DNA of 37,578 nucleotides from NCBI GenBank assembly GCA_020059465.1, contig JAGVBZ010000010.1:1-37578 (forward strand). The letters run 5' to 3'. A model generated the notes under the pieces. That model saw only the letters and a list, made by a program, of their open reading frames with translations, ran no database searches and was not told where the DNA came from. Made by a program: the position numbers and the translations under genes. How positions within the stretch are numbered: the first letter of the stretch is position 1; every line of letters begins with the position of its first letter. This document shows positions 1 to 37,578 of this stretch, one piece after another. This DNA comes from Brevinematales bacterium. Lineage in GTDB: Bacteria > Spirochaetota > Brevinematia > Brevinematales > GWF1-51-8.

Positions 1-185
1 ACCTGCGCACGGCTAACCCCATTACAGCAGTTTCTAAAAATATTAAACACCAGCCTGCGGCAGACAATATAGCTGTTATTAGTGTGCGCAGCACCTGCGC
101 ACGCCTGTCCTCGCGACAGCGGGGGCTAATCCCGAAATTGCAATAAATGTTTTGAGATAAATAGATAAATAATTACCATGAGTTT
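1..185. other. Intergenic segment with short GC-rich repeats and hairpins
   Basis: No gene is visible here. The 10-mer ACCTGCGCAC occurs at 1-10 and again at 93-102. The second copy forms a hairpin: GTGCGCA at 84-90 pairs with TGCGCAC at 96-102. A second small hairpin follows, CTGTC at 105-109 with GACAG at 115-119. The GC-rich character contrasts with the AT-rich gene next to it. It may be the edge of a dispersed intergenic repeat cut by the window start; that is inference. Confidence 0.35.
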
Positions 186-698
186 TTAGTCGAAGAAATC
201 TTGATAGCTTTCATCACCTTCTTCTAAGACTTTTTTTACATATACATTTTCTATAGTTTCGCTATTTATTCCGAATTGTTTTGAAATCTTATAGACTACT
301 TTATCTAATTCTTTATCTATATTTTCCAAGTATTGGCAATTTTCCTTTAATTCAATAATTATTTTTTCTCGACCGTTTATTGAAGTAAAAGCAACAGCAC
401 GCTTTTTAAAATATGAATGACATAGTTCATTTCTTAGTTTGCGAGTATTATTGAGTTCATTAAGGAAATTTGTATTAATAATACTTTTTGGAATATTCTT
501 TATTAATGTACCAAATGTTTTTTTAAAATTTTCTTTATAGATCCCTTCAATTTGCTTTTTTGTAATTTTACTTTTATCTGAGAGTTTTAAGGAAATTAAT
601 AAATTCACACAACCATGTTCAATTACTTGTAGAAGATAGATTGCTAAGCCAAATTGGGCAAAAACCTCTTTTACTAGTTCATTTTCATCAATAATCAT
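186..698 (-). CDS. HEPN-like domain protein, AT-rich orphan
   Basis: This 170-residue cytoplasmic protein is mostly helical and has no signal peptide. The recognisable feature is R89-N-E-L-C-H94, matching the R-x4-6-H motif of HEPN domains, within a helix that starts at about residue 80. HEPN proteins are often RNases in toxin-antitoxin, abortive-infection or CRISPR-linked systems. No antitoxin (MNT, RHH or similar) lies beside it, so I would not call it a toxin. The gene is much richer in A and T than the following genes, with many AAA, AAT and TTT codons, which fits recent acquisition. The ribosome-binding site is weak. It is a confident ORF with an uncertain function; a non-catalytic HEPN scaffold is also possible. 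Confidence 0.6.
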   Translation of the reverse strand: MIIDENELVKEVFAQFGLAIYLLQVIEHGCVNLLISLKLSDKSKITKKQIEGIYKENFKKTFGTLIKNIPKSIINTNFLNELNNTRKLRNELCHSYFKKRAVAFTSINGREKIIIELKENCQYLENIDKELDKVVYKISKQFGINSETIENVYVKKVLEEGDESYQDFFD

Positions 699-748
699 TT
701 TTGATACCCGTAATCCCTGAACAGCCTCAGGACATATCTGGAGGGAAT

Positions 749-1243
749 TTATTTCAGTTTCTCGATCGAATAGATAAACGATTTAACTTCGGGGAGCGCG
801 ACGGGATAGATCTCTGTGGAGGATTCGAACACGATCCGGTAAACCCCTTTCTTTGTCTGGAAATACGAGGTATAAACTAAATTCGCATAATCAGGATTCT
901 TCGGGGAGTACTTTTTCAGTTCGGCATAACGGAAAATAACCGAATTATTGGTTATCACGTTCTCTAAAACTATCTCCGTCTTATACATCATCAGATTGGC
1001 TTCTTTTATATATGCCTGCGCGGTACCGTTTTGCACTTCCTTCCACGGCAGCCACGCCTTTGTTATCTCTAAAACCGTCCCCGGGGTGCTCAAAATGATG
1101 GAAATGCTGTTCACATCCCTTTGAAAAATGATATTGGTAGGGATGTTTATAGAAAAACCGTCGTCTTTCAATACCAGGACCTCGGAAAACAACGCCGTGC
1201 TGAACATTAACAAGAACAGAAATAATGCAATGAAATTTTTCAT
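749..1243 (-). CDS. Small exported protein of unknown function
   Basis: This 164-residue protein begins with a clear Sec signal peptide (basic K2, hydrophobic core at residues 4-18, likely cleavage near S20/E21). The mature part is predicted to be mainly beta, with alternating hydrophobic segments (LVLKDDGFSINIP, then VYRIVFESS near the C-terminus). I see no cysteine lipobox and no catalytic motif, and I do not recognise the family. The layout resembles small periplasmic proteins of the PsbP/DUF1795 type, but that is only an impression. The start is well supported by AAGGGAG about 7 nt upstream of the ATG. It lies downstream of the lipoprotein gene at 1341-1712 on the same strand, with its own candidate promoter between them. 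Confidence 0.7.
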   Translation of the reverse strand: MKNFIALFLFLLMFSTALFSEVLVLKDDGFSINIPTNIIFQRDVNSISIILSTPGTVLEITKAWLPWKEVQNGTAQAYIKEANLMMYKTEIVLENVITNNSVIFRYAELKKYSPKNPDYANLVYTSYFQTKKGVYRIVFESSTEIYPVALPEVKSFIYSIEKLK

Positions 1244-1271
1244 AGAATTCTCCCTTATATTATATTATTAT

Positions 1272-1299
1272 ATTTTATAAGAGATTCCAGAATTATCAA
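1272..1299 (-). promoter_or_regulatory. Candidate promoter for the 749-1243 gene
   Basis: On the minus strand, TTGATA (plus positions 1294-1299) and TAAAAT (1272-1277) are separated by 16 nt. The pair sits about 30 nt upstream of the ATG at 1243, in an AT-rich stretch. Confidence 0.4.
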
Positions 1300-1340
1300 T
1301 AGCTTCGGGCGTTATTTTCCGTATTGTCCTGATTCTTTTG

Positions 1341-1712
1341 TTAGTTTGTAGCTACAATCTGGCGGGTAATAGTATCGGTTACTTTCCCGTCCTTCTGTTT
1401 CGCGTAGAAACTCAATGAATGCGCGCCCGCGGCGCAGTTATAATATCCGCCGTAATAATAGGCATCGCTTAGCTTAGTAAACGTCCCGCCGTTATCGGAA
1501 ATATAAACCCCGTCAAGAGGGTTATTCAGATCGATCGGGCTTACCTCATAATCAATGCGGACCATATTGGTCCGGTTGGTCTCAACAGTACCGGCGGCCG
1601 GGTGAGTAATCTTCAGTGTCATGGTTACCGCCGCAGGAGCGCAGGAAATCGCCAATCCTGTTAAAAAAACAACTCCCGCCAATAATGCGGTAAATAAACG
1701 ATACCTCTTCAT
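1341..1712 (-). CDS. Small Ig-like lipoprotein
   Basis: This 123-residue predicted lipoprotein has a basic N-terminus, a hydrophobic core at residues 8-20 and the lipobox L-A-I-S-C24. The mature part is one beta-sandwich-like unit: TLKITHPAAGTVETNR, then VRIDYEVSP, GVYISDNGGTF, and a final strand ending in TRQIVATN. It resembles the Ig-like repeats in the lipoproteins at 25607-26689 and 26819-27586 (xVxITSPxxxxxxxxxxxxIxGxV), though this protein has only one such unit and no PPC domain. TAGGAG lies 7 nt before the ATG. It is probably anchored in the outer or inner membrane facing the periplasm. The specific role is unknown. Confidence 0.75.
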   Translation of the reverse strand: MKRYRLFTALLAGVVFLTGLAISCAPAAVTMTLKITHPAAGTVETNRTNMVRIDYEVSPIDLNNPLDGVYISDNGGTFTKLSDAYYYGGYYNCAAGAHSLSFYAKQKDGKVTDTITRQIVATN

Positions 1713-2057
1713 ACAAAACTCCTATAGAATATTTTGAAACTATTTCCAAAAAACGGACCTGCTTTGCCGGACATTTACACTTGTTTATTTTAGACAGAAC
1801 GGTTCTAACAGACGGGAAATTAACAGCAATATATCATACAAACGATAGCTTTTCAAGAAACTTATATAATATATTTTTTAGGATGTTCTGACGTACTGAG
1901 TATCAAACACCCTCAATTTAATATCTTCATGGAAGTATTGATATCTATCCATAAATATATGCGCTATATTAATTAATTTTTGCATTTTAATAAAAATACT
2001 TGGAAATTCGATAAAAGCATATTAAAATATATCTAATTACTTTTCGGGGGCATCACT
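1713..2057. other. AT-rich divergent intergenic region
   Basis: This stretch of 345 nt separates the minus-strand lipoprotein gene from the plus-strand gene at 2058. It is strongly AT-rich and holds no credible ORF or RNA gene. One good plus-strand promoter match lies at 2000-2028. A direct repeat of CGGAC flanks the sequence near 1755-1773. I see nothing else I can support. Confidence 0.5.
2000..2028 (+). promoter_or_regulatory. Candidate promoter for the 2058-3476 gene
   Basis: TTGGAA at 2000-2005 and TAAAAT at 2023-2028 have a 17-nt spacer. Transcription would begin about 20-25 nt before the ATG at 2058, leaving room for the GGGGGC ribosome-binding site at about 2046-2051. Confidence 0.45.
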
Positions 2058-3476
2058 ATGAAGAAGTTTTTACCGTTCATTCTACTTATTGTACTTCCAT
2101 GTGTAGGGTTTGCATCGGAGAACAATACGAACCGTGTCAACCTGATGATCATGCCGCTTAAAAATATGACTGAAAAGGATAATCTCGCGGGTTCCGAAAA
2201 TTACCGTATCCTGTTCTTCGGGCCGGTATATAATTTTGTCCAGATTATCCCGGGCGTTTCCCTTCCCGATCGCGATAAACTTCTTTCAATGAAATTCCAT
2301 GGATCAAATATTACTACATTCGCCGCACTCAATCCGTCGGACTTTATTATTTACGGCGACTATGCCTTGAAAGGAAAAACCAAAAAAGATCAGAAACTAT
2401 ATATCAACCTTTATGTCTGGTCTCAAAAGCTCGGTGCGGTTTTCTTCCAGAAATCATACACCTCCGGGACCGATTTCGAAGTTCTCGACGCTATCGATAA
2501 TATGCTTGAGGATATTGTCGCGCAGACACTCCAGAAACAGCTTGATGTCGCGACACTGCAATTCAGCGGTTTCCGGATCGGTAACGAAAAATACGGATTG
2601 TACATCAACGATAAATATATCTCCGATGTTGCCGGCAACGGATACAGTATGAATCTGAAAGTTCTCGCCGGACAGAAGTATCAGGTTACCCTCCGCAATC
2701 TATCCACTACAGCCGTCGCGTTCGATCAGACATTTACCCCAAAAAAGGGCGAAGCGATCACGATCGGATATTACGCTGTAGGTGTTATCGATATTCCGGA
2801 AATCCCGAATAAAAAATCGAAATCGGTATATGACCTTTATCTTATCCATGCCGCCGAGACGAATAAAGTATCGGAAAAGACCATTCTGTCGAACATTTAT
2901 GCAGGGCGCGATTATACGTTTTGGCTGATCGAAGACAAAACAAATTACATTTATACGAATACCTTTACTCTCCACGATAAAGAAACCGTCAAGATTAAGC
3001 CTGTTGTAAAGGGGTTTGGCGGTTTCTCGATGCGTCTGAACCTGAACGACGGATTATTGTTTGTTGCCTACGGCGATTATTTCTGGAATAACTGGTTTTA
3101 TACCGGTATCCTTCTCGGCATCAGTCCGGTACCGCTTATCGGAGACTGGGGTAATGCTTTTCCCGGCGAACAGTTCATGCTGAGTATGGCCGGCGGTATC
3201 GATATCGGCGCTTATATACTGGGAAGCCGCGGATCGCAGGGCTTTCGTCTCGCAGCCGGTGTTTCGGCACGCTATTACTTCTCCGTTATTGCACCCGAGC
3301 TTTTGAAAACATCCATGGTGTTCAGCCCTGCACGAAGCTTTGTGGTCGGTCCGCATGTAATGCTGGAATACGAATTCCTGATGCTCAGCGCCGGATTTTA
3401 CTTCGCGCCGTTAGCGAACTTTGAAACATACCAGTTCCCGATTACTCTTTCGCTGGGCGTGCGTTTCCATTTTTAG
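2058..3476 (+). CDS. Exported protein with putative outer-membrane beta-barrel C-terminus
   Basis: This 472-residue protein has a Sec signal peptide (residues 1-19, ...VGFA). Residues 27-160 look like the CsgG/TolB-N type of alpha/beta domain that computes as 'MIMPLKNMT...' at the start and has FIIYGDYAL in the middle. Residues 165-310 hold two beta-rich repeats, each with a 'YGLYIND/YDLYLIH' strand followed by a 'LAGQKYQVTLR/YAGRDYTFWLI' strand; these look like PEGA-type units. Residues from about 320 to the end show alternating amphipathic strands and finish in R-F-H-F, the aromatic C-terminus usual for BAM-assembled barrels. I infer an outer-membrane location. It precedes the lipoprotein array and could be functionally tied to it, but a probable terminator separates them. 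Function is unknown. Confidence 0.75.
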   Translation: MKKFLPFILLIVLPCVGFASENNTNRVNLMIMPLKNMTEKDNLAGSENYRILFFGPVYNFVQIIPGVSLPDRDKLLSMKFHGSNITTFAALNPSDFIIYGDYALKGKTKKDQKLYINLYVWSQKLGAVFFQKSYTSGTDFEVLDAIDNMLEDIVAQTLQKQLDVATLQFSGFRIGNEKYGLYINDKYISDVAGNGYSMNLKVLAGQKYQVTLRNLSTTAVAFDQTFTPKKGEAITIGYYAVGVIDIPEIPNKKSKSVYDLYLIHAAETNKVSEKTILSNIYAGRDYTFWLIEDKTNYIYTNTFTLHDKETVKIKPVVKGFGGFSMRLNLNDGLLFVAYGDYFWNNWFYTGILLGISPVPLIGDWGNAFPGEQFMLSMAGGIDIGAYILGSRGSQGFRLAAGVSARYYFSVIAPELLKTSMVFSPARSFVVGPHVMLEYEFLMLSAGFYFAPLANFETYQFPITLSLGVRFHF

Positions 3477-3498
3477 GAAACCGATATGAGGAACCCTG

Positions 3499-3525
3499 CT
3501 TTTTCCGTGCCGGGGAAGTTTTTTT
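3499..3525 (+). terminator. Candidate rho-independent terminator after 2058-3476
   Basis: CTTTTTCC (3499-3506) can pair with GGGGAAG (3512-3518) with G-U pairs and one bulge, followed by seven T residues (3519-3525). The stem is imperfect. Confidence 0.4.
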
Positions 3526-3704
3526 AGGGATACTGTTAAAAACGGCTGAAATGCGAATCGGGCGCCTGCGCTAAAAAGGTTATTGCTTTTTATACGACGC
3601 TTCCGGCCTTACGCCGCGTTTCGATCTCTACCGGCAGGGTGATTTGCATGCGAGTACCTGCGTGTTTGTGAAAAGGGCTTTTCAGGTATTTTATGGGGGT
3701 TTAC

Positions 3705-4826
3705 ATGAGAAGATTACTTTTAATCTTTCCGTTTATCGTCATCTCATCATGCAGTTTATTTCACTTTTTTCCGCCCAGCGCGAATAATCAATTGACCCAG
3801 CAGAAATGGATTGGAATGCTGTCAATCCCCAATATCCGGGATTCCAAACACTATTCTATAACAGTCTATAAACCGAACAGGATTTACCTCGCGATTTACG
3901 ATTTAACAAATAATAATTTCGGGCTGGTTTCCGCGTCCAAGTCAGATGAAGACTGGGAAACCAATTACGTAACCTACGGTTCGGCCTGTGAATCGGTATA
4001 TACTGTTTACAACGATTTATGGAGCATAACATTCGGATTACAGCAGGCGGCTATGGTGCAGATAAAACAATTAAGATACGGCGTTTGGTCGAATTACGGT
4101 ATATCCCTCGGGATTGCAAATAACATGATATGGCAGTATTTTTTCAATCTCAAAAACATGGGTTATATCGCCCATATGGAGACTTCTTCAAGCTGTAAAA
4201 TAATGACTAACGATATGCCCGACCAGATAGCCAATTCATGGTCGACCTATCGTAACTTTTTTGTCAGTATTCCATATACATTCATGGATTTCTCGGCCGC
4301 CGTTGACTCGCACGGGAATGCGTTTATAGGAGCCGCCGACTTCAACCATTGCCAGGTTTTTTACAACGGGGCGGGCGGGGTTCTTTCCACAAACGATATC
4401 CCGGACGGTCGGGAGTATTCCAAGATCGTGCTCGACAATCAGAATAATTATGTATACGTCATTTATAAATCCACGAATTCCTCCATAAAAGCGCGGATAT
4501 ATAATTATAACTATCCTAATTTTACTGAAATCGGATCCCTCGATATTTATAATAAGGGGTTTTTTGTGGACGGTGCAAATCATTCCATGGGAATAAGCGT
4601 GGTGGCCGATCAAAGTTATTCCCGTATCTATGTAGGATTTATTACTATTGACGAGCATAGACCTATGGTTTTAAAAATAGAGAACGGTTATGTAACGCCT
4701 TTGGCGGTGTTTCCCGACTATCTCACAAATTGCAGATCGATAAAACTTTCCTTGAACGGCGGCGGCCAACCCGCGGCTGCGGTTCTGCAGGTACCGACTC
4801 TTCATATATTTAAATTGTGGAATTAG
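3705..4826 (+). CDS. FHFF-family lipoprotein, paralog 1 of 7
   Basis: This 373-residue predicted lipoprotein has a short signal peptide and lipobox I-S-S-C16, followed at once by the family hallmark S-L-F-H-F-F-P-P-S-A-N-N. The rest is predicted to be beta-strand rich, with recurring short units in which an aromatic or aliphatic strand is followed by a D/N-G turn and another strand (for example FSAAVDSHGNAFIGAADF and IVLDNQNNYVYVIYKS). This suggests a beta-propeller-like fold; that is inference. An ATG at 3693 is in frame, but it lies on the G-run GGGGG (3695-3699) that must serve as the ribosome-binding site, so I take 3705. Its C-terminal unit (LTNCRSIKLSLNGGGQPAAAVL) is closest to paralog 2, and only 11 nt separate the two genes. 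Confidence 0.85.
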   Translation: MRRLLLIFPFIVISSCSLFHFFPPSANNQLTQQKWIGMLSIPNIRDSKHYSITVYKPNRIYLAIYDLTNNNFGLVSASKSDEDWETNYVTYGSACESVYTVYNDLWSITFGLQQAAMVQIKQLRYGVWSNYGISLGIANNMIWQYFFNLKNMGYIAHMETSSSCKIMTNDMPDQIANSWSTYRNFFVSIPYTFMDFSAAVDSHGNAFIGAADFNHCQVFYNGAGGVLSTNDIPDGREYSKIVLDNQNNYVYVIYKSTNSSIKARIYNYNYPNFTEIGSLDIYNKGFFVDGANHSMGISVVADQSYSRIYVGFITIDEHRPMVLKIENGYVTPLAVFPDYLTNCRSIKLSLNGGGQPAAAVLQVPTLHIFKLWN

Positions 4827-4837
4827 GAGAGTGCCTG

Positions 4838-5965
4838 ATGAAAAAACTCCTTCCGGTAATAATATTGATGTTTTCATCCTGCGGGATTTTCCATTTCTTC
4901 CCGCCGGGTGTAAATAATATTATCAGCGATACTCATTGGAACGAAAAATCATCTTTTAACGGTGTGTCTGCATCGGCTCTTTATTCGATAACGCTTGATA
5001 ATAAGGATACGATTTATCTGGGATATGTTTCCAGCGCCGGATCAAACATTGTTACTATGGCATATAATAACGACAGCTCGATGTGGGATGTTATCGATAG
5101 CCCGCCCAATATCGCATCCTCTGTTAATCTGAAGTACCGCGCCGATATGGGATTATGTATCGGGTATATCAATCCCAACGCCGGAGGCGGCGGGGTACTG
5201 AAATTCAAGAATGAGAACGAAAACACATGGAGGTTTTACAGTATCAACGCTTTCGGGGATCAAACTACCGCTCTATGGGATTACGCCCTTTCTACGGGCG
5301 ATAAAGCGTTTACTGCATATACTCTATCTACCAATTACAATGTGTTCGCGGTAAATGACCTGGCAACGCCATATACAAACTCAGTATGGAAGCATATCAT
5401 GCTTTCTCCGTACAATACCGGCAATCCGATCAGCGACATTACAATCGACATCGATTCGTTTGGAAAATTGTTCATCGGTGTTGCTACATCATTCAGTAGT
5501 GCGATATTTTATACTATAGACAATATCTCTAAGAGCTTCGTATATAATGAGGGGAAACATTTCGCAAAAGTAGCGGTCGACGGATCCGACAATATCTACG
5601 GGATATATATGGAAAAAGACGGCCCTTTATCTGCCGCAGTCTTTCATATAAAAAACGGAGAACTGGTAAAAGAACATTCGTTTTCACTTTATACATCGCC
5701 CATATTGTATGATATGTCAATGCAGTATTCCATTTCTGTTGCCGCGCATAAAAAAGGAAGTCATATTTATGTAGGTTTTATTAACTTCAATACTCGAAAA
5801 CCCGCAATCCTGAAACTTGTTTCCGAAAACATTTCCCCGATGCTGGGTTTGCCCGGCGATCTGACTAACGCACAATCCATCAAACTCAGCGTGGATATGG
5901 ACGGGAATCCTGTCGCGGCGGTTCTGACAGATACGGGTAAAGTGAGAGTTTTCACAAAATGGTAA
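4838..5965 (+). CDS. FHFF-family lipoprotein, paralog 2 of 7
   Basis: This 375-residue lipoprotein has lipobox F-S-S-C15 and then G-I-F-H-F-F-P-P-G-V-N-N. It pairs with paralog 1: both share the units 'D(S)xGxxFIG(V/A)A', 'IYVGFI' and the ending 'LTN(C/A)xSIKLS...(P)xAAVL'. The frame is open from a GTG at 4817, but GGAGAG (4825-4830) sits correctly for the ATG at 4838, and starting there gives a standard signal peptide. The mature part is beta-rich with no catalytic motif visible. It is probably co-transcribed with the paralogs on both sides (gaps of 11 and 15 nt). Confidence 0.85.
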   Translation: MKKLLPVIILMFSSCGIFHFFPPGVNNIISDTHWNEKSSFNGVSASALYSITLDNKDTIYLGYVSSAGSNIVTMAYNNDSSMWDVIDSPPNIASSVNLKYRADMGLCIGYINPNAGGGGVLKFKNENENTWRFYSINAFGDQTTALWDYALSTGDKAFTAYTLSTNYNVFAVNDLATPYTNSVWKHIMLSPYNTGNPISDITIDIDSFGKLFIGVATSFSSAIFYTIDNISKSFVYNEGKHFAKVAVDGSDNIYGIYMEKDGPLSAAVFHIKNGELVKEHSFSLYTSPILYDMSMQYSISVAAHKKGSHIYVGFINFNTRKPAILKLVSENISPMLGLPGDLTNAQSIKLSVDMDGNPVAAVLTDTGKVRVFTKW

Positions 5966-5980
5966 AATAGCGAGGAACAA

Positions 5981-7087
5981 ATGAGTATTCGAAAACCGGC
6001 TTTTTTATCCCTGTTGTTTATAGTATTAAACGGATGCACGCTGTTCCATTTCTTCAACCCCGCCGCGCAGAACGAAATCAATTATTATGCGAGCCTGAAG
6101 GGGTGGGTGCAGATGGGGCAGACTTTTTCAACCGATACCTATTCCGGCGGAGAATTCTCATTCGCTTGTGATTCCCGCGGAATTCCCTATCTGTTTTTTG
6201 CCACTGCCTCAAATCTTGATACGCTCTTCCGCTACGAAGGAGAATGGGTTGTAAAGAACGAATCTACCAACTTTGGGACTTTTACCAAAGCCGTCTTACG
6301 ATTCAAACAGGATATCCCGTTTGTGGCAATACAAGATTCTTCATCTTCGCTAGGCGTATTCGATTACTTTTCCGATTATCCCTCACTGCAAAATACTTAT
6401 ATTGCCCCCATTGTGGATAATTTCGATTTTAATATCAGTCCGTCCGGAAAATTGGTTGTAGTTTTCGAGACAAACAACGGGACGGGTTATTTTGTAAATG
6501 TTAAATCATGGAACGGTTCTTCATGGAATACCAGCGCCCCTTTTAGCGAGAATTATACACTCAATTTTATCGATAATATCTATCTTGAGTTCTATGGAGA
6601 ATCGATTTATTATTTCTTGTGCGAGAATTATACCGCTATCTATTTCGATAACGGCGGACCTGCATCATCTTCGGTAAACTATTCCCCGCTTCTGGCAAAA
6701 ATCGCCGGGGATAAGGTATTCTATGTCTATAGTACCGGTGATCCGAATGTTTATTATCATGTGGAAAATGTTTCAGCGGGGGGTTACAATACCAATATTT
6801 CCACACTTCTCCGTACAAACAGTTATGCTTTAACATCCCATCCGACACTCACGGCAACAAAGAACGCGCCGTATAAAGCGTATTGCATACTGGCGGACAT
6901 TACCGGCACAAATTATTCTGTAGCCGAGATATCCATCGATAAGACTGTGAAATTCCTCGACGGGTTTCCTGTCAGCGGCTATTACAACTTCGGTTTGTAC
7001 ACCTCACCGGGCGGGGCGCTCTATCTTGTGGCCGCCCATACGTTTGCAGGCAACGAATCCCTTCAGGTTTTCCGGTATTTTGAATAA
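5981..7087 (+). CDS. FHFF-family lipoprotein, paralog 3 of 7
   Basis: This 368-residue lipoprotein has lipobox V-L-N-G-C19 and then T-L-F-H-F-F-N-P-A-A-Q-N. From about residue 35 it has the block shared by paralogs 3-7: K-G-W-V-Q-M/L-G, then 'xGGEFSFAxDSxGIPYxFF'. DNA coding for the start of the mature part (6035-6112) is almost identical to that of paralog 4 (7154-7231), with two differences in 78 bases, whereas the later halves have drifted much further. The C-terminal unit is 'LYTSPGGALYLVA...FRYFE'. The ribosome-binding site is GCGAGGA. Beta-propeller-like architecture and surface or periplasmic location are inferred. Confidence 0.85.
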   Translation: MSIRKPAFLSLLFIVLNGCTLFHFFNPAAQNEINYYASLKGWVQMGQTFSTDTYSGGEFSFACDSRGIPYLFFATASNLDTLFRYEGEWVVKNESTNFGTFTKAVLRFKQDIPFVAIQDSSSSLGVFDYFSDYPSLQNTYIAPIVDNFDFNISPSGKLVVVFETNNGTGYFVNVKSWNGSSWNTSAPFSENYTLNFIDNIYLEFYGESIYYFLCENYTAIYFDNGGPASSSVNYSPLLAKIAGDKVFYVYSTGDPNVYYHVENVSAGGYNTNISTLLRTNSYALTSHPTLTATKNAPYKAYCILADITGTNYSVAEISIDKTVKFLDGFPVSGYYNFGLYTSPGGALYLVAAHTFAGNESLQVFRYFE

Positions 7088-7105
7088 ATACTCACGGGAG
7101 ATACT

Positions 7106-8221
7106 ATGAAACATATTCTATTCGTACTACTGCTTTCGGTTAGCGTCAGTTCCTGCACGCTGTTCCATTTCTTCAGCCCCGCCGCGCAGAACGAAATCAA
7201 TTATTATGCGAGCCTGAAGGGGTGGGTGCAATTGGGAGAGACTTTTTCAACGAATATTTATGGAGGGGGCAAATTTACCTTCGCGGTTGATTCCTCCGGG
7301 ATTCCCTATGTTTTCTTCGAGGATATTAATACACATCTTCTTTTCTATCAATTCAAGGGCGGCTGGAAGCTTATCAGTCAAAACACCAACGGGATGGGAT
7401 TTAATAAAGCTATTCTAAAATTCTTAAACAACACTCCACTCATAGCAATCCTGGATTATAATAACGACTTATTTGTTTATAACTATAGTACACCTGCACC
7501 AACTGTGATTTCTTCCGGTTTAGTCTCCACAGATGTTACCGATTTTGATTTTCAGATTTCTTCGGACGGATTACCTGTTATTGCTTTCATCACGAACGAT
7601 GGCAGTTTTTCATATCTGAGGGTTCTTTATGCCGGCGGTTCTTCATGGCCGGCCTACAAAGCATTCACCAGCGAATACCAAACCCCGACAACTCTGAATT
7701 CGATGTATTTATTGCTGTCCCGGGATAATCACCCTTTCTTGTTTATGTCCTATAACCTGACTGTCGAATTGCATTACGATACCGGAGGAGGTCTCCAGAT
7801 TCGTATTACAAACGCGGATTCGTTTATACCTTCCATTGCCAACGACAGTATTTCATATGTTTTCATGGGCACCAGCGGATCGAACTGCTATAATAGTTTT
7901 CCGGTTGCCAGCCCTCAACTCGACCCTTCAGAGCAGCATACTTTTCCAATAAACAGAAATCTGTTCTACGCGAATTCTACTTTAGTAAGTTCGCCTGTTG
8001 ATCCATGGAGTACGTATTGTCTCGCATACGATGACGCGATGGTAAATTATTATGTCTATAAGATTTCGCCTTCTAAAGAAATCATCGAGATGGAAGCCCT
8101 CCCGTTTGCGGGGAGTTATTCTCCGACTCTATGTACGGGTCCGCACGGCGAACTGTATCTTCTCGCTGTAAACACATCCTCGGGTTCTAATTCTATTACG
8201 CTGTACCGGTATTTCGATTAA
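7106..8221 (+). CDS. FHFF-family lipoprotein, paralog 4 of 7
   Basis: This 371-residue lipoprotein has lipobox V-S-S-C17 followed by T-L-F-H-F-F-S-P-A-A-Q-N. It is the nearest relative of paralog 3, sharing EINYYASLKGWVQ and the ending 'LCTGPHGELYLLAVNTSSGSNSITLYRYFD'. The middle region is diverged in sequence but keeps the same rhythm of strand, D/N-G turn and strand. CGGGAG lies just upstream of the ATG, 18 nt after the previous stop. It is likely the last gene of a four-gene transcript (3705-8221), because the next gap is longer and may carry a promoter. Confidence 0.85.
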   Translation: MKHILFVLLLSVSVSSCTLFHFFSPAAQNEINYYASLKGWVQLGETFSTNIYGGGKFTFAVDSSGIPYVFFEDINTHLLFYQFKGGWKLISQNTNGMGFNKAILKFLNNTPLIAILDYNNDLFVYNYSTPAPTVISSGLVSTDVTDFDFQISSDGLPVIAFITNDGSFSYLRVLYAGGSSWPAYKAFTSEYQTPTTLNSMYLLLSRDNHPFLFMSYNLTVELHYDTGGGLQIRITNADSFIPSIANDSISYVFMGTSGSNCYNSFPVASPQLDPSEQHTFPINRNLFYANSTLVSSPVDPWSTYCLAYDDAMVNYYVYKISPSKEIIEMEALPFAGSYSPTLCTGPHGELYLLAVNTSSGSNSITLYRYFD

Positions 8222-8232
8222 CAGCCTCATAC

Positions 8233-8261
8233 TTGCAATTCCGCGCACTTTAGGGTAACCT
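8233..8261 (+). promoter_or_regulatory. Weak candidate promoter for paralog 5
   Basis: TTGCAA (8233-8238) and TAACCT (8256-8261) have a 17-nt spacer in the 72-nt gap between paralogs 4 and 5. The -10 match is poor. Confidence 0.25.
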
Positions 8262-8293
8262 ATTACTAACGTAATGTTTGAAAGGGGATTCAA

Positions 8294-9457
8294 TTGAAAA
8301 CTTATGTGTTATTAGTACTTTCAGTTTTATTTTTTAACGGGTGTGCGATCTTTCACTTTTTCCAGCCCTCGGCGCAGAATAAAATCCTTGAATTGTCGGA
8401 TACGAAACGTTTGGTTCAACTGGGCGATCCGTTAAAGGGGATAAATATTACCTCAAAGGATTTTTCGATAGGCGTCAATTCCCAGAATGTTCCTTATGTG
8501 GTGTATTATACCACCAATAACTCTCTCCAATTGTATTACTTCGATAAAGGTACGCAGAAGTGGTATCTTTACAATAGCACAGCCGCTTTCAGCGGGGGTT
8601 ATAACGCAATTCTGAATTTCATCGGTGATATCCCTTATGTGGCTTTCAAAGATAGTTCACAGTGGGGCAGAATATATAATTTTGCTTCGCCCACGCCCTC
8701 TTCCTTGACTACTAACGCCTTTACCGTGGGTTCGTATTTTTTCAGTTACGCCACTTTGCCTTCGGGTAAACACTATATCGCTTATACGACAAACATTATG
8801 GGTAGTAATACTGTGGAATTATTCGATAATTCCGCCGGGCCTTTCCAAAAAAACTTCTCTTTTTCCGGTGTGCGTAGTATGAATACAGTCGATAATCTCG
8901 ATATTAAATCCGACCGTGATAATAACATATTTGTGCTGGCCCAGTTTTACAGCAACTCGGTGATGTGTAAATTCGATGCGGGCAACACTCTCACAAAATA
9001 TCCGTTCGATAACAATATGATGGGAACATCTTTTGCTATCGACGGAGGGAACAATATCTATTATTTTTATCACCATTACGACATAGCGTATGTCTTCAAG
9101 ACATACTATGATATCCGCAATACGGGAAACCCGTCTATTGATAATTACTTTGCGAATGTATTTATGACAAACGGCGGCGTCATGTTCGGCCCGCAGACAG
9201 TCGCCGCGTCTAAGACTACTCCTTATTATTGTTACTGTTTCGCATTGCAGTTATTCTCGTACGATACAAATATTTCTATTTTCCGGGTCGCTCCGGACGG
9301 TGCGTTCAAGAATATCTGTATCGTTCAATCGAATTTTTCACTGATGAGCGATATTATCATGAAAATGACGGTTGCGCCGGACGGCACGTTATATATGGGT
9401 TCGATCAATAGCAATGCGCAGAACGGCCTGCATTTAATGATCTCCCGATTGGAATAA
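8294..9457 (+). CDS. FHFF-family lipoprotein, paralog 5 of 7 (TTG start)
   Basis: This 387-residue lipoprotein, the longest of the array, has lipobox F-N-G-C17 followed by A-I-F-H-F-F-Q-P-S-A-Q-N. Translation must begin at a TTG codon (8294). It is 6 nt after AAAGGGG (8281-8287), and the next in-frame start candidate would cut into the signal peptide. The mature part carries 'VQLGDPL', then 'KDFSIGVNSQNVPYVVYY', and ends '...MTVAPDGTLYMGSINSN...'. It is more diverged than the neighbouring pairs and has no close partner in the array. Beta-rich with no enzymatic motif. Confidence 0.83.
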   Translation: MKTYVLLVLSVLFFNGCAIFHFFQPSAQNKILELSDTKRLVQLGDPLKGINITSKDFSIGVNSQNVPYVVYYTTNNSLQLYYFDKGTQKWYLYNSTAAFSGGYNAILNFIGDIPYVAFKDSSQWGRIYNFASPTPSSLTTNAFTVGSYFFSYATLPSGKHYIAYTTNIMGSNTVELFDNSAGPFQKNFSFSGVRSMNTVDNLDIKSDRDNNIFVLAQFYSNSVMCKFDAGNTLTKYPFDNNMMGTSFAIDGGNNIYYFYHHYDIAYVFKTYYDIRNTGNPSIDNYFANVFMTNGGVMFGPQTVAASKTTPYYCYCFALQLFSYDTNISIFRVAPDGAFKNICIVQSNFSLMSDIIMKMTVAPDGTLYMGSINSNAQNGLHLMISRLE

Positions 9458-9493
9458 TTTCGATAAAAATTCCCGAAAGTGCGGAAAAATATT

Positions 9494-9521
9494 TTGAAAT
9501 TTGCATAAAATGATATATACT
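9494..9521 (+). promoter_or_regulatory. Candidate promoter for paralog 6
   Basis: TTGAAA (9494-9499) and TATACT (9516-9521) have a 16-nt spacer, 25 nt before the ATG at 9547. The surrounding region (about 9455-9546) is repeated with few changes upstream of paralog 7, and the -10 hexamer is conserved between copies. Confidence 0.55.
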
Positions 9522-9546
9522 GTATTATTATATCATTGGAAAATAT

Positions 9547-10665
9547 ATGCCTATATCAAAATCGTTTCTTATTCCCGTTGCTTTAACGCTGTTTTCTTCC
9601 TGTTCGCTTTTTCACTTCTTTCCGCCCGGCGCGCAGAATACTATCCAGCAGTTAGCGGATAAAAAGGGATGGATTCAGATTGGCCGGCCGATCGAGAACG
9701 CATCGTATAACTCGGGAGATTTCTCCTTCGATGTTCCCGTCAACGGAGCTCCCTATGTCGCCGCCAGAAACACAAATCTGGATATGGTTGTTTACCGCTT
9801 CGATGGAAAATGGCAGGCTATCAGCAGTCTGATCGGGATCAATATCCAATCCCGCCCTGTTCTCCATATTGTAAACACTTGTCCGCACGTTGCGATGAAA
9901 TCGGGTAATATGCAAGGGATGATATACGATTTCTGCAGCGATCCGCCGCAGTTGGCCGCATCGGCGCCATTCGGATCGAACTTTTCCATATTTGACTTTA
10001 AAGCGGATAATTCGGAAAGGCTGTTTACTGCTATCGAAACCAACACCGGGGGTAACTACGGCGTTTTGATAAACTATAAAACACCATCGGGCGCTTGGAC
10101 TAATTCCCAGTTCTACGGCTGGTTTCCGAACCCAATTACTTTTATAAAAATAGATTTTGATTATATGCAATACCCATATGTTTTATGGAGCTATAATAAC
10201 AATTTTACTCTGATACATCAGAAAACAGACGGTTCCTGGACAAATAATGATTTCGGATATACGCCTTATTATTTCAACTACGCGATAACCCCCGATAATA
10301 AAATGTTTCTGATTCATCAAAGCAACACGAATATGCTTTATTATGAAATTATCGATCTTGATATGGGTATCAATCCGGCGCTTTATACCAAACCGGTAAC
10401 CAACGGAGTTGTTTTGGATTATAGTCCACAAAGCGTGGCAGTATCAAAAAACAATCCCTCGGCGTGCTACATGATAGTAAATCATCCCTCAACCATGACG
10501 CATTCGGTGCTGAAATTAAGTGCGGACGGAACAGTAATCGCGACACCCGATATACCGGAAATGCAGTCCTCCGGCGAAAGAAAACTCTATGCGGCGCCGG
10601 ACGGTTCGATCTATCTATTATTCTCCAAGAGTTGGACGGTATTCGTATATAAGCTGCTCGAATAA
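9547..10665 (+). CDS. FHFF-family lipoprotein, paralog 6 of 7
   Basis: This 372-residue lipoprotein has lipobox F-S-S-C19 followed by S-L-F-H-F-F-P-P-G-A-Q-N. It forms the closest full-length pair with paralog 7: both share 'KGWIQIG(R/Q)PI', 'SGDFSFD', 'PYVAARN', 'FNYxITPDNKMFLIHQSNTN', 'NPALY' and the ending 'RKLYAAPDGSIYLLF'. The conserved blocks are spread over the whole length, which points to duplication of the whole gene together with its upstream region. TTGGAAA serves as a weak ribosome-binding site. No catalytic residues are apparent; a beta-propeller or similar repeat fold is inferred. Confidence 0.85.
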   Translation: MPISKSFLIPVALTLFSSCSLFHFFPPGAQNTIQQLADKKGWIQIGRPIENASYNSGDFSFDVPVNGAPYVAARNTNLDMVVYRFDGKWQAISSLIGINIQSRPVLHIVNTCPHVAMKSGNMQGMIYDFCSDPPQLAASAPFGSNFSIFDFKADNSERLFTAIETNTGGNYGVLINYKTPSGAWTNSQFYGWFPNPITFIKIDFDYMQYPYVLWSYNNNFTLIHQKTDGSWTNNDFGYTPYYFNYAITPDNKMFLIHQSNTNMLYYEIIDLDMGINPALYTKPVTNGVVLDYSPQSVAVSKNNPSACYMIVNHPSTMTHSVLKLSADGTVIATPDIPEMQSSGERKLYAAPDGSIYLLFSKSWTVFVYKLLE

Positions 10666-10731
10666 TCATGTACTGATCACCCTGAAACGGAATAATTCCG
10701 ATAAAAATCCCCGAATGTGCGGAAAAATGCT

Positions 10732-10759
10732 TTAAAATTTACATAAAATGATATATACT
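10732..10759 (+). promoter_or_regulatory. Candidate promoter for paralog 7
   Basis: TTAAAA (10732-10737) and TATACT (10754-10759) with a 16-nt spacer match the copy at 9494-9521. Most of the sequence from about 10690 to 10784 repeats that upstream of paralog 6. Confidence 0.5.
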
Positions 10760-10784
10760 ATACTATTACATTATTGGAGAGCTT

Positions 10785-11906
10785 ATGCGGATTTTACAGG
10801 CGTTTTGTATTCCAGCCGTTTTTGCCGTATTTTCTTCCTGCTCGCTTTTCCATTTTTTTAATCCCGGTACGCAGAACAACATCCAGCAAATTGCGGATAC
10901 GAAGGGATGGATTCAGATTGGCCAGCCTATCCCTAACGCCGCTCAGTATTCGGGCGACTTTTCGTTCGATCTTGGCCCCGGCGGCATCCCTTATGTCGCT
11001 GCGCGAAATGTAAACTCGAATATAATTTTTTACCGTTTTGACGGAAGTTGGGTCGATATTAACAGCTTGAACAATATGGGCGCGATTGCACGTCCTATTC
11101 TCCATTTTGTAAACGGCATTCCATATGTAGCTATGCGTCTGCAATCTCTTCAGGGAATAATATATAATTTTAATATTAATCCCGCAATGCCGGCATCATG
11201 GATTTCGTTCGGGGGCGGATTTCTTCTTTATGACGTACAAAACAACCATTCCGGCACTTTTTACGCCGTATGGGAAACCAACGCCGGTTCCTATGGAATT
11301 AACATGTCTTTCGCGTCAAATGACGGGGCATGGTACACGCCTCCCGGATATATATTTTCCTTCTACTCATCGCCTATCACTTTCTTAAAGCTCGGTTTTT
11401 CCGCCGACAATCATCCTTATTTACTTTGGAGTACGAACAATTCTTTTAATTTAATTTACAGGATGAATAGTTTCGGATGGACAAACGCGAATTTTGGATC
11501 TACAGGTTATTATTTCAATTACGGGATCACCCCGGACAATAAAATGTTCCTGATTCACCAGAGTAATACCAACGCGGTTTATTATGAAATCGTAGATTTA
11601 TCCATGGGGGTCAATCCCGCGCTTTACAGTAAACAGCTCTATTACGGAATGGTTTTAGATTACAGTCCCCAGAGTGTGGTAGCATCAAAAAAGAATCCAT
11701 CGGCATGTTATATAGTTCTGAATAAACCCTTTATGAATACGCACTATGTGATTAAGCTGAACTCTGACGGAACTAGCGAGATGACTCCCGATATTCCGGC
11801 GATGGAAAATTCCGCCGAACGGAAGCTCTATGCAGCACCGGACGGATCGATCTATCTGCTTTTCACTAAAGGCTGGGATATCTATGTTTATAAACTGATC
11901 GAATAG
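10785..11906 (+). CDS. FHFF-family lipoprotein, paralog 7 of 7
   Basis: This 373-residue lipoprotein has lipobox F-S-S-C19 followed by S-L-F-H-F-F-N-P-G-T-Q-N. It is a recent duplicate of paralog 6, with matching blocks from the signal peptide to 'YAAPDGSIYLLFTKGWDIYVYKLIE'. GGAGAG lies before the ATG. It ends the array; the next gene is convergent and starts its stop codon only 7 nt away, with no terminator hairpin between them. As with the other copies, it is presumably anchored by lipid in the outer or inner membrane with a beta-rich domain exposed; the ligand or partner is unknown. Confidence 0.85.
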   Translation: MRILQAFCIPAVFAVFSSCSLFHFFNPGTQNNIQQIADTKGWIQIGQPIPNAAQYSGDFSFDLGPGGIPYVAARNVNSNIIFYRFDGSWVDINSLNNMGAIARPILHFVNGIPYVAMRLQSLQGIIYNFNINPAMPASWISFGGGFLLYDVQNNHSGTFYAVWETNAGSYGINMSFASNDGAWYTPPGYIFSFYSSPITFLKLGFSADNHPYLLWSTNNSFNLIYRMNSFGWTNANFGSTGYYFNYGITPDNKMFLIHQSNTNAVYYEIVDLSMGVNPALYSKQLYYGMVLDYSPQSVVASKKNPSACYIVLNKPFMNTHYVIKLNSDGTSEMTPDIPAMENSAERKLYAAPDGSIYLLFTKGWDIYVYKLIE

Positions 11907-11913
11907 TATACAG

Positions 11914-14433
11914 CTAAAGTTCGAACACTTCCATTCTCTGGCCGTCTTTTATCCCGTAACGCCGGATTACCGTAGGGTCGAGCCTGACCGCCTGCCGGGA
12001 ATCCAATCCCGTCATCGCCTCGATAATATCCTGTATGCGCGCTCCGCCGTCCGTTTGACGGTAACGCATCGTTACTTTCCCCTCTCCGAATTCGGCGCTC
12101 TCGACATATTCCTCAAGGTTCAGGGTCTTTTCGCCCTTCGGCGTCACTTTATGGAACACCGTATTCCCGGCATAACGTTTCCGTAACGCGCTCTCCGTCT
12201 CGTCCGTACTGAAATTAAATTCGATAGTCTGCTCGTGCGCCGCCCTGTTGATACGGTTCTGCTTCTCCACTACGCGCGCGCGGAGTATTTCCAGATCGGG
12301 CGTTAACTCGCGCTTCATCAGGCGGATAAACTCATCCGGGTCGAGCGGCTTATTCACTTCCAACTGGGACACCTCGTACTCGCTTACGAACCCCACCGGC
12401 AGCGCCCATCCCATTTCAAGGCGGATATGCTTATTGAAACCCTCGGTGAATTTTACCGGCATATTCGCGCGGATGAACGCCTTCGAGAACGCTTCCTCGA
12501 GGTCGATCTGAGACAGATATCGCGCGATCCCGCGTTTGCGGTACAGGAAACGGATGCAGCCGGCGGATTCAGTCCTGAAGACATCGATGGACGAAAGGAA
12601 GCTGTCATCGTTTTCCGGCGCGTCCTGCTCCTTCGCGAAACGGTTCTTAATTTCATCGAAATCGCATGTTCCGCATACCGTGCATTTCGCGCGGCAGTCC
12701 GCAGTGGATTCCCCATGATACGATTTTTCCAGTTCTTTCTTGAAGCATTCGTCCGACGCGCCGTTATCGATGACGCTCCATGGGAATTTCGTATCCGGCG
12801 TCTTTTTCGCAAGATAAAACTCCGTATCGATCCCCGACGCCGCGAATGTTTCCATCCACTTCCCGTAATCGAAAAAGTCGCCCCATCCGTCGAAACGCGC
12901 CCCGTTCCGGAAAGCGTGAACAACGGATTCGGAGAGCGCGCGGTCGCCCCGTGAGAACACTCCCTCTATCCGGCTGACAAACGGGCTATTGTAACGGATA
13001 TTGATCCTGCGGTTCCGGCGGAAATGCTCGATCAGGCGGTGGAATTCCTCCTTAGCGCGCTCCGGGGGCATCTGCCCCTCCCATTGAAACGGAGTATGCG
13101 GTTTCGGCACAAAAACCGCGACGCTGACCGTAATCGCCGTTTTCCGGAACGCCGACGCCAGCCGTTCGACCAGTTCGATAATCCCGCCTGTCTCGTCCCC
13201 GTTCTCCCATCCCGGCAGGCCGATCATGAAGTACAGCTTCACCGAACGCCATCCCAGACGCGCGGCGATATCGATCACCCGCATGAGTTCTTCCTCGTTC
13301 ACGTTCTTATTGATCCGGTCGCGGAGTGCCTGAGTGCCCCCCTCTACAGCAAACGTCAGCCCGCTCGAACGGATCGATTTGACCGACTGCGCGAGATCGA
13401 GCGTAAAACTGTCCAGACGCAGGCTTGGGAGAGAGAACGATATCCCGCGCGGTGTAAACTGTTTCTCGAGCGCGGGCAGGAGTTCGCCCAGCCTGCTGTA
13501 ATCGCTGACCGACAATGAAATCAGTGAAAACTCTTTATATCCGGTACTTTGAATCGAATCCCGCGCGATACGCACAATCTCCGACAGGTCGCGTTCGCGT
13601 ACGGGACGGTAGATATATCCCGCCTGACAGAAACGGCAGCCGCGGCCGCATCCCCGCGAAAGTTCGACCACAGCCCGGTCCTGAATCGCGCGTAAATACG
13701 GTACGATCTGCGCGGCCGGAAAGTCAATCGTGTTCAGGTCGGGTTCCATATAACGCCTGACAGACGCGCCCCGCGCTATGGTATAACCCCCGTTTTGCTC
13801 CTCGCTGTAGAATAACGGCACATATACGCCGGGGATTTCGGATAAAGCGGTGAGAATCTGTTCGCGGTTCCGCCCTTCGTTTTTACCCTCACGGATAACT
13901 TTGGACATCTCCACGATCCGGCTTTCGCCGTCGCCGATACAGACCGCGTCCAGAAACAGCGCGACCGGCTCGGGATTGACTGTCGCTGGGCCGCCCGCTA
14001 TCACAAACGGGTGCTCCATCGTGCGTTCAGACGCCCTAAGAGGGATTCCTGACAAATCGAGCATATTGATAAAATTCGTATAAAGAAGCTCGTACTGGAA
14101 GGAAAATCCCAGAATATCGAACCGGGCAAGCGGTGTATGAGTCTCAAGCGAAAACAAGGGGATATTCCGCTCGCGGAGCCGGGTTTCCATATCCCCCCAC
14201 GGCGCATAAGCCCGTTCGCATACGAACTCGTTATGAGAATTCATGATATGATAGAGGATTTTCAGCCCGATATTGGACGTGCCGATCTCGTAGGTGTCGG
14301 GGTATATCAGGGCGACCGACGTCCGTCCGCTCCAATCCCTGGTGACCGAGTTGATCTCGCCCCCGGTATAGCGTAACGGTTTGTCCACAAACGGGAGGAT
14401 TTCCCCGAAGAGTTCCGATTTCAGCTCGTTCAT
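11914..14433 (-). CDS. Radical SAM protein fused to DUF2344 (TIGR03960/TIGR03936 type)
   Basis: This 839-residue protein has three parts. Residues 1-200 form the N-terminal domain of B12-binding-like radical SAM proteins (PDTYEIGTSNIGLKILYHIMN; GFSFQYELLYTN; IAGGPATVNPEP). The radical SAM core follows with C262-x3-C266-x2-C269 (RGCGRGCRFCQAG) for the 4Fe-4S cluster. A cysteine-rich linker (CRAKCTVCGTC) comes near residue 590. The last 200 residues match DUF2344 (IRFLYRKRGIARYLSQIDLE...FTEGFNKHIRLEMGWALPVG). The biological reaction is not established for this family. The TTG at 14436 is in frame, but the ATG at 14433 is better spaced from AAGGGGA. The gene is clearly richer in GC than the lipoprotein array beside it. 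Confidence 0.92.
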   Translation of the reverse strand: MNELKSELFGEILPFVDKPLRYTGGEINSVTRDWSGRTSVALIYPDTYEIGTSNIGLKILYHIMNSHNEFVCERAYAPWGDMETRLRERNIPLFSLETHTPLARFDILGFSFQYELLYTNFINMLDLSGIPLRASERTMEHPFVIAGGPATVNPEPVALFLDAVCIGDGESRIVEMSKVIREGKNEGRNREQILTALSEIPGVYVPLFYSEEQNGGYTIARGASVRRYMEPDLNTIDFPAAQIVPYLRAIQDRAVVELSRGCGRGCRFCQAGYIYRPVRERDLSEIVRIARDSIQSTGYKEFSLISLSVSDYSRLGELLPALEKQFTPRGISFSLPSLRLDSFTLDLAQSVKSIRSSGLTFAVEGGTQALRDRINKNVNEEELMRVIDIAARLGWRSVKLYFMIGLPGWENGDETGGIIELVERLASAFRKTAITVSVAVFVPKPHTPFQWEGQMPPERAKEEFHRLIEHFRRNRRINIRYNSPFVSRIEGVFSRGDRALSESVVHAFRNGARFDGWGDFFDYGKWMETFAASGIDTEFYLAKKTPDTKFPWSVIDNGASDECFKKELEKSYHGESTADCRAKCTVCGTCDFDEIKNRFAKEQDAPENDDSFLSSIDVFRTESAGCIRFLYRKRGIARYLSQIDLEEAFSKAFIRANMPVKFTEGFNKHIRLEMGWALPVGFVSEYEVSQLEVNKPLDPDEFIRLMKRELTPDLEILRARVVEKQNRINRAAHEQTIEFNFSTDETESALRKRYAGNTVFHKVTPKGEKTLNLEEYVESAEFGEGKVTMRYRQTDGGARIQDIIEAMTGLDSRQAVRLDPTVIRRYGIKDGQRMEVFEL

Positions 14434-14540
14434 CAATTCCCCTTGGTAATAATAGGATTTAGTATTCAGATATGTTATTATATAATAAAGAAGTGAAAAA
14501 AGGAAGTTTCACGGGATGTACAAAAAGAATCGTTATAATA

Positions 14541-14616
14541 ATCCGCTCGACGGATTCCCGAATATTTCGATAGGCGGATATTTCTCTATCGTTTCCCGTC
14601 GGAAAATATCCGGGAA
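14541..14616. repeat. Nested inverted repeats, possible structured RNA or attenuator
   Basis: An outer stem pairs 14555-14567 with 14604-14616 (12 of 13 bp, one A-C mismatch). Directly inside it, CGATAG (14568-14573) pairs with CTATCG (14586-14591), leaving a 12-nt loop and a 12-nt 3' bulge. ATCCG (14541-14545) also pairs with CGGAT (14551-14555), overlapping the outer arm by one base and offering an alternative fold. The element lies about 30 nt past the stop of the minus-strand epimerase gene and upstream of the radical SAM gene. There is no clean U-tract, so an ordinary terminator is not certain. Confidence 0.5.
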
Positions 14617-14648
14617 GCCGTACGAACAACTAATATTATCGAATAAGA

Positions 14649-15626
14649 TTAACTCATTCCCCGTTCGCGGAACCATCTCAAAGTATCGCTGATTGTTTCG
14701 TCGAGCCGTCTTGCCTTATACCCGAGTTCGCTTACAGTTTTTTCGTTTTTAAAGTTATAATTGCTCCGCAGTATGGATAGAGAATCAGTCGTTAACAGCG
14801 GCTCCTTCTTCTTACCCGCAAATAAAGTCATAAAAAACGCCCCAATACGGGCAAGGAAATACGGAATGCTGAATTTCGGCGGTTCCAACCCCTCCTGATA
14901 CGCCGCGAGACTCAGGATCTGCATCACACTGATTTTTTCACCGCTGAGTATATACGTTTCCCCGGTGCGCCCTTTTTTCCACGCGGCGATCTCGCCGGTC
15001 GCAACATCCCGCACGTCGACAAAATCATATCCGCCGTCGAGAGAAAGTTTCAGCCTTCCCGATACGAAATCGAGCAGGCATTGTCCCATTTTCGACGGCT
15101 TATAATCGTTGGGCCCGATAACCCCGGACGGACAACAGATCACCGCGTCGAGGCCCTTCTTTATCCCGTCGAATACTTCGAGTGTCGCGGCGGCTTTGGA
15201 TTTTCCGTATTCGCCGAACGCGGAAATGGGGGAAAACCCCGACGATTCGGTGATCGACATCCCTTTCGGCAGGTCGGGTAAAGCGTGCACGGAACTCGTA
15301 TAGATCAAGCGCGTTACCTGATGGGAGAGACATGCGTCAACAATGTTTCTTGTGCCGATAACATTGACGCGGTAGAGCAGGTCCTTCCTTCCGGGAATAA
15401 TCGAGACCATACCCGCGAGATGAAACACAGTATCCGCACCCGTGAACGCATCATCGAGGGATTTCCTGTCGCAGACATCGCCCCGCACTTGCTCGACCGC
15501 GAGACCGTCAAGTGAAGAGGTATCCTCGCCGGGAAACACGAGAGCCCTCACTTTTTCACCAAGCTCCAGTAGTTTTCGTACAAGGGTATTACCGATATGC
15601 CCGCAGGCTCCAGTTACTAAAACCAT
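14649..15626 (-). CDS. NAD(P)-dependent epimerase/dehydratase (extended SDR)
   Basis: This 325-residue protein is an extended short-chain dehydrogenase/reductase. The Rossmann motif is T-G6-A-C-G9-H-I-G12 at the N-terminus, followed by RGDVCD at 48-53 (cofactor selection), HLAG at 69-72, T110-S-S112 and the catalytic Y140-G-K-S-K144. It is similar in layout to dihydroflavonol-reductase, 3-beta-HSD and HpnA-like members; the substrate cannot be told. AGGAGG is ideally placed before the ATG. A strong minus-strand promoter (15741-15769) with a TetR-type palindrome at its start site suggests regulated expression. It is probably transcribed alone or with the radical SAM gene 200 nt downstream. Confidence 0.88.
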   Translation of the reverse strand: MVLVTGACGHIGNTLVRKLLELGEKVRALVFPGEDTSSLDGLAVEQVRGDVCDRKSLDDAFTGADTVFHLAGMVSIIPGRKDLLYRVNVIGTRNIVDACLSHQVTRLIYTSSVHALPDLPKGMSITESSGFSPISAFGEYGKSKAAATLEVFDGIKKGLDAVICCPSGVIGPNDYKPSKMGQCLLDFVSGRLKLSLDGGYDFVDVRDVATGEIAAWKKGRTGETYILSGEKISVMQILSLAAYQEGLEPPKFSIPYFLARIGAFFMTLFAGKKKEPLLTTDSLSILRSNYNFKNEKTVSELGYKARRLDETISDTLRWFRERGMS

Positions 15627-15715
15627 ATTTGCCTCCTAAGTAAAAAAAATTTCATGAATAAAAGGGAATTGAGGCAAGTTATCCGCGGGAAAATCACAGA
15701 AAAAAATAAAAACAT

Positions 15716-15733
15716 TGAGTGAATACTCACTCA
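15716..15733. promoter_or_regulatory. Palindromic operator, TetR-family type
   Basis: TGAGTGA-ATAC-TCACTCA is a perfect 7-bp inverted repeat with a 4-bp centre. It resembles the operators of TetR-family fatty-acid regulators such as Bacillus FadR. It begins 7 bp downstream of the minus-strand -10 box, so a bound repressor would cover the transcription start of the epimerase gene. No tetR gene is in the window. Confidence 0.6.
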
Positions 15734-15740
15734 CACATAT

Positions 15741-15769
15741 AGTATATCGCTTTTTTTCTTCATCGTCAA
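15741..15769 (-). promoter_or_regulatory. Strong promoter for the epimerase gene
   Basis: On the minus strand, TTGACG (plus 15764-15769) and TATACT (15741-15746) are separated by exactly 17 nt. The start site is predicted near 15734, next to the palindrome at 15716-15733. The leader is about 110 nt. Confidence 0.65.
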
Positions 15770-15796
15770 GTACTTTTAATATATTTTTTTCTGTGA

Positions 15797-15825
15797 TTGA
15801 CTTTTTTTGTGCACCCTAATACAAT
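15797..15825 (+). promoter_or_regulatory. Strong promoter for the SH3 lipoprotein gene
   Basis: TTGACT (15797-15802) and TACAAT (15820-15825) have a 17-nt spacer and lie 27 nt before the ATG at 15852. The same pair with the same spacing occurs before the gene at 16831. Confidence 0.65.
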
Positions 15826-15851
15826 TCCTTATCACAAAAAAGGGGTAAAGT

Positions 15852-16601
15852 ATGAAGTATTGTATTTCGGTACTTATTTTCGGGCTTTCTTTCATGACAT
15901 TGATCTCCTGCGGCGGTCAGGACGGAAAATCCGGTACCGGCGGTACCAACTCTGCTGCTGTTAGCGATGCACAGAATTCGGCAGCCGCGGGTACTACCTA
16001 TTACTGCTGGGTCGATAACGCCAACCTCCGCGAGAATCCAACCCTTGACGGAAAGGTGATCACCCAAATCAAACAGGGCGACGCAGTTACCGCACTCGGC
16101 CCGGTCACCAAAGAGTTGTTAAAAATCGTTCTCCGCGAAGTGGAATTTAACGAACCTTGGCTCCAGGTAAAGACCGCCGACGGTAAGACAGGATGGGTCA
16201 ACAAATCGGTGCTGGTCACTGAACAAGTATCCTCTGCCCTATCGAAGGGCGTCATACTGATATACTGCCATTCTTCTTTAATGAATGAGACCAGCAAAGA
16301 TTGGGCGTGGTTTACCGATACCGTCTTTCAGGTAGCGAAAGCGTACGGTCTCGAGGCTGAATTTGCCGACGAAAAACTGCTTAAAAAGCCCCTGCTGATC
16401 GGCGGCGATCCGAAACATCCATCTCTTGGGGTGAATTTATCGAAATTCATCAAGGACGGCGGTTTCGACCAAGGCTATATTTTCTATAAGCCCGGAAAGG
16501 CGCCTTCGTTCCAGGATCACGATATGGTGGGCCCAGTTCTTAAATCAGCATCTAAATATTTCGGGATGGAGTTGAGCGAGGATTCGTTAAACGGGGATTA
16601 A
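15852..16601 (+). CDS. SH3-domain lipoprotein
   Basis: This 249-residue lipoprotein has lipobox L-I-S-C20, then a low-complexity G/S/A/N linker (residues 21-47) that would hold the domains away from the membrane. Residues 50-123 match a bacterial SH3 domain (CWVDNANLRENPTLDGKVITQIKQGDAV ... WLQVKTADGKTGWVNKSVLV), a fold often used to bind cell-wall peptides or metals. The remaining 125 residues are a mixed alpha/beta domain that I do not recognise (KDWAWFTDTVFQVAKAYGLEAEFAD...LLIGGDP...DQGYIFYKPG); it has the feel of a small thioredoxin-like or cystatin-like fold, but no active-site motif. AAAAGGGG precedes the ATG. It is probably monocistronic, ending at the hairpin at 16643-16679. Confidence 0.82.
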   Translation: MKYCISVLIFGLSFMTLISCGGQDGKSGTGGTNSAAVSDAQNSAAAGTTYYCWVDNANLRENPTLDGKVITQIKQGDAVTALGPVTKELLKIVLREVEFNEPWLQVKTADGKTGWVNKSVLVTEQVSSALSKGVILIYCHSSLMNETSKDWAWFTDTVFQVAKAYGLEAEFADEKLLKKPLLIGGDPKHPSLGVNLSKFIKDGGFDQGYIFYKPGKAPSFQDHDMVGPVLKSASKYFGMELSEDSLNGD

Positions 16602-16642
16602 TCAGACGAACCCACCCAATGCGTATCTACTTGGAATTACCG

Positions 16643-16679
16643 GCCCGTGTTCAGTGTAAATCATCTGCTGAGCACGGGC
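16643..16679 (+). terminator. Hairpin after the SH3 lipoprotein gene
   Basis: GCCCGTGTTCAG (16643-16654) pairs with CTGAGCACGGGC (16668-16679) in 12 bp including one G-U, with a 13-nt loop. The sequence after it is AT-rich (ATTCATATATT) but lacks a pure U-run, so termination may be partial. Confidence 0.45.
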
Positions 16680-16737
16680 TGATTCATATATTACACGTTT
16701 ATATTCAAATTAACCCTCGCGCTGGACATGCCTCGCC

Positions 16738-16766
16738 TTGACTTTTTTACACAACCCACATACAAT
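16738..16766 (+). promoter_or_regulatory. Strong promoter for the 16831-20894 operon
   Basis: TTGACT (16738-16743) and TACAAT (16761-16766) have a 17-nt spacer, 64 nt before the ATG at 16831. The open frame of the first gene extends back to a TTG that is part of this -35 box, so that longer start is not credible. Confidence 0.65.
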
Positions 16767-16830
16767 ATTTAAAATAGGTGAATGCTGGATTCGTCTTGCC
16801 GCTAACCGCAATAATAGAAAGGAAGTGCAT

Positions 16831-17565
16831 ATGAAAACACCGGTCAAGATAACCCTGATATCGGCGGGGTCTGTTATATTTATCCTGATTGCGTTTTTCG
16901 CATATATGTTCCTGCCGATCGGAGTTACACGTGTTTTAACCCCTACCGCGCGGATCACGGATAATATTTATACGGTTAGCGGAGGTATGGCGAACTGCTA
17001 CCTGATATCGGAAGGCGACGGTTATATTTTAATCGATACTCTTACCGATCCTGCGGTCCTCAAGGCGGGATTGAATGAACTCGGCATCGATCCCGGGTCT
17101 ATCCGGTATGTTTTCCTTACCCATTCCGACTATGACCACACCGGCGGCCTTTCTTTATTTTCTAACGCTGTGGTGTTTATGTCCGCAGACGAGGAACAAA
17201 TGATAAACGGTAAGACCTCGCGTTTTATCTTTTCCCCGCCCTCGGTGAAAGATATAAAACATAAGCCTCTAAACGATAACCAGAATTTAATCTTAGGAAA
17301 TGTTATGGTTCGGGCTATCGCCGCGCCGGGACACACCCCCGGTTCCATGTGCTATCTGATCGACGGAAAATTCCTTTTCGCCGGGGATGCGATGAATCTG
17401 AGCGGCGGGAAGGTCGATGTGTTTTTCCCGAAGTACACAATGGATATGGATACCATGAAGAAATCCATCCGTAAGATCGCGGAAATATCGGGTATATCCG
17501 CTTTTTTTACCGCACATACGGGTTATACCATCGACGCATCCGCGTCGTTCGACGGATGGAAATAG
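16831..17565 (+). CDS. Membrane-anchored metallo-beta-lactamase-fold hydrolase
   Basis: This 244-residue protein has one N-terminal membrane helix (residues 8-30) and then an MBL fold. Metal ligands are H98-S-D100-Y-D102-H103 (the usual H-x-H-x-D-H has Asp at its second His), H168 in PGHTPGS, D186 in AGDAM and H229 in TAHTG. The Asp variant is seen in a subset of MBL-fold hydrolases and need not mean loss of activity. The substrate cannot be told; glyoxalase II-like or lactonase-like thioester/ester hydrolysis is usual for this branch. GAAAGGAAG lies before the ATG. It heads a five-gene run with gaps of 9 nt or overlaps. Confidence 0.85.
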   Translation: MKTPVKITLISAGSVIFILIAFFAYMFLPIGVTRVLTPTARITDNIYTVSGGMANCYLISEGDGYILIDTLTDPAVLKAGLNELGIDPGSIRYVFLTHSDYDHTGGLSLFSNAVVFMSADEEQMINGKTSRFIFSPPSVKDIKHKPLNDNQNLILGNVMVRAIAAPGHTPGSMCYLIDGKFLFAGDAMNLSGGKVDVFFPKYTMDMDTMKKSIRKIAEISGISAFFTAHTGYTIDASASFDGWK

Positions 17566-17574
17566 GGGGATTAT

Positions 17575-18330
17575 ATGCGTACCTTTTTATTGGCCGGATT
17601 GTTATCCGTCTGTACCTCCGCGCTATTCGGCGCAGTCGTCATACTGAAAGACGGTACCGTATTGAACGGAAAAATAGTTTCGGATAACCTTACCAATGTC
17701 GTGTTTCAAAGTCAGGTCGGGGAGATTATTATCGGGAAGGATAAAGTCAAAACGATAGTCACCGATCAGACCAACGTTTCCGATTTGAAGGAAATCAAGT
17801 ATCTCCAGCTAAAATCCCAGACCGAAACGCTGATCAACGGTAAGCAGTTTTTCTCGAAAGAAGAAATACTCACTCTGCAGAAACTGACAATCAACTTGTC
17901 TGAAATTGACAGAAATTCGTTCTACATGGCGTTCGAGATGCGGAGCTGGTTTACTTTCAGTGTATATAATCTGCTTCCATTCTTCAGCATCGGAAGTTGG
18001 GTGATGGGCAAATGGGAGACCGCGCTGATAACCGGTACCGGCTCGTTATTGTTTACTATTCTCGCTGTTGTGGACGAAGGAAACAAGACAGGGCTTCAGC
18101 CTGTTTTCGGGATTCTTGCCCTCGGCGCCTATACGTTTAACCTGTTCTATCCGCTGTTTTATCAGTTGGGACATAACGAAAACCTCAAGACTTCGCTGTG
18201 CATGTATCCCGACCGGATAGACCCGTCCCTGAAGTCATCGGGTTGTCTCCCAAAGATCGGGACGGACGGATTGCCGCTCGCCAATTCGGCAAACTTATTC
18301 GAAATTCCAGTATTATCGTTTTCTTTTTAA
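17575..18330 (+). CDS. P13-like membrane protein with N-terminal beta domain
   Basis: This 251-residue protein has a signal peptide (residues 1-19). Residues 20-65 form a beta-meander of the 'VILKDGTVLNGKI...VGEIIIGKDKVKTIV' kind, common at the N-terminus of exported proteins in spirochaetes. Hydrophobic segments follow at about 130-170 and 183-205, with S-x-Y-N-L-L-P-F-F-S-I-G-S-W-V-M-G, which resembles the 'N-x-x-x-G-x-G-S-x-x-x-G' segment of the spirochaetal P13 membrane-protein family. That assignment is tentative. GGGGGATT precedes the ATG. It ends F-S-F. It is translated between the MBL hydrolase and the LptE-like gene and may be part of envelope upkeep. Confidence 0.6.
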   Translation: MRTFLLAGLLSVCTSALFGAVVILKDGTVLNGKIVSDNLTNVVFQSQVGEIIIGKDKVKTIVTDQTNVSDLKEIKYLQLKSQTETLINGKQFFSKEEILTLQKLTINLSEIDRNSFYMAFEMRSWFTFSVYNLLPFFSIGSWVMGKWETALITGTGSLLFTILAVVDEGNKTGLQPVFGILALGAYTFNLFYPLFYQLGHNENLKTSLCMYPDRIDPSLKSSGCLPKIGTDGLPLANSANLFEIPVLSFSF

Positions 18331-18339
18331 AGGACTGCC

Positions 18340-19068
18340 ATGATAAAAACATATCTCTTACTGCTTGTTTATCTATCGTTTCCGTTGTCGCTCCTGCTAT
18401 CCTGCGGATCGTCGTCGATTCTCCTGAAGGAATATGAAAATCCCGAAGTATTGCTCGTAAAATCCCCGAAGAGTATGAATAAATCGCTTGCTGTTATGCC
18501 GAAGGATATCATCATACCGATGAAGGGGAGTATCTATGAAAGTACGATCGACAGGGTTCAGGTCGAGGGTATTGAATCAGGCCTTCCCGAGGGGGTGCGT
18601 CAGGTATATCTTACGCTTTTTACCGATCATGCGCATAGCGTCGACATTCAGCGTCAATTCGACATCATCCTCAAGGATAAGCTGACCGCCCACGGACTGC
18701 AGATCATGAATAAGATCAAACATGCCCAGCTTTTAGTAAGCGGCAGTATCGATACGTTTTTTATCGAAGATTCCCGCTTTATTACCAATATCGGCGGACT
18801 GATCTACACCATGAAGGTTACTTTTTCGGTTCAGGATATGACGGGTAATTATATTCAGGAGAAAGTCTCCATCGAGAAAAGTTATCTGGTAGTGGAGACT
18901 AATACATATATCAGCAATATTGTCGTGCCGATGCTGGTCAATCTGATTGCTACCCGCACCGCCGAGGCGATCTATTACGGATGGCAGCTTCAATTCTCGC
19001 AGTACAGCGGTAAGGTGGATGTTATCGGAGAATATCATGAAAGCTATTTACTTACTAACCGGCCCTAA
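18340..19068 (+). CDS. Lipoprotein, LptE-like by position and pattern
   Basis: This 242-residue lipoprotein has lipobox L-L-S-C22. The central part (residues 95-190) has the LptE layout: 'DIQRQFDIILKDKLTAHGLQIMNKIKHAQLLVSGSIDTFFIED' followed by long strands 'YTMKVTFSVQDMTGNYIQEKVSIEKSYLV'. In enterobacteria and others lptE lies directly before holA, and here the two genes overlap by 32 nt. LptE plugs the LptD barrel and helps place LPS in the outer membrane. The protein is longer than usual LptE, with an added N-terminal stretch (residues 23-95). The name is therefore inferred from context; a general outer-membrane-assembly lipoprotein remains possible. AAAGGA precedes the ATG. Confidence 0.6.
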   Translation: MIKTYLLLLVYLSFPLSLLLSCGSSSILLKEYENPEVLLVKSPKSMNKSLAVMPKDIIIPMKGSIYESTIDRVQVEGIESGLPEGVRQVYLTLFTDHAHSVDIQRQFDIILKDKLTAHGLQIMNKIKHAQLLVSGSIDTFFIEDSRFITNIGGLIYTMKVTFSVQDMTGNYIQEKVSIEKSYLVVETNTYISNIVVPMLVNLIATRTAEAIYYGWQLQFSQYSGKVDVIGEYHESYLLTNRP

Positions 19069-20041
19069 CGAGGTATTCCGAAAGGATTATATCGATAAAC
19101 TGATTGCTAAAGTGTCCCGGGAAGATCTGACGGTTTATTTCGCGGATGATTCCCCGGTCTCGGCGATCATCAACCAGTGCGTCCAGACCTCGCTGTTCGG
19201 TTCGCAGAATACCGTCCTTGTCCGTAATATCGACCGTATCAAGGGAAAACCTGCCGATTCGGGCGACAGCGCGCAGAAACCGGCATACAAGAGCAAATCC
19301 GACGAATTTGAGACACGCATCCTTCATTATATAGAACATCCAAATCCCGATACCGTCCTCATACTCGAATGGGAGTCGCCGTCCAAGAAGATTGCCGATG
19401 CGGTCGAACGCGACCCGAATTTTTTATCAAAGGACTTCAAGCGGGCATACGCCCGGGATATACTGGAGTTCATCCGTACTAAATTCGCCGAGAAAAAGCT
19501 CGACTATGAGAAGGCAATTCCCGATCTTGTATTGATCCTTTCCAACGAGGATATCGAGGACGCCGCGATGATGGTCCGGCTGCTTTGCGAGTACGCCGGA
19601 GAAGGGGGCAGGCTCACCGCGGAGGATGCGAACAATATCCTTTCCCGTTCCCAGAACGGTACGATCTTCCAATTGATCGACGCTTTTTTTATGCAGAAGC
19701 CCCGTTCCGCGCTGGAAATCCTCAGCGATATGAAACTCCTCGGAGATCCGCATATTCTTGTCATCAACTCGATGATTCTCCGTTCCGCTAAGCATCTTTG
19801 GGGATATATCGCGTCCCGCGATAAAACGGAATTGTCGTCCGAAATGAAAATCAGCCCGTTCGAGATGAAAAAATTGTCCGAGTACGCGCAGGTCTGCGAC
19901 CTGAAATTTGTCAGTTCGGTGTTCGAACTCAGCCGCGCGGTGGAATATCGTGTGAAATCCACCGACGAATCGTTCGCATTCCTCGAAATCGAGACCTTTC
20001 TGCTGAATATGAAGAAGCCCGTTTATGATCGCGCGCAATAA
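19037..20041 (+). CDS. holA: DNA polymerase III delta subunit
   Basis: This 334-residue protein is the clamp-loader delta subunit, which opens the beta sliding clamp. It begins MKAIYLLTGPNEVFRKDYIDKL, the usual start of the family, and has 'VLILEWESPSKKIADAV' of the AAA+-like domain and the C-terminal helical domain '(I)FQLIDAFFMQKPRSALEILSDMKLLGDP...'. The frame is open back to 18947, but only the ATG at 19037 has GGAG nearby and gives the conserved N-terminus. It overlaps the LptE-like gene by 32 nt and the SpoU gene by 17 nt, so translational coupling is likely. Confidence 0.9.
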   Translation: MKAIYLLTGPNEVFRKDYIDKLIAKVSREDLTVYFADDSPVSAIINQCVQTSLFGSQNTVLVRNIDRIKGKPADSGDSAQKPAYKSKSDEFETRILHYIEHPNPDTVLILEWESPSKKIADAVERDPNFLSKDFKRAYARDILEFIRTKFAEKKLDYEKAIPDLVLILSNEDIEDAAMMVRLLCEYAGEGGRLTAEDANNILSRSQNGTIFQLIDAFFMQKPRSALEILSDMKLLGDPHILVINSMILRSAKHLWGYIASRDKTELSSEMKISPFEMKKLSEYAQVCDLKFVSSVFELSRAVEYRVKSTDESFAFLEIETFLLNMKKPVYDRAQ

Positions 20042-20894
20042 ATTCGTCAAACTCAACGTCAAGCAGAAAATCTATAAGATCGCGTCCGTCCTCCGCGCGA
20101 TGGAAAAAAAGATGAAAACCTCCCCGGATGCGGATATTCCCGCGATAATCGCACACCACCTTCCGGAACTCTCGATGTACCTCGGCTGCATCGCGCAGGA
20201 ATCCGGCCATCCCAAGATTTCCCGCGCGCTCGGGATTATCGATGCCCGGTTGGGGAATGTCGAAACATTCTTCAGCACGCAAAAGTCCGGCAATCAGGTC
20301 ATAAAACCTCTCAATCTCTGCTTCCATGACCTGATCGGATTGATTGACGAAGATATCGGTGAAAAGTTTTTCGACGTGCGCCGTTTCGACAGTCCTTATG
20401 GCGTACTCAGGTTCCCGTCCGCCGCAATACTCGACAATATCCGCTCACCGTTCAATGTCGGCAGTATCTTCCGCAGCGCGGATGCGTTCGGAGTGGGCGA
20501 GCTTGCCCTCTGCGGAATCACACCGTCTCCGCCGTCGGTGAAGATCGAACGTACCGCGATGGGTACGCTCGATACGGTCGTATGGAAGTACCATAGCGCA
20601 GCCGAAGAAGCGATCGCGGAGTATCGCGGACGCGGGTATGAAATTATCGCTATGGAGACCGCGAAGAACGCGATACCTATCGCTGATATCGGGGGTTTCG
20701 ATAATACATGCATCGTATTCGGGAACGAGGAATTCGGTATTACGGACGAGATTCTCGAGCTATGCGACAGGATCGCGATGATTCCGCTTGTCGGGATGAA
20801 AAATTCCATCAATGTGGCGAACAGCTTCGCGGCGGTCATGTACGAATCGCTGAAATATTTCCTCGATCGGAATGTCAGTCCAGAAGATCGATAA
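20025..20894 (+). CDS. SpoU/TrmH-family RNA 2'-O-methyltransferase with long N-terminal part
   Basis: This 289-residue protein has a C-terminal SPOUT domain with the three family motifs: N144-x-G-x3-R150 in NIRSPFNVGSIFRSADAFG, VFGNEEFG (231-238) and IPLVGMKNSINVANSFA (253-269). The trefoil-knot domain uses SAM to methylate ribose 2'-OH in tRNA or rRNA. The first 125 residues are helical, basic at the start, and are not the usual L30e-like substrate-binding domain, so the RNA target cannot be named. It overlaps holA by 17 nt and converges with the next gene, overlapping its 3' end by 20 nt; no terminator lies between them. Confidence 0.88.
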   Translation: MIARNKFVKLNVKQKIYKIASVLRAMEKKMKTSPDADIPAIIAHHLPELSMYLGCIAQESGHPKISRALGIIDARLGNVETFFSTQKSGNQVIKPLNLCFHDLIGLIDEDIGEKFFDVRRFDSPYGVLRFPSAAILDNIRSPFNVGSIFRSADAFGVGELALCGITPSPPSVKIERTAMGTLDTVVWKYHSAAEEAIAEYRGRGYEIIAMETAKNAIPIADIGGFDNTCIVFGNEEFGITDEILELCDRIAMIPLVGMKNSINVANSFAAVMYESLKYFLDRNVSPEDR

Positions 20895-22011
20895 TTTCCG
20901 CGGTTTTAATCAGTTTACCCCATCCTGTCTCATACCCGGGGATATATTCTCCGGTCACATCCATCAGCGAAAAAAGTTCCCCGCCGATTAATACACTTGG
21001 GGCGACCTGCTGGTACGGAAGGCGCACGGCGGCAAAAAGATGGCCTACCGAACTTCCCGGCTTGGGCGGGAACGCGAGAAGCTTAAAGTCGCATTTCAGC
21101 ATCTCTTTCTTCATATCGGCGAGTTTGGGATACTTTTTCTCGTCAAGCGCGATAATCGTATCCCGCATTACCCCGAGCATCACGGTAAACAGCAGGTTTT
21201 TACTGTCGCAGTCCCCTGACGCCTGCAGGAGCACCGCGTACGGTGTCCATATATTCCCGGTCAGATACTTTTTCCCGTTCTGGGTAAACGTGTTTCCGGG
21301 ATTCTTATATTCCATCAGCGCGACAAATTCGCCGAGACTGATAATAATATCCACTATCGCGGCCTTTCCGTTATTGAAATTTTTCAGGGTATTAATTATT
21401 TTTACCGTCAGGTCTTCGACAAACGGCTTGAGAATCGGCTTATAGATTTCGTACAATCCCTTATAATCCCGCATCACCGTGTTTTGTTTATCCCCTAATA
21501 AGGTGGAGAGGTACAGGAAACCGTGCTTCTTACACTCCTCCTTGATCGCGGTTTCCTTCTCGATACGTTCTTCTTTAGTGCTGTATTTGTATGTCAGAAG
21601 GTCTTCAGGGATAGCGTTATAGAGCTGTTCACGGTCGAAGACTTCGTCGCTGATATCGAAAGTATATTTATAGGTATAATCGGTGCCCTTCACAAGCTCG
21701 TACGACGGTATCGTCTTGTAGATATCCGATCCGTAGATACTGATGAGCGCGAGGGAACTCTGGTTGAGATCGGCGAGCTTATCCTTGATCGCATCGGCGG
21801 TAATCAGCTTTTTCTTAATCAGGTTCGGGATCTGCTCGAAGTAGGTGACATAACTCTTATACACCAGCGTCACCGTATCGCCCTTAACGCTCCGGTCGAT
21901 CTTTCCCCATGTAGTATACTTATGGTTCCACTGCGCGGGGAATTTGAACGCCGACGCCGCTGAGGCGAGCACTGAAATTATCATCGCGCATAGAATTACC
22001 GTACGTTTCAT
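20875..22011 (-). CDS. Exported transglutaminase-like protein
   Basis: This 378-residue protein has a signal peptide (residues 1-20, ...ASAAS). The C-terminal part carries a plausible transglutaminase/papain-fold triad: C268 in QASGDCDSKN at the start of a helix, H324 in GHLFAAVRL on a strand, and D351 in MDVTGEYIPG. The residues around each match the G-x-C-x-(D/E)...H-x-F...D pattern of bacterial transglutaminase-like proteases. The N-terminal 250 residues are mixed and unassigned. The frame is open to 22065, but GGAG lies before the ATG at 22011 and only that start gives a clean signal peptide. It likely acts in the periplasm as a protease, amidase or cross-linker. Confidence 0.72.
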   Translation of the reverse strand: MKRTVILCAMIISVLASAASAFKFPAQWNHKYTTWGKIDRSVKGDTVTLVYKSYVTYFEQIPNLIKKKLITADAIKDKLADLNQSSLALISIYGSDIYKTIPSYELVKGTDYTYKYTFDISDEVFDREQLYNAIPEDLLTYKYSTKEERIEKETAIKEECKKHGFLYLSTLLGDKQNTVMRDYKGLYEIYKPILKPFVEDLTVKIINTLKNFNNGKAAIVDIIISLGEFVALMEYKNPGNTFTQNGKKYLTGNIWTPYAVLLQASGDCDSKNLLFTVMLGVMRDTIIALDEKKYPKLADMKKEMLKCDFKLLAFPPKPGSSVGHLFAAVRLPYQQVAPSVLIGGELFSLMDVTGEYIPGYETGWGKLIKTAEIIDLLD

Positions 22012-22036
22012 AGGTATCTCCAGAATATTTTCATAT

Positions 22037-22065
22037 ATTATACCCCGATTTTGTGAAGGATTCAA
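22037..22065 (-). promoter_or_regulatory. Promoter for the transglutaminase-like gene
   Basis: On the minus strand, TTGAAT (plus 22060-22065) and the consensus TATAAT (22037-22042) have a 17-nt spacer, 25 nt before the ATG at 22011. This supports the shorter start, because a start at 22065 would lie within the promoter. Confidence 0.65.
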
Positions 22066-22107
22066 AATATCTTTCTATAATATAACCGTTATCATATCCG
22101 ATTAACT

Positions 22108-22136
22108 TTGACTTTCACCGCGCGAGGGGTTAAAAT
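22108..22136 (+). promoter_or_regulatory. Candidate promoter for murJ and its leader
   Basis: TTGACT (22108-22113) and TAAAAT (22131-22136) have a 17-nt spacer. The predicted transcript has a leader of about 210 nt before the murJ ATG. Confidence 0.5.
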
Positions 22137-22235
22137 ACTTGTGCGAAAAACCGGCCTTATTCACGGCGTGATGACTGCACAGCAATAAATCATTACCTTG
22201 TCACTTAATAATACTTCACGTTCAAGGAATCGGTT

Positions 22236-22343
22236 ATGTTTTTGATATTCGTATCGATTGCTTTACCCGCGCATAAAAAATATTATCGCATCGCGGGGCT
22301 AGCTATGAGAATTCTGGTTCATAACAGGCCTTACTACTTATAA
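22236..22343 (+). CDS. Possible small leader protein before murJ
   Basis: A 35-residue ORF starts at ATG 22236 with AAGGA 7 nt before it and stops at 22341-22343, 10 nt before the murJ ATG. The product begins MFLIFVSIALPA, a short hydrophobic stretch, and continues with a basic, aromatic tail (HKKYYRI...HNRPYYL). Its stop codon abuts CAGGAA, the murJ ribosome-binding site, so ribosomes ending here could feed murJ. It could be a leader peptide or chance; conservation of the frame would decide. Confidence 0.3.
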   Translation: MFLIFVSIALPAHKKYYRIAGLAMRILVHNRPYYL

Positions 22344-22353
22344 CAGGAAATAT

Positions 22354-23916
22354 ATGGCACCAAGAATGGTATCGTTCAAACATACCTTGATCAACTCCAT
22401 CGGGACTTTATTCTCGCGTATCACCGGAATGCTGAAATTCACGGTCATCACCGGACTGTACGGGAAAAGCGCCGATCCGTTTCAGGCGTCGTTCAAGATG
22501 ATCAACAACCTCCGTAAGATTGTCGGCGAGGGCGCGCTCAATAATGCGTTCATCCCGTCTTATCAGGCGGTCAACCAGGAAGACCGCGAAAAATCGTTCC
22601 TGTTCGCGAGCAACATTATTAATATATTTCTGATTGCGACAGTCACGATCACATTGCTGGGCATCCTCTTTGCGCCGTTGTTCGTCCCGCTCCTCGTGCC
22701 GGGGTATGTCCACGATATCACCCGGCGGTTCGCCAACGCCAAATTGTATGAAACCATCAACATGACGATCATCATGATGCCGTTCGTAATCTTTATCAGC
22801 CTATTTTCGATGGCGATGGGGGTGCTGAACTCCAATAAACGCTTCTTTACTCCGGCGTTCTCGCCTATAGTTTTCAATCTTGCATTTATGATCGTACCTT
22901 TAATCTTTATACGCGAATGGGGTACATATGCCCTCGGCGCGAGCGTGCTGATCGGATCGATGCTGATGTTCCTGATGGAGTTGGTCGAACTGGTAAGGAT
23001 GGGTTTCAAATACCGTCTGCATATCAACCTGAAAGATCCCGCTGTACGGAAGTTTTTCCGGCTGTTCCTGCCTACTTCGGTCAATATGGTCGTCCTGATG
23101 GTCGCAACATTTACCTCGACAATATTTCTCTCGTATCTCCCCGGCGGATCGTTTGTCGTGATAAACAACTCGTTTATGATCAATCAGGCTCCCATCGGGG
23201 TAATCGGCATCGCGCTCGCGACCGTACTACTCCCGTTATTATCGGGAATCAACCGAAAAGTCGACCATGAGAAATTCGACCGCGCGATCAACGAGGGATT
23301 TAGGCTGCTTTTATACCTGATTGTCCCGCTCTCTTTCCTGTTGATCCTTTTTCCGGATATCGCGGTCAATCTGGCATACCGCGACCCGTTTCGATTATTC
23401 ACCGGCGACACCGGAAAATACACTCCGGAACTTCTCGGCCTGACGTCGGTCCTGACTGCATGGTACGCGGTTGGGCTTCTGCCGATGTCGCTCAACGTGA
23501 TCTTTGCAAAAATCAGCTACTCGATGTCCGACGCAAAAACCCCGCTGATTACTAATATTGTTCTTTTAGTCACCGGAACGGGATTGTATTTCCTGTCATG
23601 GATACCTTCGATCGGCGTTTCGGGTATTGCGATTGCCGATATTTCCGCTTCATGGATCACCGTATTCTTTTATATATGGCGGCTCTGGCCTGTATTCAAG
23701 TCGAAAGCCGTACTCGACGGTATCGGCGCTGGAATCCTGAAATCGGTGCTCGCATCGGTAATCGCGTCCGCGGCAGTCTATCCGTTATACCGTTTTGTCT
23801 ATCAGACTGATATGAGCGTTATCCCCGCAATCGGGCTGGCGTTCGGGATGACCGCGCTGTTCGGAGGGGGATACTTTCTTATCGGTAAACTTATAAAATG
23901 GGAGATTCACCGATGA
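22354..23916 (+). CDS. murJ: Lipid II flippase MurJ
   Basis: This 520-residue protein of the MOP superfamily has about 13-14 membrane helices and moves lipid II across the inner membrane for peptidoglycan synthesis. The N-terminal signature is clear: GTLFSRITGMLKFTVITGLYG, then ADPFQASFKMINNLRKIVGEGALNNAFIPSY. The usual 'SR-x-x-G-x-x-R' has Lys at its final position, a conservative change. Later helices keep the 'MVVLMVATFTSTIFLSYLPGGSF..NNSFMI.QAPIGVIGIALATVLLPLLS' block. It overlaps the HAD gene by ATGA (23913-23916), and that gene overlaps ribF the same way, so the three are translationally coupled. Confidence 0.93.
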   Translation: MAPRMVSFKHTLINSIGTLFSRITGMLKFTVITGLYGKSADPFQASFKMINNLRKIVGEGALNNAFIPSYQAVNQEDREKSFLFASNIINIFLIATVTITLLGILFAPLFVPLLVPGYVHDITRRFANAKLYETINMTIIMMPFVIFISLFSMAMGVLNSNKRFFTPAFSPIVFNLAFMIVPLIFIREWGTYALGASVLIGSMLMFLMELVELVRMGFKYRLHINLKDPAVRKFFRLFLPTSVNMVVLMVATFTSTIFLSYLPGGSFVVINNSFMINQAPIGVIGIALATVLLPLLSGINRKVDHEKFDRAINEGFRLLLYLIVPLSFLLILFPDIAVNLAYRDPFRLFTGDTGKYTPELLGLTSVLTAWYAVGLLPMSLNVIFAKISYSMSDAKTPLITNIVLLVTGTGLYFLSWIPSIGVSGIAIADISASWITVFFYIWRLWPVFKSKAVLDGIGAGILKSVLASVIASAAVYPLYRFVYQTDMSVIPAIGLAFGMTALFGGGYFLIGKLIKWEIHR

Positions 23917-24563
23917 TACGCGGAGTAATTTTCGATATGGACGGGCTGATGATCGACAGCGAGCGTCTTTATTTCGACGTACAGCGCGAGATTGCCGCAA
24001 AATACGGGAAAAGCGTGCAGGACAGCACGCTTTGGAAAATGATGGGGCGGAAATCCGACGCCGCGAGCGAAATTTTTATCGAGGAAGTGGGGCTTCTCAT
24101 GACCCCGATGGAGTTTCAGGAGCAGGTCTACCGCATGATGGATGCTCGCATCCGTACTGACCTTCAGCCGATGCCCGGACTTTTCAACATATTAAAAGAG
24201 CTTCACAGAAAGTATAAAATAGCGATCGCAACAGGTTCGATCGGGTCGTTTATGAACCATGTGATCGACGCGCTCGATATCCGCGCCTATTTCGACATCC
24301 TTCAGTCGTCCGACGATATAGTGAACGGCAAACCCGACCCGGAAATCTACCTGACCGTCTGCGGCAGGATGGGGCTTCTCCCGTCGGAATGTGTCGTACT
24401 GGAGGATTCGTCCAACGGCGCGCGGGCGGGAAAAAGTGCGGGCTGCATGACTATCGCTGTACCGAACGATCATACGCGCGGGCAGGATTTTACGTTCGCG
24501 GACGCTGTCGCGGGCGACCTTCACGGCGCGCTCAGGATTATCACCGAAAAGGCGGGAACATGA
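23913..24563 (+). CDS. HAD-superfamily phosphatase/phosphomutase (beta-PGM-like)
   Basis: This 216-residue protein has all four HAD motifs: D8-x-D10-G in FDMDGLMIDSE, a serine/threonine in IATGS, lysine in NGKPDPEIY and VLEDSSNG. The four-helix cap after motif I places it with beta-phosphoglucomutase-like and sugar or nucleotide phosphatases. In several bacteria a HAD phosphatase of this group removes phosphate from 5-amino-6-ribitylamino-uracil phosphate in riboflavin synthesis, and ribF follows directly, so a flavin-related role is possible; that is inference. I take the ATG at 23913 (GGGAG just upstream) over the one at 23898. Confidence 0.88.
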   Translation: MIRGVIFDMDGLMIDSERLYFDVQREIAAKYGKSVQDSTLWKMMGRKSDAASEIFIEEVGLLMTPMEFQEQVYRMMDARIRTDLQPMPGLFNILKELHRKYKIAIATGSIGSFMNHVIDALDIRAYFDILQSSDDIVNGKPDPEIYLTVCGRMGLLPSECVVLEDSSNGARAGKSAGCMTIAVPNDHTRGQDFTFADAVAGDLHGALRIITEKAGT

Positions 24564-25522
24564 AGATTATCGATTCTCCCTATCAATTGCCCGCGCTTGA
24601 GCATGCATTCGTTACCATCGGGAATTTCGACGGGTTTCATCTCGGCCACCGCAAGCTGATCGATAATCTTCTCGCCGATGCATCGGCAATACCCGGCGCA
24701 AAAAAAATTGTCGTCACGTTCGGGGAATCGGTGATTAAATATATCGCCCCCGAGCGTTTTAAAGGATACCTCGTACCCCCGGAACTCAAATTCCGCATCC
24801 TCGAGAACTGCGGTTTCGATTACTGCCTTTCGATGAACTACCGCGAAGTATCCGGTATCACAGCCGGCGAATTCCTCGACCTGCTCTGCGGAAGCTTCGG
24901 GAATATGACCCTATACGCGGGATATAATTTCCGTTTCGGTAAGGGAAACACCGGGGATAACGATTTTCTCCGCCGCGAATCGGAGAAACGGGGGTTTACC
25001 CTGCGCGTGTTCGACCGTCTTGAGAATGACGGGACTGCGATCCATTCGACGGTTATCCGCGACCTCGTGATGGGCGGGCGTGTGGACGAAGCGGCGGAAC
25101 TCCTCGGACGTCCCTATATGATCTACTCCCATAAAATACACGGCGACAGAATCGGCCGGACTATCGGCTTCCCCACACTGAACCTCGCGATCAACGAGCA
25201 GGTGCTTCCCGCAATCGGGGTATATTTCACCATGCTCTACCTGAACGGGCGGCTCTATCCGGCGATGACCTATATCGGAACGCGCCCCTCTCTGCACGCG
25301 CACGACCTCCGGCTCGAGACCTATCTCCTCGATTTCGACGGGCATATCCCGGATGCGTCGTACGCCCTGTTTTTCATCCGCAAGACCCGCGACGAACGGA
25401 GCGTGAAGAACCTCGACGAACTGCATGCCCTCCTCGGCCAGGACCTCCGTGAAATCCGCAACCTCGCCGCCCTCTATCATGCAGAAAACCCGTTCATGCA
25501 GCTTATCCTGAAATGCCTCTGA
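24560..25522 (+). CDS. ribF: Bifunctional riboflavin kinase/FMN adenylyltransferase
   Basis: This 320-residue enzyme phosphorylates riboflavin to FMN and adenylates FMN to FAD. The N-terminal nucleotidyltransferase domain has GNFDGFHLGH (21-30) with the H-x-G-H signature, GYNFRFGKG and HSTVIRDLV. The C-terminal kinase domain has GRTIGFPTLNL, GVYFTMLYLNG, YIGTRPSL and LETYLLDFDG, the last with the catalytic glutamate. It starts at the ATG at 24560, which overlaps the HAD stop as ATGA; the longer open frame from 24389 lies within the HAD gene. FAD from this enzyme is the donor for ApbE-type flavin transfer (see 31804-32805). Confidence 0.94.
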   Translation: MKIIDSPYQLPALEHAFVTIGNFDGFHLGHRKLIDNLLADASAIPGAKKIVVTFGESVIKYIAPERFKGYLVPPELKFRILENCGFDYCLSMNYREVSGITAGEFLDLLCGSFGNMTLYAGYNFRFGKGNTGDNDFLRRESEKRGFTLRVFDRLENDGTAIHSTVIRDLVMGGRVDEAAELLGRPYMIYSHKIHGDRIGRTIGFPTLNLAINEQVLPAIGVYFTMLYLNGRLYPAMTYIGTRPSLHAHDLRLETYLLDFDGHIPDASYALFFIRKTRDERSVKNLDELHALLGQDLREIRNLAALYHAENPFMQLILKCL

Positions 25523-25563
25523 CCGGGGCGTACGCAATAAATATATTAGAAACAAACCAAAAG

Positions 25564-25589
25564 AAAGGCTCCGCAATCGCGGAGCCTTT
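25564..25589. terminator. Bidirectional terminator between ribF and the Ig/PPC lipoprotein
   Basis: A perfect 11-bp stem (AAAGGCTCCGC, 25564-25574, with 25579-25589) has a 4-nt AATC loop. On the minus strand it is followed by a T-rich tract (TTTCTTTTGG); on the plus strand TTT ends the stem and the tract is poor. It serves two convergent genes. Confidence 0.8.
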
Positions 25590-25606
25590 CAATCATTTAC
25601 ATACTT

Positions 25607-26689
25607 TTACGGTTTATAAACCACTACCGCGTAATCACCTATTCCATTGGTATCATACCGAGCAATACTGAGATAATAATCTCCTGTCGTTAAGAAATTA
25701 TGATTCAGCCACGAATAGGTTACACCTCCGCCAAGATCGTCATTCTGATCTAAGATTGTAGTTCCATTCTTATCATAAAGCACCATACATGTATCCAGTT
25801 CAGTTCCCATCGATGCATTAGTAGTTAACATGATATAAAATCCCGTAGTCGGAACATTAAATCTAAACCAGTCCACGTCTGCTGCGGCCCCAGTTCGTGC
25901 ATAGAACCATGTTCCATCGCTGGGAATCAAGTCCTCTATTCCATATGCATTGTTTGGTTCATCCTCGTCTAAAAGATAAACCATCACGCTGTTTGTCAGA
26001 GAATGCATCGCGCTCAGATCTTTAGCGTACGCATGCATCATTTTCACACCGCCGGAATATAAGCTGATATCGAACACATTCGTCCATGCCTTGGCTACAG
26101 ACGGGGAAATGAGATGGGTATTATTGATTCCCGTGTATGCCCCCACAGCAGAAGCACCCCAGCGAACATAGACATAATCCAACGCTCCGTCGTCCTGAAC
26201 CATACCGATCAGCGAAACTGTGGGATTGTCCGGGATCTCGTAGTAGGTAGAGTTCGTGGGAGACGTGATGGAAAGAGTCGGGCGGGTCGTGCCGCCGGAA
26301 CCGATATAGATATTACATGTCTTTTCAACAGACGTGTTCCCCATCATATCCACAGCCTTCACAGTGATCAGGTTCCATCCTGTTGCGACACCCGATGCAA
26401 CGTAGTTCCATACCTGCGCTGTCGACGCGGTCAGGTTCGATGTACCGACTACGGCCGTATAAGACCCTCCGGCGATTTTCACGAACACGCTCGCTATTTT
26501 GACCTCACCCCCGGTTACCGTACCGGTAATAAGAAATCCGTTGGTAAGAAATACGGAATAATTAGTCGGGCTGGTAATCGTCACCACAAGGTCTGGATTC
26601 TTACTGGTATTATTATCCCCGGTATCGAACGTGATGGTACACCCGATAAAAAATACGGCAAACACACCCAATAACATAAATCGTTTCAT
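25607..26689 (-). CDS. Lipoprotein with two Ig-like domains and a C-terminal PPC domain
   Basis: This 360-residue lipoprotein has lipobox F-I-G-C17. Residues 34-130 and 137-240 are Ig-like repeats that begin 'VVTITSPTNYSVF' and 'TLSITSPTNSTYY'. Residues 243-360 match a bacterial pre-peptidase C-terminal (PPC) domain: DEDEPNN near the start, 'DVDWFRFNVPTTGFYIMLTTN', 'CMVLYDKNGTTILDQNDD', and 'DYYLSIARYDTNGIGDYAVVV'. PPC domains are usually found at the ends of secreted proteases; here there is no protease, so the protein is likely a surface or periplasmic binding or structural lipoprotein. GAGGAGG precedes the ATG. It has its own promoter and shares its architecture with the next gene. Confidence 0.87.
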   Translation of the reverse strand: MKRFMLLGVFAVFFIGCTITFDTGDNNTSKNPDLVVTITSPTNYSVFLTNGFLITGTVTGGEVKIASVFVKIAGGSYTAVVGTSNLTASTAQVWNYVASGVATGWNLITVKAVDMMGNTSVEKTCNIYIGSGGTTRPTLSITSPTNSTYYEIPDNPTVSLIGMVQDDGALDYVYVRWGASAVGAYTGINNTHLISPSVAKAWTNVFDISLYSGGVKMMHAYAKDLSAMHSLTNSVMVYLLDEDEPNNAYGIEDLIPSDGTWFYARTGAAADVDWFRFNVPTTGFYIMLTTNASMGTELDTCMVLYDKNGTTILDQNDDLGGGVTYSWLNHNFLTTGDYYLSIARYDTNGIGDYAVVVYKP

Positions 26690-26716
26690 TGTAACCTCCT
26701 CTGAATCGCATACTAT

Positions 26717-26744
26717 ATTGTACCTTAATTTTCAGATAATTCAA
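26717..26744 (-). promoter_or_regulatory. Promoter for the 25607-26689 lipoprotein
   Basis: On the minus strand, TTGAAT (plus 26739-26744) and TACAAT (26717-26722) have a 16-nt spacer, 27 nt before the ATG. Confidence 0.55.
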
Positions 26745-26776
26745 CTATAATATGGAATAAAGTTCAATAATTCATA

Positions 26777-26804
26777 AAAAAACCCCGCCGAGGCGGGGTT
26801 TTTT
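26777..26804 (-). terminator. Strong terminator after the 26819-27586 lipoprotein
   Basis: A-run, CCCCGCC (26783-26789), short loop and GGCGGGG (26792-26798), then a T-run (26799-26804). On the minus strand the stem is followed by six or more T residues, starting 15 nt past the stop at 26819. Confidence 0.85.
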
Positions 26805-26818
26805 AACTTATTTTTTTC

Positions 26819-27586
26819 TTAGGGCTGTGTAATCTGAATGGCATAAGTTCCTTCGAGTATGGTATTAAAACCTATTACCTTAATATAATATGTTCCACCA
26901 GCCGCAGGGGGAACAGTATAACCAATTTGTGAAAAAGTCCCGGAAAAATCATCATTGAATGCGACATGATTTACCAAATCGGTACCTTGATAAAGGAAAA
27001 TCTTTGTATCCGCATCACTTCCCGACGATGCACTGAGAGTTTTTATTGTATATGCTGTACTGCTGGCAAGTGTTACCACATACCAATCTTCATCACCGCT
27101 GGGTTGTATCTGTGCTGAGAAGGCAACAGCATTCACGGTTAATGCATCAGCCGTAAGGTAGGTATCATTCGGTTCGGTTTCATCGAAGGCGCTCCCTTTC
27201 CAGAAAGTGCGGGAAATTGTCGATACTAAATCGCCTGATGTACCTTTCACATAAACAGTAAAATAACTGTTTGCAGGTACGCTGGAAATATCGACCTGTA
27301 CACTCCATGCCTTATCCTTTGCGGTAGCAAGATTCTCTGTCCCGGAAATAACGGTGTAGGTTCCGGATGACCCGATCTTATAAGAAACATTGTCTACAGC
27401 CTTTCCGTTATCCGATACAGTACCGGCTAAAGTAAACGGAGAAGATGAAACGCTGGAATAAGAAGCTGGGCTTGTAATTTTGACTGTCGGCGCGAACGCG
27501 AGACTGAGAGTCAGTTCGCACGCCGCGAGGCCGAGCACCACAATTGCCGCAGCGGCAAGACCGAATCTTTTAGATTTTGAAAACAT
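26819..27586 (-). CDS. Lipoprotein with one Ig-like domain and a C-terminal PPC domain
   Basis: This 255-residue lipoprotein has lipobox L-A-A-C23. Residues 33-130 are one Ig-like domain (TVKITSPASYSSVSSSPFTLAGTVSDNG...). Residues 137-255 are a PPC domain, with DETEPNDTYLTADAL, 'GDEDWYVVTLASSTAYTIKTLSA', 'DTKIFLYQGTDLVNHVAFNDD' and 'GTYYIKVIGFNTILEGTYAIQI'. It is a shorter paralog of the 25607-26689 protein, lacking one Ig unit. AGGAGG precedes the ATG. A strong terminator follows, so the two related genes are transcribed separately. Confidence 0.87.
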   Translation of the reverse strand: MFSKSKRFGLAAAAIVVLGLAACELTLSLAFAPTVKITSPASYSSVSSSPFTLAGTVSDNGKAVDNVSYKIGSSGTYTVISGTENLATAKDKAWSVQVDISSVPANSYFTVYVKGTSGDLVSTISRTFWKGSAFDETEPNDTYLTADALTVNAVAFSAQIQPSGDEDWYVVTLASSTAYTIKTLSASSGSDADTKIFLYQGTDLVNHVAFNDDFSGTFSQIGYTVPPAAGGTYYIKVIGFNTILEGTYAIQITQP

Positions 27587-27624
27587 AATATTCCTCCTGA
27601 GTTCTTTGTTTATTGAACACTATT

Positions 27625-27653
27625 AATATAGCATACTGTCACGCTTATTTCAA
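27625..27653 (-). promoter_or_regulatory. Promoter for the 26819-27586 lipoprotein
   Basis: On the minus strand, TTGAAA (plus 27648-27653) and TATATT (27625-27630) have a 17-nt spacer, 38 nt before the ATG. Confidence 0.55.
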
Positions 27654-27749
27654 AAATATTCGATTTTCCGCGAATTAGCGGGAAATATTGTACTGATATC
27701 GAAATTCTCAATAAAAATATTCTTTTTCCGCCGAATCCGTATCTTATTT

Positions 27750-27777
27750 TTGACACTTCCTCACTTTTATATAATAA
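27750..27777 (+). promoter_or_regulatory. Candidate promoter for ilvBN
   Basis: A consensus TTGACA (27750-27755) is followed by an AT-rich stretch with TAATAA (27772-27777) at 16 nt; several overlapping -10-like hexamers are possible. The leader is short (about 30 nt), too short for a T-box or a peptide attenuator. A small hairpin (27664-27671 with 27678-27685) lies upstream and could be an operator. Confidence 0.5.
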
Positions 27778-27812
27778 TATAATCCTGCAAATTTTTCCGA
27801 TGGAGGTACGGT

Positions 27813-29525
27813 GTGGAACTGACCGGATCTAAGATATTAATGGAATCGCTCAAGAAAGAGGGAGTGAAAGTCATTTTCGGATATCCCGGAGGGACGGTCA
27901 TACCTATTTTCGATTCGCTGTACGATGAAAAAAGCATCGAATTGATACATGTGCGTCACGAACAGGGAGCGGCTCATGCCGCCGACGGTTATTCGCGCGC
28001 GACCGGCGATGTAGGCGTATGTCTCGCTACCAGCGGGCCCGGCGCGACCAATCTGGTCACCGGTATCGCCACAGCGTACATGGACTCTGTCCCGATGGTC
28101 GCAATTACCGGGCAGGTGCCCACTACGATGATAGGAAGCGATGCCTTCCAGGAAGCCGATATCACCGGGATTACCCGTCCCATCACAAAGCATAATTTTC
28201 TCGTGAAAGATGTCCGTGACCTCGCCGCGACGATAAAAAAAGCGTTCCATATCGCCCGCACGGGCCGCCCCGGGCCGGTTCTGATCGATATCCCCAAGGA
28301 TGTCCAGACCGCTAAGACGAATTTCGTATATCCGGAATCGATCGATATGAGGACATATAAACCTAAAGTAAAAGTTCATCTCGGACAGATAAAGAAAGCC
28401 ATCGCGATGATCGAGGAGTCCCAGCGTCCGATTATTTACTTCGGAGGCGGTGTTATCCTCGGTAACGCTGCGAAGGAATTGACCGAATTCGTGAAAAAGT
28501 CCGGCATACCGGTCACCGCGACCCTTACCGGACTGGGCGGCTATCCCGCCGATTATACCGACCCTCAGTATCTGGGAATGCTCGGTATGCACGGTACCGT
28601 TTTCGCTAACCTTTCCATATCCCATTCCGACCTGATTATCGCGATCGGCTCCCGTTTCGACGACCGTGTCACCGGAAAACTGACCGAATTCGCCCCGAAC
28701 GCGAAAATTATTCATATCGATATCGATCCGACATCGATCAGTAAAAATGTCGTCGTGGATATACCGATCGTCGGCGACGTAAAGGAAGTACTGTCCGAAC
28801 TGAATAAAATTATCAAACCCGCGAAAATCGTCCAATGGATGGAGCAGGTAGCCGAATGGAAGAAAAAGAACCCTCTCGGATACCAGAAGGCAGAAAATAT
28901 CATCAAGCCCCAGGATGTAATCGAGCAGTTATCCAAGATAACGAAGGGAGACGTGATTATCTCGACCGAAGTGGGTCAGAACCAGATGTGGGCTGCGCAG
29001 TTCTATGAGTATAAAAAGCCGCGTACCCTGCTGACATCGGGCGGATTGGGAACGATGGGATACGGCCTTCCCGCAGCTATCGGCGCACAGGCTGCCTACC
29101 GTGACAAGACTGTTATCGATATTGCCGGAGACGGTTCTATCCAGATGAATATACAGGAACTCGGCACCGCGATCTCCCACGACCTGAAGGTCAAGGTACT
29201 TATCCTGAACAACTCCTACCTCGGGATGGTACGGCAATGGCAGGAATTGTTCTACAACCGCCGGTACTCCGGGGTGTTGTTGGAAAAGCATAAACACAAC
29301 GAATCTAAAGGGGAATACTATCCCGATTTCGTTAAGGTCGCCGAGGCATACGGGTGCTGGGGCAAACGGATCACTAAACCGTCCGATATACCGGGCGCGC
29401 TTAAGGAAATGATCGATTATGACGGGCCTGCAATTCTGGACATCGTGATCGAAAAAGAGGAAAACGTTCTCCCGATGGTGCCCGCCGGCGCAAGTCTTAC
29501 CCAGATGATAGGAGGGATGGCATAA
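27813..29525 (+). CDS. ilvB: Acetolactate synthase, large (catalytic) subunit
   Basis: This 570-residue ThDP enzyme makes acetolactate from two pyruvates, or acetohydroxybutyrate from pyruvate and 2-ketobutyrate, the first common step to valine, leucine and isoleucine. The catalytic glutamate is E50 in VRHEQGAAHAADGYSRATG. The central domain contains GGGVILGNA and GSRFDDRVTGKL. The ThDP motif is GDGSIQMNIQELGTA...LNNSYLGMVRQWQ. It starts at a GTG (27813) 6 nt after GGAGG. The small subunit follows with a TAATG overlap. Length and motifs are those of the anabolic, FAD-dependent enzyme. Confidence 0.96.
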   Translation: MELTGSKILMESLKKEGVKVIFGYPGGTVIPIFDSLYDEKSIELIHVRHEQGAAHAADGYSRATGDVGVCLATSGPGATNLVTGIATAYMDSVPMVAITGQVPTTMIGSDAFQEADITGITRPITKHNFLVKDVRDLAATIKKAFHIARTGRPGPVLIDIPKDVQTAKTNFVYPESIDMRTYKPKVKVHLGQIKKAIAMIEESQRPIIYFGGGVILGNAAKELTEFVKKSGIPVTATLTGLGGYPADYTDPQYLGMLGMHGTVFANLSISHSDLIIAIGSRFDDRVTGKLTEFAPNAKIIHIDIDPTSISKNVVVDIPIVGDVKEVLSELNKIIKPAKIVQWMEQVAEWKKKNPLGYQKAENIIKPQDVIEQLSKITKGDVIISTEVGQNQMWAAQFYEYKKPRTLLTSGGLGTMGYGLPAAIGAQAAYRDKTVIDIAGDGSIQMNIQELGTAISHDLKVKVLILNNSYLGMVRQWQELFYNRRYSGVLLEKHKHNESKGEYYPDFVKVAEAYGCWGKRITKPSDIPGALKEMIDYDGPAILDIVIEKEENVLPMVPAGASLTQMIGGMA

Positions 29526-30019
29526 TGGCGAATTTAATCGAACCGCATAAATCGACGCTTTCAGTACAGGTCGAGAACCATTTCGGCGTTCTCGCAAGAA
29601 TAGCCGGACTCTTTTCGGCGCGCGGTTTCAATATTTCCAGCTTGTCGGTCGCTGAAACCGAAGACCCGTCTGTTTCCATAATGACTATCGTAGTGGACGG
29701 CGACGAGCAGATTGTCGATCAGGTGAAAAAACAGCTCAATAAGCTGATCGAAGTCATCAAGGTACGCGACCTGACCGAACAGGATTATGTATCCCGCGAG
29801 CTTTCACTGATTAAGGTGGCGGTCGATTCGAATAAAAGGCGCGAGATCATCGAGATTGCCGATATTTTCAAGGGGCGTGTCGTGGACATTTCCCATGAAA
29901 ACGTGACGATAGAAGTCACCGGATCGAGCGAAAAAATCGACGCGATTATCAGACTCCTTGCCGGGTACGGTATCAAGGAACTTGCGCGCACCGGAAAAGT
30001 CGCCCTGATTAGGGGATAA
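29525..30019 (+). CDS. ilvN: Acetolactate synthase, small (regulatory) subunit
   Basis: This 164-residue protein has an N-terminal ACT domain (residues 9-80: TLSVQVENHFGVLARIAGLFSARGFNISSLSV) and the C-terminal domain typical of IlvN/IlvH (residues 85-164: ELSLIKVAV...RREIIEIADIFKGRVVDIS...GIKELARTGKVALIRG). The ACT domain binds valine for feedback control. Its ATG overlaps the stop of ilvB (TAATG), giving coupled 1:1 synthesis. A terminator begins at its stop codon. Confidence 0.95.
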   Translation: MANLIEPHKSTLSVQVENHFGVLARIAGLFSARGFNISSLSVAETEDPSVSIMTIVVDGDEQIVDQVKKQLNKLIEVIKVRDLTEQDYVSRELSLIKVAVDSNKRREIIEIADIFKGRVVDISHENVTIEVTGSSEKIDAIIRLLAGYGIKELARTGKVALIRG

Positions 30020-30043
30020 CAGACCAATAATTAGTCTGTTTTT
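30018..30043 (+). terminator. Terminator of ilvBN
   Basis: AACAGAC (30018-30024) pairs with GTCTGTT (30034-30040), with a 9-nt loop, followed by Ts to 30043. The left arm starts within the ilvN stop codon. Confidence 0.65.
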
Positions 30044-30371
30044 AAAAATATATACTTGTAGATCTATAATTTATTACTATTGTGCGTAAAAATAGTGTTA
30101 CAACAATGCTATGACTCTGATCGTGACTATCGTCATTTTTACATATATTGAATGAATTCTAAAAGAAGTTGAACTGCGTCATATCTTTACTTATACCCAT
30201 ATTTGAAATTTTCAGGGCTTGTCGCCGCAAATCATACCAAAAAACCGAACCCGCTTTCCCATATCACGGTTTCCAGAATCGCAAACTACAACGGGTTTCG
30301 GTTTTTACCCTTTAATTATACATAGAACATTCCGATAAATATTAGAACCACGCCTTTTTCCGGAGAAACGC
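30020..30371. other. Intergenic region after ilvN
   Basis: The 352 nt between ilvN and the SDR-like gene hold the ilvN terminator at the start and a second inverted repeat at 30239-30306. No ORF or RNA gene is visible. I find no convincing promoter for the downstream gene; TATACA near 30320 has no good -35 at proper spacing. Confidence 0.45.
30239..30306. repeat. Long-loop inverted repeat with A/T ends
   Basis: The left arm 30239-30253 (six A, CCGAACCCG) pairs with 30292-30306 (CGGGTTTCGG, five T) over about 14 bp with one bulged base. The loop is 38 nt. A-run and T-run ends make a terminator-like element in both directions, but the loop is longer than is usual. Confidence 0.55.
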
Positions 30372-31676
30372 ATGTTGAAAATTCTTAAAAAATTGGGCTT
30401 AAAAAAAGGGATATTCAAGGATAAAATAGCGATAGTAACCGGCGCAAGTCAGGGTCTCGGCGCGGATATCGCGCGGGGCTTGGGGATTCTCGGCGCGAAG
30501 GTTGTTATCGCCGATCTATCCGATACGGGTATGAAGGTTCAGAAAGAAATTATCACAAAGGGCGGGGACGCCCTCTTTATCCATACCGATATTTCCGATC
30601 CCGACAGCGTCAAGAGTCTTACCGAAAGCATTCTGCTGACCTCCGGACGAATTGACATATTGATCAATAACGCCGCGATACTGCCGTTCGGTTCGTTTTT
30701 AGAGCAAGCCTCCTCCTTAGACGATGTTTACCGGGTCAATCTCCAGGGCACCGCGCTGATGATGCATTCGTTTCTGCCGTCTATGCTGCTGCGAAAACAG
30801 GGTGTGATCGTCAATATGGTTTCTTCCGAGACCTTACCCTATGCCTCGTTCTTTGCCGCGATGTCCGCCGCCGTCCGTTCGCTGACCCTGTCTCTCGCGG
30901 AGGAGACCGGAGAAAATTCCGGTGTCTCGATTTATGCGTTTTCGCCCGGTTTTACAGATACACCGGGATGCACCGATCTTTGCCAGAAACTCGCCTCGGC
31001 GTACGATATGTCCTACGAGCAGTATATATCGCACCTGAAAAATCCCGGCTATAAGAAACTGGTCCCGTCGGACGAATGCGCCGCTGGAATGATTTTCACA
31101 ATCGCCAACTCATCCGAATATCACGGACATATCGCCGATCCGTTCCACCCTCTCGCCAAGGCGGGGATCATTTCCGTAGATACCGAAATTACCGCAGTCC
31201 CCGAAACCAAGCATAAGAAGGAAAAACATTCCAAATCGGCGGAGATCGACGGTACTCCCGATGAAGCTCTCGCATTGACTCATGAACTGGAAAAACAGCT
31301 ATTCGACCTGAATCGCGAGTTTAACGAAATGGGTTCATTGAAGCGGATGGGTGAAAAAATGAAATTCAAGGGAAAGGCGGGTACGTCGATCGAAGACTGG
31401 ATAGATACGTCACAGGAACTCGGGGATATTCTGGAAAGGTACCGTGATGCGGAGAAGTCGAAAGAACTCGGAGTGCAGAATATGATTATCGAAAAATTCC
31501 CGTGGCTTGTAAAAATCCTCGAACGTCTCGCGGAGTACTTCCAATCGAGCATCGATAAACTGAAGCAGGAAATCAAGAATCCCGTAAAAGCCGAGCTGGC
31601 CGCGCAGAATCTCCGTCACCGTGAGGACACTGTCCGTTCTCTCATCATCACATTGGAGAAAATCGCCTCCCGTTAA
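30372..31676 (+). CDS. SDR-fold protein with degenerate active site and helical C-terminal extension
   Basis: This 434-residue protein begins with a classical SDR domain: T23-G-A-S-Q-G-L-G30 for cofactor, N99-N-A-A102, N123, and S151 of NMVS. The Y-x3-K pair is missing: aligned with 'YAASKAGV' of FabG, the protein reads F161-A-A-M-S165-A-A-V, so Tyr is Phe and Lys is Ser. Oxidoreductase activity by the usual mechanism is unlikely; a binding or scaffold role is more plausible. Residues 280-434 form a charged helical extension with coiled-coil character (THELEKQLFDLNREFNEM ... LERLAEYFQSSIDKLKQEI). CCGGAGAAACGC precedes the ATG. It appears to be monocistronic. Confidence 0.8.
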   Translation: MLKILKKLGLKKGIFKDKIAIVTGASQGLGADIARGLGILGAKVVIADLSDTGMKVQKEIITKGGDALFIHTDISDPDSVKSLTESILLTSGRIDILINNAAILPFGSFLEQASSLDDVYRVNLQGTALMMHSFLPSMLLRKQGVIVNMVSSETLPYASFFAAMSAAVRSLTLSLAEETGENSGVSIYAFSPGFTDTPGCTDLCQKLASAYDMSYEQYISHLKNPGYKKLVPSDECAAGMIFTIANSSEYHGHIADPFHPLAKAGIISVDTEITAVPETKHKKEKHSKSAEIDGTPDEALALTHELEKQLFDLNREFNEMGSLKRMGEKMKFKGKAGTSIEDWIDTSQELGDILERYRDAEKSKELGVQNMIIEKFPWLVKILERLAEYFQSSIDKLKQEIKNPVKAELAAQNLRHREDTVRSLIITLEKIASR

Positions 31677-31803
31677 TATACACGGTACTGAAAATAAATA
31701 CTCCGAACCCGCAGCGCGGTATCTTTATTCTGCTTATGAGTATGTGTTCTATATAGACTGCTTCTTCGCGCCGTTCATCGCAGTGACGGGAAGTGTTAAA
31801 ACG

Positions 31804-32805
31804 CTATTTACCGAGGGTATTCGCCTCCATTTCCTTCCACTTGGCGGACTTGAATTCGATCAGTTGACCGTTTGTATTAATAATAATCATCACCGGGAGC
31901 GCGTTATTTTCCGCGAACGCCATCCCGTCCCGCAAGCCCATCACGAATATCGACGTCGATAGCCCGTCGGTGATCATCGCGCTGGGATCGAGCACACTGA
32001 CGCTGACAACTCCGTTTTGTACCGGATATCCCGTGAACGGCGACATGATATGATGGTAACGGATACCTGCCTCGATAAAATATCGTTCGTAGTCCCCCGA
32101 TGTCGCGGCTGAAATATCCTTCCCCGGTGCGGCATACATCACCGTAATAACCGCGCCTTCCTTACGGGGATGCCGTATTCCTATCGCCCACGGTGTCATG
32201 TCGGGTTTCGCGCCGAACACCTTGAGATTGCCCCCGGCGTTGACAATCCCGTTTGTTATTCCGGCGTTTTTCAGGAACTCCACACCCTTATCGACCGCAT
32301 ATCCCTTCAGTATCCCTCCGAGGTCGACGAAAGTATCCCATGGAACTGTAATCTTTCCCGGCGACAATAGTATTTTCCGGTATCCCACCGACTGAACAGC
32401 CAGATTTACCGCTCCCGATGCAGGGACATGCCCCTCGCCTGAATAAAATCCCCAAAGTTTAACGACCGGATAAATAGTAGGATCGAATACACCGTCAGTC
32501 CATCGGCACATCGATAGGGTGTTGGAAAATATCGTCATCATTTCAGGATCGGCGTCGACGGATTTTGCTTTGTTCAGAATCGCAATACTCGAATTGGAAA
32601 TTGCGATACTGTATTTCTGTTCCATTTCATGCAGCATCGCGAACATGCGCTTAACCGCGTCGTCCGCCTCGTATTTCGGCATAGGAGTGTATATGATAAC
32701 GTCGAATACGGTATCCATGAGGAATTCATGATACTCGTAGCGCTGGGTAGCGCAGGATGTAAAAAAAGTGAATATAAAAAGAAAGATTAGAGATATTCGA
32801 TCCAA
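31804..32805 (-). CDS. apbE: FAD:protein FMN transferase (ApbE), lipoprotein form
   Basis: This 333-residue exported enzyme attaches FMN from FAD to threonine or serine residues of target proteins, such as subunits of Rnf or Nqr. It is lipid-anchored (lipobox F-T-S-C18). Motifs are D161-L-G-G-I-L-K-G168, N189-A-G-G-N193, S236-G-D-Y-E-R-Y-F243, H252 in HHIMSPFTGYP and T279-D-G-L-S-T-S285. Translation begins at a TTG (32805) with GGGAG upstream; the start lies within the 3' end of gmk (19-nt overlap). No target operon (rnf, nqr) is present in the window. Confidence 0.92.
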   Translation of the reverse strand: MDRISLIFLFIFTFFTSCATQRYEYHEFLMDTVFDVIIYTPMPKYEADDAVKRMFAMLHEMEQKYSIAISNSSIAILNKAKSVDADPEMMTIFSNTLSMCRWTDGVFDPTIYPVVKLWGFYSGEGHVPASGAVNLAVQSVGYRKILLSPGKITVPWDTFVDLGGILKGYAVDKGVEFLKNAGITNGIVNAGGNLKVFGAKPDMTPWAIGIRHPRKEGAVITVMYAAPGKDISAATSGDYERYFIEAGIRYHHIMSPFTGYPVQNGVVSVSVLDPSAMITDGLSTSIFVMGLRDGMAFAENNALPVMIIINTNGQLIEFKSAKWKEMEANTLGK

Positions 32806-33386
32806 GATTCATCTCCCGCGATCAGTTTTTCCACAGCTTCCTGAAGATGAGCAAGCGCCTTATCGAAATCATCGTTCACGATACGAAGATGATACTTCGA
32901 TACGTATTTCATTTCAGCGACCGCGTTCTGCATCCGGGTATGCCGGGTCTCATCGTCGTCGGTATTCCGTCCGTAGAGGCGGCGTTCCAGCACCTCGAAC
33001 GACGGGGGAAGTATATAGATCAACTTAGCGTCGGGATAGCTCTCACGGATTTTCATCGCGCCCTGAACATCGAGATCGAGAAGCACGCTCCGTCCGCTTT
33101 CGAGTATCCTCTCAATTTCAGCCTTCGGGGTGCCGTAGAATTTCCCGTGCACTTCCGCCCATTCCGCAAATTCCCCGCGATCGGCTCTTTTTTTAAATTC
33201 TTCAATCGTTATGAAAATATAGTCTGCGCCTTCCTTCTCGTCGGCGCGCTGCGCTCGTGTGGTGACTGATATGGAAAATCCGAGCTTATCCTTCAGCGCG
33301 TCCAGAACCTTTTTATAGAGAGAAGTTTTGCCAACACCGCTGGGTCCGGAAATAACGATAACCTTTCCCGAACGAGCTTCGCTCAT
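32787..33386 (-). CDS. gmk: Guanylate kinase
   Basis: This 199-residue enzyme phosphorylates GMP to GDP with ATP. The P-loop is G14-P-S-G-V-G-K-T21, and the GMP-binding region has 'SVTTRAQRADEKEGADYIFI', 'FAEWAEVHGKFYGTPK' and 'VLLDLDVQGAMKI' (the usual DVQGA). 'IYILPPSFEVLERRLYGRNTDD' is the lid. Its ATG overlaps the yicC stop as ATGA. In many bacteria yicC-gmk are adjacent. The next gene, apbE, overlaps by 19 nt. Confidence 0.95.
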   Translation of the reverse strand: MSEARSGKVIVISGPSGVGKTSLYKKVLDALKDKLGFSISVTTRAQRADEKEGADYIFITIEEFKKRADRGEFAEWAEVHGKFYGTPKAEIERILESGRSVLLDLDVQGAMKIRESYPDAKLIYILPPSFEVLERRLYGRNTDDDETRHTRMQNAVAEMKYVSKYHLRIVNDDFDKALAHLQEAVEKLIAGDESWIEYL

Positions 33387-34255
33387 ACAAGATTCCTCAA
33401 TTGTTCCCTGATTTTTTCGATTTCCCCTTTTATAACGATGGTATTTTCGATAATACTATAATCGCTGGACTTAGACGCGATCGTATTGGCCTCGCGGTTC
33501 ATCTCCTGCCCGATAAAATCGAGTTTCTTACTGTCGCCGTGGATTTTCCCGACCAATACGTTATGGAACTGGGCGAGATGGCTTTTCAGTCTTACTATTT
33601 CCTCGTTGATCGCGGTGCGCGAGGAAACCATTTCAATTTCCATCATCAGCCGGTTGTCCTCGATTTTATTCGCGGACATCTCCTGTATCCGTTCGCGGAG
33701 GCTTTCCTTATACTTCTCGATACTTTGAGGATATAGCGCTTCGATCACCCCCACGCTCTCATTGATGCGTGAAAGCGAACTTTCGATATCCTCACGGGTC
33801 TTCATGCCTTCGCGGTTCATCATTTCGATGATCCTTACAATCAGGTTATTCAGCATCTCGATAACAATTTTCTCAAGTTCCTCTTCGTCGCCTACCCGTT
33901 CGAGATTGATGATTCCCTCAAGGTTCATAAAGTCGCGTACCGCAAGTTCCGCCACAATGCCGAGCTCTTTCGCCATCGATATCAGGGCGTTCTCGTACTT
34001 CTTTGCGAGGTCTTTATTCACCACAACTTCGTAGTTGTCGGCATGCTTTTCCACAACTTTTATAAACAGATCTATTTTTCCCCGGTTGAGTTTTTCAAAC
34101 ACAATATTCCTGATAAGTACTTCCAATTCGTTCAGGTAATAGCTCGATTTGACTTTAAACTCGAAATATCTTGAATTAACGCTTTTTAGCTCGATAAAAA
34201 TATCGTATTTATCGGTACATTTCATTTCGCTCGCAAACCCGGTCATGCTTCTCAT
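33383..34255 (-). CDS. yicC: YicC/YloC-family endoribonuclease
   Basis: This 290-residue protein matches the YicC family end to end: the start 'MRSMTGFAS', 'ELKSVNSRYFEFKVKS', and the C-terminal block 'KKLDFIGQEMNREANTIASKSSDYSIIENTIVIKGEIEKIREQLRNL'. YicC of E. coli is a stress-related endoribonuclease. Its ATG overlaps the RNase III stop (TAATG) and its stop overlaps gmk (ATGA), so rnc, yicC and gmk are translationally coupled, and two RNases sit side by side. Confidence 0.93.
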   Translation of the reverse strand: MRSMTGFASEMKCTDKYDIFIELKSVNSRYFEFKVKSSYYLNELEVLIRNIVFEKLNRGKIDLFIKVVEKHADNYEVVVNKDLAKKYENALISMAKELGIVAELAVRDFMNLEGIINLERVGDEEELEKIVIEMLNNLIVRIIEMMNREGMKTREDIESSLSRINESVGVIEALYPQSIEKYKESLRERIQEMSANKIEDNRLMMEIEMVSSRTAINEEIVRLKSHLAQFHNVLVGKIHGDSKKLDFIGQEMNREANTIASKSSDYSIIENTIVIKGEIEKIREQLRNLV

Positions 34256-35016
34256 TAAATATCCGCCTTAGTTTTCATTCGTTCCATCAGTTCCAAAACT
34301 TTCTGCGCGGCGTCCTGCTCGGCCGTTTTTTTACTTCTGCCATGTCCGATCGCTTTTATCTCTCCGTTCACTTCGACCTCGATTTTAAATGTTTTATTAT
34401 GATCGGGGCCTATTTCGGCGAGCACCCTATATACGGGGTATTTCTTATAGATTTCCATGGACATCTTCTGGAGTGATGTTTTATAGTCGCGAATCCCGTC
34501 GGTAAGCCTCTGCTCTATATGCTCGCGCATCAGACGCTCTACAAACCTGCAGGTAGGCTCGAATCCTTTTTCCAGGAAGTGAACGGCGATTATCGATTCG
34601 ACAATATCCGCGGTAACTTTGTTTTTTGCGCGGCTGTCATTCAAACGTTCGCCGCGGCCGAGATTGACATAATCGGGAATACCGAGTTTGATCCCCACTT
34701 CTGCAAGCGTGGTTTCATCGACAAGACTGGAACGGAACGCAGAGAGTTTCCCTTCCATAAAACGCGGATGGTCGTTAAACAGGAGATATGATATCGACGC
34801 ATTCAGGACAGAATCGCCTAAAAATTCCAAACGTTCGTAGGTCTCGGGCTGCCCGCTGGCACGGTCGATATATGACGAGTGCGTGAGCGCTCTATCCAAC
34901 AGCGCCAGCGAATGAATTCCGATTCTCAAACGTCTGCAAAGCGTCCTAAGCTGCTTCTTTCGTTCCGGAGCAAGCGCACGGTTATCCGCGAAACTTTTTA
35001 AATACGACAGTAACAT
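34255..35016 (-). CDS. rnc: Ribonuclease III
   Basis: This 253-residue double-strand-specific RNase matures rRNA. Catalytic residues are E64 and D68 in ERLEFLGDSVL and D137/E140 in ADIVES; the C-terminal dsRNA-binding domain is 'DYKTSLQKMSMEIYKKYPVYRVLAEIGPDHNKTFKIEV...GRSKKTAEQDAAQKVLELM'. The frame is open to a TTG at 35058, but the ATG at 35016 has GGTGG 5 nt upstream, so I take that start. The gene overlaps fabF by 35 nt. Adjacency of rnc to the fab genes is a common arrangement. Confidence 0.93.
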   Translation of the reverse strand: MLLSYLKSFADNRALAPERKKQLRTLCRRLRIGIHSLALLDRALTHSSYIDRASGQPETYERLEFLGDSVLNASISYLLFNDHPRFMEGKLSAFRSSLVDETTLAEVGIKLGIPDYVNLGRGERLNDSRAKNKVTADIVESIIAVHFLEKGFEPTCRFVERLMREHIEQRLTDGIRDYKTSLQKMSMEIYKKYPVYRVLAEIGPDHNKTFKIEVEVNGEIKAIGHGRSKKTAEQDAAQKVLELMERMKTKADI

Positions 35017-36238
35017 TATGACCACCAAAACCAAACGAATCACTGATAGCGTACTCAACAGGATACTCTATCGCTTTATTAGGAACATAATCCAAATCGC
35101 ATTCAGGATCGGGATCGTCGAGATTGATTGTCGGGTGAATAATACCTGTTTCGAGCATTTTTACCACCGCGACAGCCTCAATTCCGCCGGCCGCGCCTAA
35201 CGTATGCCCGGTCATACTCTTCGTTGAGTTTACCTTCAGCTTATATGCATAATCCCCGAATACACGTTTCACCGCGGTCGTCTCGGCGATATCGCCAAGC
35301 TGGGTCGACGTACCGTGGGTATTGACCAGCTGCACATCGGTCGTTTTTATTCCGGAGCGTTTTAACGCCCTTTCTATAGCGAGAGCCGCACCGCTGCCGT
35401 CAGGGCAAGGCGCGGTAATATGGTTGGCGTCGCCGCTCATCCCATAGCCGAGCATTTCCGCGTAAATTTTCGCGCCGCGTTTCTTCGCATGCTCGTATTC
35501 CTCGAGTACCAATACGCCTGCGCCTTCCGCCATCACAAACCCGTCGCGTCCCTTATCGAACGGTCTGGACGAAATGGCGGGATTGTCATAGTAGTGGGTC
35601 GAGAGGGCTTGAGCCTGTGTGAATCCGGCGATACCCAACTGGTTCATCGCCGCTTCGGAACCGCCTGTAACCATTACATCGGCATCCTCGTTGATAATAT
35701 GCATATAACTGACCGCGAGACTATGCGACGCCGACGCGCAGGCTGAGCTGATCGAATAGTTCGGGCCGCGAAATCCGTACTCGATGGAAACATGTCCCGA
35801 TGTAATATCCGTAATGATTTTCGGGATAAAAAGGGGCGAAACCCGCTTATGTCCCTGTTTATCTAAAATCAGCACGTTATCGCAGAAGCAGTAAATACCG
35901 CCGATACCCGATCCGATCAGTACGCCGACATTATTCTTGTCAAGGTCGGAATACTCGAGAAGCTTACTGTCCTCGACCGCTTCCTTCGCTACAACATAAC
36001 CGAACTGGCTAAAACGGTCCATACGTCCCGCTTTTTTACGGTCGATATAATTCTCGACTATAAATTTTTCATTCTTTATTTCTCCCGCGTATTTACACGG
36101 CGAGTCGCCCATGTCCTGGTTAGTAATATTTGTAATACCGGAATTCCCGGCTATGATGTTCTCCCAATATTCAGGAACATTCAAACCTAAGGCGTTGACG
36201 GTTCCCATACCGGTAACAACAACTCTACGTTTGGACAT
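34982..36238 (-). CDS. fabF: 3-oxoacyl-ACP synthase II
   Basis: This 418-residue condensing enzyme elongates acyl-ACP by two carbons from malonyl-ACP. The catalytic residues are C167 in SSACASASHS, H308 in NTHGTSTQLGD and H345 in KSMTGHTLGAAGG, with K340. Length and the start 'MSKRRVVVTGMGTVNALG' are standard. GGAGGT precedes the ATG. It lies only 21 nt after fabG, so there is no room for acpP between them, unlike the common fabD-fabG-acpP-fabF order. Confidence 0.96.
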   Translation of the reverse strand: MSKRRVVVTGMGTVNALGLNVPEYWENIIAGNSGITNITNQDMGDSPCKYAGEIKNEKFIVENYIDRKKAGRMDRFSQFGYVVAKEAVEDSKLLEYSDLDKNNVGVLIGSGIGGIYCFCDNVLILDKQGHKRVSPLFIPKIITDITSGHVSIEYGFRGPNYSISSACASASHSLAVSYMHIINEDADVMVTGGSEAAMNQLGIAGFTQAQALSTHYYDNPAISSRPFDKGRDGFVMAEGAGVLVLEEYEHAKKRGAKIYAEMLGYGMSGDANHITAPCPDGSGAALAIERALKRSGIKTTDVQLVNTHGTSTQLGDIAETTAVKRVFGDYAYKLKVNSTKSMTGHTLGAAGGIEAVAVVKMLETGIIHPTINLDDPDPECDLDYVPNKAIEYPVEYAISDSFGFGGHNVTVVFKKFRG

Positions 36239-36259
36239 ATCTACCTCCGCTATCTATAC

Positions 36260-37006
36260 TTAAGCCATCACCATACCGCCATCCACATTAAAGGTATGAC
36301 CGGTAATATAATCAGCTTCGCTGCTGGCTAAAAACAACACCATATTCGCTACATCCTCGGGTTGTCCGAGGCGTTCCAACGGGATCATCGCTTTGATCGC
36401 ATTCTTGACCTGATCGGAAAGCTGATCGGTCATCGGGGTCTGAATATACCCCGGAGCGATAGCGTTCACACATACGCCCCGTTTCGCAAGCTCCTTCGCG
36501 GCGGTCTTGGTCAGCGCAATCACTCCCGCTTTACTGGCGGCATAATTCGCCTGGCTGACGTTACCCATCTGACCGATCACGGACGCCATATTGATGATTT
36601 TACCCGATCTCTGTTTCATCATGATAGGGAAAATCGCCTTAATTCCGTTAAATACACCCTTCAGATTGATATTGATCACCAGATCGAAGTCCTCCGGGGT
36701 CATCCGCAGAATTAAATTATCCCGGGTGATGCCCGCGTTATTCACGAGAATATCAACCGAACCCCATTCGGCGGCGACCTTCTCCATCAGTTTTTCTACA
36801 TCGTTATAGTTCGTAACATCGACCTTCATCGCCATGCTCTTGCGGCCCAATTTTTCGATCTCTTTCGCGGTCTCGTTAGCCTGCTCGAGATTAACGTCAA
36901 CAATAACCACATTAGCGCCTTCGCTCGCAAGTTTTAACGCGATAGCGCGTCCGATGCCGCGCGCGGCCCCGGTTACAATTGCATTTTTAGTATCTACTCT
37001 ACCCAT
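36260..37006 (-). CDS. fabG: 3-oxoacyl-ACP reductase
   Basis: This 248-residue NADPH-dependent SDR reduces 3-ketoacyl-ACP to 3-hydroxyacyl-ACP. T12-G-A-A-R-G-I-G19 binds the cofactor; N-N-A-G-I-T-R-D (89-96), S142, Y155-A-A-S-K159 complete the active site; the C-terminus 'ITGHTFNVDGGMVMA' is typical. AGGAGGT lies before the ATG. It sits between fabH (39-nt gap) and fabF (21-nt gap). It gives a useful contrast with the SDR-like protein at 30372-31676, which has lost the Y-x3-K pair. Confidence 0.96.
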   Translation of the reverse strand: MGRVDTKNAIVTGAARGIGRAIALKLASEGANVVIVDVNLEQANETAKEIEKLGRKSMAMKVDVTNYNDVEKLMEKVAAEWGSVDILVNNAGITRDNLILRMTPEDFDLVININLKGVFNGIKAIFPIMMKQRSGKIINMASVIGQMGNVSQANYAASKAGVIALTKTAAKELAKRGVCVNAIAPGYIQTPMTDQLSDQVKNAIKAMIPLERLGQPEDVANMVLFLASSEADYITGHTFNVDGGMVMA

Positions 37007-37045
37007 AAATTCACCTCCTAAAGAAATATAAGAATATGTTAAATT

Positions 37046-37578
37046 CTACCATTTTAAAAGTACTGCTCCCCATGTGAAACCGCCGCCGAACGCAACCAGC
37101 ACGACATAATCTCCCCGTTTAAGGAGTCCCTGCTTAACAGCGTCGGCGATTCCCAACGGGATTGTCGCGCCGCTCGTGTTCGCGTACTCAAATATATTAT
37201 TGAACATCTGGGCTTCTGTCATCTCGAGACGTTCGCGTACAGCGTCGTTGATACGGAAGTTCGCCTGATGCGGAACAACCAGCTTAACCTTTTCGACAGG
37301 CACATTGTTGCGCTCGATCAGTTCTTTTGTAATATCCGTCATCGTACGCACTGCGACTTTAAATACGTTATTACCGTTCATTTTCAGATAATGCAGTTTC
37401 TGATCGACAGTTTCATGAGTTGCGGGATTTTTGGAACCGCCGCCGGGAAGCGAAAGCTGGTCGCCCGCGGAACCGTCGCCGCCGAGTATAATATCGATCA
37501 CTTCCGAGGGACTATCCGCAGGGACTGCCGAGAGTACTACCGCACCCGCGCCGTCTCCGAAAAGTACGCATGTATTCC
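37046..37578 (-). CDS. fabH: 3-oxoacyl-ACP synthase III, C-terminal part (cut by window edge)
   Basis: This is the C-terminal 177 codons of FabH, which starts fatty-acid synthesis by condensing acetyl-CoA with malonyl-ACP. The reading frame runs to the last base of the window: the residues before position 37501 read N-T-C-V-L-F-G-D-G-A-G-A-V-V-L, a family hallmark, so the GTG at 37501 is internal. Catalytic His is in VPHQANFRI and Asn in NTSGATIPLG; it ends 'FGGGFTWGAVLLKW'. The cysteine and N-terminal half lie outside the window. It heads the visible fabH-fabG-fabF-rnc-yicC-gmk-apbE string. Confidence 0.95.
   Translation of the reverse strand, partial: NTCVLFGDGAGAVVLSAVPADSPSEVIDIILGGDGSAGDQLSLPGGGSKNPATHETVDQKLHYLKMNGNNVFKVAVRTMTDITKELIERNNVPVEKVKLVVPHQANFRINDAVRERLEMTEAQMFNNIFEYANTSGATIPLGIADAVKQGLLKRGDYVVLVAFGGGFTWGAVLLKW

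Follow-up and report, generated by a model that had tools for sequence, protein, structure and literature searches.

Tandem lipoproteins with an aromatic motif beside the lipobox cysteine in a Brevinematales bacterium, and a candidate outer-membrane partner

Knowledge of lipoprotein sorting in spirochaetes rests largely on Borrelia reporter proteins. BamB, a lipid-anchored β-propeller, is a single-copy, eight-bladed propeller of the PQQ type. To our knowledge, no positive juxta-lipid motif with a candidate receptor is known outside the LES of Bacteroidota and Slam. The LES is a short conserved stretch directly after the lipidated cysteine, reading K-(D/E)2 or Q-A-(D/E)2 (PMC5080379), and about 52% of Slam homologs have a lipoprotein gene adjacent to them (PMC5449769). 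In Borrelia, negative charges close to the anchor affect lipoprotein sorting (PMC2987989), so the anchor-proximal position can matter in spirochaetes. Here we describe an array of predicted lipoproteins from a Brevinematales bacterium in which the stretch at this position is conserved and aromatic.

The lipoprotein array and its motif

The window, a 37,578-nucleotide stretch of DNA, is contig C20 of a 3.19 Mb genome that is 97% complete. Seven tandem open reading frames on the same (+) strand, at 3705-11906, encode proteins of 368-387 amino acids, each with a lipoprotein-type signal peptide. By inspection, all seven have an n-region with K/R, a hydrophobic core and a lipobox ending in [SN][SG]C, and their lipidation is predicted on this basis. 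From the lipobox cysteine, 7/7 proteins match C-[SGTA]-[LI]-F-H-F-F-x-P-x-[ATV]-[QN]-N. The preliminary description had reported seven tandem lipoprotein paralogs with this motif directly after the signal peptide, and the open reading frames, strand, signal peptides and motif are all as it described. The features of the locus are as follows.

2058..3476, + strand: predicted outer-membrane protein (OMP), the proposed partner; 472 aa with a signal peptide, a periplasmic part and a C-terminal barrel-like part ending ...SLGVRFHF
3500..3518, + strand: terminator-like hairpin and T-run between the OMP gene and the array; consensus match only
3705..4826, + strand: lipoprotein 1, 373 aa, N-N clade, motif CSLFHFFPPSANN at 3750-3788
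4838..5965, + strand: lipoprotein 2, 375 aa, N-N clade, motif CGIFHFFPPGVNN at 4880-4918
5981..7087, + strand: lipoprotein 3, 368 aa, Q-N clade, motif CTLFHFFNPAAQN at 6035-6073
7106..8221, + strand: lipoprotein 4, 371 aa, Q-N clade, motif CTLFHFFSPAAQN at 7154-7192, with a DNA patch in common with gene 3
8294..9457, + strand: lipoprotein 5, 387 aa, TTG start, Q-N clade, motif CAIFHFFQPSAQN at 8342-8380
9547..10665, + strand: lipoprotein 6, 372 aa, Q-N clade, motif CSLFHFFPPGAQN at 9601-9639; the copy used for structure prediction
10785..11906, + strand: lipoprotein 7, 373 aa, Q-N clade, close paralog of 6, motif CSLFHFFNPGTQN at 10839-10877

Genes 6 and 7 are recent duplicates whose similarity extends into the upstream region. 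Outside the window, the genome holds one more copy, the eighth, which a profile of the seven located standing alone on contig C3.

Among the seven proteins the invariant columns are C16, F19, H20, F21, F22, P24 and N28, joined beyond the motif only by Y61, W84, Y309 and G354. Sister species carry a looser form, C-x-[LI]-[FL]-H-[FW]-[FLY]-x-P-x-x-[QN]-N. In an alignment of 27 members drawn from four species of this genus of uncultured spirochaetes, C19, H23, P27 and N31 are invariant (27/27), F24 is phenylalanine in 26/27 and tryptophan in 1/27, and the ten residues after the cysteine include D/E in 1/27 members and K/R in 0/27. Mean pairwise identity in this alignment, which was picked with the motif pattern (a risk of circularity) and whose set is identical to the full-length-profile set, is 64% in the 13 residues from the cysteine versus 20% in later columns. 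Since the genes are homologous, similarity as such is expected; the point of note is that conservation is concentrated in the first 13 mature residues. With default filters, a body-only profile recovers this same set, all of it motif-bearing; with the filters off it also recovers propellers carrying other tags.

The F-H-F-F residues are written in five synonymous versions among the seven genes, so it is the amino acids and not the DNA that are kept, in line with the earlier claim that codon differences indicate selection on the amino acids. Genes 3 and 4 depart from this pattern: over a 60-bp window at the motif they are 95% identical, against 47-76% for the rest of the pair, which indicates a probable local conversion or recent patch.

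With the profile of the seven, three other species of the genus each show an array of about six copies and one solitary copy, and outside the genus 56 further genomes of the phylum yielded nothing beyond weak partial matches. The tree contains old paralog groups common to several species and has two clades, in which the motif ends in N-N or Q-N. The preliminary description had named absence of the motif from orthologs as evidence against its proposal; the motif is kept at the amino-acid level in four species of the genus. A search of 393 genomes of the phylum for the strict motif at the DNA level gave matches in 16 outside the genus, none of them behind a signal peptide. An extra strict-motif match in one sister species lies antisense to another gene. 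A scan of about 85,000 GTDB genomes for [FLV][SN][SG]Cx[LI]FHFF returned 72 stretches; the two that could be read encode members of the family and come from this genus, in the Brevinematales assemblies Spirochaetes bacterium GWF1_49_6 and GWF1_51_8, so that unrelated lipoproteins with the motif may occur elsewhere.

The lipoproteins match no Pfam family, and no PQQ family, the BamB-type repeat, is among the Pfam matches of the 27 members at E up to 0.1. Their sole NCBIfam match is weak, scoring 18 bits with a 'hypothetical protein' model whose cut-off is 650. The earlier statement that no described family with this tag is known is supported as far as Pfam and NCBIfam go, with no match in the first and none that is informative in the second.

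Predicted fold of the body and relatives of the juxta-cysteine segment

The AlphaFold2 model of gene 6, computed with 15 family sequences, has a pLDDT of 87.4 and a pTM of 0.84, and comprises about 28 strands in a propeller that begins at about residue 41. Given that number of strands, the lipoprotein body is predicted, from this one modelled member, to be a seven-bladed β-propeller. Residues 1-23 have pLDDT values below 50, and a helix spanning residues 27-38 starts at the conserved motif proline; the model thus supports placing the motif within a low-confidence tether, outside the folded domain. The top Foldseek matches in the PDB are the seven-bladed PLL lectins of Photorhabdus (E 6e-9, TM ~0.6-0.67), followed by LGI1, polysaccharide lyases and sialidases, all propeller proteins. 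These matches point to a propeller with some binding or enzymatic function and do not single out sugar binding. A PDB sequence search with the lipoprotein profile gave weak matches, mostly to propellers, and none to PLL.

Structures of all seven proteins had been called for; gene 6, the one modelled, yielded the predicted propeller and its fold match to PLL lectins. Together with the 20% identity outside the motif, this agrees with the earlier view of the remainder as beta-rich and far more variable. The label 'new system' was overstated, since the fold of the body is one already known.

When the profile is cut down to the 48 N-terminal residues, it also matches other lipoproteins of the order. 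In the window's genome these include CALFYPQFFVEDAI, on a propeller that the body-only profile also relates to the family (E 3e-20), CAFILPPSISEDYI and CDLFHNTDIGNML, and the members of a contig C45 array, which carry CGLFFIDG or CGLLFTTS. In the following, f1 denotes the own family and f3 a sister family of the same order. The f3 tag reads C-[GEH]-L-[FL]-[YF]-P-P, then mostly x-[FV]-Y-E. It is carried by a distant propeller relative of the window family (L150 5837, E 6e-7), and also by a YCF48-like protein (L150 6940), by an RCC1 protein (L105) and by beta-helix proteins (L155, L111). An f3-like tag, CNFTLPPNVYEKL (L279), is found within the genus on a lipoprotein of one sister species. A profile of five f3 tags reaches FHFF members at 2.5e-5 and 3.2e-5, scores to which the signal peptide contributes a part.

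At the sequence level, then, one type of body occurs with different juxta-cysteine segments and one type of segment with different bodies, f3 being the clearest case, and the strict motif looks like a local form of a wider hydrophobic juxta-cysteine module. An early reading, that the motif is confined to one family and has no wider meaning, was overturned by the N-terminal-only profile searches. The N-terminal profile search proposed in the preliminary description therefore had a divided outcome: other lipoproteins of the order were matched, whereas strict FHFF was found only in this genus and in one propeller family, so FHFF is not itself a shared tag.

The upstream outer-membrane protein and the role of the motif

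The predicted OMP upstream of the array shares 64-83% identity with its counterparts in three sister species, a much higher level of conservation than that of the lipoproteins, and among 100 genomes f1 and f3 alone contain relatives of it. Of nine aligned homologs, one matches the Pfam family OMP_b-brl at 5e-6, the window protein itself being without a match, and an OMP profile gave no match in the PDB. The AF2 model of the OMP from two sequences has a pLDDT of 37. By inspection, the barrel part covers about 150 residues, and the C-terminal strand ends in F. In the three sister species, the first array lipoprotein starts 9-11 bp after the OMP stop. In the window genome, this copy directly behind the OMP is absent, and in its place is a gap of 228 bp that includes the terminator-like hairpin.

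The closest OMP homologs outside the genus directly precede lipoproteins with CGLFYPPAFYE, CGLFYPPLYDT and CELFFPPSVYE, and OMP-family matches in an 800-kb sample of the own genome adjoin lipoproteins with CALFYPQFF, CALFDELLEPND, CAFILPP, and CDLFHNTD plus CSLADILFHPSD. We compared, post hoc, how many of the eight residues behind the cysteine are hydrophobic in OMP-adjacent and in other lipoproteins. In this sample of the own genome (72 lipoproteins taken by a simple lipobox rule, some certainly false positives) the OMP-adjacent ones have more (Mann-Whitney p 0.003); the same comparison gave p 0.03 in genome G005 and p 0.16 in G008, and the three genomes together gave p ~0.001 in a stratified permutation with the array itself excluded. 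An adjoining lipoprotein is present for 5/7 OMP genes of the own genome versus 18% expected (p 0.003) and lacking for 2/7; like the other tests, this one used a rule chosen after examples had been seen, on small samples, with same-genome genes that are not fully independent. The solitary copies keep the full motif, and none was seen with an OMP of this family next to it; other lipoproteins with hydrophobic juxta-cysteine stretches, including several strong tag relatives, also have no such neighbour.

Our main reading, to which we assign a tentative probability of about 0.42, is that the motif docks the lipoproteins at the outer membrane, probably against the co-encoded OMP, with the variable propellers binding ligands; we infer the location, the docking and the ligand binding from sequence. 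The array would give rise to seven lipid-anchored seven-bladed β-propellers, each tethered by a juxta-cysteine module of an aromatic stretch and an invariant histidine, followed by the proline that starts a short helix. This module would be the genus-specific form of the hydrophobic segment on the order's lipoproteins, often encoded beside one OMP family. Docking at the outer membrane, probably on the OMP encoded at 2058-3476, would be common to all paralogs, and the diverged propeller faces may engage different ligands, possibly glycans.

The simplest reading of a segment that is outside the confident fold, lipid-proximal, uncharged and aromatic, and that has relatives on other folds, is a membrane-proximal docking element, and the repeated gene pairing makes the OMP family a candidate partner. 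The earlier suggestion of a sorting or export tag or a docking site fits better than a piece of the propeller, given the conservation in four species, the tether position, the tags on unrelated folds and the OMP linkage, although strict FHFF as a shared tag did not hold; the motif probably serves as a docking tag and not as a part of the propeller. Counting against docking are the solitary copies, the hydrophobic tags that are not OMP-adjacent, the lone OMP genes (2/7), the 228-bp gap with its hairpin, the small post hoc samples and an OMP fold that the low-scoring AF2 model does not confirm.

The main rival, which we consider somewhat unlikely, dispenses with a protein partner: the motif would be an interfacial anchor whose aromatics and leucine lie in the headgroup region and whose proline caps the linker helix, setting the distance and angle of the propeller, and the OMP link would be operon history. 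The hydrophobic, aromatic and nearly uncharged character of the stretch agrees with this, as do the solitary copies that retain the motif with no OMP neighbour seen, and the many other lipoproteins of these genomes with hydrophobic juxta-cysteine stretches of different sequence. However, H23 and N31 are stricter than interfacial packing needs, which argues against mere hydrophobicity, and such stretches are enriched beside one OMP family. Quite unlikely, in our estimate, is a surface-export signal recognised by the OMP or another protein acting as flippase or translocon, which, by analogy with the LES or Slam pathway, would put the propellers on the cell surface. The LES consensus is absent and the OMP barrel is small for a translocon, several strong tag relatives are not beside an OMP, and Slam (PF04575) is unmatched in four genomes, in a search that gave no match in any control genome either; in its favour are the site of the motif, immediately behind the lipidated cysteine like that of the LES (PMC5080379), lipoprotein genes that adjoin the OMP gene, as in Slam (PMC5449769), and the similar tags on several folds in f3. 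It is very improbable that motif conservation reflects shared ancestry and gene conversion between tandem copies, without special function. The patch in genes 3 and 4 and the recent duplication of genes 6 and 7 are what such a history would leave, but other copies differ at synonymous motif positions, already pointing to dN/dS well below 1, the paralog groups are old and common to several species, and solitary copies on other contigs retain the motif.

Comparison with known systems

The PLL/PHL lectins of Photorhabdus are the best fold match to the gene 6 model and share its seven blades; they differ in sequence (~13% identity, no sequence-profile match), and the array proteins are predicted to be lipid-anchored and occur in tandem copies. 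BamB is likewise a lipid-anchored β-propeller, and the BAM complex entry 9cnz_B is among the gene 6 fold matches, whereas the array proteins are multi-copy, have seven predicted blades and lack a PQQ match in Pfam. With the LES of Bacteroidota the array shares a short conserved stretch directly after the lipidated cysteine (PMC5080379), but this stretch is aromatic, has an invariant histidine and proline, and holds essentially no acidic residues. The likeness to Slam is a lipoprotein gene beside an outer-membrane protein gene; Slam cargo is an eight-stranded TbpB-like barrel (PMC5449769), in contrast to the predicted propeller of the array.

A broader proposal, which we hold to be rather unlikely, is that an order-wide hydrophobic or aromatic juxta-cysteine code (CxLFHFFxPxxQN, CxLFYPPxxYE, CALFYPQFF, CALFDELLxPxD) pairs lipoproteins of many folds with an undescribed OMP family that would display or hold them at the outer membrane, as a sorting or docking system distinct from both LES and Slam. 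A fixed anchor-proximal stretch, similar stretches on several folds in f3 and a linked OMP family together make a concrete, testable pairing, and if the pairing with the OMP is wrong, what remains is a new family of lipidated propellers whose membrane-proximal element is unusual. The propeller fold and lipoprotein-OMP gene pairs are already known; going by Pfam, NCBIfam and the literature searched, the family, the aromatic juxta-lipid motif and its association with this OMP family are new.

Shared N-termini on differing lipoproteins

Genes 3 and 4 of the window's array (5981-7087 and 7106-8221) are 84% identical over 164 bp (window 6035-6198 versus 7154-7317), a patch whose first base is exactly that of the Cys codon, and outside it they are diverged paralogs. 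The patch is probably the product of gene conversion of the tag region, the motif adjoining the cysteine.

In the sister family, f3, some lipoproteins with differing bodies (propeller, YCF48-like, beta-helix and RCC1) have in common the same signal peptide and a C-x-L-[FL]-[YF]-P-P start, which is module sharing at the N-terminus.

Family f3 loci with this start
L150 5837-7932
L155 6111-7346
L105 95-1192
L111 853-2934

Neighbouring genes and a second array

Contig C45 of the same genome holds another tandem lipoprotein array, with at least five members of ~410 aa each, in which CGLFFIDG or CGLLFTTS follows the lipobox. The one member scanned matched PD40 propeller repeats, and sister species also have related arrays.

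Pieces of the C45 array
L096 3337-7656
L196 14836-19128
L197 3-1729

Two neighbouring lipoprotein-like genes in the window carry Ig-like domains of the Big_7 type and pre-peptidase C-terminal (PPC) domains. Separately, a fatty-acid synthesis cluster contains a fabF-like gene whose end shares ~77 bases with a ribonuclease-III-like ORF, these names being assigned solely by reading translations.

Window features
25607-26689, -, lipoprotein-like gene, Big_7/PPC pair
26819-27586, -, lipoprotein-like gene, Big_7/PPC pair
34255-35058 and 34982-36238, -, overlapping ribonuclease-III-like and fabF-like ORFs

Paralogs of the predicted outer-membrane protein

The predicted outer-membrane protein encoded just upstream of the window's array has no paralogs in 94 other genomes of the phylum, outside f3 and the window's own family, f1. 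Within f1 and f3, each genome encodes several paralogs, in which a common N-terminal part, matching no known domain, is joined to differing C-terminal parts; those of the window's genome lie on contigs C8, C23 and C31 (loci L139, L140 and L141), among others.
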